Of a DNA stretch of 64,000 nt, positions 1 through 64,000 are shown piece by piece. The stretch's first letter is position 1; each line of letters begins with the position of its first letter. A program made the position numbers and the translations under genes. The notes beneath the pieces were generated by a model, which was not told the DNA's origin, searched no databases, and saw only the letters and a program-made list of their open reading frames with translations. This stretch comes from Ruegeria arenilitoris (GTDB taxonomy: Bacteria; Pseudomonadota; Alphaproteobacteria; Rhodobacterales; Rhodobacteraceae), in NCBI RefSeq assembly GCF_013035425.1, contig NZ_WQHX01000006.1, positions 186,001 through 250,000 on the forward strand. The letters are read 5' to 3'.

Positions 1-1
1 T

Positions 2-823
2 GGATACGATGATCCAAAGGCGTATTTGACCGACAAGAATTACATGGGCGCAATTGTTGGACGCGTCGCCAACCGGATCGGAGGAGCCAAGTTTTCTTTG
101 GGGACATCCCATTTTGAACTAAACGCAAACGAGGGCCGAAATACCCTGCACGGTGGACCGGCTGGTTTATCTCATCGGTATTGGGACATCTCACGAATTT
201 CGCCGTCCGAAGCTCGGCTTCGTTTGACCTCACCGGATGGGGACAACGGTTTTCCTGGTAAAGTAAAATTTGAGGTTCAGGTAACTCTTGAGTTTCCAAA
301 ACTAGTGTACTCGTTTCACGCGCAACCTGATCGTCCAACACCTATTAGCATTACTCAACACAACTACTACTCTTTAGGCAGTACAACGGGAATTTCCGAA
401 CATAAACTTATGCTCGACTCAAATCAGTTGCTTGAATTCGACGAGGAACACGTCCCATCTGGTAAAATCTGGAATGCGGCAGGCACGGGTTTGGATTTTT
501 CATCAGCAACGGTAATTGGAACGTCCTCACCTGACTTAGACCATTACTACCTGTTTGATAACAATGGAAAACCGGATAACTTGGTTGCAGAATTGGCCGC
601 CCCTTCAGGAGTGACCTTAAGTGTTTTTTCAGATCAACCCGGAGCCCAAGTCTATTCTGGAGCCAAGCTGAAAACTCCGTTTTATCCCAGAGATGGGCTG
701 TGCATTGAACCGTCGGGATATCCCAATGCAATTAATATCCCATCCTTTCCCTCTGTAATATCTACACCAGAAAATCCTTACTGTCAGACACTTACGCTGG
801 AAATTTCCGGGTGCCAGACATGA
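2..823 (+). CDS. Aldose 1-epimerase (galactose mutarotase family), 5' partial
   Basis: Interconverts the alpha and beta anomers of aldoses, the usual first step before an isomerase or kinase. The reading frame is open to the window edge, and its first residues (GYDDPKAY) already match the interior of the family, so the start lies upstream; the TTG at 26 is not a real start. Visible family motifs are TLHGG near residue 50, the catalytic His in TQHNYY (359-361), and the catalytic Glu in CIEPSGYPN (707-709). The length to the stop fits a protein lacking only about 60-70 N-terminal residues. It overlaps the next gene by four bases (ATGA at 820-823), so the two are probably co-transcribed. Its place near the xylose operon suggests it serves xylose or another pentose, but the sequence does not show the substrate. 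Confidence 0.9.
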   Translation, partial: GYDDPKAYLTDKNYMGAIVGRVANRIGGAKFSLGTSHFELNANEGRNTLHGGPAGLSHRYWDISRISPSEARLRLTSPDGDNGFPGKVKFEVQVTLEFPKLVYSFHAQPDRPTPISITQHNYYSLGSTTGISEHKLMLDSNQLLEFDEEHVPSGKIWNAAGTGLDFSSATVIGTSSPDLDHYYLFDNNGKPDNLVAELAAPSGVTLSVFSDQPGAQVYSGAKLKTPFYPRDGLCIEPSGYPNAINIPSFPSVISTPENPYCQTLTLEISGCQT

Positions 824-2121
824 TCTACAAATTGCTTATTTCGATTTTAGGTGTTTTGCTGGTGATGTCATCTGGCGCTCGGGCGCAGTCGTTAGGACCG
901 ACCCCGGAATTCGTCACTCCGGACCTATCAAGTGTTAAGCTGGGGCAACTACTCTTTTTCGACCCTATACTTTCAGGCAACAAAAATATTAGCTGCGCAA
1001 CCTGTCATCACCCAAAACTAGGTACATCAGACGGCTTATCCCTTGGCATCGGAGAGGGTGGTATTGGTTTGGGAACCGAGCGACTGATCGACCTAACGAA
1101 TATTCCAGAACAGCGAATTCCTCGCAATTCGCCTGGTCTTTGGAATCTGGGCGCAACGGAATTTACGACATTCTTTCATGACGGACGACTTGAGACAGAT
1201 CCAGCGCAGCCGAATGGTATAAGAACGCCTTTGGGCATGCACATGAGACCGGGTTTTAAATCTGCTTTGGCGGCACAAGCCATGTTCCCGGTATTGTCGC
1301 CGGATGAAATGGCAGGGCATTATTCAGAAAATGACGTTAGCAAAGCTGTCCGAATGGGGTTCCTAACACAAGTAGGCGGTGCATGGGATCTGATCGCAGC
1401 ACGTGTTGATGCAATTCCGGAATACGAGCGGCGGTTTGAAGAAATTTCGCCGGGTGAAGACATCACCTTCACCGCGATAGCGAATGCGATCGCTGATTTT
1501 ATCGTCTTTGAATGGCGCGCTGACAACAGCGCCTTCGACAGATCAATGCGAGGTGAGGAAGCATTGTCCGAGGAAGCGAGCCTTGGCTTAAAGCTGTTCT
1601 ACGGAAAGGCAGGGTGCAGCGAATGCCACTCTGGGTGGTTCCAGACAGATCACAAATTTCATTCTATAGCGATGCCGCAGATTGGGCCGGGAAAAGCGGC
1701 GCGATTTGAGAACCATGCCAGAGATGATGGACGACTGCGTGTAACCGGCAATCCGGAAGATGCATTTGCGTTTCGCACACCATCTTTGCGGAATGTCACG
1801 TTAACGGCGCCGTACGGGCATAATGGTGCTTTTTCACAACTCGAAGACATCATACGTCATCATCTAGACCCTTCTACATCCTTACGCACGTACTCCGTCG
1901 AATTGGCTCTGTTACCTGAGATCCCGAAATCTGACGACACGCGGTCGCTATTGGACTCGGCTCAGCTAAATGCGATCTTGGACAGCAATGACCTGCCGGA
2001 GATTAGCCTGACAAATAAAGAAATCAGCGCGATCTTGGCCTTTCTCGGCGCTCTGGAAGACCCTGCAAATCGGTTGGGTGTTCCGAAAGAGGTTCCAAGC
2101 GGTCTGCCAGTTGAAAATTAG
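820..2121 (+). CDS. Dihaem cytochrome c peroxidase / MauG-family protein
   Basis: A secreted dihaem c-type cytochrome of the bacterial cytochrome c peroxidase/MauG superfamily, expected in the periplasm where it would reduce peroxide or modify a protein substrate. The N terminus is a Sec signal peptide ending around GARAQ. Two haem-attachment motifs are visible, CATCH (residues 59-63) and CSECH (266-270). The order and spacing fit the two-domain family of about 430 residues. I prefer ATG 820, which overlaps the epimerase stop as ATGA; GTG 811 is an alternative. The gene ends exactly where the opposite-strand CRTAC1-like gene ends (stops at 2119-2121 and 2122-2124), with no spacer. Whether it is a true peroxidase or a MauG-like cofactor-maturation enzyme cannot be read from the sequence. 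Confidence 0.88.
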   Translation: MIYKLLISILGVLLVMSSGARAQSLGPTPEFVTPDLSSVKLGQLLFFDPILSGNKNISCATCHHPKLGTSDGLSLGIGEGGIGLGTERLIDLTNIPEQRIPRNSPGLWNLGATEFTTFFHDGRLETDPAQPNGIRTPLGMHMRPGFKSALAAQAMFPVLSPDEMAGHYSENDVSKAVRMGFLTQVGGAWDLIAARVDAIPEYERRFEEISPGEDITFTAIANAIADFIVFEWRADNSAFDRSMRGEEALSEEASLGLKLFYGKAGCSECHSGWFQTDHKFHSIAMPQIGPGKAARFENHARDDGRLRVTGNPEDAFAFRTPSLRNVTLTAPYGHNGAFSQLEDIIRHHLDPSTSLRTYSVELALLPEIPKSDDTRSLLDSAQLNAILDSNDLPEISLTNKEISAILAFLGALEDPANRLGVPKEVPSGLPVEN

Positions 2122-3633
2122 TTACCTAGTTACTCTGACTATCTGGTTTGGGGTATAGGCCTGCCAGTCACCTTCGACGCCATCGGGCCAAATGACCCTA
2201 ACTGTAACAAGCTCGTCATAACCAAGCCCAAAATGATGAAGACCTGCAATCCCGCTTGCGTGGCCTCCTCCAATAGTTATTTCTCTGACTTGCCGTCCAA
2301 TCGAAGTTTCGATCTCGATAAATCCACCCACCGCCATTCGATTGGGTCGCTTCTGCACGACATCCAACATCAACCAGTTCCCAGTTTGGAGCTGGTTTTG
2401 ATAGACTTCGAGTTCACTTCCCCGATTGACTACCACCAAGTCCAGTTTGCCGTCGTTGTTCAAATCCATGATTGCCGCGCCACGGGACTTGGACATGGAT
2501 GCGATGCCCGCTTCAACCGAAGCTTCAAAGAATTGACCGTCCCTTTGTTGCAATAACATGTTGTTAGGATCGTAAAGGGCAGCATCGGGCATCTGCTCAA
2601 CATTTCCTTTGGCTACGAAAATATCGTCTAAACCATCATTGTTAAAATCGCCGAACTGGGCGTGCCATCCAGTCGAAGGGCGACCGTCGCCCCCTACGTG
2701 TGGCCTGTGGGCCGTTGTACCTTTTTCATAAGTTGCGTCGCGCCATGTTGGCCCATCGACATCGGAGTCGAAAACCTGAAGTTTCTGATCGCCCATTGAT
2801 GTAAGGTAAACTTCGGGAAACCCATCGCCGTTTAGATCACGTGACGCGATACCCATCCCCCAGATTGAGTATGGCATCCATCCCTCTTCAAGCGAATAAA
2901 GCCGTGGCGCAGGTTCCATGGCCCATAACTGTTCTTGCCCATCGTTGACATAATAATGCCGGTCATTACTGACCCGAAGGTCTGCACGGCCGTTTCGTGC
3001 CCAGTCTGAAAACAGGATGGACAGTGAGCAGTGACCTGGCTCCAAATGTTCCGGCTTGCGGTATTTCCCTTCCTCTGGGCGATAAAGAACAGTTGGTCCG
3101 CAGGTTCCGAAAGGACCATTTGGATCGAACCGATCAACATAGGTTCCAAACGCCAAAGTAGGCAGTGTTTGTCTGCCTTCCCATGTCGCCGAGAAACCTG
3201 TTGTCCAATGATCCTCGGCCTGAAAATCAAATTCACTGAATGGGCTAAATTCACAATCAAGATTGCCTTTAAACAAAAGGTCATCGCCCACGCGCAAGAC
3301 AACAAGATCAAGGATGCCATCGCTATCGACATCAATCGGATAACCCCCGGTCACCCCAGTCAGTGACAATTCATCAGGTGTATCGATTGTAAACGAAATT
3401 TTGTCGGAGGATGTGTTTTTGAAAAGTTGAGATCGATTGGAACCGCCCGCCACAAATAGCTCGGGCAATTCGTCACCATTGCAATCGAAAACGGCTACAC
3501 CTCCACCGACGAAATGTTCCCAACCACCGTCGTATACATGTGCAGGAATTTCTACTGTCGCAAAACTTGGGATTTTTGTCTCGGCATCGGCAGCCGTCGC
3601 GACTACGATCGAAACGATAAGCTCAGGCCGCAT
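2122..3633 (-). CDS. CRTAC1-like protein: FG-GAP/VCBS repeats plus ASPIC/UnbV domain
   Basis: A secreted beta-propeller-like protein. The first residues (MRPELIVSIVVATAADA) look like a short Sec signal peptide. The body carries repeated Asp-rich calcium-binding-type loops, DCNGDELPE, DVDSDGILD, DLNGDGFPE, DFNNDGLDD and DLNNDGKLD, typical of FG-GAP/VCBS repeats. The last 80 or so residues (from NWLMLDV to the end, with IGGGHASG and VIWPDG) match the ASPIC/UnbV module that follows such repeats in CRTAC1-family proteins. The start codon overlaps the end of the ROK regulator gene by 11 bases, so it is probably transcribed after the regulator. It faces the MauG-like gene tail to tail. The function of bacterial members is largely unknown; extracytoplasmic binding is an inference. 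Confidence 0.85.
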   Translation of the reverse strand: MRPELIVSIVVATAADAETKIPSFATVEIPAHVYDGGWEHFVGGGVAVFDCNGDELPELFVAGGSNRSQLFKNTSSDKISFTIDTPDELSLTGVTGGYPIDVDSDGILDLVVLRVGDDLLFKGNLDCEFSPFSEFDFQAEDHWTTGFSATWEGRQTLPTLAFGTYVDRFDPNGPFGTCGPTVLYRPEEGKYRKPEHLEPGHCSLSILFSDWARNGRADLRVSNDRHYYVNDGQEQLWAMEPAPRLYSLEEGWMPYSIWGMGIASRDLNGDGFPEVYLTSMGDQKLQVFDSDVDGPTWRDATYEKGTTAHRPHVGGDGRPSTGWHAQFGDFNNDGLDDIFVAKGNVEQMPDAALYDPNNMLLQQRDGQFFEASVEAGIASMSKSRGAAIMDLNNDGKLDLVVVNRGSELEVYQNQLQTGNWLMLDVVQKRPNRMAVGGFIEIETSIGRQVREITIGGGHASGIAGLHHFGLGYDELVTVRVIWPDGVEGDWQAYTPNQIVRVTR

Positions 3634-4840
3634 TCGTCGGCAACTCTTTGACTTTAAGAATCGACACCTGTTCGATGCCGTATGCAGCCGCGCCCTTGGC
3701 CCACATCAGATCACCCCAGTGATGTACTTTTATGTCGGGCAAAGGAGCATCTACGTTGGCTACTCCGCTCTGAATCCGATCCATGACTTCGTCCGAACAC
3801 AAATGTTCAAAACTCATCTGGGCGCCAGACAAAATGATGCACTCTGGGTCAAACAAGTTGATCAAATTGGAGATCCCAAGACCAAACATCTGACCGGCTC
3901 GATTCAGTACTGATATCGCCATTTGCTCACCCGAGTTGGCCCGTTCGTGTATATCGGATACCGTTTCTGGCTTTCTATCTTGCGTCGCAACGGTCATCTC
4001 TCTGATCAGAGCATAATCACCGACGTAAGCTTCAAGGCACCCTCGCTGACCGCATTGGCACAAAGCACCATCCAGTTGAACTTTTGCGTGGCCAAATTCA
4101 GCTCCACACCCGCGCTCTCCTCGGTATAGTTTTCCATCCAGCACAATTCCAAGGCCGACACCGTGTTCGATTGTAACGACAAGAAAGTTCCTGAGCCCGA
4201 TTCCCAATCCAAAAAGCTGTTCCGCCTTTGCAACCAGATTTGCATCATTTTCGATAAACGCAGGGCAGGGAATATATTCCTTGAACAATCGACTAAAATC
4301 CACGTTTCGCTCGGTCAAGGATGACGACCAATGAACAAAATTCCTTTTTGCATCCACCAGTCCTGCTATCCCAATTGATACACCAGACAAGTCACCAATC
4401 GTCATTTCTGTCCGTGAACAAGCCTCTTCCAGTGCAGTGTATATTGTTTTCACCAAATCGCGTGGCGACATACTGGTTTTGTTCAAGGAATGCGTGTGCA
4501 AGGTGACTTCTTTGCCTTCAAAGTCGACCAACAAAACTGAAATTACTTGTCGTGCGATTTTCAAACCTGCAACGAAATAAGAGCTTCCGTCCAGTTGCAG
4601 TAAAACTCTTGGCCTGCCTCGTTTCGCAGATTTCGACTTTGATTCCCCTACAACCTCTTTGATCAACCCGGCTGAAATTAGATCGGCGGTAGCAGCGGTA
4701 ACCGTTGCAGGGCTGGTATTCAAAGCAGTGGCAATATCAATACGCGATGTCGCCCCTCTTGTTCTAATGTGTTCGAGAACCCGCAAGCGGGTGGCATTCC
4801 TTTGGTCCAAGGAAACCGGCGAGTCCTTGTTGCTTAGCAT
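3623..4840 (-). CDS. xylR: ROK-family transcriptional regulator, probable xylose repressor (XylR)
   Basis: A 405-residue ROK (NagC/XylR) regulator. An N-terminal winged helix-turn-helix (about residues 15-65, with SRIDIATALNTSPATVTAA) is followed by a sugar-kinase-like ROK domain with ENDAN and the zinc motif CQCGQRGCLEAY. These proteins bind an operator until a sugar binds the kinase-like domain. The gene is divergent from xylF, and a 16-bp palindrome lies between them, which supports control of xylFHGA; this is inferred. The ATG is preceded by AGGAAAG at a good distance. The next gene on this strand, the CRTAC1-like protein, starts inside its 3' end. The ligand is assigned as xylose only from the adjacent operon. 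Confidence 0.88.
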   Translation of the reverse strand: MLSNKDSPVSLDQRNATRLRVLEHIRTRGATSRIDIATALNTSPATVTAATADLISAGLIKEVVGESKSKSAKRGRPRVLLQLDGSSYFVAGLKIARQVISVLLVDFEGKEVTLHTHSLNKTSMSPRDLVKTIYTALEEACSRTEMTIGDLSGVSIGIAGLVDAKRNFVHWSSSLTERNVDFSRLFKEYIPCPAFIENDANLVAKAEQLFGLGIGLRNFLVVTIEHGVGLGIVLDGKLYRGERGCGAEFGHAKVQLDGALCQCGQRGCLEAYVGDYALIREMTVATQDRKPETVSDIHERANSGEQMAISVLNRAGQMFGLGISNLINLFDPECIILSGAQMSFEHLCSDEVMDRIQSGVANVDAPLPDIKVHHWGDLMWAKGAAAYGIEQVSILKVKELPTNAA

Positions 4841-4898
4841 TCTTTCCTCGCGAATCTCGTCATTTGGTCAATCTATTAGGAAATTCACGCGCCCGATA

Positions 4899-4914
4899 GG
4901 TTAAATATTTTACC
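4899..4914. promoter_or_regulatory. Candidate ROK/XylR operator
   Basis: GGTTAAATATTTTACC is a 16-bp inverted repeat with seven of eight base pairs matching. It lies in the 150-bp space between the divergent ROK gene and xylF. AT-rich palindromes of this kind are typical of ROK repressor operators. The position, 77 bp before the xylF start, fits control of both promoters. No clear -35/-10 pair could be assigned with confidence. Confidence 0.55.
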
Positions 4915-4990
4915 CGCTGAAATAAATATGGTACTCAAAATTCGAGAGTCACGAATCACGACAGGATGACTCGGCATTTGGGAGGAAATC

Positions 4991-6010
4991 ATGAAAAGAA
5001 TTCTCAGCTTTTCGGCTGCGGTTGCATTGATGGGCTCGGCTGTTTTTGCAGACCCCGTTGTTGGCGTAAGCTGGTCAAACTTTCAGGAAGAACGCTGGAA
5101 GACAGACGAAGCGGCGATCAAATCAGCATTAGAAGCAGGCGGCGCTGAATACATCTCAGCGGATGCTCAATCGTCTTCTGCAAAACAGCTGTCGGACATT
5201 GAAAGCCTTATCGCTCAGGGTGTGGACGCACTGATCATTCTTGCACAAGACGCACAAGCAATCGGCCCGGCAGTACAGGCCGCTGCTGATGAGGGTATTC
5301 CTGTCATAGCGTATGATCGATTGATCGAAGACGATCGTGCGTTCTATCTGACTTTTGACAATGTCGAAGTTGGCCGGATGCAGGCGCGTGCAGTCTTTGA
5401 CGCGATGCCAAAGGGTAATTACGTCATGATCAAAGGGTCGCCGACCGACCCGAATGCCGATTTCCTACGGGGCGGACAGCAAGAAATCATTCAGGCTGCA
5501 GTTGACAGCGGAGACATTGTAATTGTCGGTGAGGCATATACTGACGGCTGGCTTCCGGCAAACGCGCAGCGTAATATGGAACAAATTCTGACAGCGAACG
5601 AAAACAATGTCGATGCCGTTGTTGCCTCTAATGACGGAACTGCCGGCGGTGTTGTAGCTGCTCTGACCGCACAGGGCATGGAAGGTATTCCCGTCTCGGG
5701 ACAGGATGGCGACCATGCGGCGTTGAACCGGGTCGCTTTGGGAACCCAAACAGTATCGGTTTGGAAAGACGCGCGCGAACTTGGGAAAGCGGCAGGCGAA
5801 ATCGCAGTGGCTCTTAGTGGCGGTACCAGCCCAGGTGACATCGAAGGCGCGGTCAGCTGGACATCGCCTGGTGGCACCGAGATGAATTCGGTATTCCTTG
5901 CCCCGGTACCAATCACAAAAGACAACCTTTCGGTCGTTGTAGATGCCGGTTGGATTCCACTAGCAGACCTTTGCCAGGGTGTTGAAAACGGACCTGCACC
6001 CTGTAACTAA
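4991..6010 (+). CDS. xylF: D-xylose ABC transporter, periplasmic substrate-binding protein
   Basis: A 339-residue sugar-binding protein of the XylF/RbsB type that captures xylose in the periplasm and delivers it to XylHG. The signal peptide covers residues 1-20 (cleavage after AVFA). The mature chain begins VVGVSWSNFQEERW, the start characteristic of XylF. Other family-typical stretches are SLIAQGVDALIILAQD, IAYDRLI, KGSPTDPNADFL and SNDGTAGGV. It has a strong ribosome-binding site (GGGAGGAAATC before ATG). It is the first gene of an operon with xylH, xylG and xylA, and a stable hairpin follows its stop, which probably keeps its mRNA segment more abundant than the downstream part. Confidence 0.95.
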   Translation: MKRILSFSAAVALMGSAVFADPVVGVSWSNFQEERWKTDEAAIKSALEAGGAEYISADAQSSSAKQLSDIESLIAQGVDALIILAQDAQAIGPAVQAAADEGIPVIAYDRLIEDDRAFYLTFDNVEVGRMQARAVFDAMPKGNYVMIKGSPTDPNADFLRGGQQEIIQAAVDSGDIVIVGEAYTDGWLPANAQRNMEQILTANENNVDAVVASNDGTAGGVVAALTAQGMEGIPVSGQDGDHAALNRVALGTQTVSVWKDARELGKAAGEIAVALSGGTSPGDIEGAVSWTSPGGTEMNSVFLAPVPITKDNLSVVVDAGWIPLADLCQGVENGPAPCN

Positions 6011-6017
6011 AACACGC

Positions 6018-6043
6018 TGTCCCCGGCCCTCAGGTCGGGGACA
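6018..6043 (+). promoter_or_regulatory. Intercistronic hairpin between xylF and xylH
   Basis: TGTCCCCGGCC, loop CTCA, then GGTCGGGGACA: an 11-bp stem with one G-U pair and a four-base loop, eight bases after the xylF stop. No run of T follows, so it is more likely an mRNA-stabilising or partial-termination element. Such elements commonly raise binding-protein expression above that of the membrane parts. Confidence 0.75.
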
Positions 6044-6067
6044 CTAGCTGAATATGAAAGATCGGAA

Positions 6068-7366
6068 ATGACCGAAACTTCGTCTCAGCCGGTTCCTCAA
6101 AAAGCAAAGGCCAGCCTATTCCAACAATTGGAATTGGACATGCGGCTTTTGGGAATGATCGGCGCGTTCGTCATCCTTTGCATTGGCTTCAACATCGTCA
6201 CAGACGGGCGGTTCCTTACACCGCGAAACCTGTTCAACTTATCGATTCAGACCGTGTCAGTGGCAATTATGGCGTGCGGAATGGTTTTCATAATCGTCAC
6301 ACGCCACATCGACCTGTCAGTGGGTGCACTGTTGGCAACGACCTCTGCAGTAATGGCAATGACTCAGACCGAGTTATTGCCCCACATGTTGGGCATGGGT
6401 TTGAACAATCCGGCAACCTGGGCAATCACAATTGTAATCGGACTTTTGGTCGGAACCCTGATCGGAGCATTTCATGGGTGGATGGTCGGCTATCTTACGA
6501 TCCCGGCATTCATTGTGACTCTTGGCGGATTTCTGGTTTGGCGAAACGTTGCTTGGTATCTGACCAGCGGACAGACTATCGGCCCCTTGGACAGCAACTT
6601 TCTAAAGTTCGGCGGAACCAACGGAACATTGGGCACCACGGCAAGTTGGATGTTTGGTTTTCTGGCCGCGGCAGTCGCAATATGGGCATTGTGGAGCAGC
6701 AGGCGAGCAAAAGCTGCACACGGTTTTCCCGTCAAACCAGTTTGGGCGGAGTCAACCCTTGCAGCTATCATGACAGTCTCCATCCTGGGTTACGTTTACA
6801 TTGTAAACAGCTACCAAATACCTACCCGCAGATTGGAACGCATGTTTGAGGCACGCGGCGAAACAATGCCCGAAGGGTTAGTCGTTGGCTACGGCATTCC
6901 AATTTCGGTTCTAATTCTGATCATTGTGGCAGTCATTTTGACAGTTGTGGCGCGTAAAACGAGATTTGGTCGCTATATATTTGCGACTGGTGGCAATCCC
7001 GACGCCGCTGAGCTTTCCGGTATCAACACCCGGTGGTTAACCGTAAAGGTTTTCGCTCTTATGGGATTCCTTTGTGCCGTTTCAGCAGTGGTCGCCTCTG
7101 CGCGATTGGCCAATCATTCCAATGACATCGGCACGCTTGACGAACTAAGGGTGATTGCCGCTGCAGTCATCGGAGGTACAGCCCTGTCAGGTGGAATCGG
7201 GACGATATACGGCGCGATATTGGGCGCACTAATCATGCAGGCCCTTCAATCTGGCATGGCCATGGTAGGTGTCGACGCACCGTTTCAGAACATTGTCGTC
7301 GGCACTGTTTTGGTCTTGGCCGTCTATATCGACATTGTCTACCGCAAGCGTTTGGGGGCAAAGTGA
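6068..7366 (+). CDS. xylH: D-xylose ABC transporter permease
   Basis: The membrane channel subunit (432 residues) of the xylose importer, of the RbsC/XylH branched-chain-permease fold. About ten hydrophobic segments are visible in the inner membrane. Family hallmarks include [17 protein letters not shown] early on, the [10 protein letters not shown] segment, and [14 protein letters not shown] with [16 protein letters not shown] near the end. The long hydrophilic loop after [10 protein letters not shown] is typical of XylH and accounts for its size compared with RbsC. The start ATG has a weak ribosome-binding site (GATCGGAA). Its stop overlaps the start of xylG (TGATG), so translation is coupled. 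Confidence 0.93.
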
Positions 7367-8169
7367 TGCAAGATCAGGACACAAAAAATACGACCGCAAA
7401 TATGGGCCGGGGGTCAGGTGCGCCTCCGTTAGTGGAAATGCGCGACATTTCCATATCATTCGGCGGTATCAAAGCGGTTGATCACGTCTCGGTCGATCTT
7501 TACCCCGGTGAAGTTGTTGGACTTTTAGGCCACAACGGAGCAGGCAAATCGACGCTGATTAAGGTTTTGTCTGGTGCCTATCAAATGGACCAAGGCGAAA
7601 TTCTGATTGACGGCAAGCCAGTCGACATTGACAACCCGCGTGACGCCAGGGCCAACAACATCGAAACTATCTATCAAACTCTGGCTTTGGCTGACAACTT
7701 GGATGCAACATCCAATCTCTTTCTCGGACGAGAAATGGTCACTCCGATGGGGTTGGTAAATGACGCCGCGATGGAGGCTGAATGCCGAAAAATTATGGCT
7801 CAGTTGAACCCAAACTTTCAAAAGTTCAACGATCCGGTCTCAGCCCTATCCGGTGGACAAAGACAGTCGGTTGCGATTGCCAGGGCGGTTTATTTTAACG
7901 CCCGAATTTTGATTATGGACGAACCAACCGCTGCGTTGGGGCCACACGAAACACAGATGGTTGCCGACTTGATCCACCAGTTAAAGGCACAGGGAATAGG
8001 AATTTTTCTGATCGATCACGATGTGCACGCCGTTATGGAGTTGTGTGACCGGGCATCCGTTATGAAGAACGGAAAACTGGTAGGAACAGTGAACATCGCC
8101 GATGTGACAGACGATGACCTTTTATCCATGATCATCCTCGGCAAGCAGCCCGGGCAAACGGCAGATTAG
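7366..8169 (+). CDS. xylG: Sugar ABC transporter ATP-binding protein, single-domain XylG
   Basis: The ATPase that powers XylFH. Walker A (GHNGAGKST, about residue 55), Q-loop (IYQTLALAD), signature (LSGGQRQ), Walker B ([11 protein letters not shown]) and the switch His ([10 protein letters not shown]) are all present. The protein has one nucleotide-binding domain (267 residues) and must act as a homodimer, unlike the tandem two-domain XylG of enterics (about 510 residues). Single-domain partners of XylH are usual in alphaproteobacteria. I chose ATG 7366, which overlaps the xylH stop by one base, rather than the GTG just before it. The gene is followed nine bases later by xylA. Confidence 0.92.
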
Positions 8170-8178
8170 GGGGCAACT

Positions 8179-9486
8179 ATGATTAGTGATTTCTTTGAGG
8201 GGATTGAAAAAGCCCAATTTGAAGGCGCGGAAAGTACAAACCCGCTGGCCTTCCGCCATTACAACCCGGACGAGATAGTCTTGGGCAAGCGCATGGAAGA
8301 TCACTTGCGATTTGCCGTAGCGTGGTGGCATTCGTTTGCTTGGGAGGGAGGAGACCCTTTCGGCGGCGCCACATTTGAACGCCCATGGCATCCCCAGGAT
8401 GACATGGGACGGGCCAAGATGAAGGCCGATGTGGCGTTCGAGATGTTTGAAATTCTTGGACAACCCTATTTTTGCTGGCACGATGCCGATATCCGACCCG
8501 AGCAGGGGGATTTTGCTGCCAACCTGAAGACTCTTGAAGAAATCACCGACTATATCGGTGAAAAGATGCAATCGGTTGGCACAAAGCTTTTGTGGGGAAC
8601 GGCGAATATGTTCAGTCATCGCCGCTGGATGGCTGGCGCAAGCACCAACCCTGATCCTGATGTGTTTGCTTTTGCTGCTGCCACCGTGAAGTCATGCATT
8701 GACGCCACCCATAAGCTCGGCGGAGAAAATTATGTGCTGTGGGGCGGGCGTGAAGGATACGAGACCCTTTTGAACACAGACATGCAAGCAGAGCTCGATC
8801 ACATGGGCCGTTTTCTGAGCATGGTTGTCGACTACAAGCACAAGATCGGATTCAAGGGAACCATTCTGGTAGAACCCAAGCCGCAAGAACCATCAAAGCA
8901 CCAGTATGACTTCGACGCGGCAACCTGCATCGGGTTTCTAAGAAAATACGGACTGGAAAACGACGTAAAGCTAAACTTGGAACAGGGCCATGCTATCTTA
9001 GCCGGCCACAGTTTTGAGCATGAAATAGCGGTGGCCACCGCAGAAGGAATGCTCGGTTCCATCGACATGAACCGGAACGATTATCAGTCTGGCTGGGACA
9101 CAGACCAATTTCCCAACAATACGCCCGAAGTTGCCTTAGCCTACTATCACATATTGAAGTCAGGAGGTTTTTCGACAGGGGGAACAAACTTTGACGCAAA
9201 ACTGCGCCGTCAGTCGATTGACCCACAAGACCTAATTGCAGCACATATTGGAGCCATGGATATCTGCGCGCGAGGGCTTAAGGCGGCAGCGGCAATGGTC
9301 GAGGACGGCGGCCTGGAAATGGAGTTGGCGAAGAGATATTCAGGTTGGCAAACAGACGAGGCTCAGTCCATGTTGGAGTCTGGCCTGGAAGAAATTACTG
9401 CTCGTGTTTTGGATCAAGGGATAAATCCCAAGCCGTGTTCGGGACAGCAAGAGTATTTGGAAAACTACGTAAACCGATTTGTCTGA
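8179..9486 (+). CDS. xylA: Xylose isomerase
   Basis: Converts D-xylose to D-xylulose in the cytoplasm, using divalent metal ions. The 435-residue protein has the family's catalytic His in [10 protein letters not shown], the metal-binding stretch [41 protein letters not shown] and [11 protein letters not shown]. Length and motif order are those of the long, class II xylose isomerases. The ribosome-binding site (AGGGGG) is well placed. It closes the xylFHGA operon. The partner xylulokinase (xylB) is not in the visible sequence, so either it is encoded elsewhere or the operon has lost it. Confidence 0.96.
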
Positions 9487-9695
9487 TCGAAGCAGACAGC
9501 AGGACGTTTGAGGACAAAAAAGACATCCCGGAAACGTTCACGAAAAACAGCAAATTCTGATAATGGCTTCTTCACCAAGACGCAAACAAGCTCAGACCAA
9601 AGCAAGGACTCGGTCAACGCTCTGGCCGAGTCAACTTTTACAGGCAATCCGAAGAGGAGACGGAACCAATTGCATGGTTGCGGCATCCCAATGCA

Positions 9696-10091
9696 TCAGA
9701 TCTCAGCTCGATAGATAAGGCTCAATAGAAAGGCATAAATTCCAAATTGAAGCGCGAGATACCCTGTCTCCAACAAAACAAACCCACCAGCATTTGGCAC
9801 ATTTTGTTTCGCAACAAAGGCCAGCACATGTGATGTCCAAAAGAAGATCCCCATCAACGAGGAAAACTGAAACGCGCGAACCATTCCAACGCTACCGGTG
9901 TGAAACAACGGAAAAATCGACGCGAGAGCGATCCCCTGAATCACAATTGTCAGCAAGCCGATGAACACGTTAGGTTCGCCAGCAAAATAACCAAAACTCT
10001 CGTATTGTTCTTTAAACAAACCAACATGCCACCCAAGGGCGAGCGGGAATACCACCAGAATATAGGCGATCGAGGAAAGAAAAGTTTTCAT
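9696..10091 (-). CDS. Small integral membrane protein, unknown function
   Basis: A 131-residue protein beginning MKTFLSSIAYILVVF. Four hydrophobic segments are visible: the N terminus, FIGLLTIVIQGIALASIFPL, FSSLMGIFFWTSHVLAFV, and the C-terminal LALQFGIYAFLLSLIY. It should therefore be a four-helix inner-membrane protein. I chose ATG 10091 rather than the earlier in-frame codon at 10154, because the extra 21 residues are hydrophilic and overlap the VOC gene. The gene lies ten bases downstream of the VOC-family gene and is probably co-transcribed with it. I do not recognise a named family, and no catalytic motif is visible. Confidence 0.6.
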   Translation of the reverse strand: MKTFLSSIAYILVVFPLALGWHVGLFKEQYESFGYFAGEPNVFIGLLTIVIQGIALASIFPLFHTGSVGMVRAFQFSSLMGIFFWTSHVLAFVAKQNVPNAGGFVLLETGYLALQFGIYAFLLSLIYRAEI

Positions 10092-10101
10092 CGTCCAGTC
10101 C

Positions 10102-10452
10102 CTATGCACCGGACGCGCGTTTCCACAGCGCGATCGTTGCGCCACCGGGGTCAAGGATGAATGTGGCTACACCTGCTGGGCCTTGAAGATCCTCTGCGAT
10201 AATGGACGCACCGCGATTTTTGGCGTCAAAAACTGCCACAGGCAAACCATCGACTTCCAAAAATGGCACCCAGCCCGATACCGATTCCATTTCATCCGTG
10301 ATGGCTGCAAACGGTTTGTCTTGTCCATTAAGCGTCAAGAACGTCATTTTCCCAATGTCGTCCGGTACCCAGCCAAAAGTCTGCTGCATAAACTCATTTG
10401 TCTTGGCGCGTTTAGTACTGACATTATCGAACCATACGAAAGGAGAAGGTAT
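10102..10452 (-). CDS. VOC (glyoxalase/bleomycin-resistance fold) protein with ATA start
   Basis: A single VOC domain, the metal-binding fold of glyoxalases and dioxygenases. The largest ORF from an ordinary start begins only at MQQTFGW (10389) and lacks the first beta strand and helix. The frame stays open for 21 more codons, encoding PSPFVWFDNVSTKRAKTNEF, which is a typical VOC N terminus. That extension begins with ATA at 10452, preceded seven bases away by AGAGGAA (10460-10466), at ideal spacing. The full length (116 residues) is normal for the family. Either ATA is used as a rare start or the gene has lost its ATG. The substrate is unknown. The small membrane-protein gene follows on the same strand. 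Confidence 0.6.
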   Translation of the reverse strand: MPSPFVWFDNVSTKRAKTNEFMQQTFGWVPDDIGKMTFLTLNGQDKPFAAITDEMESVSGWVPFLEVDGLPVAVFDAKNRGASIIAEDLQGPAGVATFILDPGGATIALWKRASGA

Positions 10453-10459
10453 TAGCTAA

Positions 10460-10466
10460 TTCCTCT
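10460..10466 (-). promoter_or_regulatory. Ribosome-binding site supporting the ATA start
   Basis: AGAGGAA on the minus strand lies seven bases before the ATA codon at 10450-10452, and nothing of the kind precedes the ATG at 10387-10389. It is the main evidence that translation starts, or used to start, at the ATA. It coincides with the broken end of the neighbouring HxlR fragment. Confidence 0.45.
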
Positions 10467-10753
10467 TGTTTTTTGCAAATCGCCTGTCCAAACTTGAAAC
10501 TGAAGGAATATTCGACCGAGAGGTTGATCCCCGCAAAGCCAGCAGGATTTGCTACTTTCCGACGGGAAAAGCTCGGGACCTTCTCCCTGCCCTACTCAAC
10601 TTGATGTTATGGTCGACGAAGTATGATGAAAATACCGAAGCGCCAAACTCATTCGCTGAGGAATTGCAGAAAGATTTTTCCGGAGCGGTTGCCTGGTACG
10701 AAACAGAGATTGAGCGAGTAAACTCCGAGATTTTCTCAACCCCTAAATCGTGA
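10466..10753 (+). pseudogene. HxlR-like regulator fragment, N terminus missing
   Basis: The open frame begins with a TTG whose first residues, FFANRLSKLETEGIFDREVD, correspond to the middle of an HxlR winged-helix domain (the usual pattern is ILANRLKKLE-EGIV-R). The following segment, ICYFPTGKARDLLPALLNLM, matches the wing and the ELTxxGxxLxPVL helix of that family. The first 40-50 residues, which would carry the recognition helix, are absent, and a stop (TAA at 10457-10459) precedes in frame. It is probably the remains of a regulator gene divergent from the VOC gene. The break falls at the VOC gene's start region, so one deletion may have damaged both. It could still be expressed as a short protein, but DNA binding is unlikely. 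Confidence 0.55.
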
Positions 10754-10980
10754 CTTGATCGAATGAGTCCATAATGGAAATTCGTCACTGTACCGTTTTG
10801 ATTGCCCAACCAAACGCCTCAGGATTAAAAACTTGATATGTCCTAAGCGGCCATCAAAGAAAAATGTTTTTTGCACCCGAAGCCGACCCAGAAATATTTT
10901 CTGTAACGGTGCACTATGTCGGTGGCAGTCAACTCGATTTCCTTAACTCCCAATTCATAACGTTAACAAAGGCAGAAGCC

Positions 10981-11499
10981 ATGGTTGCACAAATAGTGAT
11001 CCGAGGGTTCGAAAAAGGTGACATAGACGATGTCAGGTCCATCTTCATAGAAGCAAACCGTGATATCGCGCCGAACGACATGGCCGATGCTTTCGAGGAT
11101 TATATTGTCATAAGCCTGCAGAAGGAATTCGATGATATTGAAGGTTACTATTCCGATCGAAACGGTGGATTCTTTGTCGCTGAATTGAGTGATAGAGTGA
11201 TTGGAATGTACGGACTTGAAACGGTTCGAGACGGGGTTGCCGAATTGCGGCGAATGTACTTGCGGCTTGATTCAAGAGGAATGGGCCTAGGCAAAAAGTT
11301 GTTCGATCATTCAATTCGCACCGCTCGCTCAATGGGTTTTACAAAGTTACTTTTGAGTACCTCAGAGCTACAGCTGCCAGCCTTAAATTTGTATCGATCT
11401 TATGGCTTACGAGAAACAAAAACTGAAACAGCAGAGAAACAGTCGAACAAAACAATCGGCGGAGGAATTATTCGCTATCATTTCGAAGCAGACCTCTGA
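10981..11499 (+). CDS. GNAT-family N-acetyltransferase
   Basis: A 172-residue acetyl-CoA-dependent acetyltransferase. The GNAT core is visible: VIRGFEKGDIDDVRSIF at the N terminus, FFVAELSDRVIGMYGLE (beta strands 2-4), the acetyl-CoA pyrophosphate loop LDSRGMGLGKKL (Q/RxxGxG/A motif as SRGMGLG), and the C-terminal LPALNLYRSYGL that holds the family Tyr. I chose ATG 10981 because it gives the usual GNAT length; the frame is open to 10864, but the extra 39 residues do not look like part of the fold. The acceptor (amine, protein or antibiotic) cannot be told. It stands alone with gaps on both sides. Confidence 0.85.
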   Translation: MVAQIVIRGFEKGDIDDVRSIFIEANRDIAPNDMADAFEDYIVISLQKEFDDIEGYYSDRNGGFFVAELSDRVIGMYGLETVRDGVAELRRMYLRLDSRGMGLGKKLFDHSIRTARSMGFTKLLLSTSELQLPALNLYRSYGLRETKTETAEKQSNKTIGGGIIRYHFEADL

Positions 11500-11655
11500 C
11501 ATGTTGCGTAGTTATGAACCGGTAGTGAAATCAACAACTCAACTGAACAACGTCGCTCACAAAAGTCGATTATTGTAACTTCGCGACAAATTATAGTCAC
11601 GAATAGGCAATTGAATGCGCTAACGGGAATCGAAACAGTCTTTTAAAAGGTTGTT

Positions 11656-12030
11656 CTACTTTCGAGCCAAAATGTAAGCTTGTATGCTTTGGGAATAGAC
11701 CACATCGTTATCCTCGGGCGAAACTATCTCACTATCGTCATACGGATCAAACGACATATAAAAGTTATCGTTTTCCAAAACGATAAACTTGAAGCGTTCC
11801 ACAATACCAAACGCGCAGTCAGACGAATGGTGGAAATTGTAACTTTCGCATCCACAAAACCTAAGAAGCACCTTTTTCCAGTCAGACTGGGGACGCATTA
11901 GCAGCTGAATTTCCACTATGGCTAGGCTACCGTGACCAAAAATCCTAATTTCTTCAATTTCTGTGTCCAGAAATGAGTTCTCACCAACAAACTTATCAAG
12001 AATATTAGTATCTTCAGAAATCAAGTCCAT
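11656..12030 (-). CDS. Hypothetical acidic protein (124 aa)
   Basis: A compact acidic protein without signal peptide or membrane segment. The order IRIFGHGSLAIVEIQLLMR, KKVLLRFCGCESYNFHH, FKFIVLENDNFYMSFDPYDD suggests alternating beta strands of a small globular fold. The closing FYMSFDPYDDSE resembles the C-terminal turn of several small immunity-like or structural proteins, but I cannot place it in a family. Composition (no excess of Ser, Arg or Pro) supports real coding. The ribosome-binding site is poor, and the nearest gene on this side, the GNAT, faces it. It may be a recently acquired gene. Confidence 0.5.
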   Translation of the reverse strand: MDLISEDTNILDKFVGENSFLDTEIEEIRIFGHGSLAIVEIQLLMRPQSDWKKVLLRFCGCESYNFHHSSDCAFGIVERFKFIVLENDNFYMSFDPYDDSEIVSPEDNDVVYSQSIQAYILARK

Positions 12031-12069
12031 TCAAATGACCACGTTTCGACTAAATACAGACGCGACGTT

Positions 12070-12471
12070 TCAAACAAGCTGCGTTTCCTCGTCAACTTGG
12101 TATTTTTCGTCCTCACCCTTGAGTTTCCTACCGACGGCGACAATCGCCTCAATCGCTGGCAAAAGCTCTGCGCCTAAATCAGTCAATTCATATTCAACTG
12201 TCGGCGGATGCGTTTCCACTACAGTACGCCGTACAAGGCCGTTGTCCTCCATCTGTTTCAAACGTGAGCTCAGCATCTTTGCGGAAACTCCGGGAATATC
12301 CGCACGAAGTTCCGAAAACCGGCGGGCGCCTCCGGCAAGGTACCAAATGATATTGGGTGTCCACGTGCCTCCGATCAACTGCATGCATTCGCTGAGTGGG
12401 CACATTGGATCATGTTTTTTTGAAACATTTTTTCTTCTCTTCAACGGCAATTCCAACTCCTTGTTTGGCAT
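12070..12471 (-). CDS. HxlR-family transcriptional regulator
   Basis: A 133-residue winged-helix regulator of the HxlR type. The conserved N-terminal Cys in DPMCPLSECMQLIGG, the WTPNIIWYLAGGARRFSEL helix, SAKMLSSRLKQMEDNGLV (recognition helix) and the wing PTVEYELTDLGAELLPAI are all intact. Members with this Cys often sense oxidants or electrophiles through thiol chemistry. The gene is divergent from gstA, with two copies of a TGGTTACCAA motif between them, so it very probably controls the glutathione-transferase operon and itself. That fits a response to electrophiles. Two adjacent ATG codons (12471 and 12474) are possible starts. Confidence 0.88.
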   Translation of the reverse strand: MPNKELELPLKRRKNVSKKHDPMCPLSECMQLIGGTWTPNIIWYLAGGARRFSELRADIPGVSAKMLSSRLKQMEDNGLVRRTVVETHPPTVEYELTDLGAELLPAIEAIVAVGRKLKGEDEKYQVDEETQLV

Positions 12472-12489
12472 CATGGCGAATTGGTCACT

Positions 12490-12544
12490 TGGTTACCAAC
12501 TCGTTACCTTAAAGTGCAGTAACATGTTTTTAGCTGGTTACCAA
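12490..12544. promoter_or_regulatory. Repeated palindromic operator between HxlR gene and gstA
   Basis: TGGTTACCAA occurs at 12490-12499 and again at 12535-12544, 45 bp apart start to start (a little over four helical turns). Each copy is an imperfect palindrome (TTGGT-T-ACCAA in the first). A third partial copy, CGTTACC, lies at 12502-12508. The sites fill the space between the divergent HxlR regulator and gstA and are the best candidates for the regulator's binding sites. Confidence 0.65.
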
Positions 12545-12610
12545 ATGTTATCGCCTTGATTAGCTATTGCAAGCAGGCATTTCGCCTGATCCTTAACATC
12601 GGAGAACCTA

Positions 12611-13219
12611 ATGGAACTTTTTTATACACCAGGTGTCTGCTCGCTTTCCCCGCATATCGTCTTGCGTGAAGTTGGCGCTGAATTCGATCTCACTCAGGTG
12701 AACCTGGCAGAAAAAACAACAGATAAAGGTGGCGACTACAAAGAGGTCAACCCAAGAGGTTACGTCCCTGCCCTGCGCGTATCGACCGGAGACGTGATCA
12801 CAGAAGGATCTGCGATCATTCAGTATCTGGCCGATCAGTTCCCTGAATCCGGACTGGCCCCCGCGGCAGGTACAATCGAGCGCGCGAAATTGCATTCTGC
12901 ACTGAACTTTGTTGCGGCAGAAGTACACAAAAGCTTTGCACCTCTGTTCGACGCTTCTTCAACGGACGAATTGAAAGAAGCCGCGCAGAAAAAAGTCGTG
13001 TCGCGCTTTGATATGGCAGAGGACATGTTCAAAGACGGCCGTGAATACCTGATGGGCAGCAAGTTCTCCATCGTGGACGCTTATCTGTTCACCGTCTCGA
13101 CCTGGCTGCAAATGGTTGGCATCGATATCAACCAGTGGCCAAATGTGTCTAAGTTCGCTGATCGCATCCGTAACCGCCCCAGCGTTCAGGCTGCCATGAA
13201 GGCTGAAGGACTCATCTGA
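12611..13219 (+). CDS. gstA: Glutathione S-transferase, GstA (beta class)
   Basis: Conjugates glutathione to electrophiles in the cytoplasm. The 202-residue protein follows the beta-class pattern throughout: LFYTPGVCSLSPHIVLRE with the active-site Cys at residue 10, VNPRGYVPAL (cis-Pro that binds glutathione), EGSAIIQYLAD, and the C-terminal FSIVDAYLFTVSTWLQ helix. This tracks Escherichia coli GstA closely. The ribosome-binding site is GGAGA before ATG. It is the first of three tightly linked genes (NTF2-like and tautomerase follow) and is divergent from the HxlR regulator, so it is probably induced by reactive compounds. Confidence 0.92.
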   Translation: MELFYTPGVCSLSPHIVLREVGAEFDLTQVNLAEKTTDKGGDYKEVNPRGYVPALRVSTGDVITEGSAIIQYLADQFPESGLAPAAGTIERAKLHSALNFVAAEVHKSFAPLFDASSTDELKEAAQKKVVSRFDMAEDMFKDGREYLMGSKFSIVDAYLFTVSTWLQMVGIDINQWPNVSKFADRIRNRPSVQAAMKAEGLI

Positions 13220-13220
13220 T

Positions 13221-13595
13221 ATGGCAAAGTCCGACATCGCAGAAATCGAGCACTTGATCGATGAGTACTTTGAGTCCTTGTATCACGCGGACTCAAAGCG
13301 CCTGAGCAAAGTGCTGCACAAGCATGCCTTGTATGCGACAGCAAGCGACGAGGAATTGCTATTAATGGATATGCCAACCTATTTCGGAGTGGTTGATCAG
13401 CGCGAGCCTGCTTCGGAGCGCGGCGAACCTCGCATTGATCAAATTGTTTCGATTGACTTTGCAGGCCCAAAAACCGCGTTTGTTAAGTACCTCTGCACCT
13501 TGGCAGGAAAGTCATACATCGACTTTCTGACCTTGGTGCGAGATGAGGGTCGTTGGCAGATCATGTCGAAAATTTTCCACTACGAACACGTCTAA
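13221..13595 (+). CDS. NTF2-like (lumazine-binding/SnoaL type) protein
   Basis: A 124-residue protein of the NTF2-like cone fold. Typical features are the first helix AEIEHLIDEYFESLYHADSKRLSKVLHK, the strand IDQIVSIDFAGPKTAFVKYLCTLAGKSYIDFLTLV, and the closing DEGRWQIMSKIFHYEHV. Proteins of this type often bind or isomerise small molecules, but many have no known substrate. It starts one base after the gstA stop and is followed 12 bases later by the tautomerase, so all three should be on one transcript and act on related compounds. Confidence 0.85.
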   Translation: MAKSDIAEIEHLIDEYFESLYHADSKRLSKVLHKHALYATASDEELLLMDMPTYFGVVDQREPASERGEPRIDQIVSIDFAGPKTAFVKYLCTLAGKSYIDFLTLVRDEGRWQIMSKIFHYEHV

Positions 13596-13607
13596 GAGGA
13601 AAATTGA

Positions 13608-13817
13608 ATGCCTTATGTAAACGTTAAAATCACGCCCGAAAACGCAACCCCAGAAAACAAAGCTAAACTTATCTCTGGGGTAACGAACCTACTGGTTGAC
13701 GTGCTAGGCAAAAACCCGGCTTCGACAGTGGTCGTTATTGATGTGGTTGAAACAGAAGACTGGGGCTTGGGTGGCTTACCTGTCGAAGAGTTTCGCAAGA
13801 AACGGTCGTCGGCGTAG
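13608..13817 (+). CDS. 4-oxalocrotonate tautomerase family enzyme
   Basis: A 69-residue tautomerase that would assemble into a small oligomer. After removal of Met, the N-terminal Pro of MPYVNVKITPEN is the catalytic base of the family. The helix KAKLISGVTNLLVDVLGKNP and the strand VVVIDVVETEDWGLGG follow the family layout. The ribosome-binding site AAGAGGAAAA is close to the ATG. It is the third gene of the gstA operon, and a strong hairpin follows its stop. The combination of glutathione transferase, NTF2-like protein and tautomerase suggests handling of unsaturated or aromatic breakdown products; the substrate is not evident. Confidence 0.9.
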   Translation: MPYVNVKITPENATPENKAKLISGVTNLLVDVLGKNPASTVVVIDVVETEDWGLGGLPVEEFRKKRSSA

Positions 13818-13841
13818 ACCAAAGACGGGTAAGTTCAAGAT

Positions 13842-13890
13842 CGCGGGGGTTGGCCATAAACCGATCCCCGCGGTCACTAAAATGTTGATT
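13842..13890 (+). terminator. Probable terminator of the gstA operon
   Basis: CGCGGGG at 13842-13848 pairs with CCCCGCG at 13866-13872. The stem extends inward through GTTGG/CCGAT with G-U pairs to about 12 bp, around a seven-base loop. A T-rich stretch (GATTTTATTT) follows about 15 bases later. This is later than ideal, so termination may be partial. Confidence 0.5.
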
Positions 13891-14114
13891 TTATTTCGAC
13901 AAGGAAAATTCCAAACACCTGCTTCGATTCAAATTAGATTTGAATGAAGCGTAAGAAATTATGCCTAGGTCTCAAACGAAGCTCCTAACGGCTGCCTCTT
14001 ACCTTTGCGCAAGAAACGGGTCGCTGGCATCGACAGTAACTCTGTAGAAATTGAACGCATGGCGGATTTTGGAAAGAACCAATCGCTTTCCCCATAACTT
14101 TGCTGGAGAAAAAT

Positions 14115-14588
14115 ATGGCTGGCTTTAGATGCGTCCCTTTGTCTGACGAAGCATTTAGGAATTATCAGACCGCAGAGTCGGATGACGTTGGAAACTCTAT
14201 AAAGAAGATCTTCGAGGACGATACCTATCCTTGCCGATATACGCTCCGCGAAATGTCAGCAAAGGATGGCATGTTGCTGCTTGCCCACAAGCCACCCAAA
14301 CCCCAAAGCGTTTACGGGAATCCCATGGCGATCTTTGTTTCTGCATATGACTGTGATCGTTTTGACGAAGAAAATACCGTTCCAGAGATCGTCAAAAACC
14401 GATTGGTTTCCTACAGGGCATTCGACGAAAATGGCATGGCGGTATACGACGCAGGTGAAATCGTCGAGCCACATGGAAAGCATGCTGAAGCAATCGCGAA
14501 AATTTTTGAACGCCCAGATGTAGCCTATATCAACGCTCACACTGCCAAGGCTGGCTGCATGCTCACACATATCGAACGGCTTCCATGA
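14115..14588 (+). CDS. DUF1203 family protein
   Basis: A 157-residue cytoplasmic protein with the DUF1203 layout: an N-terminal FRCVPLSDE strand, the YPCRYTLREM segment, MLLLAHKPPKP, NPMAIFVSAYDCDRF, and RLVSYRAFDENGMAVYDAGEIV with the end YINAHTAKAGCMLTHIERL. The biochemical role of the family is unknown. ATG 14115 follows GGAGAAAAAT, a good ribosome-binding site. Its last codons overlap the start of the M20 amidohydrolase gene (ATGA at 14585-14588), so the two were evolved as a translationally coupled pair. Confidence 0.82.
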   Translation: MAGFRCVPLSDEAFRNYQTAESDDVGNSIKKIFEDDTYPCRYTLREMSAKDGMLLLAHKPPKPQSVYGNPMAIFVSAYDCDRFDEENTVPEIVKNRLVSYRAFDENGMAVYDAGEIVEPHGKHAEAIAKIFERPDVAYINAHTAKAGCMLTHIERLP

Positions 14589-15781
14589 AACCGCTAGCGG
14601 AGTGCGTCGATTACTTTGTCGAAATTCGTAAAGCCTTTCATTCTTTTCCTGAACTGTCGCAAAAAGAAGAACGCACATCGGCGACAATTGCTGAACTTCT
14701 TAATGGATGGGGATTTGAGGTTTGCGACAAAATAGGCGGCTACGGAGTCGTTGGCGTGTTGCGACGGGGAACCGCGTCCAAATCGGTTGGTTTGCGTGCC
14801 GATTTCGATGCTTTACCCATTTTGGAAGAAACCGGCCTTGAACACGCAAGCCAAAACCCCGGTGTGATGCATGCATGTGGTCATGATGGCCACTCAGCGA
14901 TCCTGCTGGCCGCCTGTTATGAACTTGCCCGAAGCCCGTTTTGCGATGGAACTTTTGTAGCGATCTTTCAACCCGCCGAGGAAGTCGGTGAAGGTGCAAA
15001 GGCAATGTTTCAAGATGAGTTGGAGAGCAGATTTCCAACCGACGCCTATTTTGGACTGCATAATATACCCGGTCTCCCAGCAGGACATTTTGGACTTGCT
15101 GAAGGTCCATTCTGGGCCGCCGTCGACGACGTTACGATCACTCTTAAAGGTTTTGGTGGGCACGCCGGTTTTCCGCATCTTGCCCGAGATCCAGTGGTCG
15201 CCGCATGCAATCTTGGCGTTGCTTTGCAAACTGTCGTTTCAAGGACACTTAATCCTGTTGACCCCGCAGTATTGACCATAGGTGCAATACATGCAGGAGA
15301 GGCGCACAACGTCATACCAGATCAATCAGAGTAAAAGTTAAATATTCGCTCTTTTTCCGAAACTTCCCGCGACCAGATCATTAAAAGAATCCGCGAAATC
15401 GTGAAGGGCATCGAATTATCATTTGGTGTCTCTGCGGAATTGACGTTTGGGCATCACACTCCGGCCGTAAACAACCATCCTGAAATGACGGACTTTGCGC
15501 GTTCCGTGATACAGGCGTCACCCGGTCTTTCACTCGTGGAAGGTATTGTTCGGCAAATGACCGTCAGCGATGACTTTTCAGAATTTCTGCAACGCAAGCC
15601 TGGATCTTACGTCTTAATTGGAAACGGAGAAAACGGGCACCCTCTGCATCACCCAAAGTATGACTTTAACGATGAGATCCTGCTTCCGGGAGCACAACTT
15701 TGGGTCAATCTAGTCAAATCTTACCTCGATACTCCGAAGATCAAGGCAGCGAAAGATATAGATCGAAACGAACAAGTGTGA
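14585..15781 (+). pseudogene. M20 amidohydrolase (hippurate-hydrolase type) broken by one stop codon
   Basis: A complete M20D metallohydrolase of 398 codons interrupted by a single in-frame TAA at 15332-15334. Before the stop are the metal-site stretch HACGHDGHSAIL, PAEEVGEGAKAMF and GLHNIPGLPAG. After it, in the same frame and without loss, come KLNIRSFSETSR, TFGHHTPAVNNHPEM and GNGENGHPLHHPKYDFNDE. Relatives have a Leu-type codon at the site (DxxELKLN), so TTA to TAA is the simplest change. The enzymes remove acyl groups from amino acids. The dimerisation domain and last metal ligand lie beyond the stop, so the product should be inactive unless the stop is read through. It overlaps the DUF1203 gene by four bases. 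Confidence 0.85.
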
Positions 15782-16224
15782 ACCGCATCGCTGTAGTTTG
15801 GGATTGGTTCCTTAGGTCAATATTCTATCGATTTTCATTTCCGGAATGGTTCACGTTAACCAAGCGGGCTAAATCAGGGAATTTGTGATGTGGCGGAAAA
15901 GTCGGACATATGATCATTTTTTCAGATAATAAGTTCCGTTAACAATCACTGTAATGGGTGGCAATGCTTTGTTAAAATCAAACCCAGCAGTGTATATCGG
16001 AACCATTCTGCGAAATACTGCCCTCGTCGTCATCTGATGGAAAGTCAACCACAACTCTTTAAAACCCAACCTATTCTCGATGGCGCATAAAACGTGCGGT
16101 AACCAACGAGATCACCGTTAAGTTAGGTTTTCGGTAGGGATACAGCCGACTTCCTTCGACGACGGCGACGGCGAACAAACCATGTGCCTTAAACATCGAA
16201 TCCCACTCTAACTGGCAGTTGTTA
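15782..16224. other. Intergenic region, nothing recognised
   Basis: About 440 bases between the broken amidohydrolase gene and the DsbA-like gene. I see no gene-like frame, tRNA, clear hairpin with a T-run or repeated motif. The stretch is moderately AT-rich and may hold the promoter of the next gene. Confidence 0.5.
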
Positions 16225-16893
16225 ATGTCAAATCCACTCACTCAAAAAACATCCGATCCGGCTACGGTCGAAATCGATTTTATTTCAGATATCGTATGCC
16301 CTTGGTGTGCCATTGCATTCCACCAACTAAAGGCGGCGTCCGAGAATACAGGCGTCGACGTCAAAATCAGTTGGCAACCGTTTCAGTTGAACCCCAAATT
16401 GCCTAAAGAAGGGCAAAACCTTCGGGCGCATATGGCCGAAAAGTATGGGACAACTTTGGAGGGAAGCATTCTATCGCGCGAAAGGATATCTGCAATCGGA
16501 GCCGAACTTGGATTTAAATTCGACTATTTTGATGAAATGCGAATGTACAACACATTCAAAGCTCATCAGTTAGTTAACTATGCCGGAGACTACGACAAAT
16601 CCCAGGACGTTTCGATCAAGCTGTTTGAAGCCTTCTTCGGTCAAAGACAAGATATCAGTGACATTGAAATACTGGTCAAAATTGCAGACTCTGTAGGGCT
16701 GCCCGACGACAACGTGCGTAAAGTCCTTGAAGAAGAAAGCAGAGCCATGGCCGTTCGCACATGCCAACGCTACTGGACAGATTTAAGGGTCAGCAGTGTA
16801 CCAACTGTGGTCATTCGACCGTCTTTTGCCGTTTCCGGGGCTCAAGGTGTGGACACCTATTCCAAAATACTCTTGGGTGCCCAAAGAAATTGA
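16225..16893 (+). CDS. DsbA-family oxidoreductase (FrnE-like)
   Basis: A 222-residue thioredoxin-fold protein with the DsbA helical insertion. The active site is CPWC in FISDIVCPWCAIAFH (about residue 26), and the cis-Pro loop is SSVPTVVI near the C terminus. EFFGQRQDIS-like text and the motif FxxNPxLPxEG (FQLNPKLPKEG) are typical of the cytoplasmic FrnE branch, which includes polyketide-linked and stress-related oxidoreductases. There is no signal peptide, so it should act in the cytoplasm as a disulfide or glutathione-linked oxidoreductase. I chose ATG 16225 over the TTG two codons earlier. It has no obvious operon partner. Confidence 0.86.
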   Translation: MSNPLTQKTSDPATVEIDFISDIVCPWCAIAFHQLKAASENTGVDVKISWQPFQLNPKLPKEGQNLRAHMAEKYGTTLEGSILSRERISAIGAELGFKFDYFDEMRMYNTFKAHQLVNYAGDYDKSQDVSIKLFEAFFGQRQDISDIEILVKIADSVGLPDDNVRKVLEEESRAMAVRTCQRYWTDLRVSSVPTVVIRPSFAVSGAQGVDTYSKILLGAQRN

Positions 16894-17009
16894 GCCGCTG
16901 CCCCGGAATCAAACACTGCGATCTAACAGTGAAGTAAAAACTCTTTAACGCCTCAGGTGACCTCAAAGGTTCACCGAAAGCGTTCAACAAGAAGACTAAG
17001 GAGATATAT

Positions 17010-18464
17010 GTGAGCTACCAAAAGTACTTGAGAGAAGCATGCTATGTAGGCGGGGACTGGATTGCCGCTGACTCGGATGCTCTGATCGACGTCCAGAATC
17101 CTGCGACCGGCGAAGTGATCGGAACTGTTCCGAACTGCGGCACAGAAGAGACCCTGCGCGCAATTGAAGCTGCTAAACTAGCGTTCCCTGAGTTTTCATC
17201 GATGCCACTGCTCGAACGGGTCAATCTTCTTTGGGACCTGCAAGACGCCCTGCTGGACAACAAACAGAGCCTTGCGGAACTTCTCACAATTGAACAAGGC
17301 AAACCACTCGCTGAATCTCTGGGCGAGATTACCATTGGGGCTGCTTATGTCCGTTGGTTCGCCGAAGAAATCCGCAGAACCAAAGGTGAGATTGTTCCCT
17401 CGCCAACGAACGGCAGAAAGTTCCTTGTTACAACTCACCCCGTGGGCGTCGTTGGCATGATCACCCCGTGGAACTTCCCGTCATCGATGTTGGCCCGCAA
17501 ACTCGGCCCGGCTCTAGCAGCTGGCTGCACCGTGGTCGCAAAACCAGCCACTGCCACGCCGTACTCAGGATTGGCCTGGGGTGCACTTTGCGAAGAGGTC
17601 GGATTTCCCAAAGGAAGCGTGAATATTCTGACAGGTTCTGCCCGTCAAATTGGTGGCGCGATAATGAGCTCTCCGGATGTACGCAAAGTTACTTTCACAG
17701 GTTCGACCGAAGTCGGAAAAGAACTAATCCGGCAGTCTGCGGACACGGTCAAGAAAGTCAGCATGGAATTGGGCGGCAATGCGCCGTTTCTGGTCTTTGA
17801 AGATGCCGACCTGGATGCCGCTGCTGAAGGTGCTATCATTTCGAAATTTAGAAATTCAGGACAAACTTGTGTTTGCGCCAACCGTTTCTACGTACACTCG
17901 GACGTATATGATGCATTCGTTGAAAAGCTTGTTGAAAAAACCAACGCCTTAAAAATTGGTAATGGCCTTGACGAAGGTGTTCAACAAGGGCCACTGATCG
18001 ATGATGACAGCCTGGCAAAGGTAGAAGAACTGTTGGCTGATGCAGTTGACCGCGGTGCAAAAGTCGCGACAGGCGGAACCCGGCATGAGCTTGGCCGTAC
18101 CTTCTTCCATCCCACCGTGGTTACTGAAGCCAATCAAAGCATGCGCGTTGCGAAAGAAGAAATATTCGGACCACTCGCTCCTATTTTCCGCTTTGACAGC
18201 GAAAACCAAGCAATCGCTATGGCGAATGATACTGAGTTTGGCCTCTGTGCATACGCATATACCAAAGATTTTGGCAGAATCATGCGTCTCAACGAAGGGT
18301 TGGAGTACGGAATGATTGGCGTAAACTCTGGCCTGATCACAACGGTTGAAGCGCCGTTTGGTGGTGTCAAGGAAAGTGGTCTGGGCAAGGAAGGCGGCAG
18401 CCAAGGTCTGGAAGACTATCTGGACAAAAAATACACTGCCGTCGATTTTGACGTGGCAACCTAA
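17010..18464 (+). CDS. gabD: NAD(P)-dependent succinate-semialdehyde dehydrogenase-like ALDH
   Basis: Oxidises an aldehyde to an acid with NAD(P). The 484-residue protein has the full ALDH set: ITPWNFPSSMLARK, FTGSTEVGK, the general base in MELGGNAPFLVFEDAD, the nucleophile in SGQTCVCANRF (Cys about 287), EEIFGPLAPIFRF, and GGVKESGLGKEGGSQGLEDY at the end. The NQGLEDYL-type ending and CVCANR are characteristic of the GabD subgroup. The start is GTG preceded by AAGGAG; the ATG two bases earlier is out of frame. It stands alone and is followed by a hairpin terminator, so the precise substrate (succinate, glutarate or methylmalonate semialdehyde) is inferred from the subgroup only. Confidence 0.88.
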   Translation: MSYQKYLREACYVGGDWIAADSDALIDVQNPATGEVIGTVPNCGTEETLRAIEAAKLAFPEFSSMPLLERVNLLWDLQDALLDNKQSLAELLTIEQGKPLAESLGEITIGAAYVRWFAEEIRRTKGEIVPSPTNGRKFLVTTHPVGVVGMITPWNFPSSMLARKLGPALAAGCTVVAKPATATPYSGLAWGALCEEVGFPKGSVNILTGSARQIGGAIMSSPDVRKVTFTGSTEVGKELIRQSADTVKKVSMELGGNAPFLVFEDADLDAAAEGAIISKFRNSGQTCVCANRFYVHSDVYDAFVEKLVEKTNALKIGNGLDEGVQQGPLIDDDSLAKVEELLADAVDRGAKVATGGTRHELGRTFFHPTVVTEANQSMRVAKEEIFGPLAPIFRFDSENQAIAMANDTEFGLCAYAYTKDFGRIMRLNEGLEYGMIGVNSGLITTVEAPFGGVKESGLGKEGGSQGLEDYLDKKYTAVDFDVAT

Positions 18465-18489
18465 CCAAGTTAGGAAGCTGGTTTAGATT

Positions 18490-18535
18490 TCTTCCCGGGG
18501 TCTTATCCTCGGGAAGAGCTTGGGACCAATTTTTA
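18490..18535 (+). terminator. Terminator after the gabD-like gene
   Basis: TCTTCCCGGGG (18490-18500), loop TCTTAT, CCTCGGGAAGA (18507-18517): an 11-bp stem with one G-U pair, 25 bases after the stop codon. A run of five T follows at about 18530. This is a likely Rho-independent terminator. Confidence 0.7.
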
Positions 18536-18604
18536 CATTAAAGAATTTACAAATTTGTCCAATCCAAAGCGCCGGCATTTCGACTAAAAAGTTGAGCTTC
18601 CAAA

Positions 18605-18850
18605 ATGAAGATAGGCTTGGCTGTTGCTTTACTTTTCGTAGTACTAGGCGGTGCCTTTTTGCTAGCGGCACTTTTGACGACACCAATGCACTCGGACATG
18701 GATCAGGCTGAAGAATCTTCTTCGCAGATTAATACGAGTAGAAAACCGTCAACCAAGGCGAATTTCCTATGTAATGTCGGTTTAACTTTCGTCATTTTCG
18801 GGATCATCGGAATTACGATCCTAAAGTTCTTGGAAACCTATTTCGGCTGA
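18605..18850 (+). CDS. Small two-helix membrane protein, unknown
   Basis: An 81-residue protein with two hydrophobic segments, the N-terminal IGLAVALLFVVLGGAFLLAALL and a C-terminal VGLTFVIFGIIGITIL, joined by a polar Ser/Lys-rich loop. It would sit in the inner membrane as a hairpin. The 3' end overlaps the end of the DMSP-lyase-like gene on the other strand by 30 bases. There is no good ribosome-binding site, and the call rests mainly on its membrane-protein pattern and the ATG placement after the terminator. No family is recognised. Confidence 0.45.
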   Translation: MKIGLAVALLFVVLGGAFLLAALLTTPMHSDMDQAEESSSQINTSRKPSTKANFLCNVGLTFVIFGIIGITILKFLETYFG

Positions 18851-19480
18851 GGCCGAAATTGAATTGCACCTAATAAGTGAAACAGCATGTAGAAAATGAT
18901 CAGCGTGGCTTGCGTGCACCTCATTTTTTCGGTGCACAACAACATCGCCCTGATGTTTTCGATTTGGTTGCCCGCCAGTACCCACCTGAAACGACGCATC
19001 GCCGGATAGCACAACATAAAATTCCTCTGCGGGATGAGCATGTGGCGGGTAATATGTATTTGGCCCCATCAAGAACAGTCCCAAAATGACTTCGTGATTT
19101 GTCAGTACCCCATCCGGCCCAACGCCTTCTCCGTTAGCGAACTCCGAGAGGAATGGTCTGCTCCAGTTGTTTTCGGCATAGAACTCAGCCCAATTGACAT
19201 ACCCAAAGGCTGAAAATGCAGCCTGACGCAGCCCATCCAAAGATGGCGGCACGCTTGCCCCAAAAACTTTTGGAGCATGGCGCAACGCTCGGACATTCGT
19301 TTGAGAGGGTGTCTTAGTATCAACAGAAGTCGTTTCGATACCGTCGATTGCGGACGACATTATGGCAATCAGTTCTTTTCGATCTTCTGAAGTTTGGCTG
19401 TCGATATTTAGGAGAAGGTGCTCGGAAGTTCGTCGGGCCAGTTTTAGTAAAGCTCCAATCGCGTTTCGGTTCGCTTTCAT
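18821..19480 (-). CDS. Cupin DMSP lyase-like protein (DddL/DddQ family)
   Basis: A 219-residue protein whose C-terminal half is a cupin with the DMSP-lyase signature. GLFLMGPNTYYPPHAHPAEEFYVVLSG is read here in two parts: MGPNTYYPPHAHPAEEFY holds the metal-binding His, His, Glu and Tyr, and the last metal His is in NEVHASHADH. The helical N-terminal half with VNWAEFYAENNWSRPFL is also typical. These enzymes cleave dimethylsulfoniopropionate to dimethyl sulfide and acrylate in roseobacters. The terminal VSLIRCNSI aligns with the family's LYLWRGD strand without a frameshift. Other cupins could share part of this pattern, and no acrylate-handling gene is adjacent, so the substrate remains a strong inference rather than a fact. 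Confidence 0.68.
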   Translation of the reverse strand: MKANRNAIGALLKLARRTSEHLLLNIDSQTSEDRKELIAIMSSAIDGIETTSVDTKTPSQTNVRALRHAPKVFGASVPPSLDGLRQAAFSAFGYVNWAEFYAENNWSRPFLSEFANGEGVGPDGVLTNHEVILGLFLMGPNTYYPPHAHPAEEFYVVLSGDASFQVGTGGQPNRKHQGDVVVHRKNEVHASHADHFLHAVSLIRCNSISASAEIGFQEL

Positions 19481-19760
19481 TAACGTCAGGGCTCCGGCAC
19501 TATTTTCTAGGCGCCTAAGTCGCCAAGAAGGTTTTATAAAGTGTTAACGACAAACCCAAAAACGACCTTTGTGGTCGATACGGCCTACAAACTTAGATTG
19601 TGAATTGTCTTCGAAACAGCAGTTGTCGATCGAATGAAAAAATAAGTTGGGCGGTCTAACGATCAGATTTAGAGTGTCGGTTTGTTGAAGCGCACCTAAG
19701 CTATTCTTTTTATGATATTTCGTTGAATGCTTTTGCGGTTTCTTTTGCGCAGTTATTCAA

Positions 19761-19802
19761 AAAGGTGTCCCCCCTCCCCTACGAAAAGGGGAAGAGGGGA
19801 CA
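19761..19802 (-). terminator. Terminator of the nitronate monooxygenase gene
   Basis: On the minus strand, TGTCCCC pairs with GGGGACA (outer arms 19796-19802 and 19766-19772). An inner CCCCT/AGGGG stem (19776-19780 with 19787-19791) closes around a six-base loop. CC and then TTTTT follow at once on the minus strand. It lies 50 bases past the stop of the gene ending at 19852, as expected for a Rho-independent terminator. Confidence 0.7.
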
Positions 19803-19823
19803 GGGGGGGAGAGGAGGAGGGGG
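19788..19823 (+). other. Potential G-quadruplex tract
   Basis: Four G-runs follow one another on the plus strand: GGGG (19788-19791), GGGG (19796-19799), seven G (19803-19809) and GGGGG (19819-19823), with spacers of 4, 3 and 9 bases. From 19784 to 19823 the strand is almost entirely purine. This fits the usual definition of a G-quadruplex-forming sequence and is the most extreme composition in the window. Confidence 0.6.
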
Positions 19824-19851
19824 TACAAAATCAATTTTGGCAGAGTTTAAT

Positions 19852-20823
19852 TCACGCTACCAACGCACCTGCGCTGCTTTTTAGCAACTCGGCAGCTTGA
19901 GAGACCGTTTTCTCAACAATTTGTTCGGCACTTTCGATTGTGTCGATCAAATCTAACGCCTCGCCAGCTATTAGAACCCGCGTTGCGTAATCATTGGGAT
20001 CCGAGGCTTCATAGACCGCTCGCTGATTTTCGGCGTCTTGCTTCAGCGCTTCTATTTCTGAATGCCACTTTTTGGCAAAGTCATTCGAAACTACGCGACC
20101 GGTGAAGTGCCAGGGCCAATCCAGCCCTCTGGTGACATCGAAAACCTTCGACCGAACAGTGTCATCTCCTTTGGTTTCAACCAACAGCTGCTTGGCTTTC
20201 TCTGATCCAATTGCTTCTTTACTGGCCCAGAAACGCGTTCCCATCATAACTCCATCTGCACCCAACATCAGCGCAGCGGCCAGACCGCGGCCATCAGCGA
20301 TTCCGCCTGCAGCAACGATGACTTGTTCCGGACCCGCTAAATCTCTTACAGCCGGCAGCAAGGCCGTCAACCCGCGGTCCATCCCGTGACCGCCTCCTTC
20401 TTGGCCTTGAACGACAATGATATCTACACCAGCGGCGATTGCTGCTTTGGCTTGCTCAAGCCGCTGAACCTGCCAAAGCGTCGGCACCCCAGCTTCTTTC
20501 GCCTTTTCGACGGCTTCGGTTCCGTCGCCAAAAGATAACATAAGTACTTTGGGGTTAAGCTTTAGCGTTTGTTCCAAAAGGCCCGGTTGTTGCAAAAGGC
20601 TCCAAGTGATGAACCCTACTCCAACCGCTTGATTGCCGGCTTCTTCGAATTCCGTGTTCATCCAATCGAGGTTTCCGTAGCCACCCCCGATCAGACCCAA
20701 GCCACCTGCTGACGTTACTGCGGCGGCAAGCTTGCCCCCGGAAACAAGATCCATTGGCGCCAGTAAAATTGGATGTTCGATGCCAAGCATCTCAGTCAGG
20801 CGGGTTTGAAGTTTTTGTTCCAC
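19852..20823 (-). CDS. Nitronate monooxygenase (2-nitropropane dioxygenase family)
   Basis: An FMN-dependent TIM-barrel oxidoreductase that oxidises alkyl nitronates, toxic nitro compounds made by some plants and microbes. Family features are HPILLAPMDLVSGGKLAAAV, GGLGLIGGGYG, VVQGQEGGGHG with the catalytic-region His, VAAGGIADGRGLAAAL and LGADGVMMGTRFWASKEA, in class order. I chose the GTG at 20823, which has AAGGAATGAAGAC before it. The frame is open to an ATG at 20868, but that has no ribosome-binding site and lies in a TATA-like promoter stretch. The gene is divergent from a LysR-type regulator, its likely controller. Confidence 0.88.
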   Translation of the reverse strand: MEQKLQTRLTEMLGIEHPILLAPMDLVSGGKLAAAVTSAGGLGLIGGGYGNLDWMNTEFEEAGNQAVGVGFITWSLLQQPGLLEQTLKLNPKVLMLSFGDGTEAVEKAKEAGVPTLWQVQRLEQAKAAIAAGVDIIVVQGQEGGGHGMDRGLTALLPAVRDLAGPEQVIVAAGGIADGRGLAAALMLGADGVMMGTRFWASKEAIGSEKAKQLLVETKGDDTVRSKVFDVTRGLDWPWHFTGRVVSNDFAKKWHSEIEALKQDAENQRAVYEASDPNDYATRVLIAGEALDLIDTIESAEQIVEKTVSQAAELLKSSAGALVA

Positions 20824-20921
20824 GTCTTCATTCCTTAGAATCTCGTTAACCCCGATATAGCAAACCATTGATGCTATAAAAAATGATTGATTGTGGAATT
20901 TAATATCTGTAAATTCGATCT

Positions 20922-21764
20922 ATGGATTTTTCATTGCTTCGAACATTTCTCGCTGTAGCCGAACAAGGTGGCTTTGCTGCCGCTGCTCAAAAACTCGGAA
21001 CAGTGCAGTCTAACGTGACGCACCGTATTGCTCGTATGGAAGAGCAATACGGGCAAAAACTATTCACCCGCGGTCGCGGTGGCGCACAACTGACACCGTT
21101 TGGAGAAATAGCGCACCTGCATCTGGACAGGTTGTCTGAAGAAATCAGGTCTGTTGAAAGCAACCTGAATGACATAGCAAATGGGTCGGGCAACCTTAGG
21201 CTGGGAGCGATGGAAACTACTGCGTCAGCCAGATTGCCGACATTGCTGAAAGATTTGCGAGAGGCTTGTCCCGATGCTCGGCTTTCCCTGACGACCGGCC
21301 CAACTGCCCAGCTGATGCAGGCGGTTTGGAAACGTGAACTTGACGCCGCGTTCGTAGCAGGCCCTGTTGATGAAAACAGATTTCGGGCAACACCGGCGTT
21401 CGAGGAAGAACTGGTAATTGCATCTTCCAAGAACCTGCCGTCAGATCCTCCCTATTTGGTTTTTCCTGTTGGGTGTCACTACCGCGCAACCACTGAGACT
21501 TGGCTCAGGTCTATCGGAAAACCTGATACGGAGCTTCTGGAAATGGGAACTTTCGACGGGATATTGGGGTGCGTTGCAGCGGAAATAGGTTGTGCGGTAG
21601 CACCTCGAAACGCATTCAAAAACTCGTTAGCAAGTCAGAGCTTGGAACTCTCGCCTCTCCCGCAGCCGTATTGCAACGTCTCGACATCCCTCATCATGAG
21701 AAATGACTACATACCTGTTCGGGCAGCAACTGAGCTTCTGCACCTTTTGACTTCTGAGCAATGA
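20922..21764 (+). CDS. LysR-family transcriptional regulator
   Basis: A 280-residue LysR regulator. The N-terminal winged helix-turn-helix reads FSLLRTFLAVAEQGGFAAAAQKLGTVQSNVTHRIARMEEQYG, with the recognition helix VQSNVTHRIA (residues about 29-38); the rest is the periplasmic-binding-protein-like effector domain (from LRLGAMETTASARLP onward). It is divergent from the nitronate monooxygenase gene with about 100 bases between starts, the classic layout for a LysR regulator and its target. The effector is not evident. Confidence 0.9.
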   Translation: MDFSLLRTFLAVAEQGGFAAAAQKLGTVQSNVTHRIARMEEQYGQKLFTRGRGGAQLTPFGEIAHLHLDRLSEEIRSVESNLNDIANGSGNLRLGAMETTASARLPTLLKDLREACPDARLSLTTGPTAQLMQAVWKRELDAAFVAGPVDENRFRATPAFEEELVIASSKNLPSDPPYLVFPVGCHYRATTETWLRSIGKPDTELLEMGTFDGILGCVAAEIGCAVAPRNAFKNSLASQSLELSPLPQPYCNVSTSLIMRNDYIPVRAATELLHLLTSEQ

Positions 21765-21904
21765 CTGAAATAAAGTTGTTGACCCGTTAGGTGTTTCGCC
21801 GCACGAGGTCTATCTCGGTTTAAAAAGAACTCCCGTTTCTTCAGCCTGAAGTCGTTTATAAATTCCTGCAAAATTGAGTGCTGTGTGAGAAACGTGGGCA
21901 CAAA

Positions 21905-21925
21905 CTATAGTAATAACTACTATAG
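21905..21925. repeat. Perfect inverted repeat, candidate recombination or operator site
   Basis: CTATAGTA, five-base spacer ATAAC, TACTATAG. Two perfect 8-bp arms with a short central spacer resemble the arm-spacer-arm layout of a tyrosine-recombinase crossover site or an operator. It lies about 370 bases before the recombinase start. Confidence 0.45.
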
Positions 21926-22075
21926 CAGCAGAAGTGTTTGAGACTTCATACGTCGCCGAAATCTCCGACTTAGAGCTATTTCCTGATAGACCGGAGTTCG
22001 CCGCTAACCATCCGCCTCAGCGCCAAGGCGATGTTAACGAGATCAATCGAACTCTCCTGAAGTTGGTGTCCAACA

Positions 22076-22102
22076 TGGGAACGCGTCTGTTTCGCGTTCC
22101 CA
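22076..22102. repeat. Perfect 10-bp inverted repeat
   Basis: TGGGAACGCG, seven-base loop TCTGTTT, CGCGTTCCCA. This is a strong hairpin in either strand's RNA. No T-run follows directly, so it is not a standard terminator. It lies 195 bases before the recombinase gene. Confidence 0.55.
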
Positions 22103-22296
22103 GACAGCTGAATATTAGGCTAGCATCACTTCCTTTTGGATTTCCCATCCTGATATGTTGCTAGCTCCTTTAACGCTCGTTTTTTTACATTTTTGGGAGT
22201 TACTGAGGTCAAACTGAGATTTCTCAATTACTCCTGATAAGTTTCTGTTATCGTGCCTAATTGAATTCTTGACGATTTCGGTTCATATTGCACTCA

Positions 22297-23352
22297 ATGT
22301 CAGTTCCAGCGCCCTATATCCCCAATCTTACCCCTGCCCTTTCAGAAGCAGATCACGAAGCTCTGACCGACCTGTACATAGAGGGAACCCCGGCAAACAC
22401 TTTGCGCGCTTATGAACGCGACCTCGTTTACCTGACCGCTTGGAAATTGGCACGATTTCAAGAAGACCTTCTTTGGCCTGAGACTGAGCCAACCGCCCTG
22501 GCCTTTATACTCGACCACGCTCGAGGCCTAAATGAGGCGCCCGAAGCGGAAGCGGCACGAGTTGCGGCGCAAGAGCTTATTGCGCAAGGGTTACGCCGAA
22601 CTCTGAACTGCCCTGCCCCATCTACGTTGGATCGGCGTATAGCTTCGTGGCAGGCATTTCATCGCATGAAAAACCTGCGCTCTCCCTTTGATGCTCCACG
22701 TGTCAAACAAGCCCGGGCAAAAGCTCGCCGCGCTGCGGGTCGCCCCCCTATTCCAAAATCAGCGAACCCTATTACTCGCGATATTCTGGAGCAAATGTTA
22801 GCAACATGCTCTGGTACACGACGCGATTGTCGTGATCGCGCCCTTCTAATGTTGGGATGGGCCTCAGGCGGAAGACGGCGGTCCGAAATAGTAGAACTCC
22901 AGCGCAGTGATGTTTCTTTGAAAGATTTCCACCAGAACGGTTTAATCTGGATTTCGCTGATAGAGACAAAAACGACCGCTAAAGGAAAGACACCGCGGTT
23001 GGTTCTAAAAGGTCGCTCAGCCCAAGCATTGATACATTGGATCGAGCTGGGCGCAATCGACAATGGGCCACTGTTTCGCCCGATCTCAAAAGCTGACCGT
23101 GTTCTTAAGCGTCCACTTAGCCCCGATGCTGTTTATCAAATCGTTAAACATCGCTTGTCTTTAGCTGGTCTGCCAGATGGGTTTGCTTCACCGCACGGGC
23201 TTCGTTCAGGGTTTTTGACGCAAGCTGCGTTGGATGGTGCCCCGATACAAGCGGCCATGCGGTTGTCCCTGCACCGATCAATGGCACAAGCTCAAAAATA
23301 TTACGATGACGTCGAAATCGCTGAAAACCCAGCGACGGACTTGCTTAAATAA
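22297..23352 (+). CDS. Tyrosine recombinase (phage-integrase family)
   Basis: A 351-residue site-specific recombinase. The N-terminal part (LYIEGTPANTLRAYERDLVYLTAWK) is the SAM-like DNA-binding domain, and the C-terminal half carries the catalytic residues: Arg in GWASGGRRRSEIVEL, Lys in ETKTTAKGKTPRL, His-x-x-Arg in SPHGLRSGF, a second His in LSLHRSM, and the nucleophile Tyr in QKYYDDV. I chose ATG 22297 over the TTG three codons before. Recombinases of this type are common beside replication modules of roseobacter plasmids and resolve multimers or mediate integration. It reads towards parB, whose gene lies on the opposite strand. Confidence 0.9.
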   Translation: MSVPAPYIPNLTPALSEADHEALTDLYIEGTPANTLRAYERDLVYLTAWKLARFQEDLLWPETEPTALAFILDHARGLNEAPEAEAARVAAQELIAQGLRRTLNCPAPSTLDRRIASWQAFHRMKNLRSPFDAPRVKQARAKARRAAGRPPIPKSANPITRDILEQMLATCSGTRRDCRDRALLMLGWASGGRRRSEIVELQRSDVSLKDFHQNGLIWISLIETKTTAKGKTPRLVLKGRSAQALIHWIELGAIDNGPLFRPISKADRVLKRPLSPDAVYQIVKHRLSLAGLPDGFASPHGLRSGFLTQAALDGAPIQAAMRLSLHRSMAQAQKYYDDVEIAENPATDLLK

Positions 23353-23402
23353 GTAAGGCGCCGAGGTTCACCCAGCACCTTTTAAAGACATTCCGACAAA
23401 TC

Positions 23403-23416
23403 TTACCCGTGGGTAA
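23403..23416. promoter_or_regulatory. parS-like site 3 (at the parB stop)
   Basis: TTACCCGTGGGTAA: 6-bp arms TTACCC/GGGTAA around two central bases. It overlaps the parB stop codon. It is the third copy of the element found inside parA and upstream of parA. Confidence 0.75.
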
Positions 23417-24509
23417 TATCTTCCTCTTCACGTAATTCATCGATCATAGTTGCTATTGCTCGCTCCAGTTTGGCGCGGTCCACCCTTGTAAAATCCAGAT
23501 TGTACCTCAACTCGATCCGTCCGCTTGAGGCCGAGCACTTTGCAATTCCGTCCCTGCCCGAAACCTGAAAGGTAGTTTTGGCGCGGCGCGGTTTTTCTTG
23601 GCCTTGAGCGTTTTGTTTCCTTTCCGGGGCGGCGGCCGAATTCAGAAATTCTCGCAAAATAGATATCTCGCGTGCACCGTCCCTATCAGGTTCGCCGTTT
23701 AATGCGGCACGAAGCCGATGGACCAATCCAGGATCAGAATCGAGCCTACGCTTGAGTTCAACCCCAACATTCCGCGGTATTTCATTGGGATGGTTCAAAT
23801 CTTCACCCAGCATCATAATCAGACTGGCGAACGCTCGTATGTAGCTGCGTTTGGTGTAACTGGCTGATTTAAATAGGATTGTCACCGCTTTGTCGACATC
23901 TGCACAGTCATTGTCCGGCTCGGCAGCATAGGCTAGGGCGAGGGTACCCATTTCCGCAAACGAGATATCCTTTCGGATCAAATTTTCATCGACCATACGA
24001 CGGTAACTGTCGCCCAGATCTGCTCCGTCTGAAATTCCGGCTGGAATGGCCGCATATTCCTGCTCACCTGTTTCCTCAAACAAATCTCGGTAAGCGGATA
24101 GTCGACGCATTCCCTGAATCAAGTCGAATCGACCATCAGCTCGGCGTTCGACGCGGATCGGATTGGATAACCCAATGTCTTGAATCGAAGCCTTCAGTTC
24201 CTCCAACTCTGGATCCGGTCCGGGTTTCCGATCCCTTGTCAGTTTTTCAGTAACGACGTCATGAAGGGCAATTCGCTCGGTAACTAATCCTTCTGACCGA
24301 AGCCGTACCAGCTCGTGGGCGAGGCGATCATTCTCTTCTCTTATGGCATCTTGAGTTGACTGCTGGTCCCGCAAAGCCTCTGCATTTTCCGTAATAGCTG
24401 CCGCCATTGGGCCGCGTCTTTTTTCCGACGCTTTTTCCGGAACCTTGCTGGCAGGAATATCTTCCATCGCCGGCACATCGATATCAAACATTCTGCGCTT
24501 GCGGCTCAT
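23403..24509 (-). CDS. parB: Plasmid partition protein ParB (RepB-like)
   Basis: The DNA-binding half of a partition system: it loads on parS sites and links them to ParA. The 368-residue protein has a charged N terminus (MSRKRRMFDIDVP), the ParB/Srx-type domain (LEELKASIQDIGLSNPIRVERR with DLIQGMRRLSAYRDL), the helix-turn-helix region (VDENLIRKDISFAEMGTLALAYA), and a RepB-type C terminus (FQVSGRDGIAKCSASSGRIEL). The layout resembles RepB of repABC plasmids. Its start overlaps the parA stop (ATGA), so the pair is one operon. A parS-like palindrome lies over its own stop codon. Confidence 0.9.
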   Translation of the reverse strand: MSRKRRMFDIDVPAMEDIPASKVPEKASEKRRGPMAAAITENAEALRDQQSTQDAIREENDRLAHELVRLRSEGLVTERIALHDVVTEKLTRDRKPGPDPELEELKASIQDIGLSNPIRVERRADGRFDLIQGMRRLSAYRDLFEETGEQEYAAIPAGISDGADLGDSYRRMVDENLIRKDISFAEMGTLALAYAAEPDNDCADVDKAVTILFKSASYTKRSYIRAFASLIMMLGEDLNHPNEIPRNVGVELKRRLDSDPGLVHRLRAALNGEPDRDGAREISILREFLNSAAAPERKQNAQGQEKPRRAKTTFQVSGRDGIAKCSASSGRIELRYNLDFTRVDRAKLERAIATMIDELREEEDITHG

Positions 24510-25813
24510 GCGTCATCCTCCAATTTGTCCCAGGCCGACAACATCACGCCCCGAAACTCTTCATACGCATTATCAAAAGTCGAACGGGCACGACGCCACG
24601 TCTCACGTGTCATTTCTCGGTAGTCCATCTCATAGACTGAACTTAGGAACCGCCCGGATTGCTCAACTGCTCGGGTCATTTCGACCGGATGCTCAGCCAA
24701 ATGATCACCAAAAACCTTACGGAAGGCGTCATACATCGCCAAGTGCAATGCATTTCCCGGCTCATATCGCGTCAAAAGGAAACGCACTTCAGCGAAGGCT
24801 TTGGGTAGACTAATCTTACCCGTGGGTAACGTTTTATCGAACCCATAGGCTAAATCTTCCAACGCTTCAGCCAGCTGTCCGATGAATGAAGTAGTCGAAT
24901 CATATTCCCAATATCCAGGACCAGACGGTATATAGAGCATATCCGCCGCGAAGACAGCATTCATCGACTGATAGCCAATGGCCGGCGGGCAATCGAATAA
25001 GATCAGATCGTAGGCATCATCTGGTATCTGATCCAAGTAACGTGATACAGCAGCAAAGAACGACCACTCTGGATTCAGATGCCTATACTGAGCCGATGCA
25101 AACTCCACAAAGGCAGCATTCGCACAAGAAGGTATGGCGTCGATGGTGGACCATGACGTTTGTTTGATAAAATCTGAGATCCTGAGATCCCCCAAACCCA
25201 TGTCAGTTATTGATGGGGGAAGCTGACGGTGGGGCAGGGCAGTACCGGATTCAGCAGCCACTGACCGGCTGTTCATCCGCTCAGTCTCACGGATCAAATC
25301 TCGGGCCATGATACCCCAAACGGTAAAGTCCTCCGATACGTCAGTCAGGCCCATGGAGTGGCTGAGCGTGGCCTGAGGATCAAAATCTACGACAAGCACT
25401 CTGTAACCATCAAGCGCAGCCGCATGGGCCAGGTGCAGCGCCACGGTTGATTTTCCTGCACCTCCCTTGAAATTCGCGACCGCAGCCCGAACCGCTCGTT
25501 TGCCGACCGGACGCTGAGGCATTAGTACCTTGCGGTTCAACTTGAGCCGACGGCGTAACTCATTGACCTCCTCCAGACTGAACCATCGCTGCCTCCCCTC
25601 TGGCTCTACCTCGCCCCCTGGCAGCGATGGGTCTGCCGCCAACTTTCCCCGAAATGTCGACTGGTTAATACGAAATATCAATTCAGCCACTTCCCAACTG
25701 GAGAACCTGCGCAACGTCTTTTCCATCTCGGGACTGAATGTCTGTCGTCGTATCCAGCCCTGCAGTTTAAGGGACTGCGTGCGCAATGCGTTTAGGTCTT
25801 CGTGCGTGTACAT
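24506..25813 (-). CDS. parA: Plasmid partition ATPase ParA (RepA-like)
   Basis: The Walker-type ATPase that moves plasmid copies apart. The first 110 or so residues form a helix-turn-helix domain (FSSWEVAELIFRINQSTFRGK, WFSLEEVNELRRRL), as in type Ia ParA and RepA proteins, which lets it repress its own operon. The deviant Walker A is FKGGAGKSTVALHLA, followed by VLVVDFDPQATLSHSMG (Walker A') and LILFDCPPAIGYQ (Walker B). It is 435 residues long. A parS-like palindrome lies inside the gene and another just upstream, between it and the replicase, suggesting autoregulated, centromere-linked transcription. Confidence 0.93.
   Translation of the reverse strand: MYTHEDLNALRTQSLKLQGWIRRQTFSPEMEKTLRRFSSWEVAELIFRINQSTFRGKLAADPSLPGGEVEPEGRQRWFSLEEVNELRRRLKLNRKVLMPQRPVGKRAVRAAVANFKGGAGKSTVALHLAHAAALDGYRVLVVDFDPQATLSHSMGLTDVSEDFTVWGIMARDLIRETERMNSRSVAAESGTALPHRQLPPSITDMGLGDLRISDFIKQTSWSTIDAIPSCANAAFVEFASAQYRHLNPEWSFFAAVSRYLDQIPDDAYDLILFDCPPAIGYQSMNAVFAADMLYIPSGPGYWEYDSTTSFIGQLAEALEDLAYGFDKTLPTGKISLPKAFAEVRFLLTRYEPGNALHLAMYDAFRKVFGDHLAEHPVEMTRAVEQSGRFLSSVYEMDYREMTRETWRRARSTFDNAYEEFRGVMLSAWDKLEDDA
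24816..24829. promoter_or_regulatory. parS-like site 2 (inside parA)
   Basis: TTACCCGTGGGTAA, identical to the copy at the parB stop. It lies within the coding part of parA, so the sequence is conserved despite codon constraints. The arms are perfect. Confidence 0.75.
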
Positions 25814-25909
25814 GCCTCAGGTCTCTTTTTTGGACGTAAATTGTTCTACCTTTATTATTTACGCTCAGTTTGCGAATTTAGCAAAATAAATTATTCTTAC
25901 TTTGAGACC

Positions 25910-25923
25910 TTACCCATGGGTAA
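25910..25923. promoter_or_regulatory. parS-like site 1 (upstream of parA)
   Basis: TTACCCATGGGTAA is a perfect 14-bp palindrome, sharing both 6-bp arms with the two other copies. It lies about 100 bases before the parA start, on the origin side, where ParB or ParA binding could also control transcription. Confidence 0.8.
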
Positions 25924-26008
25924 CAAACTAAGGCAGATTGCAACCACAAACGAAGTGCCGGGGACTGCAACCACTGATTCTCCCTGCAGAGGAAAGAAAA
26001 CAAGATTT

Positions 26009-26085
26009 AGGGGGACATTAGAGGCACTGTATCAGAATATAGGGGGACAATAAAGTGCTTTAAGGGGACACTCAGGCTGTCCCCC
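26009..26085. repeat. Origin iterons (GGGGACA)
   Basis: AGGGGGACA at 26009-26017 and 26041-26049, AAGGGGACA at 26062-26070, and the inverted TGTCCCCC at 26078-26085. Spacing between the direct copies is 32 and 21 bp, about three and two helical turns. Repeats like these before a plasmid replicase gene are normally its binding sites, which control both initiation and copy number. Confidence 0.7.
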
Positions 26086-26266
26086 ATCACCAAAGTTCAC
26101 CATTTTTATTTGAGTTTATTGAATGAATTTAGTGTGTACTCTACTCCGCACTTGACAGAATCGGCGCAATGGACGCTAATCAGAGAACAAATCGGAAAAG
26201 CGTTGACAAACAGCGCTAATATGGCGGCAAATGTCGCTAGAGGCAGATTGGGCGGTGAGGAGGACA

Positions 26267-26950
26267 ATGCAGGTTGCAATACCGGTGGGACGTAGCGCGC
26301 CTGCCATTAAATACGACATTTTATCCGCACTGACAGTTTTCGCGCTGTCTGGTGACAAACATCTTCAGAGACGCATACTCCGGCTCGTTTGTCTGATTAC
26401 GACAAGATACAACTGGCGCAAAAATGAACTTTCGATAGGTCGAGAAGAAATAGCCCGTTTATGGTCAGTGGAAGAAAGAACTGTAAAGCGCGAAATGGCC
26501 AAATTCCGAACGAACGGATGGGTAACGGTAAAAAGACCTGCCGCCCGAGGGCGCGTGGCAGTGTATGCGTTGGACCTGCGACAAATTCTACTGGATTGTT
26601 CCAGCGCGTGGCCTTTAATCGGACCAGACTTTCTGGACAGAATGTCGACCGCCCCAGAACCAACGACCAATGTGATTCCCTTTCAGGCGAAAACCGCTTC
26701 AGCCAACGCAAACGGGGATGATCTCTGGACACAAGTGCAAGCTTTTCTGCATGAAAGAGACCCAGAACTCTGGTCGAGCTGGTTCCAGCATCTGACCGAA
26801 TCAGAAAGGGCAGGGGGCTGTGTCACATTGGTCGCGCCATCAAGGTTTATGGCAGATTACATTTCGCAAAAGTGGACAACACGGTTGCTGGCAGCTTATG
26901 GCCGAATAGACCCAACCATTAGATCCGTTAGGATCGAGATGACTGAATGA
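26267..26950 (+). CDS. DnaA-like plasmid replicase
   Basis: The initiator of the replication module, 227 residues. The N-terminal part (IKYDILSALTVFALSGDKH to ELSIGREEIARLWSVEERTVKREMAKF) looks like a winged-helix DNA-binding domain. The C-terminal 75 residues (LWTQVQAFLHERDPELWSSW, then VTLVAPSRFMADYISQKWTTRLLAAYG) match DnaA domain I with the start of its linker. This combination is the DnaA-like replicase class of Roseobacter plasmids. I chose ATG 26267 just after AGGAGG; an ATG at 26231 would add 12 residues. Its iterons lie upstream and the parAB operon is divergent. Domain I probably recruits the helicase. Confidence 0.82.
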   Translation: MQVAIPVGRSAPAIKYDILSALTVFALSGDKHLQRRILRLVCLITTRYNWRKNELSIGREEIARLWSVEERTVKREMAKFRTNGWVTVKRPAARGRVAVYALDLRQILLDCSSAWPLIGPDFLDRMSTAPEPTTNVIPFQAKTASANANGDDLWTQVQAFLHERDPELWSSWFQHLTESERAGGCVTLVAPSRFMADYISQKWTTRLLAAYGRIDPTIRSVRIEMTE

Positions 26951-27174
26951 TGTATTGGCAAATGATATCTTGAGGTGAAATGCAACCAGCGAACGGATTG
27001 ACGTTGCGACAAATACTCTTGAATTTCAGCTCGCGAGTTATTTAATCAGTGCGTCTGGGCTAAAATTTGGTGGAACCGATACCGGGCTTGCCCCAAATTG
27101 TCTTGCCGACTATCTAGCTAAAAATGGATCAATCGCCGGTGGCGCGCCGCCTTCGCCTGTTCCAATTCAAATGA

Positions 27175-28971
27175 ATGTGGAAAATCGCATTGAACAAGTT
27201 GAAACAGAAACTCGCCAACGAATTGGATGAATCCGTTCTGTGGCGGCTGTTGTCGGAAAACATGCGGGCGCAGGTTGTTCCGTACACCGTTGCCGTGATC
27301 GCGATGGCTTTTGTCGCGGCGACCACTGCTGCGGTAGCTTTCATGATGCGGGACGTCGTTGATTCTCTTTTCGACAGCGGCAATTCCGCCAGGATCGCTG
27401 GAGTGTCATTAGCGGTTTTTGTAATTTTCGTGATCAAGGGAATTGCAACTTACGTTCAGGTCGTTGCAATGACGCGGGCCGGAAACAGGATCGTTTCAAT
27501 CCAGCAGATCAAACTTTACGACAAGCTTCTGAGGCAAGGTGTCTCGTTTTTTAATCTGACTGAAAGCTCCAATCTGCTGATGAAAGTTACGCAGACAGCT
27601 CGGGCGGCCCGAAAAGTCATAGAATTGATGGTCACGAGCGCTGTACGTGACACGCTCACACTTATTGGTCTGGTTGCGGTAATGTTTTATCAACAGCCGG
27701 TACTTTCTTTGTTTACTCTGATTATTGGCCCACTTGCGATTTGGGGCGTAAAATCGCTTTTAGAAAAAGTTAGGGAGATCGCTGACATGGAACTGCAATC
27801 CATGGCAGCGATTATGAAAGTTATTCAGGAAACGTCGCGTGGCATCCGCGTCGTTAAAACTTTTGGCCTGGAAGAGCGCATGGCCAATCAGATGTATTCC
27901 GCGGTAAAAAGCGTTGAAAAGCGTCGCAACAAGCTAGCCCGTCTACAGGCAGCTACCAGTCCGTTGATGGATATTTTGGCAGGATTTGCGATCGCGTCTG
28001 TAATTGGCCTAAGTGCCGGAAATTTGTTTGGTTCTAACGGGTCGACTCCGGGGGAGTTGATGTCATTTGTCACAGCTGTGATGATGGCTTATGAGCCTGC
28101 CAAAAGACTTTCCAGGGTGCGCGTAGGATTGGAAGTCGGACTGCGTCAAGTTCGTATGCTTTTTAAATTGTTAGATGAACCAGAGACGCTACCTGAAAAC
28201 GAAAATCCCGAAACGCTCCCGGAAGGCCCTCGTCAGTTAGTGTTCGACAGTGTCACTTTTGGATACAAAAGTTCCGATCCCATTCTCAAGGATCTGTCGT
28301 TGACTTTTGAAGCGGGTCAAACAACTGCTTTGGTAGGATTATCTGGTGGCGGGAAGTCTACCATTCTTAATCTAGCGCTTCGGCTATACGACCCTCAATC
28401 CGGCAGTGTCCTGATCGATGGTCAGGACATCAAGAAAACGTCTTTCCAATCATTGCGCAGCAACTTGTCCTTTGTCGGGCAAGAGACCTTTTTGTTCTCG
28501 GCCTCTATTTTGGACAACATTCGGTTTGGACGCGAAGGCGCGTCGAAAGACGAGGTAATTCAGGCGGCCAAAGCGGCAAATGCTTATGATTTTATCATGA
28601 AGCTGAACGAAGGCTTTGATACAATGGTGGGCGAAAACGGAGCGTTCCTATCCGGCGGTCAGAAACAGCGTCTCGCGATCGCCCGAGCCTTATTGCGTGA
28701 CAGCCCGATTTTATTGCTTGATGAACCTACCAGCGCTTTGGATTCGGAATCCGAGCATTTGGTACAAGAAGCACTTCGTCGTTTGACGAGTGGTCGAACG
28801 ACCATCATTGTCGCGCACAGATTGTCAACGATCCTGCATGCTGACAAAATAATGGTGATAGAAAACGGTCAGGTCGCCGAAGAAGGCAACGCAAAAAAGC
28901 TGCTGGAGCACTCGGGCCCATTCCGCACACTTTATGACCACCAATTCGCAGATGCTATGAAAGCAGGATAA
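27175..28971 (+). CDS. ABC exporter, MsbA-like half-transporter
   Basis: A 598-residue fusion of six membrane helices (about residues 35-320) and one ATPase domain, exporting a lipid, glycolipid or other hydrophobic substrate as a homodimer. Motifs: Walker A LVGLSGGGKST, Q-loop VGQETFLFSASILDNI, signature FLSGGQKQRLAIARAL, Walker B ILLLDEPTSALD, and the switch His in TIIVAHRLSTI. The start has no good ribosome-binding site, so ATG 27175 is uncertain. It stands just upstream of a GT2 glycosyltransferase and near ugd and the lyase fusion, suggesting a role in exporting a surface glycan or its lipid-linked precursor. The preceding 220 bases show no gene. Confidence 0.9.
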   Translation: MWKIALNKLKQKLANELDESVLWRLLSENMRAQVVPYTVAVIAMAFVAATTAAVAFMMRDVVDSLFDSGNSARIAGVSLAVFVIFVIKGIATYVQVVAMTRAGNRIVSIQQIKLYDKLLRQGVSFFNLTESSNLLMKVTQTARAARKVIELMVTSAVRDTLTLIGLVAVMFYQQPVLSLFTLIIGPLAIWGVKSLLEKVREIADMELQSMAAIMKVIQETSRGIRVVKTFGLEERMANQMYSAVKSVEKRRNKLARLQAATSPLMDILAGFAIASVIGLSAGNLFGSNGSTPGELMSFVTAVMMAYEPAKRLSRVRVGLEVGLRQVRMLFKLLDEPETLPENENPETLPEGPRQLVFDSVTFGYKSSDPILKDLSLTFEAGQTTALVGLSGGGKSTILNLALRLYDPQSGSVLIDGQDIKKTSFQSLRSNLSFVGQETFLFSASILDNIRFGREGASKDEVIQAAKAANAYDFIMKLNEGFDTMVGENGAFLSGGQKQRLAIARALLRDSPILLLDEPTSALDSESEHLVQEALRRLTSGRTTIIVAHRLSTILHADKIMVIENGQVAEEGNAKKLLEHSGPFRTLYDHQFADAMKAG

Positions 28972-29011
28972 GCCAAGTGGCATTGTGGTTCATGACCGAG
29001 GGTGAAGTTGT

Positions 29012-29884
29012 ATGGATGCCTCGGTAATCATTCCGTCTTATCGAAGTTGGGACCAACTTCAAGCCTGTTTGGATTGTTTGGCAAAGCAAACTTTAAGTTC
29101 GGATAGGTTCGAGATTCTAGTGGTTAACAATGACCCGTCGGATCCTGTTCCTCAGGAATTCAGATTGCCGGCGAATGCTCGGCTTCTGAAGGAAGCGAAG
29201 CCGGGGTCTTACGCAGCGCGAAACTGCGGTATTCGCGACGCTACTGCAGACCTCCTGTTCTTTTCGGATTCTGATTGCCTTCCAGTACCGGGCTATTTGG
29301 AAGCAGGTTTGCGCATAGCTGATGAGAATCCAGAGGTCGGGCGGTTTGGCGGCGAGGTTGTGCTGGTACCGAATGGTGAGGATTGGACATCTGCCGAACT
29401 CTATGACCGGTTTTTGGGGTTGGAACAACAAAAATGGGTCGAGAGGGGCCGTGCGGTCACAGCAAACCTAATCGTTCGTCGACGTTTGTTGGAAAAGATA
29501 GGCCCGTTTAACGATACCGTGTTGTCTGGCGGTGACATGGAGTGGAATGATCGGGCCAAAGCTGCGGGTGCACCGATCATGTTTGCCGCTGAAGCTATCG
29601 TCCGCCATCCAGCGCGAGGAAATCTGCGGGACCATGTTACCAAGGCTCGGAGGATCGAGGGCGCGCGGCTGCGTCGCAACGCGAGCCGCGGATGGGTGAA
29701 TTACATTCCACCAATCCACAAGCTTATCCCGTCCTTCAAGACATTGATAAAGTTATTGAGAAACCCTGAACTAGAAACACGTCAGGCATTTGCTGTCTGG
29801 GGTGTGCAATACGTTATTCGTGTGGTCAAAATCACCGAAACAATACGGCTTTTGTGGCTGCGCCGACCGGATCAAAGAACATAG
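29012..29884 (+). CDS. Family 2 glycosyltransferase
   Basis: Transfers a sugar from a nucleotide donor. The 290-residue protein is the GT-A fold: MDASVIIPSYRSWDQLQACL at the start, the donor-site Asp in FEILVVNNDP, KPGSYAARNCGIRDA, and the DxD metal motif FFSDSDCLP, followed by the acceptor half with GGDMEWNDRAKAAG. There is no membrane segment, so it acts in the cytoplasm at the membrane face. It lies 40 bases after the ABC exporter and is probably its operon partner. The sugar donor could be UDP-glucuronate, since UDP-glucose dehydrogenase is next, but that is inference. Confidence 0.9.
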   Translation: MDASVIIPSYRSWDQLQACLDCLAKQTLSSDRFEILVVNNDPSDPVPQEFRLPANARLLKEAKPGSYAARNCGIRDATADLLFFSDSDCLPVPGYLEAGLRIADENPEVGRFGGEVVLVPNGEDWTSAELYDRFLGLEQQKWVERGRAVTANLIVRRRLLEKIGPFNDTVLSGGDMEWNDRAKAAGAPIMFAAEAIVRHPARGNLRDHVTKARRIEGARLRRNASRGWVNYIPPIHKLIPSFKTLIKLLRNPELETRQAFAVWGVQYVIRVVKITETIRLLWLRRPDQRT

Positions 29885-29943
29885 TTCCCGTTTCGATGTA
29901 GCGAGCCCAATGCGCCATTGAAGACGAGTGCCCTCTGTAAGGT

Positions 29944-31248
29944 TCAACTGCCTACGCCGATATACGTCTCGAAACCGGCACCCAAAGCCAAGTCAGAAGA
30001 ATACACATTTCGCAAATCGACCATGCGCGCCGTTTTCATTGTGCTGGCCAAGTCGGTCAGATTTAGAGCGCGGAACTCGTTCCACTCCGTCATAATGACC
30101 ACTGCATCGGCACCTTTGGCTGCTATATAAGGATCGTCCAACCATTCCACACCGGGCAACAACGCTTCGCCTTCGGCGCGGCCTTGTGGGTCCACAACGC
30201 GCACTTTAGCGCCGCCGCCAATCAGCGCCGGAACAATTGTCAGAGACGGAGCATCTCGCATATCGTCAGTGTCTGGTTTGAAAGTCACACCCAGTACAGC
30301 GATGGTCTTTCCATTAAACCTGTCGTCGCAGACCTCGCGGATTTTTTCGATCATTCGTGCCTTGACGGCATCATTGACGCGAATGACCGTTTCTGTGATC
30401 TGCATTGGATATGCGTGTTCTTGCCCGATCCTGGCCAGGGCCGCCGTGTCCTTGGGAAAACAGGAGCCTCCATAACCGGGACCGGCACGCAGGAATTTGT
30501 TTCCGATGCGTCCATCCAATCCGATCCCGCGTGCAACTTCCTTGACATCCCCGCCAACCCTTTCGCACAACCCGGCAATTTCGTTAATGAAAGTGATCTT
30601 GGTCGCAAGAAACGCATTGGCCGCGTATTTTATCAATTCGGCACTTTCCAAATCTGTATTCAGTATTGGAAAGTCGCGTAAATATAGAGGGCGGTAGATT
30701 TTGGCCATAACTTCGGCCGCACGTTCGCTTTCCACGCCAACAACAACGCGGTCCGGGCGCATAAAGTCGTCAATCGCGGCTCCTTCACGCAAAAACTCAG
30801 GGTTCGAAGCCACGTCAAACTCCGCCTCTGGGTTAGCCGCTGCTATTACTTCGTGCACTTTGCGATTTGTACCAACGGGCACCGTGGATTTGGTCACGAC
30901 TACCGTATAGTCGGTGATAGCTTGCGCAATTTCCCGCGCTGCGGACATCACGTAAGTCAGGTCCGCGTGACCGTCGCCACGCCGGGTTGGCGTTCCAACC
31001 GCGATAAAGACCGCATCTGCCCCGTCGACAGCGTCGGCAAGGTCTGTGGTGAAGGTCAATCGGCCCGCTGACACATTCTTGGCCATTAGAACATCCAGGC
31101 CTGGTTCGTAGATAGGAACCTGGCCCGATTGCAGCATCTCAATTTTGTCGGTAGCTTTGTCGACGCAGATAACGTCATGGCCGAAATCCGAGAAACACAC
31201 GCCTGACACCAGGCCAACATATCCAGTGCCGATCATTGCAATGCGCAT
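29944..31248 (-). CDS. ugd: UDP-glucose 6-dehydrogenase
   Basis: Makes UDP-glucuronate from UDP-glucose with two NAD, supplying acidic sugars for capsules and exopolysaccharides. The 434-residue protein has the N-terminal NAD fold MIGTGYVGLVSGVCFSDFG, IAVGTPTRRGDG, NPEFLREG, and the catalytic Cys in GPGYGGSCFPKDTAAL, then GVTFKPDTDDMRDAPSL. I chose ATG 31248, which follows AAGGAATTTGAAT; the TTG two codons earlier is unlikely. It converges on the GT2 gene and is divergent from the lyase-fusion gene, in the middle of the polysaccharide cluster. Confidence 0.96.
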   Translation of the reverse strand: MRIAMIGTGYVGLVSGVCFSDFGHDVICVDKATDKIEMLQSGQVPIYEPGLDVLMAKNVSAGRLTFTTDLADAVDGADAVFIAVGTPTRRGDGHADLTYVMSAAREIAQAITDYTVVVTKSTVPVGTNRKVHEVIAAANPEAEFDVASNPEFLREGAAIDDFMRPDRVVVGVESERAAEVMAKIYRPLYLRDFPILNTDLESAELIKYAANAFLATKITFINEIAGLCERVGGDVKEVARGIGLDGRIGNKFLRAGPGYGGSCFPKDTAALARIGQEHAYPMQITETVIRVNDAVKARMIEKIREVCDDRFNGKTIAVLGVTFKPDTDDMRDAPSLTIVPALIGGGAKVRVVDPQGRAEGEALLPGVEWLDDPYIAAKGADAVVIMTEWNEFRALNLTDLASTMKTARMVDLRNVYSSDLALGAGFETYIGVGS

Positions 31249-31545
31249 ATTCAAATTCCTTTTATAGGCTATTGCGCCGGAATACGCTTAGAAACAAACG
31301 GTATTCAAGCGCTTTTTCTGCGTGAATGTCAGCGTTTCGGTTCAAAGCTGATGGCGTTCTATCAATTTTCACATTCTTCGTTGTGCGCTGGAAATCGCCG
31401 CTTCCCGAATCTCGCAATTTAGGTGTTGTGCATACATAGCAAGTCCGTTTGGATTCGGTAGATGTTTGCTTCATATTGTGTGAGATAGAATTAATTGATT
31501 TTTTGGGCGGGCCACGCAGTCGAGCCGGGTCGGTGACGGGTAAAA

Positions 31546-33903
31546 ATGATGACCAGAAAACTAAGACTCGCGCCGAGGGCATTTATGTCCTCGCGAGATA
31601 AAAAAGTGTGGCGCAACCGTATTCTATTAATACTTTCGCCGGTGCTTTTGCTGCTGTCGCCTATTTTGCTGCCTATCTACTATATCTACCGAAAACGTAA
31701 GGGAAAACCCCTGTTTTCTGGCAAAAGCCTGACTGGACCATTGGTAAAGAAAGAGGTTGGCCGAATGGGCTACCTTGCGGGATCGCTCAGTTCGGTGCCG
31801 CCATCGCCGTTAAATATGGCGGAAGAAGCGCGAATAGACGCTTTGCCCGACACATTCGCCTTATGTCGAGTAATTGGAAATGACCTGACACCGCGACACA
31901 AAGCCGGACAATCGCTTGAGAATGTCAGATTCATTCTTGAAAACGAACCTGACCTGGAAGACTGCATCAAGATTTGGGTTTTGAACCGAATTTTTGATCC
32001 GGAGAACGAAGCCGACCTAATCGCGTTGTTGGATCAACACGACCAAATTTATGAACGCATTCCATTTGAACCTGAAGCGCTGCAGAATATTGGTTATGAT
32101 TTTTCAACGATTTCAGACCCGATTGTCTTCGCTGACGGATCCACAGATCAATTGGAGGAAAATTTCCGTTCATTGGTCACTTCGCAGGTGTATCGTGGAC
32201 GAAACAATTACGTCATGAACAACAATGGCGCACGAAATTTTGCGTTGGAGTTTTCATTGAAGCAAGCAAAATGGGCGTTGCCGTTTGATGGAAATTGTTT
32301 TTTTACGCGAAAAGCTTGGGAAGCTTGTCGCAGCGATATTCTTGCTCACAGAGACAAGAGATATTTTACGGTGCCGATGGCCCGAATGCTGGATAACAGC
32401 GATTTGTTACTTGATGACTTGGCACCGAACGCAACCGAGGAACCCCAGATTGCGTTTCGATGCGATGCACCTTTGCGGTTTGCTGTGTCGCATCCATATG
32501 GGCGTCGACCCAAGGTCGAACTGTTCTTGCATTTGGGCATTCCTGGTCCTTGGGAAAACTGGTCAAATTTCACGTTTGACATTCCGCCGCGCAAAGTGTC
32601 CCCCGAAGGACATCGTGTGGGGCAAGCCGGATGGGTTGCCCGATTATTTTCTGGACAGACGAGCTTGGAAAAGGACGCTGACAACACCATTCGAGATCGA
32701 GGCGTTGCAAGAAACCTGGCCATACGCGCGACGTTGGATATGCTCGAAGCCAGTCCTATACAGGAGCGTTTGGAATCCGGAAAGCCGGTTTTCTATGATC
32801 TGAACCGTATAGAAGCGCTGGCTGCTTGCCCTTCATCTTTGGAACGGCCAGATATCCTTGCCGCAGCAGACGAGGCGATGCACCGTGGACCCTATTCGGT
32901 AGTGGACAAACCAGATCCGGGTCCAAGTGGTGACTTACATGATTACTTTCACCCAGCCCCTTATTGGTGGCCGGATCCCAAAAAAACCATCGGTTCACCC
33001 TATGTGAGGCGAGATGGTCTTCGTGTCCCGGGCACGCAGCTCTATGAACCGGAAAGTGATAAATTTGACCGCACGCGATTGCAGAGGCTCTTTGACGACT
33101 CTATTGCTCTCGCATTGGCGGCACGATTAACTGAAAACTATGCGTATCGAGAGCACGCCAATACTCTGATCCAAACCTGGTTCATTGACTCCGCGACGCG
33201 AATGAACCCGAATCTAGATTACGCGCAGGTCAGACGGGGTCACAACGGCGACCGTGGATCTGAAAACGGTCTAATTGAAACTAAGGATTTTTATTTTTTC
33301 CTTGATGCTGTGCGTTTGCTGGAAGACGATGAGCTTTCCGAAGGCGTGAGGAAATGGTGTTTAGCGTTTCTTGAGTGGTTTAAGACCAGCAAACAGGGAA
33401 TGTTGGAATCCAAGCACAAAAACAACCACGGGACTTGCTTCGATCTACAAGCTGCGGCCCTAGCTGCATTTGTCGGGGACACCGCTACATTGCAAGAAGT
33501 GAATTTGCGTGCACAGGCACGCATTCTTGGGACAATTACTTCGAACGGTGAACAACCGCATGAATTGACCCGAACGTTGACGCAGCACTATTGTGCGTTC
33601 AACCTTCAAAGCTGGATTAATTTATTCGATTTGCTAGAAGGAGTCGGATTGCGCCCGTGGAGCAGCGACGCGGCGGACAGGTTGATCCAAGCCATGCGGC
33701 TGCTTTTGAACCAGTCGAAGAACGGCTGGCGGTACCCGCAGAAAGAGCCGTTTGATATGGCGCGACTTGCCCCCATTGATGACGCACTATGCCGAAGAAC
33801 CGGGCAAAGTCTCTTGGAAACTGACGACGCACCCGCGTGTTTCAATCCTCATGATGGCATAGCTCCTTTTTGGAGGCTGACTCGCAGTGGATCACCGCAC
33901 TAG
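31546..33903 (+). CDS. Membrane-anchored fusion: uncharacterised N-terminal domain plus alginate-lyase domain
   Basis: A 785-residue protein in three parts. A basic leader and one membrane segment (about residues 26-46) anchor it. Residues about 100-370 form an uncharacterised domain, with FALCRVIGNDLTPRH, GARNFALEFSLKQAKWALPFDGN and HLGIPGPWENW; the middle stretch resembles sugar-transferase text. Residues about 430-720 match the alginate-lyase superfamily: DYFHPAPYWWPDP, ATRMNPNLDYAQ, KNNHGTCFDLQ (Asn and His), and ELTRTLTQHYCAFNL (Arg and Tyr), so the expected catalytic set is kept. A second start at 31585 has a better ribosome-binding site (GAGGG). Its place beside ugd suggests it trims or edits a uronic-acid polymer. 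Confidence 0.75.
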   Translation: MMTRKLRLAPRAFMSSRDKKVWRNRILLILSPVLLLLSPILLPIYYIYRKRKGKPLFSGKSLTGPLVKKEVGRMGYLAGSLSSVPPSPLNMAEEARIDALPDTFALCRVIGNDLTPRHKAGQSLENVRFILENEPDLEDCIKIWVLNRIFDPENEADLIALLDQHDQIYERIPFEPEALQNIGYDFSTISDPIVFADGSTDQLEENFRSLVTSQVYRGRNNYVMNNNGARNFALEFSLKQAKWALPFDGNCFFTRKAWEACRSDILAHRDKRYFTVPMARMLDNSDLLLDDLAPNATEEPQIAFRCDAPLRFAVSHPYGRRPKVELFLHLGIPGPWENWSNFTFDIPPRKVSPEGHRVGQAGWVARLFSGQTSLEKDADNTIRDRGVARNLAIRATLDMLEASPIQERLESGKPVFYDLNRIEALAACPSSLERPDILAAADEAMHRGPYSVVDKPDPGPSGDLHDYFHPAPYWWPDPKKTIGSPYVRRDGLRVPGTQLYEPESDKFDRTRLQRLFDDSIALALAARLTENYAYREHANTLIQTWFIDSATRMNPNLDYAQVRRGHNGDRGSENGLIETKDFYFFLDAVRLLEDDELSEGVRKWCLAFLEWFKTSKQGMLESKHKNNHGTCFDLQAAALAAFVGDTATLQEVNLRAQARILGTITSNGEQPHELTRTLTQHYCAFNLQSWINLFDLLEGVGLRPWSSDAADRLIQAMRLLLNQSKNGWRYPQKEPFDMARLAPIDDALCRRTGQSLLETDDAPACFNPHDGIAPFWRLTRSGSPH

Positions 33904-34034
33904 TTTATGTCGGCTATCGTTGTAACGGTTTGGTTTTCCTTGAGTCGAGCGCAGACGTTCTTACTCAATCTGTTGTTGCAAGTTTCAAAATGATCTGGAT
34001 GATCGTCGCCACCAGGGCCGGAAGTTCCGGTCAA

Positions 34035-34050
34035 CCGTGCAAAAGCACGG
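34035..34050 (+). promoter_or_regulatory. Short leader hairpin before the first binding-protein gene
   Basis: CCGTGC, loop AAAA, GCACGG: a perfect six-pair hairpin 23 bases before the start codon and just ahead of the ribosome-binding site GGGAGA. It could affect translation or mRNA stability. No T-run follows. Confidence 0.4.
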
Positions 34051-34072
34051 ACTAACAAAAGTGGGAGATAAT

Positions 34073-35653
34073 ATGTCTTTTAAATCTTTGATGGTCGCCG
34101 TAAGCGCGACTGCGATGATTGCTGCCGGTGCCTCGGCCGAAACGCTGCGTTGGGCACGGGCAGGGGATTCGCTGACCTTGGACCCGCATGCGCAGAACGA
34201 AGGGCCTACTTCGGCAATGGCGCATCAGATCATGGAAACGCTGGTAATGCGCGACCACTCTGGTGCACTTGTCCCGTCGCTTGCAACTGAGTGGGCTCCG
34301 TCCGAAGAAAACCCGAACGTCTGGGTTTTCAAACTGCGCGAGGGAGTAACTTTTCACGATGGTGCGGAATTTGACAGCGAAGACGTCGTATTTTCGCTGA
34401 ACCGGGCGATGACGCCGGATTCTGATTACAAGGAATTGTTAGCCTCTGTCAAAGAGGTCCGGGCGCCGGACAAATATACGGTCGAGATCGAAACCAATGG
34501 TCCGAACCCTATCATGCCTAACAACCTGACGAACATGTTCATGATGGATAAGGCTTGGGCCGAGGCCAATAACGCGGTCAAGGTTCAGGATTACGAAGGT
34601 GGCGAAGACACATTTGCGGCCAAGAATGCAAACGGAACGGGCCCTTACAAGCTGGTTAGCCGCGAGCCGGATGTGAAAACGGTTTTGACGGCCAACGAAA
34701 ATTATTGGGGAAAAGACGAGTTCCCATTGGAAGTGAGCGAGATCATCTACACCCCAATTCAGAACGCGGCAACGCGCGTTGCCGCGCTGCTGTCAGGTGA
34801 AGTGGACTTTATTCAGGATGTTCCCGTTCAGGACCTTGAGCGTGTCGCCGGAACGGATGGTCTGGATGTGCGCACTGCGCCTCAGAACCGTGTAATTTTC
34901 TTTGGAATGAACATGGGGGATGCAGATCTGGGTTCGGACAATATTGATGGAAAGAACCCGCTGTCAGATGTCCGAGTTCGCCAGGCGATGTCCAAAGCGA
35001 TCAATCGCGATGCGATTAAGCAAGTCGTTATGCGCGGCCAATCTGCACCCGCGGGAATGATCTCGCCACCGTTTGTGAACGGTTGGGACGCTGATATGGA
35101 CGCCTCTTCCTCGACCGATCTTGAGGGAGCCAAAGCGCTGATGGCGGAAGCCGGCTATCCGGACGGCTTCACCTTGACTTTGAACTGCCCAAACGACCGT
35201 TACATCAATGATGAGGCGATTTGTCAGGCTGCAGTTGGCATGCTGGCACAGATCGGCATCACCGTGAATCTGGATGCCAAGCCAAAGGCGCAACACTTCC
35301 CGTTGATCAACAATCTGGAAACAGATTTCTACATGCTGGGTTGGGGCGTTCCGACTTATGACTCTGAATACATTTTCAACTTCCTGGTTCATACCAAGGG
35401 TGAAAAATACGGTTCGTGGAATGGCACGCGCTATAGCAACCCAGAGTTGGACGCCAAGATCGTGTCGCTTGCCTCGGAGACTGATCTGCCTGCACGGGAT
35501 CAACAGATTGCGGACATCTGGAAGGTTGTCCAGGACGAGCAATTGTACATCCCGATACACCATCAGGTTCTCAATTGGGGCATGAAATCCAACGTAGGGA
35601 CCGTTGTCGAGCCTGAAGATTCTCCGAAAATCAAATACTTCACGATGAAATAA
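34073..35653 (+). CDS. ABC transporter substrate-binding protein, peptide/opine type (family 5), copy 1
   Basis: A periplasmic binding protein of the DppA/OppA/GsiB class, 526 residues. The Sec signal peptide ends in AAGASA, and the mature chain begins ETLRWARAGDSLTLDPHAQNEG. The family signature follows (LREGVTFHDGAEFDSEDVVFSLNRA), with KAINRDAIKQVV and the closing VQDEQLYIPIHHQ. I chose ATG 34073 after GGGAGA; an in-frame start at 34037 would spoil the signal peptide. A strong terminator follows, so much of its mRNA should be made separately. A second, related binding protein is next, and the permeases and ATPase follow. Confidence 0.92.
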   Translation: MSFKSLMVAVSATAMIAAGASAETLRWARAGDSLTLDPHAQNEGPTSAMAHQIMETLVMRDHSGALVPSLATEWAPSEENPNVWVFKLREGVTFHDGAEFDSEDVVFSLNRAMTPDSDYKELLASVKEVRAPDKYTVEIETNGPNPIMPNNLTNMFMMDKAWAEANNAVKVQDYEGGEDTFAAKNANGTGPYKLVSREPDVKTVLTANENYWGKDEFPLEVSEIIYTPIQNAATRVAALLSGEVDFIQDVPVQDLERVAGTDGLDVRTAPQNRVIFFGMNMGDADLGSDNIDGKNPLSDVRVRQAMSKAINRDAIKQVVMRGQSAPAGMISPPFVNGWDADMDASSSTDLEGAKALMAEAGYPDGFTLTLNCPNDRYINDEAICQAAVGMLAQIGITVNLDAKPKAQHFPLINNLETDFYMLGWGVPTYDSEYIFNFLVHTKGEKYGSWNGTRYSNPELDAKIVSLASETDLPARDQQIADIWKVVQDEQLYIPIHHQVLNWGMKSNVGTVVEPEDSPKIKYFTMK

Positions 35654-35675
35654 TATCGCTTGAAAAGCAGACGGG

Positions 35676-35709
35676 CAGGGCGCGGGTTCGCGCCCTGTTT
35701 TATTTTGTT
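35676..35709 (+). terminator. Strong terminator between the two binding-protein genes
   Basis: CAGGGCGCG, loop GGTT, CGCGCCCTG (35676-35697): a perfect nine-pair stem followed by TTTTATTTTG. It lies 22 bases after the first binding-protein stop. It should end most transcripts there, leaving the first binding protein in excess over the transporter. Confidence 0.9.
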
Positions 35710-35807
35710 GGTTTTTTGATGGTTCACAGCCGCGTGAGGCGATAAAGAGATTTGCTTTACGAGTTCAAAAAAATCAAGAAACTTTAAAAAAACAGGGAGT
35801 ATTCGTC

Positions 35808-37373
35808 ATGATCCTCAGAAACAGTGCCATTTGTCTGGCTATGCTTGTCGCAGGGGCCGTACAAGCCGCGGAATTTAAGTGGGCGTCGACTACCGATCCA
35901 CAGACGATGGACCCGCATGCGGTTAACTCAGCCCCAGTTTTAGGTTTTCTGAATAATGTTTATGAAGGTCTGGTCCGCCGTGGCAAAGACATGCGCGTGG
36001 AACCGGCACTGGCGGTCAGCTGGGAACCTATTGGGGATGGCGAAGGCTGGCGTTTCAATTTGCGCGAAGGTGTCACTTTTCATGACGGCAGTGAGTTCAA
36101 CGCGCAAGACGTCTTGTTCAGTTATCAGCGTGCGTCTGGCGAAGCTGCCGATACGCGCAGTTGGTTCGCACCGGTCAGCGAAGTGAACGTTGTTGATGAT
36201 TATACGATCGATTTTATGATGACCGCGCCCAATCCGCTGTTTCCTTCTTCGATTGCGAATTGGATGATCATAGACCAGGGTTGGGCCGAAGCAAATGATG
36301 CATCAGTGCCTGACAAGGAAACGGGGAATTACGCAACCCTGAACGCAAACGGCACCGGAGCTTTCAAATTGACTGCTCGGGAACCGGGCTTGCGCACCGT
36401 TTTGGAGCCTTTCGAAGGTTGGTGGGATAATGCGGAGCATAATATTACCGTCGCCGAGTTTAATCCTATACAAAACCCGGCTACCGCAGTGGCGGCGTTG
36501 CTGTCCGGCGATGTGGACATGATCAACCCGGTCCCTATTCAGGACGTGGCCCGATTACAGGGCAACGGTGATGTCGAAGTTATCCAAGGGATCGAAGCAA
36601 GGGTTATCATGTTGGGCTTTGATCATGAAGCTGAGGCACTGAAGTACACGGATGATGCAGGACAGCCGAACCCTTTCCGTGACGTTCGTGTTCGTCAAGC
36701 AGTGGCTAAAGCGGTCAATGTCGACGCAATTCTGGCTACAATCATGCGTGGGAGTGCCGAGGCGGCATCGCAATTGGTGAGCCCTGCGATGAGTGGGTAT
36801 TCTCGGACAAACACTGACCGCCCCACATTTGACATTGAAGCTGCAAAGGCGCTGCTGGCAGAGGCGGGTTATGCGGATGGTTTCTCATTCGGCCTGAAAT
36901 GCCCAAATGACCGCTACCTCAATGACGAAGCAGTTTGTCAGGCCGTCGTGAGTATGCTGGCTCAAATCGGGGTGACTGCCGAACTGGATGCGATGCCTGT
37001 ACGCAACTATTGGCCCGAGTTGCGCGAGGATAACTACGATATGTACCTTCTGGGCTGGAGTCCCGGAACGTTTGACGCCGAACACCCTGTTCGTTTTCTT
37101 GTCGCAACCCCGAACGAGGAAAAAAAACTGGGTAGCTGGAATTTCGGTGGGTTCTCGAATGCGCGCGTAGATGAGTTGCTGCCCTTGATCCAGTCAGAGT
37201 TGGATCAGAACAAACGCCAGGAGATGCTGGATGAGGTAGCCAAGATCATTCAGGACGAGCATGTATATGTGCCAATGTATGTCCAACCATTGGTTTGGGG
37301 TACTCGCAGCAATGTTGATCTAACGCAGCGCCCGGACAATTTCTTCCTCTTGCGTTGGGTTACGGTGAACTGA
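35808..37373 (+). CDS. ABC transporter substrate-binding protein (family 5), copy 2
   Basis: A second periplasmic binding protein of the same family, 521 residues, with its own signal peptide (ending AGAVQA) and mature start AEFKWASTTDPQTMDPHAVNS. It shares LREGVTFHDGSEFNAQDVLFSYQRA and CPNDRYLNDEAVCQAVVSMLAQIG with copy 1, so the pair arose by duplication and has diverged. The ribosome-binding site is CAGGGAG. Two binding proteins for one transporter suggest two substrate ranges. The dehydroascorbate-like GST gene and permeases follow on the same strand. Confidence 0.92.
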   Translation: MILRNSAICLAMLVAGAVQAAEFKWASTTDPQTMDPHAVNSAPVLGFLNNVYEGLVRRGKDMRVEPALAVSWEPIGDGEGWRFNLREGVTFHDGSEFNAQDVLFSYQRASGEAADTRSWFAPVSEVNVVDDYTIDFMMTAPNPLFPSSIANWMIIDQGWAEANDASVPDKETGNYATLNANGTGAFKLTAREPGLRTVLEPFEGWWDNAEHNITVAEFNPIQNPATAVAALLSGDVDMINPVPIQDVARLQGNGDVEVIQGIEARVIMLGFDHEAEALKYTDDAGQPNPFRDVRVRQAVAKAVNVDAILATIMRGSAEAASQLVSPAMSGYSRTNTDRPTFDIEAAKALLAEAGYADGFSFGLKCPNDRYLNDEAVCQAVVSMLAQIGVTAELDAMPVRNYWPELREDNYDMYLLGWSPGTFDAEHPVRFLVATPNEEKKLGSWNFGGFSNARVDELLPLIQSELDQNKRQEMLDEVAKIIQDEHVYVPMYVQPLVWGTRSNVDLTQRPDNFFLLRWVTVN

Positions 37374-37377
37374 CCTG

Positions 37378-38325
37378 ATGGGTATGATGATTGACGGGGT
37401 CTATCATGTTGACGACCCCGCACCGGATTCGCGGCTTGATGGAGAGTTCCGCCGTCATGCCTCAACCATTCGTAACCTTCTTCCAGAGGGTGATTTGGAG
37501 CCGGGGCGTTTTCATCTTTACGCGGCTTGGAACTGTCCGTGGGCGCACCGCGTTTTGCTGGTGCGGGCCATCAAAGGATTAGAGAGTCTGGTATCTGTAT
37601 CCTACGCCAAACCGCGACGAACACCCGAAGGCTGGGTATTCGATCCGGACGGGCCTTATTCAGATGGGCTGTTTAGGGTCACGGCATTGCACGAGGTCTA
37701 TTCTCGGGTAAATCCCCGCTATACCGGGAGGATAACCGTCCCGTTGCTCTGGGACCAGGTCAAGAACCGCCCGGTTTCAAACGAATCTGCCGATCTGGTC
37801 CGAATGCTAGGGACTTTACCTGACCATGGACCAAACCTTGCTCCGCAAGAAAAACTGCCCGAGATCGATGCCTGGAACTCAAAAATATATCCTCGTCTGA
37901 ACAATGGCGTTTACCGCGCAGGCTTTGCACGTACGCAAGAGGCTTATGAAACGGCATGCCGTGACGTATTCGAAATGCTTGACGAGATCGAGGATCACTT
38001 ATCCAGCAACCGGTATCTTTGCGGAGGTGCTATTACCGAGGCGGACCTGCGACTTTTCCCAACTCTGGCACGCTTTGACGTGGCCTATCATTATGCATTT
38101 CGGTGCAATATTCGGCGTTTGATTGATTACCCAAACCTTTGGGGTTACGCCCGCGACCTCTATGCCCTGCCCGAAATTAAAGGCACAGTGGCTTTCGAAG
38201 TATACAAAACCGGTTATTTTTCACCGTCTGAGTTGCGCAATCCGCTTGGTCTTGTTCCCTTGGGTCCTGACGTGGATTGGGAAACACCGCACAATCGCGA
38301 AAATAGTCCTGCCGTGACATCTTGA
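37378..38325 (+). CDS. Glutathionyl-hydroquinone reductase-like glutathione transferase
   Basis: A 315-residue omega/Xi-class glutathione transferase of the YqjG/EcfG type. The active-site motif is NCPWAHRVLLVRA (Cys about residue 58), with the Xi-class context RFHLYAAWNCPWAHR, NESADLVRML for the glutathione site, and a C-terminal helical domain (CGGAITEADLRLFPTLARFD). These enzymes remove glutathione from glutathionyl-hydroquinones. It sits only four bases after the second binding protein and before the permeases, so it was inserted into the transporter operon. That placement connects the transporter to glutathione chemistry. Confidence 0.88.
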   Translation: MGMMIDGVYHVDDPAPDSRLDGEFRRHASTIRNLLPEGDLEPGRFHLYAAWNCPWAHRVLLVRAIKGLESLVSVSYAKPRRTPEGWVFDPDGPYSDGLFRVTALHEVYSRVNPRYTGRITVPLLWDQVKNRPVSNESADLVRMLGTLPDHGPNLAPQEKLPEIDAWNSKIYPRLNNGVYRAGFARTQEAYETACRDVFEMLDEIEDHLSSNRYLCGGAITEADLRLFPTLARFDVAYHYAFRCNIRRLIDYPNLWGYARDLYALPEIKGTVAFEVYKTGYFSPSELRNPLGLVPLGPDVDWETPHNRENSPAVTS

Positions 38326-38374
38326 CCGTCCAGACAGGGAAGGCATAGACAGGCGGACCAACAGGGAAAAAAGA

Positions 38375-39352
38375 ATGTTCGCATATATCGTCCGTAGGAT
38401 GTTTCAGTCCGTGATCGTGCTTTTGGTCGTGGGGCTTGTCGCATTCTCGATGTTCCGATTTGTCGGAGATCCGATCGACAACATGCTGGGGCAGGAGCGC
38501 ACGCAAGCTGATATTGACAGGTTGCGGACCGAATTGGGTTTGGATCAACCCTTTCCGGTGCAGTATTTCAAGTTTCTGCAAGGCGCAGTTCAGGGTAATT
38601 TCGGGGTGTCTTACCGGCAAGGACGCCCAGTTTCTACAATTATAGCCGAGCGTGCTCCTGCAACCTTGGAACTGGCTTTTGTTTCGGGTTTTCTAGCCAT
38701 CACTTTAGGAATTGCGCTGGGTGTTTTCACTGCTATCCGGCGACAAGGAATAGCTGCGAATGTGATCATGACCGTCAGTTTGATAGGAGTGTCGTTGCCG
38801 ACTTTCCTGATCGGGATATTGTTAATTTATATCTTCTCGGTCGAGTTGGACCTGCTGCCCAGTTTTGGGAGGGGCGAGACGGTTATGATTGGTAACTGGT
38901 CAACAGGGTTCTTAACGGCTTCGGGACTTAAGGCACTGATTTTGCCTGCGATTACACTCGGCCTTTATCAAATGACCCTGATAATGCGGCTGGTTCGATC
39001 CGAGATGCTTGAGGTTTTGCGCGCTGACTATGTGCGCTTCGCGCGGGCGCGTGGACTGTCGGACCGAGTGATCAATTTCCGCCATGCGTTGAAGAATACA
39101 TTGGTGCCTGTAATCACAATTACGGGGCTTCAGTTAGGCTCGATTATCGCGTTCGCCATCATCACTGAAACTGTGTTTCAATGGCCCGGAGTTGGCCTGT
39201 TATTCATCAACGCGATCCAGTTTGTCGACATACCTGTTATGGCGGCATACCTGATGTTGATCTCGGTGATGTTCGTTACGATCAACCTGATCGTGGATCT
39301 TCTGTACTATGCAATTGACCCGCGCCTGCGTGTCGACGCGAGGGCAACATGA
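38375..39352 (+). CDS. ABC transporter permease, DppB type
   Basis: The first membrane subunit of the peptide-type importer, 325 residues, with six hydrophobic segments. Family marks are MFAYIVRRMFQSVIVLLVVG at the start, the GLDQPFPVQYFKFL segment, and the cytoplasmic EAA loop VLRADYVRFARARGLSDRVINFRHALKNTLVPVI that touches the ATPase. The gene is preceded by GGGAAAAAAG and overlaps the next permease gene by four bases (ATGA at 39349), as expected for stoichiometric subunits. Confidence 0.92.
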   Translation: MFAYIVRRMFQSVIVLLVVGLVAFSMFRFVGDPIDNMLGQERTQADIDRLRTELGLDQPFPVQYFKFLQGAVQGNFGVSYRQGRPVSTIIAERAPATLELAFVSGFLAITLGIALGVFTAIRRQGIAANVIMTVSLIGVSLPTFLIGILLIYIFSVELDLLPSFGRGETVMIGNWSTGFLTASGLKALILPAITLGLYQMTLIMRLVRSEMLEVLRADYVRFARARGLSDRVINFRHALKNTLVPVITITGLQLGSIIAFAIITETVFQWPGVGLLFINAIQFVDIPVMAAYLMLISVMFVTINLIVDLLYYAIDPRLRVDARAT

Positions 39353-40299
39353 CCGAAACCGTTGAAACACCACAAACTGCTCCGAATTCGCGTTTCGCCA
39401 AGTTCTGGGACGGTGATTTTGCATGGTCCTTCCGCCACTCTCCCGTCGCTTTGGTAGCGTCTCTGGTGGTAGTGGTTTTAGTTCTGGCGGCAATTTTCGC
39501 ACCTTTGATAGCACCTTATAATCCGTTTGATCCGGCCACTTTGAACCTGATGAATGGCTTTACGCCGCCGGGTACGCCCAATGCGTTCACGCAGGAGACT
39601 TTTCTGCTGGGTACTGACGATCAGGGCCGAGACGTGTTTTCGACCATTCTGTATGGTTTGCGAATATCGCTGTTTGTTGGAACGGCGGCTGTGGTGCTGG
39701 CAATGATTATCGGAGTTATCCTTGGGCTTGTCGCAGCATACTATGGTGGTTGGATCGAGACCTTTATCATGCGGGTGGCCGATGTGCAGTTAACGTTCCC
39801 CGCCATTTTGGTTGCCATGCTCATCTTTGGTATCGCAAAGGGTGTTACGCCGCCTGAATATCGCAATGAAATGGCGATTTATGTTCTAATTATTGCAATA
39901 GCGCTGTCTGACTGGGTGCAGTTTGCGCGCGTCGTGAGGGGCGCGGCGCTTGTCGAAAAGAACAAAGAATATGTACAGGCCGCGCGTCTGATCGGCCGCG
40001 GGTCGCTGCCGATCATGTTCCGCCACATCCTTCCCAACGTTTTAAGTCCAGTTCTGGTGATCGCCACAATATCCTTGGCTCTGGCAATTATCGCAGAAGC
40101 TACTTTGAGCTTTCTGGGGGTTGGAGCGCCGCCGACCCAACCCTCGTTGGGAACGTTGATCCGAATAGGGCAGGGTTTTCTGTTCTCAGGTGAATGGTGG
40201 ATCCTGTTTTTCCCGGCCTGTACACTGCTGGCCCTTGCTCTGTCGGTTAATCTTCTGGGTGACTGGCTTCGAGATGCACTGAACCCGAAATTGCGGTGA
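39349..40299 (+). CDS. ABC transporter permease, DppC type
   Basis: The second membrane subunit, 316 residues. It begins with a cytoplasmic stretch (residues 1-35) and then six membrane segments; the sequence LLGTDDQGRDVFSTILYGLRISL is the DppC-family hallmark, and the EAA loop reads YVQAARLIGRGSLPIMFRHILPNVLSPV. It pairs with the DppB-type subunit. Seven bases separate it from the ATPase gene, so the three are one operon. Confidence 0.93.
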   Translation: MTETVETPQTAPNSRFAKFWDGDFAWSFRHSPVALVASLVVVVLVLAAIFAPLIAPYNPFDPATLNLMNGFTPPGTPNAFTQETFLLGTDDQGRDVFSTILYGLRISLFVGTAAVVLAMIIGVILGLVAAYYGGWIETFIMRVADVQLTFPAILVAMLIFGIAKGVTPPEYRNEMAIYVLIIAIALSDWVQFARVVRGAALVEKNKEYVQAARLIGRGSLPIMFRHILPNVLSPVLVIATISLALAIIAEATLSFLGVGAPPTQPSLGTLIRIGQGFLFSGEWWILFFPACTLLALALSVNLLGDWLRDALNPKLR

Positions 40300-40305
40300 T
40301 TTTAA

Positions 40306-42015
40306 ATGAGCTTACTCAAAATCGAAGACCTCACCGTGGAATTTCCCACTCGGAGACAGCTGTTCACTGCAGTAAACCATGCAAACCTGTCGGTTAAGCC
40401 GGGCGAGATTCACGGGCTGGTCGGTGAATCCGGTGCGGGTAAATCGACAATCGGGGCGGCAGTCATGGGTTTGCTTGAGCGTCCCGGGCGGATTGCCAGT
40501 GGAGAGATCAAACTGGGCGGCGAGCAGATCAGCGGTCTGGACGCTGAAGATATGCGAGGGTTAAGAGGCAAAAAGATTTCGATGATCTTTCAGGATCCGC
40601 TAACCTCCCTGAATCCACTTTTTACAGTCCGCGAACAACTTACTGAGACTATTTTGACCCATATCGGCGGGTCCGACGCTGACGCTAATAATCGGGCACG
40701 CGATCTTATCGATCGTGTCGGTATACCTGACCCCGACACCAGACTGGATCAATATCCCCATCAGTTTTCTGGAGGAATGCGTCAGAGAGTTGTGATCGCT
40801 TTGGCTCTTTGCACCGAGCCAGATGTGATTATTGCAGATGAGCCGACCACAGCGTTGGATGTATCGGTTCAGGCACAGATTTTGGATTTGATCAAGGAAT
40901 TGGCACGCGAAAGGCAGGTTGGGGTCATTTTGATTACCCATGACATGGGCGTTATTGCCGACACGACGGACCGGGTAACGGTAATGTATGACGGCAAAGT
41001 CGTGGAAAGCGGATTGACTGCACAGGTCATGGGGCAACCAAAGCATGAATATACTAAGTCCTTGATTGCGGCAGTACCACGGCCGACACTGAAATTGCAT
41101 CGTTTTCCTCAGATTAGCTACGGTGGGCGTGAAACGCGATTTGCCATCGACGACATGGCGCGTCATTGGCCCACTGTTGACAATGACTCATCCAAACCGG
41201 TGTTCGAAATTCGCAACCTGTCAAAACAGTTTCTTTTGAAACGTGGCTTGTTGCCTTGGGACCGGACTTACTTCACCGCTGTTGATGACGTAAGTTTCGA
41301 TATTCAGGCAGGTGAGGTTTTTGGACTTGTAGGCGAATCCGGTTCGGGCAAATCCACCGTTGCTCGAATGATTGCCGGTCTTTACCCGGTTGACGGCGGC
41401 ACGATCAAGTTCAATGGCCAATTGGTCAGTGATCTAAGCAACAAAGCGGTACAAGAAGAGTACCGCAGGCAAATCCAGATGATTTTCCAAGACCCTTACT
41501 CGTCGTTGAATCCGCGCATGCGCGTTGACGAGATTGTTGCAGAACCGATCCGCCACCATCGCCTGATGGAAGGAAAGGAAATCAACCGCCGTGTTGATGA
41601 ACTGTTGGATCAGGTGGGGTTGGGCGCGGAAGCAGGGTTAAAATACCCACATGAGTTTTCCGGGGGGCAGCGCCAGAGAATTTCGATTGCGCGTGCCCTT
41701 GCGACGCAGCCAAGGTTTTTGATCTGCGATGAGCCGACAAGCGCGCTGGACGTATCAATTCAAGCGCAAATTCTGAACATCTTGAAGGACCTGCAGGAAT
41801 ATCTCGGGCTTACTATTCTGTTTATCAGCCACGATTTACCTGTTGTAAGACAAATGTGCGACCGCGTTGCCGTAATGAAACAAGGCCGAATGGTCGAGAT
41901 TCAGGATACGGATGATCTTTTTGCAAACCCGCACACTGAATATGCGCGGGAGTTGCTGCGCCTTATGCCCAAACTTGATGATTTGTCCACCGATGGCCTT
42001 GGACTGGAAAGCTGA
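40306..42015 (+). CDS. ABC transporter dual ATPase (DppD-DppF fusion, GsiA-like)
   Basis: Two complete ATPase domains in one 569-residue chain. The first has GESGAGKSTIG, signature FSGGMRQR and IIADEPTTALD; the second has GESGSGKSTVAR, signature FSGGQRQRIS and LICDEPTSALD. Between them lies the oligopeptide-type C-terminal linker (KHEYTKSLIAAVPRP). Fused ATPases of this kind occur in the glutathione importer GsiABCD of enterics and in several peptide or opine importers. It ends the transporter operon and converges on the gamma-glutamyltransferase gene. Confidence 0.93.
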   Translation: MSLLKIEDLTVEFPTRRQLFTAVNHANLSVKPGEIHGLVGESGAGKSTIGAAVMGLLERPGRIASGEIKLGGEQISGLDAEDMRGLRGKKISMIFQDPLTSLNPLFTVREQLTETILTHIGGSDADANNRARDLIDRVGIPDPDTRLDQYPHQFSGGMRQRVVIALALCTEPDVIIADEPTTALDVSVQAQILDLIKELARERQVGVILITHDMGVIADTTDRVTVMYDGKVVESGLTAQVMGQPKHEYTKSLIAAVPRPTLKLHRFPQISYGGRETRFAIDDMARHWPTVDNDSSKPVFEIRNLSKQFLLKRGLLPWDRTYFTAVDDVSFDIQAGEVFGLVGESGSGKSTVARMIAGLYPVDGGTIKFNGQLVSDLSNKAVQEEYRRQIQMIFQDPYSSLNPRMRVDEIVAEPIRHHRLMEGKEINRRVDELLDQVGLGAEAGLKYPHEFSGGQRQRISIARALATQPRFLICDEPTSALDVSIQAQILNILKDLQEYLGLTILFISHDLPVVRQMCDRVAVMKQGRMVEIQDTDDLFANPHTEYARELLRLMPKLDDLSTDGLGLES

Positions 42016-42017
42016 TC

Positions 42018-42054
42018 TGGGTCCAAGCTGACCTCACAACCCGGACCCATCGCT
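42018..42054. terminator. Possible bidirectional terminator
   Basis: TGGGTCC (42018-42024) and GGACCCA (42043-42049) form a seven-pair stem around an 18-base loop, between the convergent ATPase and gamma-glutamyltransferase genes. The T-runs on both sides are short, so it is a weak candidate. Confidence 0.4.
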
Positions 42055-43806
42055 TTACCGACCCATTGCAACGCCTTCCCGCCGGGGATCAGCAGCGCCG
42101 ATCATTTGACCGTCTTTGATTAGAATAGCATGCAATCCGCTGTTTAGGTCACGCGCGCTGACCTCGTGACCCTTAGCCGTTAATGCGTCGGTGAACGACT
42201 CGGCGCTGGTTCCCTGTTCTACATCCAAAGTAGATCCATTCCGGTGGAGGAAATGCCCAGTTTCAATCGCGTCCTGAGGGTCCATATCCCAGTCGAGCAC
42301 AGCGATTATCGTCTTTGCCACATAATTTATTATTCGGCTGCCGCCTGGAGACCCAACAAGAAAGTATGGTTTTCCATCTTTCATGACGATTGTGGGCGAC
42401 ATCGAGCTGCGCGGACGCTTGCCGCCCTCAACCCGGTTTGCGACCAATCGATCACCATCTTTTGGTGCCCGATCAAAGTCGGTTAACTCGTTATTCAACA
42501 AAAAACCTCGTACGAAAACTCGGCTGCCAAAGAATGTTTCAATGGTTGTGGTCATTGACAGGGCGTTTCCATAGCGGTCCAGAATCACAATGTGACTGGT
42601 GCCGGGCCGACCGGGGTTTTGTGAAGGTGCCAAGTTCAATGCGGATTCCTGATATGGTGGCTCTCCGGCTTTGCGCTTCTCACTGGCTTTTTCCTGGTCG
42701 ATAAGCTTGGCACGGTCAGCAAGATAGCTTTTGTCCAACAGCCCTTTTATCGGCACTTCGACATAATCGCTGTCGGCCATGTAAAGGCTGCGGTCGGCAT
42801 AAGCCAGTTTGGCGGCCTCTGAGTAAGTATGAGCAAACTCGGGTGACCAACCCATGCTCTTGACGTCAAAGTTGTCCAGCATTCCCAGTATCTGACCGAC
42901 TGTTAGCCCACCCGAGGTTGGTGGCCCCATTCCACAAACGTCATAACCTCGATAATCAGCGCAAACCGCGGGGCGAATTTTGACGCGGTAGTCGGCCATG
43001 TCTTGCAGGGTGATGTTGTTCTCAACGTTCGAAGTGGCGGCTACGGCCGCCACGATATCTTCGGCGATCGGTCCTGTGTAAAAAGCGTCGGCACCTCGGT
43101 CGGCCAACACACGCAGCGTGTTGGCGAACTCAGGGTTTTTAAGCAAAAAGCCAGCTTTAAGTGGGCTACCATCTTGGTTGAAGAAATACTCTTTTGCCTC
43201 CGGAAAAACATCCAACGGGAAATTGCGACTTATCGTACTTTGCAACGAATTCGCCATGCGAGGGGACACTTCGAAGCCATTTTCAGCAGTGTCGATAGCC
43301 GAAGAAAACAGATCAGACCAAGGTAGTTTGCCATAGAGGTTGTGCGAAATCTCCATCAGGCGAAGAATGCCGGGAACGCCGACCGACTGTCCCCCAGTCG
43401 CGGACGGAACGAACGGGATTTTTTCACCATTTTCGTCCAGAAAACGTTCCGGCGTTGCAGAGGCAGGCGCGGTCTCACGAGCATCGAAGGTTACCAGATC
43501 ACCAGTTGACGCATCCCAATACAGCATGAATGCACCACCCCCCATACCCGAGGATTGCGGTTCAACCAGATTGAGCACCAGCTGTACGGCAATCATCGCA
43601 TCCGCAGCAGTACCTCCTTTTGCCAGAATGTCATAACCGGCCTGCACAGCAATTGGGTTTGCCGCTGAAATCATAAACTCGGATCCAATGACAGAATTCT
43701 TTTCTGCCCATCCATATCCTTCTTCGGGGGCTGGGTCCTGTGCGAAAGCGAAAGAACCCAAGGTCAGAGTGGACACCAGACCTGAGATGAATAAGGGCCT
43801 GATCAT
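42055..43806 (-). CDS. ggt: Gamma-glutamyltransferase
   Basis: A periplasmic enzyme that cleaves the gamma-glutamyl bond of glutathione and related peptides. The 583-residue proenzyme has a signal peptide ending FAFAQ, the large-subunit text ANPIAVQAGYDILAKGGTA and EPQSSGMGGGAF, and the self-processing site GRPGTSHIVILDRYGN, where Thr of GTSH becomes the nucleophile of the small subunit. NELTDFDRAPKDGDRLVANR and PFLVGSPGG-like text (YFLVGSPGGSRI) close the active site. It converges on the transporter operon, so it can feed it cleaved products such as cysteinylglycine, or compete with it for glutathione. The pairing with a GST and a GsiA-type ATPase is informative. Confidence 0.94.
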   Translation of the reverse strand: MIRPLFISGLVSTLTLGSFAFAQDPAPEEGYGWAEKNSVIGSEFMISAANPIAVQAGYDILAKGGTAADAMIAVQLVLNLVEPQSSGMGGGAFMLYWDASTGDLVTFDARETAPASATPERFLDENGEKIPFVPSATGGQSVGVPGILRLMEISHNLYGKLPWSDLFSSAIDTAENGFEVSPRMANSLQSTISRNFPLDVFPEAKEYFFNQDGSPLKAGFLLKNPEFANTLRVLADRGADAFYTGPIAEDIVAAVAATSNVENNITLQDMADYRVKIRPAVCADYRGYDVCGMGPPTSGGLTVGQILGMLDNFDVKSMGWSPEFAHTYSEAAKLAYADRSLYMADSDYVEVPIKGLLDKSYLADRAKLIDQEKASEKRKAGEPPYQESALNLAPSQNPGRPGTSHIVILDRYGNALSMTTTIETFFGSRVFVRGFLLNNELTDFDRAPKDGDRLVANRVEGGKRPRSSMSPTIVMKDGKPYFLVGSPGGSRIINYVAKTIIAVLDWDMDPQDAIETGHFLHRNGSTLDVEQGTSAESFTDALTAKGHEVSARDLNSGLHAILIKDGQMIGAADPRREGVAMGR

Positions 43807-44020
43807 GATCTTCTCCTTTTTTTTAGAAGCTTGTTTTTAGAAAATTGGGGATTTGCAATCCCATCTTGTTGCTACGGTATCTGACCTCGGGACGGAACCT
43901 GAATTTACGTTGACCGACGGACTTTGCATTTTTGTCGTGAAACCTCAGTATGAGACAGCGAATGCTACTTAGGCACGGCCCAATACCTCGGTTTCACGTC
44001 ACGCTAAGAAGGTGCACAAG

Positions 44021-45469
44021 ATGTCACACACTGAAGTCCGGGAAGAGGGAATGCGGATTGGCGGAAAGGTCGTTTTCGCCAAAGACAAGGTTCCTGTACA
44101 TTACCCTTATACCAATGAAGTGATTGGATATGTGCCTGCTGGATCGGTTGAGCACGTGCGTGCGGCATTTGAAGTTGCCGCCCGGTACAAGCCAACATTG
44201 ACGCGATATGAGCGGAGTCAAATTTTGCAGCGCGCAGGAGAGCTGATTGGTGAGCGGTACGTATACCTTGCCAAATGGCTGACTCTTGAACTGGGCATCT
44301 GTCATCAGCACGCGATTTACGAAACTAAGCGTGCACAGGATGTTTTCCAGTTTGCCGCAGCAGAGGCATTGAAAGATGATGGTGAGGTGTTTTCGTGTGA
44401 TCTAACTCGGAACGGCCAGGCGCGCAAAATCTATACGCAGCGTGAGCCGGTTCGGGCAATTTCCGCAATCACGCCATTTAATCACCCACTGAACATGGTA
44501 AGCCACAAAGTCGCGCCTTCTATCGCCACTAACAACTGTATGGTCTGCAAGCCAACGGAGCTGACGCCGTTAACCTGCCTGTCGCTGGCGGATATTCTTT
44601 ACGAAGCGGGGTTGCCGCCTGAAATGTTTCAGGTGGTTACTGGTTGGCCGCAGGATATTGGTGATGAGATGGTCACTAATAGCAATGTTGACATCGTTAC
44701 CTTTACTGGTGGCGTGACAGTTGGCAAGCAGATTGCGGCCAAGGGGGTCTACAAACGTCTGGCCCTCGAACTTGGCGGAAACGACCCATTGATTGTGCTC
44801 AATGACCTTGGTGAAACTGATTTGGACCGCGCGGCGACCATCGCCGTCGCTGGGGCCATTGGAAATTCGGGTCAACGCTGCACAGCTGTTAAGCGTATTT
44901 TGGTTCAGCAAAGCGTAGCCGATCGGTTTGTTCCGCTAGTTCTTAAAAAGGCCAAAGCGATCAGATTTGGCGACCCGCAGGACCCAGAAACCCAACTGGG
45001 TTGTGTAATCCATGACAAAGCAGCCGAATTGTTTGAGAATCGTGTCTTTCAAGCTGAAAAAGAGGGCGCCGAAATCCTTTATCATCCCGGGCGCCAAGGT
45101 GCGCTTTTGCCTCCAATCGTAGTCGACAAGGTGCCTCTGAACTGCGAACTGATCGTGGAGGAAACCTTTGGTCCGATTGTGCCTATCCTCCGGGTGTCGG
45201 ACGACGATGACGAGGTGATGCGTATTTCGAACGCAACAGCTTATGGGCTATCCTCTGGTGTTTGCACCAACGACCTAAACCGGGCAATCGCTTTCATTAA
45301 CGGTTTGAATGTAGGTTCATGCAACATTTGGGAACAGCCCGGGTACCGGATAGAAATGTCCCCGTTTGGCGGTATCAAGAACAGCGGTAACGGGGTCAAA
45401 GAAGGCGTTATCGAAGCTATGAAGTTTTTCACTAATCTTAAAACGTACTCGCTGCCCTGGGTGACTTAG
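44021..45469 (+). CDS. Phosphonoacetaldehyde dehydrogenase-like ALDH (PhnY type)
   Basis: An NAD-dependent aldehyde dehydrogenase of 482 residues. [66 protein letters not shown], the nucleophile in [33 protein letters not shown] and [18 protein letters not shown] match my memory of the PhnY group, which oxidises phosphonoacetaldehyde to phosphonoacetate. The start ATG 44021 follows AAGAAGG; a GTG three codons before is less likely. No aminoethylphosphonate transaminase (phnW) or phosphonoacetate hydrolase (phnA) is next to it, so another aldehyde (for example a lactaldehyde or sulfoacetaldehyde) is possible. An Ldh-family gene follows. Confidence 0.75.
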
Positions 45470-45601
45470 CGAAGGGTCCAAATGTGGCCCAGTCGTCCGG
45501 GTAATCGGTAGGCACAATCAAAGAATAGTATTGAATAGTTTTCTCAAGGCGAAGACAAAGAGTGGCGTACATTATTCCAAACAATATGAAAGGTCGGAGC
45601 C

Positions 45602-46615
45602 ATGGCAAACATCACGGCAGAAATCCTGTCCTTGGATCAAATTAGAGAGCTTGCCATAACCGTGCTTACTGCCGCTGGAATGGATGCGAACGGCGGATCC
45701 TTGATTGCCAACATTGTCACCCAGTCGGAACGCGATGGTTTGCGCAGCCACGGTTTGCGTATGTTGCCGTTCTATGTTCAGAGTTTTCAATCCGGCTATG
45801 CCAACCCGGTCGCCAGACCATTAATCGAACGGATCGCTCCGGGTGTTCTTCGAGGCGATGGCGACAACGGGTACTACCAAATTGCTGCTGCATTAGCGCA
45901 AGACGATCTGGCCGGAATTGCTCAAGAAAATGGGATAGCTGCGTTTACTTGCGCGAACTGTCACCATCTGGCTGCGCTTCGTTTCGATACCGAGTCATTT
46001 GCTGAAGCGGGTTTGATCGCCTTGATGATGGTGAATTCGCTTTCCATGGTAGTGCCTCAGGGGGGTGTGCGTCCGGTTTTTGGAACCAACCCGATGTCCT
46101 TTGCATGTCCGAGGAAAGGCATGGCTCCAGTGGTTTGGGATCAGGCCTCATCAATGATGGCATTGATGGATATCAAATTGGCTGCGGCTGAAGGGCGTGA
46201 CCTGCCAAGGGCGGCTGGGTTGGATAGCACTGGACAACCTAGCACCGATCCGAAGGCAATTTTAGAAACTTGCAGCCTTTTGCCGTTTGGAGAACACAAG
46301 GGGGCTGCAATCGCCTTTCTGGTTGAGGTTCTGGGTGCAGCCTTGGCGGGAGGAGCCTTGTCAGTGGACAATGCAGACCGGGATGCGCATGGAGCCTTGA
46401 ACATCAAGGGTGGCTCGACACTGATTGTCATTGATCCGGCACGGTTTGGGAATGCTTCTTTTGACGACTACCTTACGCGCATTTGCGCCGAGATTGAGGG
46501 AAATGGCGATGCACGCGTCCCAGGTGACGGTCGGTTGAAGCATCGTGCAGCTGCAGACTCTGACGGGGTTGCAGTTAGTGCCGAGTTGATTTCCCAGTTA
46601 CGCAACATTCACTAG
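45602..46615 (+). CDS. Ldh-family dehydrogenase (malate/L-lactate or sulfolactate type)
   Basis: A 337-residue NAD(P)-dependent oxidoreductase of the LDH2/MDH2 fold, which oxidises 2-hydroxy acids. The marks are LTAAGMDANGGSLIANIV, SERDGLRSHGLRMLPFYVQS, GDGDNGYYQIAAALAQDD, NCHHLAALRFDTESFAEAGL with the catalytic His, and FGTNPMSFACPRKG. Substrates of the family include malate, lactate, ureidoglycolate and sulfolactate. The ribosome-binding site is GGAG before ATG. It follows the PhnY-like ALDH by about 130 bases on the same strand; the two may form an oxidation pair. Confidence 0.88.
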   Translation: MANITAEILSLDQIRELAITVLTAAGMDANGGSLIANIVTQSERDGLRSHGLRMLPFYVQSFQSGYANPVARPLIERIAPGVLRGDGDNGYYQIAAALAQDDLAGIAQENGIAAFTCANCHHLAALRFDTESFAEAGLIALMMVNSLSMVVPQGGVRPVFGTNPMSFACPRKGMAPVVWDQASSMMALMDIKLAAAEGRDLPRAAGLDSTGQPSTDPKAILETCSLLPFGEHKGAAIAFLVEVLGAALAGGALSVDNADRDAHGALNIKGGSTLIVIDPARFGNASFDDYLTRICAEIEGNGDARVPGDGRLKHRAAADSDGVAVSAELISQLRNIH

Positions 46616-47114
46616 TCACAGGCGAAACTGGGAATTTCTGAAGTCTTTGTTTTGTGCGGTCCCGACAAATTTCAAAGGTCAAATGATTTTGAAAATTTCA
46701 GTGCCGAAAAAAACCGAGCGTTGAAATCGCTGAAAATAAGGTGAGATCGGACGAGGAGCTTTGTTGCGAGTTTTAATCACTGTCTTGCGGTTATTGCGCG
46801 AAACCGGTGTTTACAACCGACCCTGCAAAATTTGGATCTTGTCTGTTCTGGCGCAAAATACTGATGCGCATTTGGTTTACGTCCGATCTGGAAGGTCGCT
46901 GTAAGTCGTTAGCTTTGCCCCGCCTTGTTTGCACGAGTCTTAATCTAATCAGCGCTAAAATGATTAAAAAATGTGCAAGCATTGGGCTGATTGGTGAAAA
47001 GAGCGCGTGGGCAATAGAGTTTCAACGGGTAAGCCGTGAAAAAGTTTCACAGGAATATCTCTGGAAGACTCTGTCATTAATCAGTTTTCGCACATACCGT
47101 CCGAAGATTTATCC
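46616..47114. other. Intergenic region upstream of the urease operon
   Basis: About 500 bases before ureD. I see no convincing gene; a 115-codon open frame at 46807 runs into ureD, has no ribosome-binding site, and shows no recognisable content. The stretch is AT-rich and probably contains the urease promoter. No clear nitrogen-control or nickel-regulator site was found by eye. Confidence 0.5.
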
Positions 47115-47912
47115 GTGCAACCGCGCGCTGAAGGTGTTGTCGAGCTCAGCATAAAACCTTTGGGAGGGCGTAGTGTGATCGACAAATTTCGGCAAGTAGG
47201 TTCTTTCAAATGTTTGTTTCCGAGAGGGGACAGACAGGATTTAGATGCTGTCCTTCTGAATACAGCGGGTGGAGTCACCGGGGGCGACAGGTTTAGGCTT
47301 AACGTTGAAGCAAAGTCAGGAACGAGTCTGACATTGACGACGCAAGCCTGTGAACGCGCCTACAAGGCGAAACCTAGCCAGACCGGGAAAGTCAGAAGTC
47401 AGATAAAAGTTCGAACTGGAGCGAGGGTAAACTGGTTGCCGCAAGAAACGCTTCTGTTCAACGGGAGCGCTTTGGATCGGCGGTTGGTCATTGACCTTGA
47501 AGCAAAGAGCCACGTTTTGATGGTGGAGCCTCTTGTTTTTGGCCGACCTGCAATGGGGGAAATACTGAATGCCATTCGGCTGCGAGACCGGATAGAAATC
47601 TGGCAGGAAAAAAAGGTCACGTTTCTGGACGCGATATCTTTTTCAGGCAATTTGCACGAACATCTTGACCGGCCCAATATCGCGCAGGGGGCCGGCGCAA
47701 TGGCGCTGGTAGTTTTCGCCTCGGACATGGCCGAAGGGCAACTAAGCCCGATCTGCGATATGTTGCCTGATACAGGTGGTGCCAGTTTGCTTCAAAAAAA
47801 CCTGCTGACTGTGCGCCTATTGGCGAAGAACGGTTATTATCTTCGACAGTCTTTACTGCCAGTTTTACGGCAATTGAACAACAATACTCTCCCAAGATGT
47901 TGGATGCTTTGA
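47115..47912 (+). CDS. ureD: Urease accessory protein UreD
   Basis: Part of the UreDFG complex that loads nickel and carbon dioxide into the urease active site. The 265-residue protein shows the family text [24 protein letters not shown] (in two halves) and [30 protein letters not shown] and [15 protein letters not shown]. It starts with GTG at 47115; no better start is visible. It begins the operon and is followed by ureA after one base. The weak ribosome-binding site is unusual for a first gene. Confidence 0.93.
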
Positions 47913-47913
47913 C

Positions 47914-48216
47914 ATGAACCTAACTCCCCGTGAGAAGGAAAAATTATTAGTTGCCATGGCGGCTGAGGTTGCACGCAAGCGGCTGGCTCGGGGTGTAAAG
48001 CTGAACCACCCCGAAGCAATTGCTCTTATTACAGACGCAGTGGTGGAAGGTGCCCGCGATGGGCGTTCTGTGGCTGACATGATGGAGGCTGGGGCAGATG
48101 TTATTTCCAGAGAACAATGTATGGCAGGTGTTCCTGAAATGATCCACGAAGTTCAGGTCGAAGCGACCTTTCCGGATGGCACCAAGTTGGTGACCGTCCA
48201 CAATCCAATCCGATAA
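47914..48216 (+). CDS. ureA: Urease gamma subunit
   Basis: The smallest structural subunit of urease, 100 residues, of normal length. The whole sequence follows the family: [58 protein letters not shown] and [14 protein letters not shown]. The subunit joins UreB and UreC to form the trimeric unit that hydrolyses urea to ammonia and carbamate. Unlike in many operons, a short separate reading frame lies between it and ureB. Confidence 0.97.
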
Positions 48217-48234
48217 CCAACTAAGGATGCTCCC

Positions 48235-48396
48235 ATGACGCGCTTGCTGTTTCCAGCTCTTTTTTTGTCCGGTCCGGCAATGGCCCATTCTGGCCCAAGT
48301 TTCCACGCCCATAGCACTGATTATGTAGTGTTGGGCACCGGGTTGGTCTTTGCGGCATTGGTCGCAATTACTCTTCTGTCGAAGCTGCCGAAATGA
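48235..48396 (+). CDS. Short His-containing membrane protein between ureA and ureB
   Basis: A 53-residue ORF starting ATG 48235 after AAGGATGCTCCC, a good ribosome-binding site. It ends TGA at 48394-48396, overlapping the ureB start as ATGA. The product has a signal-peptide-like start ([17 protein letters not shown]), a His-containing stretch (HSGPSFHAH), then one hydrophobic segment ([17 protein letters not shown]). The coupling to ureB and clean hydrophobic pattern support a real gene. Its start recalls HupE/UreJ nickel permeases, but it is far too short to be one. A role in nickel delivery or urease assembly is only a suggestion. Confidence 0.65.
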
Positions 48397-48698
48397 TCCC
48401 CGGGGAGTTGTTTTCGGTCAAAGGTGAAATCACGCTGAATGCCGATGCGAAAGCGGTCAATTTGTTGGTCGCAAATACTGGCGATCGACCAGTGCAAGTG
48501 GGCTCGCATTACCATTTTGCGGAAACCAACCCGGCGCTGGAATTCGACCGCGACGCCGCGTACGGCATGCGATTGGATATCGCCCCTGGAACGGCCGTTC
48601 GGTTCGAGCCGGGGCAAAGTCGCGAAGTCTTCTTGATCCCAATCGGTGGCGCGCGCAAGGTTTACGGATTTAACCAAAAGGTTATGGGGTCACTCTGA
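48393..48698 (+). CDS. ureB: Urease beta subunit
   Basis: The second structural subunit, 101 residues. [18 protein letters not shown] at the start, [26 protein letters not shown] and [18 protein letters not shown] in the body, and [12 protein letters not shown] at the end match the family throughout. It overlaps the short ORF (ATGA) and the ureC start (TGATG), so all are translated together. Confidence 0.97.
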
Positions 48699-50458
48699 TG
48701 CCGGCAAAAATCAAACGCTCAGATTTTGCAGCCATGTTTGGCCCAACGGTTGGAGACAAACTTCGTCTGGCTGACACTGATTTGATAATCGAGGTCGAGC
48801 GAGATCTGGCCGCTGAAAGTTCCGGGTCCGCAAGCTCGGGCGGCACTGGTGAAAACGCGTTGCTTTATGGCGAGGAAGTCAAATTCGGCGGTGGCAAGGT
48901 TATTCGGGATGGTATGGGACAATCTCAGGTGACACGTGCGGGCGGCGCCGTGGACACTGTGATTACCAATGCACTAATTGTTGATTACTCCGGCATATAC
49001 AAGGCGGATGTAGGTTTAAAAGACGGTCGAATCTCCAAAATCGGAAAAGCCGGCAATCCGGACATGCAACCCGGGGTCGATATAATCATCGGACCCGGCA
49101 CCGAAGCTATCGCTGGCGAAGGGCGCATCCTAACCGCAGGTGGGTTCGACAGTCATATCCATTTTATTTGCCCGCAACAGATCGAGGACGCGTTGCACTC
49201 CGGTCTGACAACAATGTTGGGGGGCGGTACCGGCCCGGCACACGGTACATTGGCGACCACTTGCACTCCTGGTCCGTGGCACATTGGACGGATGCTGCAG
49301 GCGGCTGACGCTTTTCCAATGAATCTGGCCTTTGCTGGCAAGGGGAACGCCTCGTTGCCCACAGCATTGGAAGAACAAGTCAACGCCGGAGCTTGTGCAC
49401 TAAAGCTGCACGAAGACTGGGGCACGACACCGGCTGCGATCGACTGTTGCCTCACCGTGGCTGACGCGATGGACGTTCAGGTTATGATCCATACTGACAC
49501 GTTGAACGAGTCCGGTTTCGTGGAAAACACGGTGGGCGCAATGAAGGGCCGTACAATCCATGCATTCCACACGGAAGGTGCCGGAGGCGGCCACGCGCCT
49601 GACATCATAAAGATTTGCGGAGAGCAGCACGTTCTGCCCTCTTCGACAAACCCAACGCGGCCATTTACGGTGAATACGGTCGAAGAACACTTGGACATGC
49701 TTATGGTTTGTCACCACCTCGACAAATCCATCCCTGAAGATGTGGCATTTGCCGAAAGCAGAATACGGCGTGAAACCATTGCGGCCGAAGACATCCTTCA
49801 CGACATGGGTGCTTTCAGTATTATAGCCTCAGACAGTCAAGCCATGGGCCGTGTAGGCGAGGTATTGATCCGCACCTGGCAAACCGCTGACAAGATGAAA
49901 AAACAGCGAGGGCGTCTTCCTGAAGAGACCGGTGAAAATGATAATATGCGTGTCCGTCGCTATATAGCCAAATACACCATCAACCCGGCGATTGCGCACG
50001 GTCTGAGCCATGAAATCGGCAGCATTGAAGAGGGAAAACGCGCTGACTTGGTCCTGTGGAACCCCGCTTTCTTTGGGGTGAAACCCGAGATGGTTCTTCT
50101 AGGGGGAACCATTGTATGTGCTCAGATGGGCGATCCCAACGCCTCGATCCCAACGCCGCAGCCAGTTTACAGCCGCCCGATGTTCGGAGCCTTTGGGCGT
50201 TCGGTTGAGAACTCGGCGATCACATTTGTGTCGGAAGCCGCGCAAGCTAAAGGGATTGGTGATACATTGGGTCTGGCAAAACAGACTGTCGCCGTGCGCG
50301 ATACAAGGGACATTGGCAAAAGCGACCTGCTGCTAAACGATGCGACCCCAAGGATTGAAGTGGATCCTGAAACCTACGACGTTCGCGCCGATGGCGAGCT
50401 GCTGACCTGCCAGCCTGCCGAGATTCTACCGATGGCACAGCGCTATTTTATGTTTTGA
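48698..50458 (+). CDS. ureC: Urease alpha (catalytic) subunit with a small insertion
   Basis: The nickel-containing catalytic subunit. Nickel ligands and catalytic residues are in [12 protein letters not shown], the carbamylated Lys in [35 protein letters not shown], and [20 protein letters not shown], where the last His is part of the moving flap. The protein has 586 residues, against a usual 567-570. The extra length is a Ser/Gly-rich insertion after IEVERDL (about residues 38-55, bases 48809-48862), before [11 protein letters not shown]. The insertion lies in a surface part near the N terminus and should not disturb the active site. It ends 19 bases before ureE. Confidence 0.97.
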
Positions 50459-50477
50459 GATTATAAGGAGGCCCCAG

Positions 50478-50930
50478 ATGTCGATCGCTATCAAAACGGC
50501 CCGAATTTACCATGACCGCCCGCAAGCTCCTGTGTATTCTCAAGTTTCGCTTGATTATGATGGGCGTTTTTTGCGCCGCAAAATGCTGGCTACCGATGAC
50601 GGCGAGGCATTTCTAGTCGATCTAGCCCAAACCAAGTCATTGGATCACGGAGGTGTTTTGGTTCTGGAAGATGGGCGTGAGATCGAAATTGTCGCAGCGC
50701 CAGAAGAGTTGCTGGAAGTAACTGGTGAAAACTTACTGCGTCTGGCTTGGCATATCGGAAATCGTCATACCCCTTGCCAGATCGAATTGCGCAGACTGCT
50801 AATTCAGCGTGATCATGTGATCCGCGATATGCTTGTGAAATTAGGGGCCAGCACGCGTGAAGTTATCGAGCCGTTCACGCCTGAAGGCGGAGCATATGGG
50901 CATGGCAGGACACATGGTCACGCCCACTGA
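50478..50930 (+). CDS. ureE: Urease nickel chaperone UreE
   Basis: Delivers nickel to the urease maturation complex. The 150-residue protein has the N-terminal domain text LDYDGRFLRRKML, FLVDLAQTKSLDHGGVLVLEDG, and the nickel-binding core LAWHIGNRHTPCQIE with the conserved His. The C-terminal tail [10 protein letters not shown] is a short His-rich extension that binds extra nickel. AGGAGGCCCC precedes the ATG. The 3' end overlaps the start of ureF. Confidence 0.95.
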   Translation: MSIAIKTARIYHDRPQAPVYSQVSLDYDGRFLRRKMLATDDGEAFLVDLAQTKSLDHGGVLVLEDGREIEIVAAPEELLEVTGENLLRLAWHIGNRHTPCQIELRRLLIQRDHVIRDMLVKLGASTREVIEPFTPEGGAYGHGRTHGHAH

Positions 50931-51567
50931 CTCAGATATCCTAACGCTGACGCAGTGGTTTTCACCTGCCTATCCGGTGGGAGGATTTGCCTATTCACAC
51001 GGTTTGGAATGGGCCATCGAAAGTTCCGATGTAACGGATGCGCAGCAAACGCGCGCGTGGATTGCAGACGTATTGCAATATGGCTCCGGCCGAAATGACG
51101 GCATTTTCTTGATGGCGGCATACAAAGCTAAGGACAAAAAAGAACTGTTGGAAGTTGACGCAAAGGCACGCGCCTTTTGCGCATCATCTGAAAGGCTGTC
51201 CGAGACTCTTTTGCTGGGCACTGCTTTTTGCTCAGTGACTGCTAATGTTTGGGAAATAAACATGCCTAAACTCACCTATCCGGTTGCTGTGGGATACGCA
51301 GCCCATTGTCAAAACCTGCCTTCGGGGCTGACTTGTCAAATGTTTCTGCAAAGTTTTATGGCTAATCTTGTGGCTTGCGCGACGCGGCTGATACCGCTTG
51401 GGCAGACAGAAGGACAGCATCTGATCCGAGAACTGACGCCTCTTTGTGCCGAGGTTGCTCAACAGGCGCAGGAAAGCGATCTTGATGCTTTGGGGTCGAC
51501 CGCATTTTTTTGCGATGTGGCGTCGATGAAACATGAGCGCCAGTATTCGAGGATATTCCGAACATGA
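50914..51567 (+). CDS. ureF: Urease accessory protein UreF
   Basis: A helical protein that, with UreD and UreG, controls nickel insertion. The family start is [24 protein letters not shown], followed by [18 protein letters not shown] and [25 protein letters not shown]. Several in-frame start codons exist between 50857 and 50914. I chose ATG 50914 since it gives [15 protein letters not shown], the usual beginning; the choice among ATG 50896, 50902 and 50914 is open. It overlaps ureE by 17 bases and ureG by four (ATGA). Confidence 0.93.
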
Positions 51568-52208
51568 GTAAAATGAACGGACCATTGCGGGTTGGAATAG
51601 GAGGCCCAGTAGGGGCGGGAAAGACAACTCTTACGGCCGCACTGTCCACAGCATTGCGAGACAGAGTTTCCATTGGTGTGATTACCAATGATATCTATAC
51701 CCGTGAAGATGCCGAGGCCCTGATGCGCATGCAGATTTTGCCACAGGATCGGATCATAGGCGTGGAGACGGGTGGGTGCCCTCACACCGCGATCAGAGAG
51801 GACGCTTCGATTAATCTAGCTGCTGTCGCAGAAATGCAGGACCGTCACCCGGACATTGATGTGGTTCTGATCGAGAGCGGTGGAGACAATCTGTCTGCGA
51901 CGTTCAGTCCGGAACTTGCCGATGTTACTTTGTATGTAATCGACGTCGCGGCGGGTGAGGAAATACCGCGCAAAGGTGGCCCGGCGATAACCAAATCAGA
52001 CATTTTGATTATTAATAAAACCGACCTCGCCCCCCATGTCGGGGCATCCTTAGACGTTATGGACAGCGATGCAGGTAAAATGCGTCAGGGAAGGCCTTTT
52101 GTATTCTCGTCCTTGCGACATGGTGAGGGTGTTGACCACATTGTGGATCTGCTGGCCCAGATTGGCGGGCTCGAGTTATCGGACACAGTCGCGCAAAATC
52201 AGGATTAA
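51564..52208 (+). CDS. ureG: Urease accessory GTPase UreG
   Basis: The GTPase that drives nickel transfer to the urease active site. The 214-residue protein has the P-loop [42 protein letters not shown] (the metal-binding Cys-Pro-His of the family) and [18 protein letters not shown]. There is no His-rich N-terminal tail. It closes the urease operon; the next gene on the strand lies 250 bases away. Confidence 0.96.
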
Positions 52209-52457
52209 GGCGCTCAGCGGGGTTTACTAACTTGCAATGTGATATGGCGGTCGATTCAAGATCGAAAATTCAGACGTAGAGATTTTCGAGTTCGGCATTG
52301 GTGCCAGATCGGGTGTATTCGGTTGCGCGCTTTCTGCTGATGCTAAAAGCTCTGTACTGGTAGAATTGAGGATCACAGGATACCGTAATAGCCAAATCTG
52401 ATAGGCAGGGAATTCAGAACCGTCCTTGGGGAAGCAACTTCGTCAGTAGAGAACAAA

Positions 52458-53645
52458 ATGCCCGCACCAACATTGCATTTCTCGATGCAGGAGTTTCAGA
52501 ACAGGATCGCAAAGACCCGGTCAGAGATGACCCGTAAAGGCATCGATATTTTGATTGTGACCGACCCGTCGAACATGAACTGGCTTACCGGTTACGATGG
52601 CTGGTCTTTTTATGTGCATCAATGCGTTGTTCTGAGGTTGAACGATGACCCGATCTGGTTTGGACGCAGTCAGGACGCCAACGGCGCGTTGCGCACATGC
52701 TTTATGGACCCGGTTAATATCATTGGTTATCCCGATCACTACGTGCAATCCCCAGAGCGGCATCCAATGGACTATTTATCGGCACGGCTAAAAGATCTTG
52801 GTGCCGGTAGCGGTTCAATTGGCGTGGAAATGGACAACTATTGGTTCACGGCGGCGGCATTTGCGTCGCTGCAAAAGAATTTGCCGGACGCCAAATTCAA
52901 CGACGCCAACACGTTGGTCAATTGGCAGCGCGCAGTGAAATCTGAAGCCGAGCTGACCTATATGCGGCAGGCGGGAAAGATTGTTGAGCGTATGCACCGC
53001 CGGATATTCGAAAAGGTCGAGCCAGGAATTCGCAAATGCGATCTTGTTGCAGAAATCTATGATGCTGGATTGCGATACGACGAAGGTTTGGGTTTCGGTG
53101 GTGACTATCCCGCGATTGTACCGCTTCTTCCGTCTGGTTCCGATGCGGCAGCGCCACATCTGACTTGGGATGATAAGGAAATGAAATCAGGTGAGGGCAC
53201 ATTCTTTGAAATTGCTGGGGCTGTTAATCGCTATCATTGTCCACTGTCGCGCACTGTTTTTCTAGGAAGACCAACACAAACATTTCTGGACGCTGAAGAA
53301 GCGGTGTTGGAAGGCATGGAGGCGGGGCTCGAGAAAGCAATTGTTGGAAATACATGCGAAGACATAGCTTACGCGTTTTTTAAAGTTCTTAAGAAACATG
53401 GCATCGAGAAAGACAATCGTACCGGCTATCCGATCGGAATAAGTTACCCACCAGATTGGGGTGAACGGACGATGTCGTTGCGCCCCGGCGATACAACAGT
53501 TTTGCAAGAGAATATGACTTTCCACTTTATGACAGGACTCTGGATGGAGGATTGGGGGTTTGAAATTACCGAGACCATTCGTATTGGTCAGACAAATCCC
53601 GAGTGCCTCTCAAACGTGCCGCGTAAAATGTTGGTTAAGGACTAG
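52458..53645 (+). CDS. doeA: Ectoine hydrolase DoeA (EutD), M24 family
   Basis: Opens the ring of the osmolyte ectoine to N-acetyl-diaminobutyrate. The 395-residue protein is an M24 peptidase-fold enzyme with a creatinase-type N-terminal domain (MTRKGIDILIVTDPSNMNWLTGYDG) and the specific DoeA run YVHQCVVLRLNDDPIWFGRSQDANG; then FGGDYPAIVPLLPSG, AVNRYHCPLSRTVFLG and MSLRPGDTTVLQENMTFH, and WMEDWGFEITETIRI. It sits three bases before doeB, which confirms the call. The usual partner genes of ectoine use (uehABC transporter, asnC-type regulator, doeCD) are not present here. Confidence 0.92.
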   Translation: MPAPTLHFSMQEFQNRIAKTRSEMTRKGIDILIVTDPSNMNWLTGYDGWSFYVHQCVVLRLNDDPIWFGRSQDANGALRTCFMDPVNIIGYPDHYVQSPERHPMDYLSARLKDLGAGSGSIGVEMDNYWFTAAAFASLQKNLPDAKFNDANTLVNWQRAVKSEAELTYMRQAGKIVERMHRRIFEKVEPGIRKCDLVAEIYDAGLRYDEGLGFGGDYPAIVPLLPSGSDAAAPHLTWDDKEMKSGEGTFFEIAGAVNRYHCPLSRTVFLGRPTQTFLDAEEAVLEGMEAGLEKAIVGNTCEDIAYAFFKVLKKHGIEKDNRTGYPIGISYPPDWGERTMSLRPGDTTVLQENMTFHFMTGLWMEDWGFEITETIRIGQTNPECLSNVPRKMLVKD

Positions 53646-53648
53646 CCG

Positions 53649-54635
53649 ATGAAAGCGAACCCAATCTCGCCGACGATTCCTTTGGATCAAGATGGTGTTC
53701 ACCATGGATTTCTGAGATTGCCGTATAGTCGGGATGACAGCGCTTGGGGTTCGATCATGATCCCGCTGACGGTAATCCAGCATGGAAAGGGTCCTACCGC
53801 ATTGTTAACCGGTGCCAATCATGGCGATGAATATGAGGGGCCAATAGCACTGCACGAGTTGGCTGCAACGACACGGGCCGAAGATGTATCAGGGCGGCTT
53901 ATTGTTGTCCCCGCCTTCAATTATCCCGCCTTTCTGTCGGGCAGCCGCACTTCACCAATTGACAAAGGAAACTTGAACCGCTCGTTTCCTGGGCGGCCTG
54001 ACGGAACGGTTACGGAAAAAATAGCAGATTATTTTCAACGCACATTGTTGCCAATGGCGGATATTGCGGTTGATTTTCATTCCGGCGGCAAGACACTTGA
54101 CTTTGTACCATTTGCCGCAGCGCATATCTTGGATGACAAGAAAACGCAGAAGGAATGTTTCGCTGCAATGAAGGCGTTCAACGCACCGTATTCCGTACAA
54201 TTGTTGGAGATCGACAACTTGGGAATGTACGATACAGCCGTCGAAAATCTGGGAAAAGTTCTGGTCACAACTGAATTGGGCGGCGGCGGCACGTCCACTG
54301 CGCAGACCAACGCAATAGCTAAAAAAGGTCTGCGCAACGTGCTTATCCACGCCGGGATTCTGCAAGGTGAGATGCAGTTGGACCCGACAATAAATGTGAC
54401 GATGCCCGATGAAGACTGTTTCTTGTTCAGCGATGGCGAAGGACTGCACGAGGCGGTGATTGATCTGGGCGACCGGGTGGAAAAAGGCGAGTTGATTGCT
54501 CGGGTTTGGCCGATGGATCGTACAGGGGTGCCGCCTCGAGAATATTACGCGCGCCGCGAAGGGCTGTTGATCAGCCGCCACTTTCCTGGCCTCATAAAAT
54601 CTGGCGATTGTGTTGCTGTAGTAGGCGTGAGTTGA
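53649..54635 (+). CDS. doeB: N-acetyl-diaminobutyrate deacetylase DoeB (EutE)
   Basis: Removes the acetyl group from the product of DoeA to give L-2,4-diaminobutyrate. The 328-residue zinc enzyme belongs to the aspartoacylase/succinylglutamate desuccinylase family: zinc ligands His and Glu in LLTGANHGDEYEGPIA, the third ligand in IAVDFHSGGKTLDFVP, and the Arg/Asn stretch GNLNRSFPGRPDGT. The GGGGTSTAQTNAIAKKGL run is typical of DoeB. It follows doeA directly (stop TAG, then ATG three bases later). After it there is no further ectoine gene, only a gene remnant. Confidence 0.92.
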   Translation: MKANPISPTIPLDQDGVHHGFLRLPYSRDDSAWGSIMIPLTVIQHGKGPTALLTGANHGDEYEGPIALHELAATTRAEDVSGRLIVVPAFNYPAFLSGSRTSPIDKGNLNRSFPGRPDGTVTEKIADYFQRTLLPMADIAVDFHSGGKTLDFVPFAAAHILDDKKTQKECFAAMKAFNAPYSVQLLEIDNLGMYDTAVENLGKVLVTTELGGGGTSTAQTNAIAKKGLRNVLIHAGILQGEMQLDPTINVTMPDEDCFLFSDGEGLHEAVIDLGDRVEKGELIARVWPMDRTGVPPREYYARREGLLISRHFPGLIKSGDCVAVVGVS

Positions 54636-54927
54636 ATGTTTGCATAGGAATGAGCAGTCCGCCCCATAAAACCCGCTAAATTCTGATGCGCGAAAGAAAG
54701 CCAACGTATTTCACAGCGGTGATTTCTTGCTTCCGAACGATGATGTCGTCAGGTCGTAGGTGTTTTGTACAGCGTCGTTGAAGTTCCCGCGGGTTTGTTA
54801 TCTGAAAACTCCGCTGCATTTCGATACAGAGAAATTCCTGCCCCACTACTTTCGGTGACTCCGCTTGGAACTTCAAAAATGATATTCTCGTCACTCCAAT
54901 TAATGATGCTGAATTTTTTGGGGTTTG

Positions 54928-55253
54928 ACCGTCCAGCGACCTTTCTGCATGCCACACAGAACGGGAAGTCCCATGTGATGCCGGAGGCTGCCCGCTCTTT
55001 GGCCCAGCATTGCGTAACTTTTTATGAAACGCCGACAACTGAGGACCGCACGGCGGGAGCGTTTGATTTCGAAGGCCGTATTACACCAGAGTGGCTGGTG
55101 GCAAACACCGCAATTGATCGCGCAGAATATTACATCTGCGGTCCGCGGGCGTTTATGACAATGGCGGTTAATGGGCTGAAAGCAGCAGGCGTCGCAGACA
55201 GTCGAATACGGTACGAGTTCTTTGGTCCAGCCCTCGCGCTTGGCGCGGCCTGA
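54928..55253 (+). pseudogene. Flavohaemoprotein (nitric oxide dioxygenase) C-terminal remnant
   Basis: The last 105 or so residues of a flavohaemoprotein: RPATFLHATQNGKSHVM, VTFYETPTTEDR, ITPEWLVANTAIDRAEYYICGPRAFM and RIRYEFFGPALALG, the NAD-binding end of the reductase domain. The globin domain and the FAD domain are missing. The frame continues upstream to 54765, but those 55 codons have no resemblance to the family, so the break is around 54928. It lies 70 bases from a tRNA-Pro gene, a frequent integration site. The gene was presumably complete once, and gave nitric oxide protection. Confidence 0.75.
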
Positions 55254-55321
55254 TCCAGTTTCAATCAAAAAATGGCGGGTACGAAAGTGGCACGGCTCTT
55301 CCCTAGGTTGCCGTGTTCATT

Positions 55322-55398
55322 TGGTCGGAGTGAGAGGATTCGAACCTCCGACCCCTGCCTCCCGAAGACAGTGCTCTACCAGGCTGAGCTACACTCCG
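55322..55398 (-). tRNA. tRNA-Pro (anticodon CGG)
   Basis: On the minus strand a full cloverleaf can be drawn: acceptor stem CGGAGTG/CACTCCG, D arm GCTC/GAGC, anticodon stem CTGTC/GGCAG with loop TTCGGGA, T arm GGAGG-TTCGAAT-CCTCT, discriminator A and an encoded CCA. The anticodon CGG reads the proline codon CCG. The length is 77 bases with CCA. It faces the rRNA methyltransferase gene's end and lies beside the flavohaemoprotein remnant. Confidence 0.97.
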
Positions 55399-55520
55399 AC
55401 CGTGGCGCGTGATCTATACTTCGGGATGTGGGTGCGCAAGAGGGATTTCCCAAACAAAACACAAAAACCCGTTTCGCCGGGATTGGAATATCTGTTGGGT
55501 TTCCGGAAAAAAATGAACAC

Positions 55521-56636
55521 TCATCTCAAAGGATCGGTGCGATACAACCTGATCTTTGTGCCGCCGTGATCTACCACCGGACCAGGCGGCAAGAAGGGTA
55601 AGCGGGTGGCGCGAGCGAGTGATGAATTGCTGGTGACCAATCCAACTCGCCATCCCGAAAAACGGGCGATCAGAACTTTGCCAAGACTGCCATACAAAGA
55701 CCGCAGCCGCTTGTCGTCGCCTATTCTTCCACCGTAAGGGGGGTTTACAATGATCAAGCCGCAGGGGCCTGGTGGGGCTTTAATATCGCTTAAAGACTTT
55801 TGGAGAAACTGGGTAACTTCGTTGACACCTGCCCGTTCCGCGTTGGCCTTGGCGCTTTCAACAGCTCCGGCGTTTCTGTCCGAGCCGAAGAAAGTCAAGC
55901 CGGACTTGTATTCTTGAGTGGTGCTGCGCATCGTCTGCCAAAGAGCGCGATCAAAAGTTGCAAGTTCCTCGAAAGCAAAGTGTCGTGTACGCCCGGGGAG
56001 TAAACCGAGTGCAATCTCAGCCGCTTCGATTACGAAAGTTCCTGAGCCGCACATCGGGTCCAAAACAGGTTCTGATCTATCAAAGCTACACTCTCGGAGG
56101 AACATGGCGGCCATCGTCTCGCGCATTGGCGCCTTGGCGACAGCCACTTTATGGCCACGCTTGTGGAGCGGCTCTCCTGAACTGTCGACAGAGAAGGTGC
56201 AGATATCCTTTTCTATCCGAAGAAGGACGCGCAATTTGGCGTTTGTCGAAATGGGAGCGCCCAACGATTCTGTTATCGCGCGTTCCACCCGCTGCCGCGC
56301 GGCACCGGCATGATATATACGGGACTTTCGACTGATTGCTTCAACTTTTACAGGGACATTCGGGCGTAACACGTTGAACCACGGAAATTTTCGAGCTCGC
56401 TTGTCTAATTGCGCAAGATGAACAGCTGGAAAACCACCCAATCGCACCAGAACCTTGTTGGCGCCCCGCAAGACCAGATTTGCGCGCCATACTTCGGACC
56501 AATCGCCGCGGCATAAAACGCCACCCGCAACAGCCTGTGCTTCGGTAAATCCTAACTGGATCGCTTCTGCGCAAAGCGGTGCCTCAAGGCCGGGCGTGGC
56601 GACCAGAAAAATTTCAAGATCATCGGTGTCTTCCAT
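55521..56636 (-). CDS. THUMP-domain RNA methyltransferase (RlmL-N-terminal-like)
   Basis: A SAM-dependent N2-guanine methyltransferase for 23S rRNA or tRNA, 371 residues. An N-terminal THUMP domain (about residues 40-150, with CTFSVDSSGEPLHKRGHKV at its end) binds RNA. The catalytic domain has the SAM site LDPMCGSGTFVIEAAEIA, FFGSDRNAGAVESAKANAERAG, and the amino-methyltransferase motif IIVNPPYGGRIGDD (NPPY). The match is to the N-terminal half of E. coli RlmL (YcbY), without the RlmK half. It is divergent from the nqr operon. Confidence 0.9.
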   Translation of the reverse strand: MEDTDDLEIFLVATPGLEAPLCAEAIQLGFTEAQAVAGGVLCRGDWSEVWRANLVLRGANKVLVRLGGFPAVHLAQLDKRARKFPWFNVLRPNVPVKVEAISRKSRIYHAGAARQRVERAITESLGAPISTNAKLRVLLRIEKDICTFSVDSSGEPLHKRGHKVAVAKAPMRETMAAMFLRECSFDRSEPVLDPMCGSGTFVIEAAEIALGLLPGRTRHFAFEELATFDRALWQTMRSTTQEYKSGLTFFGSDRNAGAVESAKANAERAGVNEVTQFLQKSLSDIKAPPGPCGLIIVNPPYGGRIGDDKRLRSLYGSLGKVLIARFSGWRVGLVTSNSSLARATRLPFLPPGPVVDHGGTKIRLYRTDPLR

Positions 56637-56936
56637 CGTGGTTCCTTACACCGGTTGTGAGGTGGGGGCGACAGCCAAATTTGATACGCGTATTTGCACT
56701 CAATTTCCGCATTCCACCCATAATGTGGTATTGATGTCGCGATTTGGTCTGTATCGGGTTTGCGTTTGCATTCGTCCCCGCGTAAAGGAGCCGTAATCGG
56801 GTTAAGGTCAGCTGTTTCCAACTAGCTGTTGATGAAATTGCGGCACCTCCGATACGATGATTTGTAGCGGATGGGGTTATCTTCGGATCATCGAGAACTG
56901 TTGGTGCAAGTAAAAGGCTTGGAAGAACGTAGCGAC

Positions 56937-58280
56937 ATGCAAACTTTCAAACTGAAAAAAGGATTGGACCTGCCGGTTCAGGGCGCACCGGCGCAGGAAA
57001 TCCAACCAGGACCTGAATTTTCGACTGTAGGGGTTTTGGGTGGTGACTACGTCGGACTAAAGCCTAAAATGTTGGTCCAGGAGGGTGACGAGATTCAACG
57101 CGGCGCGCCGTTGTTTTGTCATAAGGATGCTCCAGAAGCATTGATGGTTGCCCCTCTCAGCGGAAGGGTAGTAGCTATCAACCGGGGTGCGCGCCGTGTG
57201 TTACAAAGCGTTGTCATCCAAGTTTCCGATGTCCATGACAAAGGCGTCGATTTTGCCGAGATTGGCGACGCAACAAGCGCTGAAGGTGTAACGGCCAAGT
57301 TATGCGCCGCAGGTTTATGGACATCCTTCCGCACGCGACCATATTCGAAGATGCCTTTACCGGGAAGCATACCCGCGGCGATTTTTGTGACTGCGATCGA
57401 TACAGATCCGTTGGCAGGGGATGCCGCGGTGATCATAAACGATGCGCCAGAGGCCTTTGCTGATGGTCTGGCTGCGGTATCACAACTGACGGATGGAAAG
57501 ACCTATCTTTGCCAGCGCGATGGAGATTCAATTCCCGGAGGCGACCTACCAGGGGTCGAGGTGGCGGCATTTTCTGGTCCTCACCCTGCTGGGCTGGCAG
57601 GAACACATATCCATTATCTGGAACCGTTGGTTGCCGACAAACGGGTTTGGACAATCGGATATCAGGACGTAATAGCGATCGGGCGTCTGTTTCAGACAGG
57701 GCACCTTGATCCCAATGTGGTGGTCTCGTTGGCGGGGCCAGCGGCGCGTATGCCGCGCCTGATCCGCACCGTTATGGGTGCGTCAACCAACGATTTGACC
57801 CGGGATGAGATCAATGTGGATGGCACAGCCCGGGTCATATCGGGCTCGATCCTGTCAGGGCACCATGCGGACGGTCCAACAGCTTACCTTGGTCGGTTCG
57901 CGCGGCAGATCGCGATTATCCGCGAAGACCGCGATCAGATTACCTTGGGCTGGATTCTGCCAATGCCGTCCAAATACGCAGTGCAACCTGTGCTTGGTTC
58001 GGCGTTTGCCAAAAAACTATTTGCGTTCACCTCCAATCTCAATGGTGGGCGGCGCGCAATGGTTCCGACTGGTACATTCGAAGAACTAATGCCGCAGGAT
58101 TATTTGCCCACACAGCTTTTGCGCGCCCTATTGGTTATGGACACTGATACAGCTCAGGCTTTGGGTGCATTGGAATTAGATGAAGAGGATCTGGGTCTCG
58201 TGGGTTTTGCGTGCCCGGCAAAGTATGAATACGGGCTGGCGTTGCGCGACTGCCTGACAAAAATTGAAAAGGAGGGCTGA
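56937..58280 (+). CDS. nqrA: Na+-translocating NADH:quinone reductase subunit A
   Basis: The cytoplasmic subunit that binds quinone in the sodium-pumping NADH dehydrogenase. MQTFKLKKGLDLPVQGAPAQ, GDYVGLKPKMLVQEGDEI, APLSGRVVAINRGARRVLQS and RTRPYSKMPLPGSIPAAIFVTAID match the family start to end. I chose ATG 56937, which gives the usual 447 residues; the frame is open for 22 further codons upstream that do not fit. It is the first gene of nqrABCDEF, five bases before nqrB. Confidence 0.95.
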   Translation: MQTFKLKKGLDLPVQGAPAQEIQPGPEFSTVGVLGGDYVGLKPKMLVQEGDEIQRGAPLFCHKDAPEALMVAPLSGRVVAINRGARRVLQSVVIQVSDVHDKGVDFAEIGDATSAEGVTAKLCAAGLWTSFRTRPYSKMPLPGSIPAAIFVTAIDTDPLAGDAAVIINDAPEAFADGLAAVSQLTDGKTYLCQRDGDSIPGGDLPGVEVAAFSGPHPAGLAGTHIHYLEPLVADKRVWTIGYQDVIAIGRLFQTGHLDPNVVVSLAGPAARMPRLIRTVMGASTNDLTRDEINVDGTARVISGSILSGHHADGPTAYLGRFARQIAIIREDRDQITLGWILPMPSKYAVQPVLGSAFAKKLFAFTSNLNGGRRAMVPTGTFEELMPQDYLPTQLLRALLVMDTDTAQALGALELDEEDLGLVGFACPAKYEYGLALRDCLTKIEKEG

Positions 58281-58285
58281 GCCGA

Positions 58286-59494
58286 ATGGGTTTGCGCAGC
58301 TTCTTTGACCGGATTGAGCCGAATTTCACCAAAGGCGGCAAATACGAAAAGTACTTTCCCATCTACGAGATGGTCGAAAGCTTCATCTACACGCCAAAAA
58401 CAGTGACGACTGTCGCACCACATGCGCGGTCCTATGTCGATATGAAACGCATCATGACTTACGTCGTGATAGCCACGATCCCTTGTATATTGTGGGGGAT
58501 GTACAACACCGGGTATCAGGCGAATTCGGCCATTGAAATGCTGGGTCCAGATTCCGCAACCGGGTGGCGGATCTCCATTCTGCAAGCCATTGGAATTTCT
58601 CTGAACCCCGAAAGCATCTTTGCCAATGTAATGCATGGATTGATGTATTTTCTACCGATATACATCGTCACGTTGGTCGCTGGCGGCATCTTCGAGGTTA
58701 TCTTCGCTACCGTGCGCGGACACGAAGTGAACGAAGGTTTCCTCGTAACATCAATGCTTTATACGCTGATAATGCCAGCCACCGCCCCCCTTTGGCAGGT
58801 GGCTTTGGGCATCATCTTTGGCGTTGTGATCGGTAAAGAAGTTTTTGGCGGAACAGGCAAAAATTTCCTCAACCCTGCATTGGTTGGTCGGGCATTCTTG
58901 TACTTTGCCTACCCGGCAAATATGTCGGGCGACACGGTCTGGACACCGGTCGACGGCTTTTCTGGGGCGACTGCATTGTCGGTTTCAGCTTCTCAGGGCT
59001 ATCAAGTGCTCGCTGCGGATGGCATAACTTGGTGGAGCGCCTTCTTTGGTCAGATACAAGGCAGCTTTGGCGAGACTTCAACATTGGCTTGTATGATCGG
59101 CCTTGCCTTCTTGATAGTGACACGAATCGCAAACTATCGGCTGATCGTTGGATGTTTGAGCGGAACAATTGTCTTTACGATGTTGCTTAACCTGATTGGG
59201 TCCGACACCAATCCGATGTTTTCCATGCCGTGGTACTGGCATCTAGTAATCGGGGGCTATGCGTTTGGTTTAGCGTTCATGGTCACCGAACCTGTTTCTG
59301 CAAGCCATACTAACGTGGGTCGCTACATATACGGTGCACTGATTGGGGTGATGGTCGTAATGATCCGCGTGGTTAATCCGGCATTTCCCGAAGGAATGAT
59401 GCTTGCCATTTTGTTCGGCAATGTCTTTGCGCCGCTGATTGATTATTTTGTCGTTCAGGCAAACATTAAACGGAGGGCGCGTCGCCATGTCTGA
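58286..59494 (+). CDS. nqrB: Na+-translocating NADH:quinone reductase subunit B
   Basis: The main membrane subunit, 402 residues, with about ten hydrophobic segments and two cofactors (a covalent FMN and riboflavin). The FMN-attachment Thr is in GFSGATALSVSAS. Other marks are the start GLRSFFDRIEPNFTKGGKYEKYFPIYE, HARSYVDMKRIMTYVV and GMYNTGYQAN, and ATAPLWQVALGIIFGVVIGKEVFGGTGKNFLNPAL. The 3' end overlaps nqrC by eight bases. Confidence 0.96.
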   Translation: MGLRSFFDRIEPNFTKGGKYEKYFPIYEMVESFIYTPKTVTTVAPHARSYVDMKRIMTYVVIATIPCILWGMYNTGYQANSAIEMLGPDSATGWRISILQAIGISLNPESIFANVMHGLMYFLPIYIVTLVAGGIFEVIFATVRGHEVNEGFLVTSMLYTLIMPATAPLWQVALGIIFGVVIGKEVFGGTGKNFLNPALVGRAFLYFAYPANMSGDTVWTPVDGFSGATALSVSASQGYQVLAADGITWWSAFFGQIQGSFGETSTLACMIGLAFLIVTRIANYRLIVGCLSGTIVFTMLLNLIGSDTNPMFSMPWYWHLVIGGYAFGLAFMVTEPVSASHTNVGRYIYGALIGVMVVMIRVVNPAFPEGMMLAILFGNVFAPLIDYFVVQANIKRRARRHV

Positions 59495-60302
59495 TACGCA
59501 ACCCCCTGAGCAAAAAGGTGCAATCGCCCGATTCCTGGCGGCTTCGCCGGATTCGGTTGGCAAGACCATTTTTGTGGCCGTCGCCGTTTGCCTAGTTGCT
59601 TCGATGGTGGTGTCGGCCGCTGCAGTTAGCCTTCGACCAGTTCAGGACGCCAACCGCCTGAAGGACAGGCAGGTTAACGTTTTGCAGGTGGCAGGCGTCT
59701 ATGAACCCGGCATCGACGTCACCGAGGCCTTTGCCGCGTTCGAGCCGCATGTGCTGGAGCTGGAGACTGGTGAATTCGTCGATGATCAATTCGACCCAAC
59801 GACGTTCGACGATATCGCTGCTGCCAGTGACCCGGACCTGAGTGTCGCGCTGGATAATGATCCGGCAGGGATTGGCCGCAGATCCAATTACCGCGTTATA
59901 TATCTATTGCGCGATCAATCCGGTGAATTGGATAAAGTTGTTCTTCCTCTGCACGGCTACGGTCTCTGGTCGACGCTTTACGGTTTCATCGCGTTGGAAA
60001 ATAACGGCAACGATATTTTTGGCTTGCAGTTTTATCAGCATGGCGAAACCCCCGGACTGGGCGCCGAGGTCGACAATCCGCGTTGGAAAGCATTGTGGAA
60101 CGGAAAAAAGTTGCGTGATGATGCAGGCGATCTTCAGATCACGGTGTCAAAGACACAACCTGCCGCCGGACCCGACTTTTATGTTGATGCGTTGGCTGGT
60201 GCCACTCTGACATCGGTTGGGGTCGATAACCTTGTGAAATTCTGGATGGGTGACGCGGGTTACGCTCCGTTTCTGGCCAAACTGCAAGCAGGAGAGTTCT
60301 GA
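59487..60302 (+). CDS. nqrC: Na+-translocating NADH:quinone reductase subunit C
   Basis: A single-helix periplasmic subunit that carries a covalent FMN, 271 residues. A membrane segment ([21 protein letters not shown]) follows a short cytoplasmic start. The FMN-attachment motif reads [10 protein letters not shown]. The common form is SGATxTS, so the first Ser is Ala here; the acceptor Thr is kept. I chose ATG 59487 after GGAGGG, which overlaps nqrB. The attachment needs the flavin transferase ApbE, not seen in this window. Confidence 0.95.
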
Positions 60303-60955
60303 TGTCGCAGACAAGAAAAGAGCTTTTGGTCGACCCGCTTGTCGACAATAACCCGATCACATTACAGGTACTCGGCATCTGTTCGGCCTTGGCGGTGACC
60401 TCGTCGCTGCAAGTGTCAATGGTTATGGCGCTGGCCGTTATCTTTGTAACGTCGTTCTCATCCTTTTTCATTTCTTGCCTACGCAATCAGATACCCGGTT
60501 CAATCCGGATCATCGTGCAGATGGTGATCATTGCCTCGCTCGTGATTTTGGTGGATCAAATCCTCAAAGCATATGCTTTCGAGATTTCTAAGACCCTGTC
60601 GGTCTTCGTTGGCCTTATTATCACCAACTGCATTGTGATGGGCCGTGCCGAAGCTTTTGCAATGAAAAACCCACCTGTCGCGTCTTTCATCGACGGGATG
60701 GGAAACGGCATGGGCTATGGCCTGATCCTGCTGCTGGTGGGTTTCATCCGCGAATTGTTTGGGGCGGGGTCGCTATTTGGCATTACAATTTTGCAGACCG
60801 TGAATAACGGGGGCTGGTACGTGCCGAACGGCATGTTGCTTTTGCCGCCCTCCGCGTTTTTCATTATCGGGCTGATTATATGGGCTTTCCGAACCTGGAA
60901 ACCCAGCCAAGTCGAAGAGCGTGAATACAAAATTCAACAGGTAGAGGCGCACTGA
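60302..60955 (+). CDS. nqrD: Na+-translocating NADH:quinone reductase subunit D
   Basis: A membrane subunit of 217 residues with six hydrophobic segments. [28 protein letters not shown] at the start (read in two parts), [17 protein letters not shown] with the conserved Cys that helps hold the intramembrane iron-sulfur cluster, and [17 protein letters not shown] are typical. The start overlaps the nqrC stop (TGATG), and the stop overlaps nqrE in the same way. Confidence 0.96.
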
Positions 60956-61563
60956 TGGAAGGGCTTATCTCATTGGCCGTAAAGGCCATCTTTGTTGAAA
61001 ACCTTGCGCTCAGCTTCTTTCTGGGTATGTGCACCTTTATCGCCGTTTCGAAGAAGATCTCGACTGCGCTCGGCTTGGGTATATCAGTGATGCTGGTTCA
61101 GGCCATTACAGTACCGACAAATAATCTGTTGCTGAATTATCTGCTGAAACCAGGCGCACTGGCATGGGCGGGGTTCCCGGATGTTGACCTAACTTTTCTT
61201 GGTTTGATTTCTTATATTGGCGTCATCGCGGCTATGGTGCAGATCCTAGAGATGATCCTCGATAAGTATTTTCCACCTCTGTACAACGCATTGGGTATTT
61301 TCCTGCCTTTGATTACCGTAAATTGCGCCATACTGGGCGGGTCTTTGTTCATGGTCGAGAGGGATTACAACTTCGCTGAAGCGGCAACTTACGGTCTCTC
61401 CTCGGGCTTTGGATGGGCTTTGGCCATCACGGCAATGGCCGGTGTCAGGGAAAAGCTGAAATATTCCGATATTCCTGACGGATTGCAGGGTCTGGGTATC
61501 ACCTTTATCACGGCGGGCTTGATGGCGATGGCTTTCATGTCCTTCTCAGGCGTGAAGCTTTAA
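60955..61563 (+). CDS. nqrE: Na+-translocating NADH:quinone reductase subunit E
   Basis: A membrane subunit of 202 residues, homologous to NqrD in inverted orientation; the two form the core that carries the iron-sulfur cluster. Marks are [58 protein letters not shown] with the conserved Cys, and [21 protein letters not shown]. It is followed by nqrF after ten bases with AAGGAGGGG as ribosome-binding site. Confidence 0.96.
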
Positions 61564-61573
61564 GGAGGGGCCG

Positions 61574-62794
61574 ATGGAAACGTTCAGCTTAGGCGTCATC
61601 CTATTTACCTTGATCGTTCTCGCGCTGGTCGCGGTCATCATGGCCGCGCGGTCGCGGTTGGTTTCGACCGGTAACGTGAACATCACCATCAACGGTGAAA
61701 AAACGATTTCGGTCCCTGCTGGTGGCAAGCTTTTGCAAACGCTGGCGGCAGAGAAGCTGTTTGTCCCGTCCGCTTGCGGGGGCGGTGGAACCTGCGCACA
61801 GTGCCGCGTGCGCATTCATTCGGGCGGCGGATCAATACTGCCGACTGAAGAGAGCCATATCACTAAGCGAGAGGCATCTTGTGGGGATCGGCTTTCCTGT
61901 CAGGTGGCAGTCAAGCAGGACATGGATATCGAAGTTCCGGAGGAGGTCTTTGGTGTCAAGAAGTGGGAATGTACCGTTCGTTCGAACGAAAACGTTGCGA
62001 CCTTTATCAAGGCCCTGACGCTGGACTTACCTGAAGGCGAGGATGTGAATTTCCGTGCTGGAGGCTACATTCAGATCGAGGCGCCAGCGCACCAGCTGGC
62101 GTATACCGATTTCGACGTTGAAGAGGAGTATCGCGAAGACTGGGACAAATTCAATTTGTGGCAATACAAGTCAGTGGTTGCCGAGCCGATTGAACGTGCT
62201 TACTCCATGGCCAACTATCCAGAAGAGAAGGGTATGATCATGCTCAACGTTCGGGTGGCTTCGCCGCCGCCGGGATCAGAGGGCATACCTGCGGGTCAGA
62301 TGTCGTCCTACATTTTCAACTTGAAACCAGGTGACAAAGTTACGATCTCCGGCCCTTTTGGTGAATTCTTCGCGCGCGATACAGAAAAGGAGATGGTCTT
62401 CATAGGCGGAGGTGCGGGTATGGCACCGATGCGCAGCCACATCTTTGATCAGCTCAAAAGATTGAAAACGAAACGAAAAATTAGTTTTTGGTATGGGGCC
62501 AGGTCCAAGCGAGAGATGTTCTTTGTCGAGGATTTCGACTCGCTCGCGGCGGAAAACGAAAACTTTGAATGGCATGTTGCCTTGTCTGATCCTCAGCCTG
62601 GAGATGATTGGGACGGCTACACAGGTTTTATCCATAACGTGTTGTTCGAAGAATACCTCAAGAACCATCCGGCGCCGGAAGATTGCGAATTCTACATGTG
62701 TGGACCACCGATCATGAACCAGTCTGTTATAAACATGCTGCTGGATCTTGGCGTGGACCGTGAAGACATCATGCTTGATGATTTTGGTGGCTGA
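61574..62794 (+). CDS. nqrF: Na+-translocating NADH:quinone reductase subunit F
   Basis: The electron-input subunit, 406 residues. One N-terminal membrane helix is followed by a 2Fe-2S domain with Cys in [16 protein letters not shown] and DRLSCQVAV, then a FAD domain ([20 protein letters not shown]) and an NADH domain ([31 protein letters not shown]). These take electrons from NADH through FAD to the cluster. The gene ends the operon and is followed by a strong terminator. Confidence 0.97.
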
Positions 62795-62803
62795 TATGTC
62801 AAA

Positions 62804-62836
62804 AAACCGAAGTTTAATGCTTCGGTTTGTTTTGGT
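62804..62836 (+). terminator. Terminator of the nqr operon
   Basis: AAACCGAAG (62804-62812), loop TTTAATG, CTTCGGTTT (62820-62828), then GTTTTGG: a nine-pair stem 10 bases after the nqrF stop. It reads in the same way on both strands and is a convincing Rho-independent terminator. Confidence 0.88.
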
Positions 62837-63122
62837 GTGGCCAAGAAACTCAAATCGGCGAACTGTGAAAGCCTAAGCGTTGGGCGTCGCAATTCTACAA
62901 TCACGTTCCGAGTTTGAATCCTGCTTATTTGTATAGAATTCGTCGGCAGCTCAGATTTCCTTCGGGCACATTAAACAGGGAAGAAACGGAATTCAGCTTT
63001 CCGTCATCTGCGACTTGTGACCCCGCAGAGAGCTGACAGCAATAACTTGGAGCATGTTGCAACAAGTTCTGCTGGATTTCCGGATTGCTGCTCTTGGTCC
63101 AGCAGGGTAGGGAACAGAGCAG
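62837..63122. other. Intergenic region between nqrF and the phosphatase gene
   Basis: About 290 bases after the terminator with no gene-like frame. It probably holds the promoter for the phosphatase gene. No repeat or further hairpin was noticed. Confidence 0.5.
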
Positions 63123-63902
63123 ATGCTGAATGGTTGGATAAAAAATCTTTTCTCTGCGTCGCGCTCAGGAAAATCGGGCTCGGCGTTGTCAACGCTTGCC
63201 CCTGCAGAACGATTTTATGCCGTAGGGGATATCCATGGTCGTCTGGACTTGTTGCAACGGCTAATCGCTTCGCTCGATGCAGATTGCCCGCTCGTATTTG
63301 TCGGGGACTATATCGATAGAGGTGAGTGTAGCGCACAGGTATTACGCCACCTTTACCATCTATCCGGAGTCAAGGACCGCGAAGTGATTTGTCTTTTAGG
63401 AAATCATGAAGACATGTTGCTTCAGTTTCTAAAAAACCCAGAGGCAATGGCGCGAATGTGGTGGCACAATGGTGGCAGACAGACGCTAGCTTCCTTTGGC
63501 GTTGCCGATGAAACCGAGACCACGGACAGGTTGAATGAAATTGGCGAAGCGTTGCGGCGCGAGATGGGCCAACCGCTTTTGGAATGGATTCAGGACAGAC
63601 CGCTTACCTGGACCAGTGGAAACGTGACCGTTGTGCATGCCGCACTTGATCCACATCGATCCGTTGATAAGCAATCAAGAAAGGTTTGCCTGTGGGGGCA
63701 CCCGCAATTCCCTGGCCCGCGCCGCAAAGACGGACAGTGGATTGTGCACGGCCATACAATCGTGACTGATCCAACGGTCGAAAACCAAGTGATTTCAATT
63801 GACACCGGAGCCTTTGCGACCAACCACCTTACAGCGGCTGAAATATCCAGTGGACAGGTCCGTTTTTTGTCCACTGACAGAAATGGGGTTACTCAGTTGT
63901 GA
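63123..63902 (+). CDS. Calcineurin-like metallophosphatase (serine/threonine phosphatase type)
   Basis: A 259-residue phosphoesterase with two metal ions. The metal-binding motifs are all there: YAVGDIHGRLDLLQ (GDxHG), FVGDYIDRGEC (GDxxDRG), LLGNHEDMLLQ (GNHE) and VHGHTIV, in the order of the PPP/PrpA family. This text matches bacterial protein-serine/threonine phosphatases and diadenosine tetraphosphatase-like enzymes; the substrate cannot be told. A basic N-terminal 20 residues precede the domain. It stands apart from nqr, with a terminator and promoter gap between. Confidence 0.88.
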   Translation: MLNGWIKNLFSASRSGKSGSALSTLAPAERFYAVGDIHGRLDLLQRLIASLDADCPLVFVGDYIDRGECSAQVLRHLYHLSGVKDREVICLLGNHEDMLLQFLKNPEAMARMWWHNGGRQTLASFGVADETETTDRLNEIGEALRREMGQPLLEWIQDRPLTWTSGNVTVVHAALDPHRSVDKQSRKVCLWGHPQFPGPRRKDGQWIVHGHTIVTDPTVENQVISIDTGAFATNHLTAAEISSGQVRFLSTDRNGVTQL

Positions 63903-63926
63903 GAGCTTAATAATCCAAATACGGGT

Positions 63927-64000
63927 TTAGCCTACGATCATTTGTTTCATTCTAAGGGCCTCGTATTCCAGTTCTTTCAAACGGAAATGCACTACGTCGC
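63927..64000 (-). CDS. C-terminal end of a gene leaving the window
   Basis: On the minus strand an open frame enters from the right edge and ends at TAA (63927-63929). The visible 24 residues (VVHFRLKELEYEALRMKQM and a short tail) look helical and charged. It converges with the phosphatase gene, ending 24 bases from its stop. This is only a possible gene, as the visible part is too short for certainty. Confidence 0.35.
   Translation of the reverse strand, partial: DVVHFRLKELEYEALRMKQMIVG

Follow-up and report, generated by a model that had tools for sequence, protein, structure and literature searches.

We concluded that the stretch analysed here (the window, 64,000 nucleotides) belongs to a contig of about 299 kb, C23, that is very probably an autonomously replicating chromid in a marine Ruegeria-like bacterium, and that in the genus the same block of tRNA and nqr genes shares its contig sometimes with a DnaA-like I replicator and sometimes with the unrelated RepB (Rep_3). 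The ingredients have each already been published; their combination was not found in the literature searched. If this is right, one genus keeps an apparently essential gene block on replicators of two unrelated kinds, the genomes with both replicases being possible intermediates and the two with a truncated repB carrying fossils. One could then test how cells exchange the machinery of a DNA molecule that they cannot do without, and yet keep that molecule, and whether the chromid of a relative can take the place of the resident one.

Replication module and putative origin

The first-pass annotation had described a module of replicase, parAB, parS, iterons and recombinase, and all parts were located again at or near the same positions, the iterons being few and degenerate. 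The DnaA-like I replicase (26231-26950, + strand) matched Pfam DnaA_N with 33.5 bits and HTH_Crp_2 with 22.2 bits, the latter below the cut-off. A winged-helix part (about residues 23-114) is followed by a disordered linker (141-162) and DnaA domain I (165-237); an AAA+ domain is absent from the replicase, and "DnaA-like" refers to DnaA domain I alone. The best Foldseek matches of its AF2 model (mean pLDDT 77.5, pTM 0.50) were chains of 4tps (82-84 residues, TMt 0.80-0.82), which is SirA with DnaA domain I, the matched chain being assigned to DnaA by its length. The replicase matched 292 plasmid records and is homologous to recognised DnaA-like-I replicases of Rhodobacterales, sharing 51.1% identity over 91% with that of NZ_CP084962 (pDSM110277_c of Sulfitobacter pontiacus), which PMC9025767 lists as a chromid and as DnaA-like-I.

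Divergent from the replicase, on the − strand, lie parA (24506-25813; AAA_31, 94.7 bits), whose product shares 89-94% identity with the ParA proteins from four Ruegeria plasmids, and parB (23403-24509), with a weak RepB-partition match. Together with the parS-like partition sites this is the arrangement of a DnaA-like I replicon, ParB_N scoring 24.2 bits, below the Pfam cut-off of 26.3; the parB homologues adjoining the replicase in AD91A and R. pomeroyi are annotated as "ParB N-terminal domain-containing". A tyrosine recombinase (XerC/D-like; 22288-23352, + strand; Phage_integrase, 51.8 bits) adjoins parB. R. pomeroyi and G052 also have a homologue next to their modules (72% and 78%, respectively). 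Among nine Ruegeria loci with 3-kb flanks, four showed the C-terminal end of the recombinase, and none was found in the AD91A, G038 or G051 stretches. The recombinase is an optional part of the module.

The parS-like palindrome TTACCCNNGGGTAA is present on the + strand in three perfect copies, at the parB stop (23403-23416), inside parA (24816-24829) and in the parA-rep spacer (25910-25923), the last being 10 bp from the GC-skew minimum, which is resolved only to 100 bp. No further copy was found in C23, and 100 shuffles of the window gave no match. G051:C4 likewise has three parS-like copies, and the palindrome occurred in 26 of 26 parA-rep spacers examined, that of C23 included (30 replicase loci, four of which were dropped with no parA in reach). 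The TTATNCACA box was absent from all 26. The putative origin (26008-26085, + strand) contains four iteron-like GGGGACA repeats, of which three are direct, TAGGGGGACA at 26008 and 26040 and AAGGGGACA at 26062, and the fourth, TGTCCCCC at 26078, is inverted. Clustering and conserved columns in the 26-spacer alignment support these candidate iterons better than window-wide counts, in which WAGGGGACA occurs once against 0.58 expected and WRGGGGGACA three times against 0.33, a number reached in 1 of 100 shuffles, with one of the three sites at 19766, outside the module.

Initiation would begin in the parA-rep spacer, where the winged helix of the replicase is predicted to bind the GGGGACA iterons. 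Its DnaA domain I may help to recruit the host DnaB helicase. Because the replicase has no AAA+ domain, melting probably needs other factors. By homology, ParA and ParB are predicted to act on the three parS palindromes in segregation.

Cargo and replicon status of C23

The neighbours named in the first-pass annotation were confirmed within about 36 kb of the replicase: ureC (urease alpha; 48698-50458, + strand; TIGR01792, 954 bits, cut-off 680), tRNA-Pro(CGG) (55322-55398, − strand), an adjoining RlmL-like RNA methyltransferase (55521-56636, − strand; UPF0020, 130 bits), used here as marker gene, and the nqrA-F operon (56871-62794, + strand), in which nqrA and nqrF were identified by family and the middle genes by match to Ruegeria plasmid nqr blocks. 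The tRNA-Pro(CGG), the sole copy found in the genome, is 100% identical on five complete Ruegeria plasmids. That this tRNA makes loss of the replicon harmful, as had been claimed, is a weak argument, as tRNA-Pro(UGG) and tRNA-Pro(GGG) are encoded on another contig and UGG isoacceptors can read CCG. We set it aside as the essential gene in favour of tRNA-Leu(UAG), the stronger case. The only tRNA-Leu(UAG) detected in the genome is on C23 outside the window (C23:23472-23556), and the next best match, with 78% identity, falls at a tRNA-Leu(CAG) gene. The CTA codon is present in 174 of 186 mechanical ORFs of at least 250 aa on C23 and in 26 of 27 sampled on C1. At E up to 1e-25, one tRNA-Leu(UAG) match each was found in 53 of 54 genus genomes and none in G019. 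Decoding rules predict that tRNA-Leu(UAG) is essential; were CUA read by a different tRNA, the cell might do without C23. C23 would be retained through this sole detected tRNA for reading CUA, and also through tRNA-Pro(CGG), nqr and icd-tex.

In composition, C23 resembles the chromosome. Its GC content is 51.6% against 53.0-53.6% in three samples of C1, the dnaA contig, which stand for only part of the chromosome; the difference is within the 2.5% given for chromids (PMC9025767). Its codon usage is chromosome-like, as is expected of a chromid, with an RSCU distance to the C1 samples of 0.81 against 0.97-3.01 for ten other contigs, which are much smaller samples. Tetranucleotide distances of C23 (1.31-2.00) fell between those among four chromosomal samples (0.97-1.35), which themselves define the reference, and those of C2, C3 and C26 (2.28-2.63). 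Plasmid-type replication with parAB, another mark of a chromid, would also suit an ordinary megaplasmid with extra tRNAs, the loss of which is tolerated, and a tRNA-Pro(CGG) that is redundant for decoding agrees with that; but the single tRNA-Leu(UAG) match in this genome and in each of the 53, with the chromosome-like GC and codon usage, makes dispensability very improbable.

C23 has a skew pattern of its own. The GC-skew minimum of C23, at 211,900, is located in the parA-rep spacer, 331 bp from the replicase start, and its skew range was reached by 3 of 2000 shuffles of 5-kb blocks. For G021:C2 the minimum is 926 bp, and for G051:C4 125 bp, from the rep gene of the same contig; the amplitude in G051:C4 is weak, its range being reached by 127 of 2000 shuffles. 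A search for rRNA operons and a chromosomal dnaA on the same molecule had been proposed earlier; no rRNA reached the gathering score on C23, and C1 carries the true dnaA and C22 rpoB, all of these being draft contigs with linkage past the C23 ends possible. Of the two readings offered by the first-pass annotation, chromid or integrated plasmid, the former is thus supported by skew and complete relatives, and the latter is not supported for this genome. Integration of a DnaA-like plasmid into the chromosome, with a vestigial or silent module, is very unlikely in view of the skew centred on the module, the separate contigs of dnaA and rpoB, and the open reading frames of the replicase and parAB, although chromosomal states are possible in relatives: G038 has rep-parA-parB, and G030 the tRNA/nqr block, on the rpoB contig. 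Integration may have occurred in relatives in which the rpoB contig carries the DnaA-like module (G038) or RepB (G023).

Module, tRNAs and nqr recur together on complete circular Ruegeria plasmids; AD91A, SCSIO 43209 and THAF33 combine this module with tRNA-Pro(CGG) and nqr, which also bears on the assembly. The genome is a draft of 26 contigs, but with the same gene combination on independent complete plasmids, a chimera of plasmid and chromosomal sequence is extremely improbable. The skew, the separation of the contigs and the complete relatives were the grounds on which both integrated plasmid and chimera were rejected. Both C23 ends are inside PA14-type coding sequence; contig C4 has one internal PA14 occurrence as well. 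The tex-icd-tRNA-Leu-nqr-tRNA-Pro block forms one stretch in G030 and is divided between the two ends of C23, as a circle would predict. We infer from this that C23 is circular, with no terminal overlap found in the draft assembly. In G030:C34 (400 of 412 kb) the skew was lowest at 211.5 kb, distant from the tRNA/nqr block, which speaks neither for nor against.

Two replicators and their history in the genus

The tRNA genes share a contig with the DnaA-like I replicase in 11 of 54 genus genomes and with the unrelated RepB (Rep_3) replicase in 13. On rpoB contigs, G030 has both tRNAs, G041 has tRNA-Leu and G028 has tRNA-Pro. Two DnaA-type genomes, G051 and G052, contain truncated repB fragments, one of them on the DnaA-like contig, and repB adjoins tex in B32 and others. 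A repB remnant in C23 was rejected, since the only match in the genus search, at 29%, was on C26. Synteny did not reveal the replicator of R. conchae, no rep gene being annotated in the 45 kb examined, and neither the 25 RepB records listed nor the 12 RepB-fragment records include R. conchae. ParA matches at 90-95% comprised three records only. Related Ruegeria plasmids were typed non-mobilizable.

Distances between replicases track those of the methyltransferase next to tRNA-Pro more closely than those of rpoB. This pattern suggests that an essential chromid was displaced or had its replicator exchanged, within the limits of draft genomes and a single chromosomal locus: rpoB, compared in fixed orientation, and its neighbours are one locus, the neighbours correlating 0.79 and 0.68 with rpoB (30 genomes). 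The methyltransferase adjoins tRNA-Pro in 52 of 54 genomes, the one studied here included; G031 and G036, in which it does not, were left out. A different history, also compatible with a chromid, involves no displacement or swap: ancient paralogous replicons in the genus ancestor followed by differential loss, or movement of the block from the chromosome to two plasmids. A history of this kind agrees with the one contiguous stretch on the rpoB contig of G030, with the 12 of 54 genomes holding both replicases, with replicon type following rpoB clades (7 changes, as few in 0 of 2000 shuffles; four genomes with neither replicase excluded from the label counts), with a replicase that somewhat tracks rpoB in DnaA-only genomes (partial r 0.39, 36/2000) and with a tRNA-Leu flank that tracks rpoB (r 0.52, 21 genomes). 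The gene beside tRNA-Leu alone gave 6 usable sequences, so a flank of two genes was used instead, covering 34 of 54 genomes; G045, without flank genes, was out, and the tree has 33 sequences. However, RepB distance had a partial correlation of -0.05 with rpoB and 0.61 with the methyltransferase (0/2000), the rpoB sisters G043 and G003 (95.9%) differ in the methyltransferase (69.1%), and the repB fragments of G051 and G052 also argue against it, leaving this history possible but doubtful. For the exchangeable, essential chromid we offer a model that is likewise tentative, and on balance not probable: an incoming chromid establishes itself beside the resident and then displaces it, replicon and replicator being inherited together, independently of the species' chromosome. 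Establishment beside the resident would be feasible because the replicators are unrelated, and presumably compatible, and both lineages supply tRNA-Leu(UAG).

Comparison with known systems

The R. pomeroyi DSS-3 megaplasmid has, like C23, a homologous replicase (65.9%) and divergent parAB; unlike C23, it gave no match to either tRNA (E up to 1e-5), and its module adjoins tex, whereas that of C23 is outside the slot beside tex. The alternative Ruegeria RepB replicase shares 75.9% identity with those on P. inhibens plasmids about 78 kb long, which from their size are probably the 78-kb RepB-I plasmid described in PMC4062626; the genome studied here has no close match to that replicase. For photosynthesis plasmids, PMC6052148 describes DnaA-like I / RepB-III exchange, with secondary replacement inferred. 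There, as in Ruegeria, the same cargo is found with one or the other of two unrelated replication modules, but these modules share one position within the photosynthesis cluster, and the Ruegeria cargo includes a sole tRNA. The pSymB replicon of S. meliloti, with tRNA-Arg and engA, is likewise a chromid with a tRNA in single copy, acquired with a transferred piece of the chromosome (diCenzo 2013, cited in PMC6090056); replicon and tRNA are different, and replicator alternation is not mentioned where PMC6090056 treats this case. Chromosome II and pAMI5 of P. denitrificans have dnaA-like replication systems, and primary chromids are described in Paracoccus (PMC3925955). Five Paracoccus records (1.46-2.24 Mb), far larger than C23, contained a related replicase, tRNA-Leu (98.8%) and tex.

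Replication module and probable closure of contig C23

Contig C23 (299,131 bp; the window is G000:C23:186001-250000) belongs to a source genome of 4.79 Mb in 26 contigs with a completeness of 99.69%. The replication module proposed in the first-pass annotation (window 22288-26950) was confirmed, with the gene order tyrosine recombinase (+), parB (-), parA (-), spacer and DnaA-like I replicase (+). The 417-bp parA-rep spacer holds one parS palindrome and iteron-like repeats, and all three parS copies on C23 lie within the module; none was found in G021:C2, the RepB contig of a relative, or in the first 400 kb of G030:C34. Among named sequences, Ruegeria sp. ANG-S4 has the closest relative of the 239-aa replicase (77%), hence the description of the host as Ruegeria-like. 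AlphaFold2, with 11 input sequences, predicted a winged-helix part (~23-114) and a C-terminal domain (165-237) with a disordered linker (141-162) between them. The modelled C-terminal domain resembled DnaA domain I in Foldseek, and no Pfam match to an AAA+ domain was found in the replicase.

Cumulative GC skew was calculated with the mean subtracted in 100-bp steps, against 2000 shuffles of 5-kb blocks. Its minimum on C23 was at 211,900, within the parA-rep spacer (range reached by 3/2000 shuffles), and that of G021:C2 was 926 bp from its own repB (1/2000). On G051:C4 (340,000 of 340,901 bp used) the minimum was 125 bp from its own DnaA-like rep, with a weak amplitude, as 127/2000 shuffles reached its range. 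The first-pass annotation had regarded the window as either a chromid or an integrated plasmid, and had suggested a search of the same molecule for dnaA and rRNA operons; the true dnaA was found on C1, not C23, and an Rfam search of C23 returned no rRNA. A PA14-type coding sequence lies at both C23 ends (far end by family, near end by eye), and tex, icd, tRNA-Leu, nqr and tRNA-Pro, contiguous in G030 (35-96 kb of the contig), are divided between these ends. Since the ends have no terminal overlap, that C23 closes as a circle is what we infer. Another contig, G000:C26 (103,532 bp; GC 55.6% over the first 20 kb), with a parA-like match (271.8 bits) and a more remote match of the Rep_3 type, is probably an additional plasmid separate from C23.

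Cargo of C23 and related replicons

C23 carries two tRNA genes, one for Leu(UAG) and one for Pro(CGG) (ARAGORN, all 15 stretches of C23). The genome-wide tRNA search gave at least 40 matches, and among the matches listed and typed there were five Leu isoacceptors in one copy each, with UAG on C23 only; a direct search of its own genome found no second tRNA-Leu(UAG) copy. Under wobble rules, CUA is read by the UAG anticodon only, and CTA was present in most ORFs sampled; tRNA-Leu(UAG) is therefore predicted to be essential. C23 also carries monomeric icd, tex, ureC and nqr. A cupin with a Pfam DMSP_lyase match (window 18821-19480, (-), 73.3 bits) is a marine-sulfur gene carried on the chromid. 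The Rfam match to 5_ureB_sRNA, antisense to ureC (window 48901-49190, (-), 97.8 bits), may be accounted for by conserved urease coding sequence alone. Riboswitch matches were observed elsewhere on C23, one of the cobalamin and two of the TPP class (L005 13821-14030, L008 15105-15204, L011 3978-4083).

Passages of published work already describe the exchange of DnaA-like I and RepB-III modules on photosynthesis plasmids (PMC6052148), Rhodobacterales chromids, one of them DnaA-like-I (PMC9025767), typing of RepB-I and DnaA-like I (PMC4062626), Paracoccus primary chromids with dnaA-like replication (PMC3925955), and pSymB with a single-copy tRNA (diCenzo 2013, as cited in PMC6090056). The combination seen in Ruegeria was not found in our literature searches, whose scope was open-licence PMC papers. 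In a second genus, Paracoccus, large secondary replicons (NZ_CP035287, NZ_CP141053, CP038202, NZ_CP038196, NZ_CP038206) combine a DnaA-like replicase (51-52%) with a tRNA-Leu(UAG) gene (98.8%) and tex.

Two replicases in the genus

Among 54 genomes of the genus, 31 had a close DnaA-like I replicase (at least 68%) and 4 further genomes had solely more distant, partial or broken matches. The DnaA-like replicase match at G053:C24 19606-20220 (53%, four in-frame stops) is a decayed DnaA-like module in a genome that also has a RepB match. RepB, a Rep_3 initiator (Rep3_N, Rep3_C) with parAB of its own, was present at 83% or more in 31/54 genomes, with C-terminal fragments in 2 more. The classes were DnaA-like only (17), RepB only (19), both (12), DnaA-like with a RepB fragment (2) and neither (4).

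tRNA-Leu was found in 53/54 genomes and tRNA-Pro in 54/54, on the same contig in 37/53. At least one of them shared a contig with the DnaA-like replicase in 11 genomes and with RepB in 13, including G041, whose tRNA-Leu is on the rpoB contig; the rpoB contig also carries both tRNAs in G030 and tRNA-Pro in G028, and the other surveyed genomes had no contig link to a replicase or rpoB. In the seven genomes in 2-6 contigs, both tRNAs and a replicase (DnaA-like in G010, G029, G034, G035, G039 and G043; RepB in G021) lay together on a contig other than that of rpoB. Complete plasmids carry the DnaA-like replicase in AD91A, SCSIO 43209 and THAF33, and RepB in B32. Second perfect copies (53-57 nt) of the tRNA-Pro(CGG) 3' end, probably attachment sites of islands, occurred in 6/54 genomes: on the SCSIO 43209 plasmid (133744-154482, L057 in part), with a recombinase gene between the two copies, and in G014:C17, G033:C1, G007:C24, G049:C30 and G032:C5.

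The RepB module adjoins tex in G021, G001, G002 and G004 and icd-tex in B32, and G023 has an intact RepB on its rpoB contig without neighbouring tex. No repB open frame was found next to icd-tex on C23. In R. pomeroyi the DnaA-like module adjoins tex, and no replicase was found next to tex in SCSIO 43209, R. conchae, AD91A or THAF33. Mechanical ORFs of at least 100 aa (250 in C23, 239 in G021:C2) gave 61 reciprocal best hits, 44 of them at 60% identity or more. G051:C4, which also carries tRNA-Pro, has a repB fragment starting at residue 252, ~35 kb from its DnaA-like module, with no match in the 255 contig bases ahead of it; the fragment of G052:C7 is shorter, starting at residue 301. Neither genome had further RepB matches at E up to 1e-5.

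Joint inheritance of module and methyltransferase

The module and the RlmL-like methyltransferase adjoining tRNA-Pro(CGG) travel together, as follows from distance correlations and label steps; the route may be displacement, block transfer or old paralogy. Jukes-Cantor distances were compared by partial Mantel tests (2000 permutations), with rpoB, a single locus, as chromosomal reference. With rpoB controlled, the methyltransferase correlated with the tRNA-Leu flank (r 0.64, 0/2000, 32 genomes), with the DnaA-like replicase (0.87, 0/2000, 17 genomes without full RepB) and with RepB (0.61, 0/2000, 18 RepB-only genomes). With the methyltransferase controlled, correlations with rpoB were 0.39 (36/2000) for the DnaA-like replicase in genomes without full RepB and -0.05 (1303/2000) for RepB in RepB-only genomes. 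The raw correlation of the methyltransferase with rpoB was 0.17. The tRNA-Leu flank correlated with rpoB at 0.52 (21 genomes), which, together with the single-locus reference, limits the distinction between the three routes.

On the methyltransferase tree (48 tips) the RepB-or-not label took 3 steps, against 7 on the rpoB tree (50 tips). None of 2000 shuffles gave so few steps on either tree, so that replicon type follows rpoB clades too. With physically linked tips only (23-24), there were 3 steps on the methyltransferase tree (0/2000 shuffles) and 6 on the rpoB tree (163/2000), and on a shared subset (30-31 tips) the tRNA-Leu flank, rpoB and methyltransferase trees took 4, 5 and 2 steps. In genomes with both replicases (n=11), correlations with the methyltransferase were 0.23 (144/2000) for the DnaA-like replicase and 0.38 (28/2000) for RepB, as expected if the block is mostly on the RepB replicon there.
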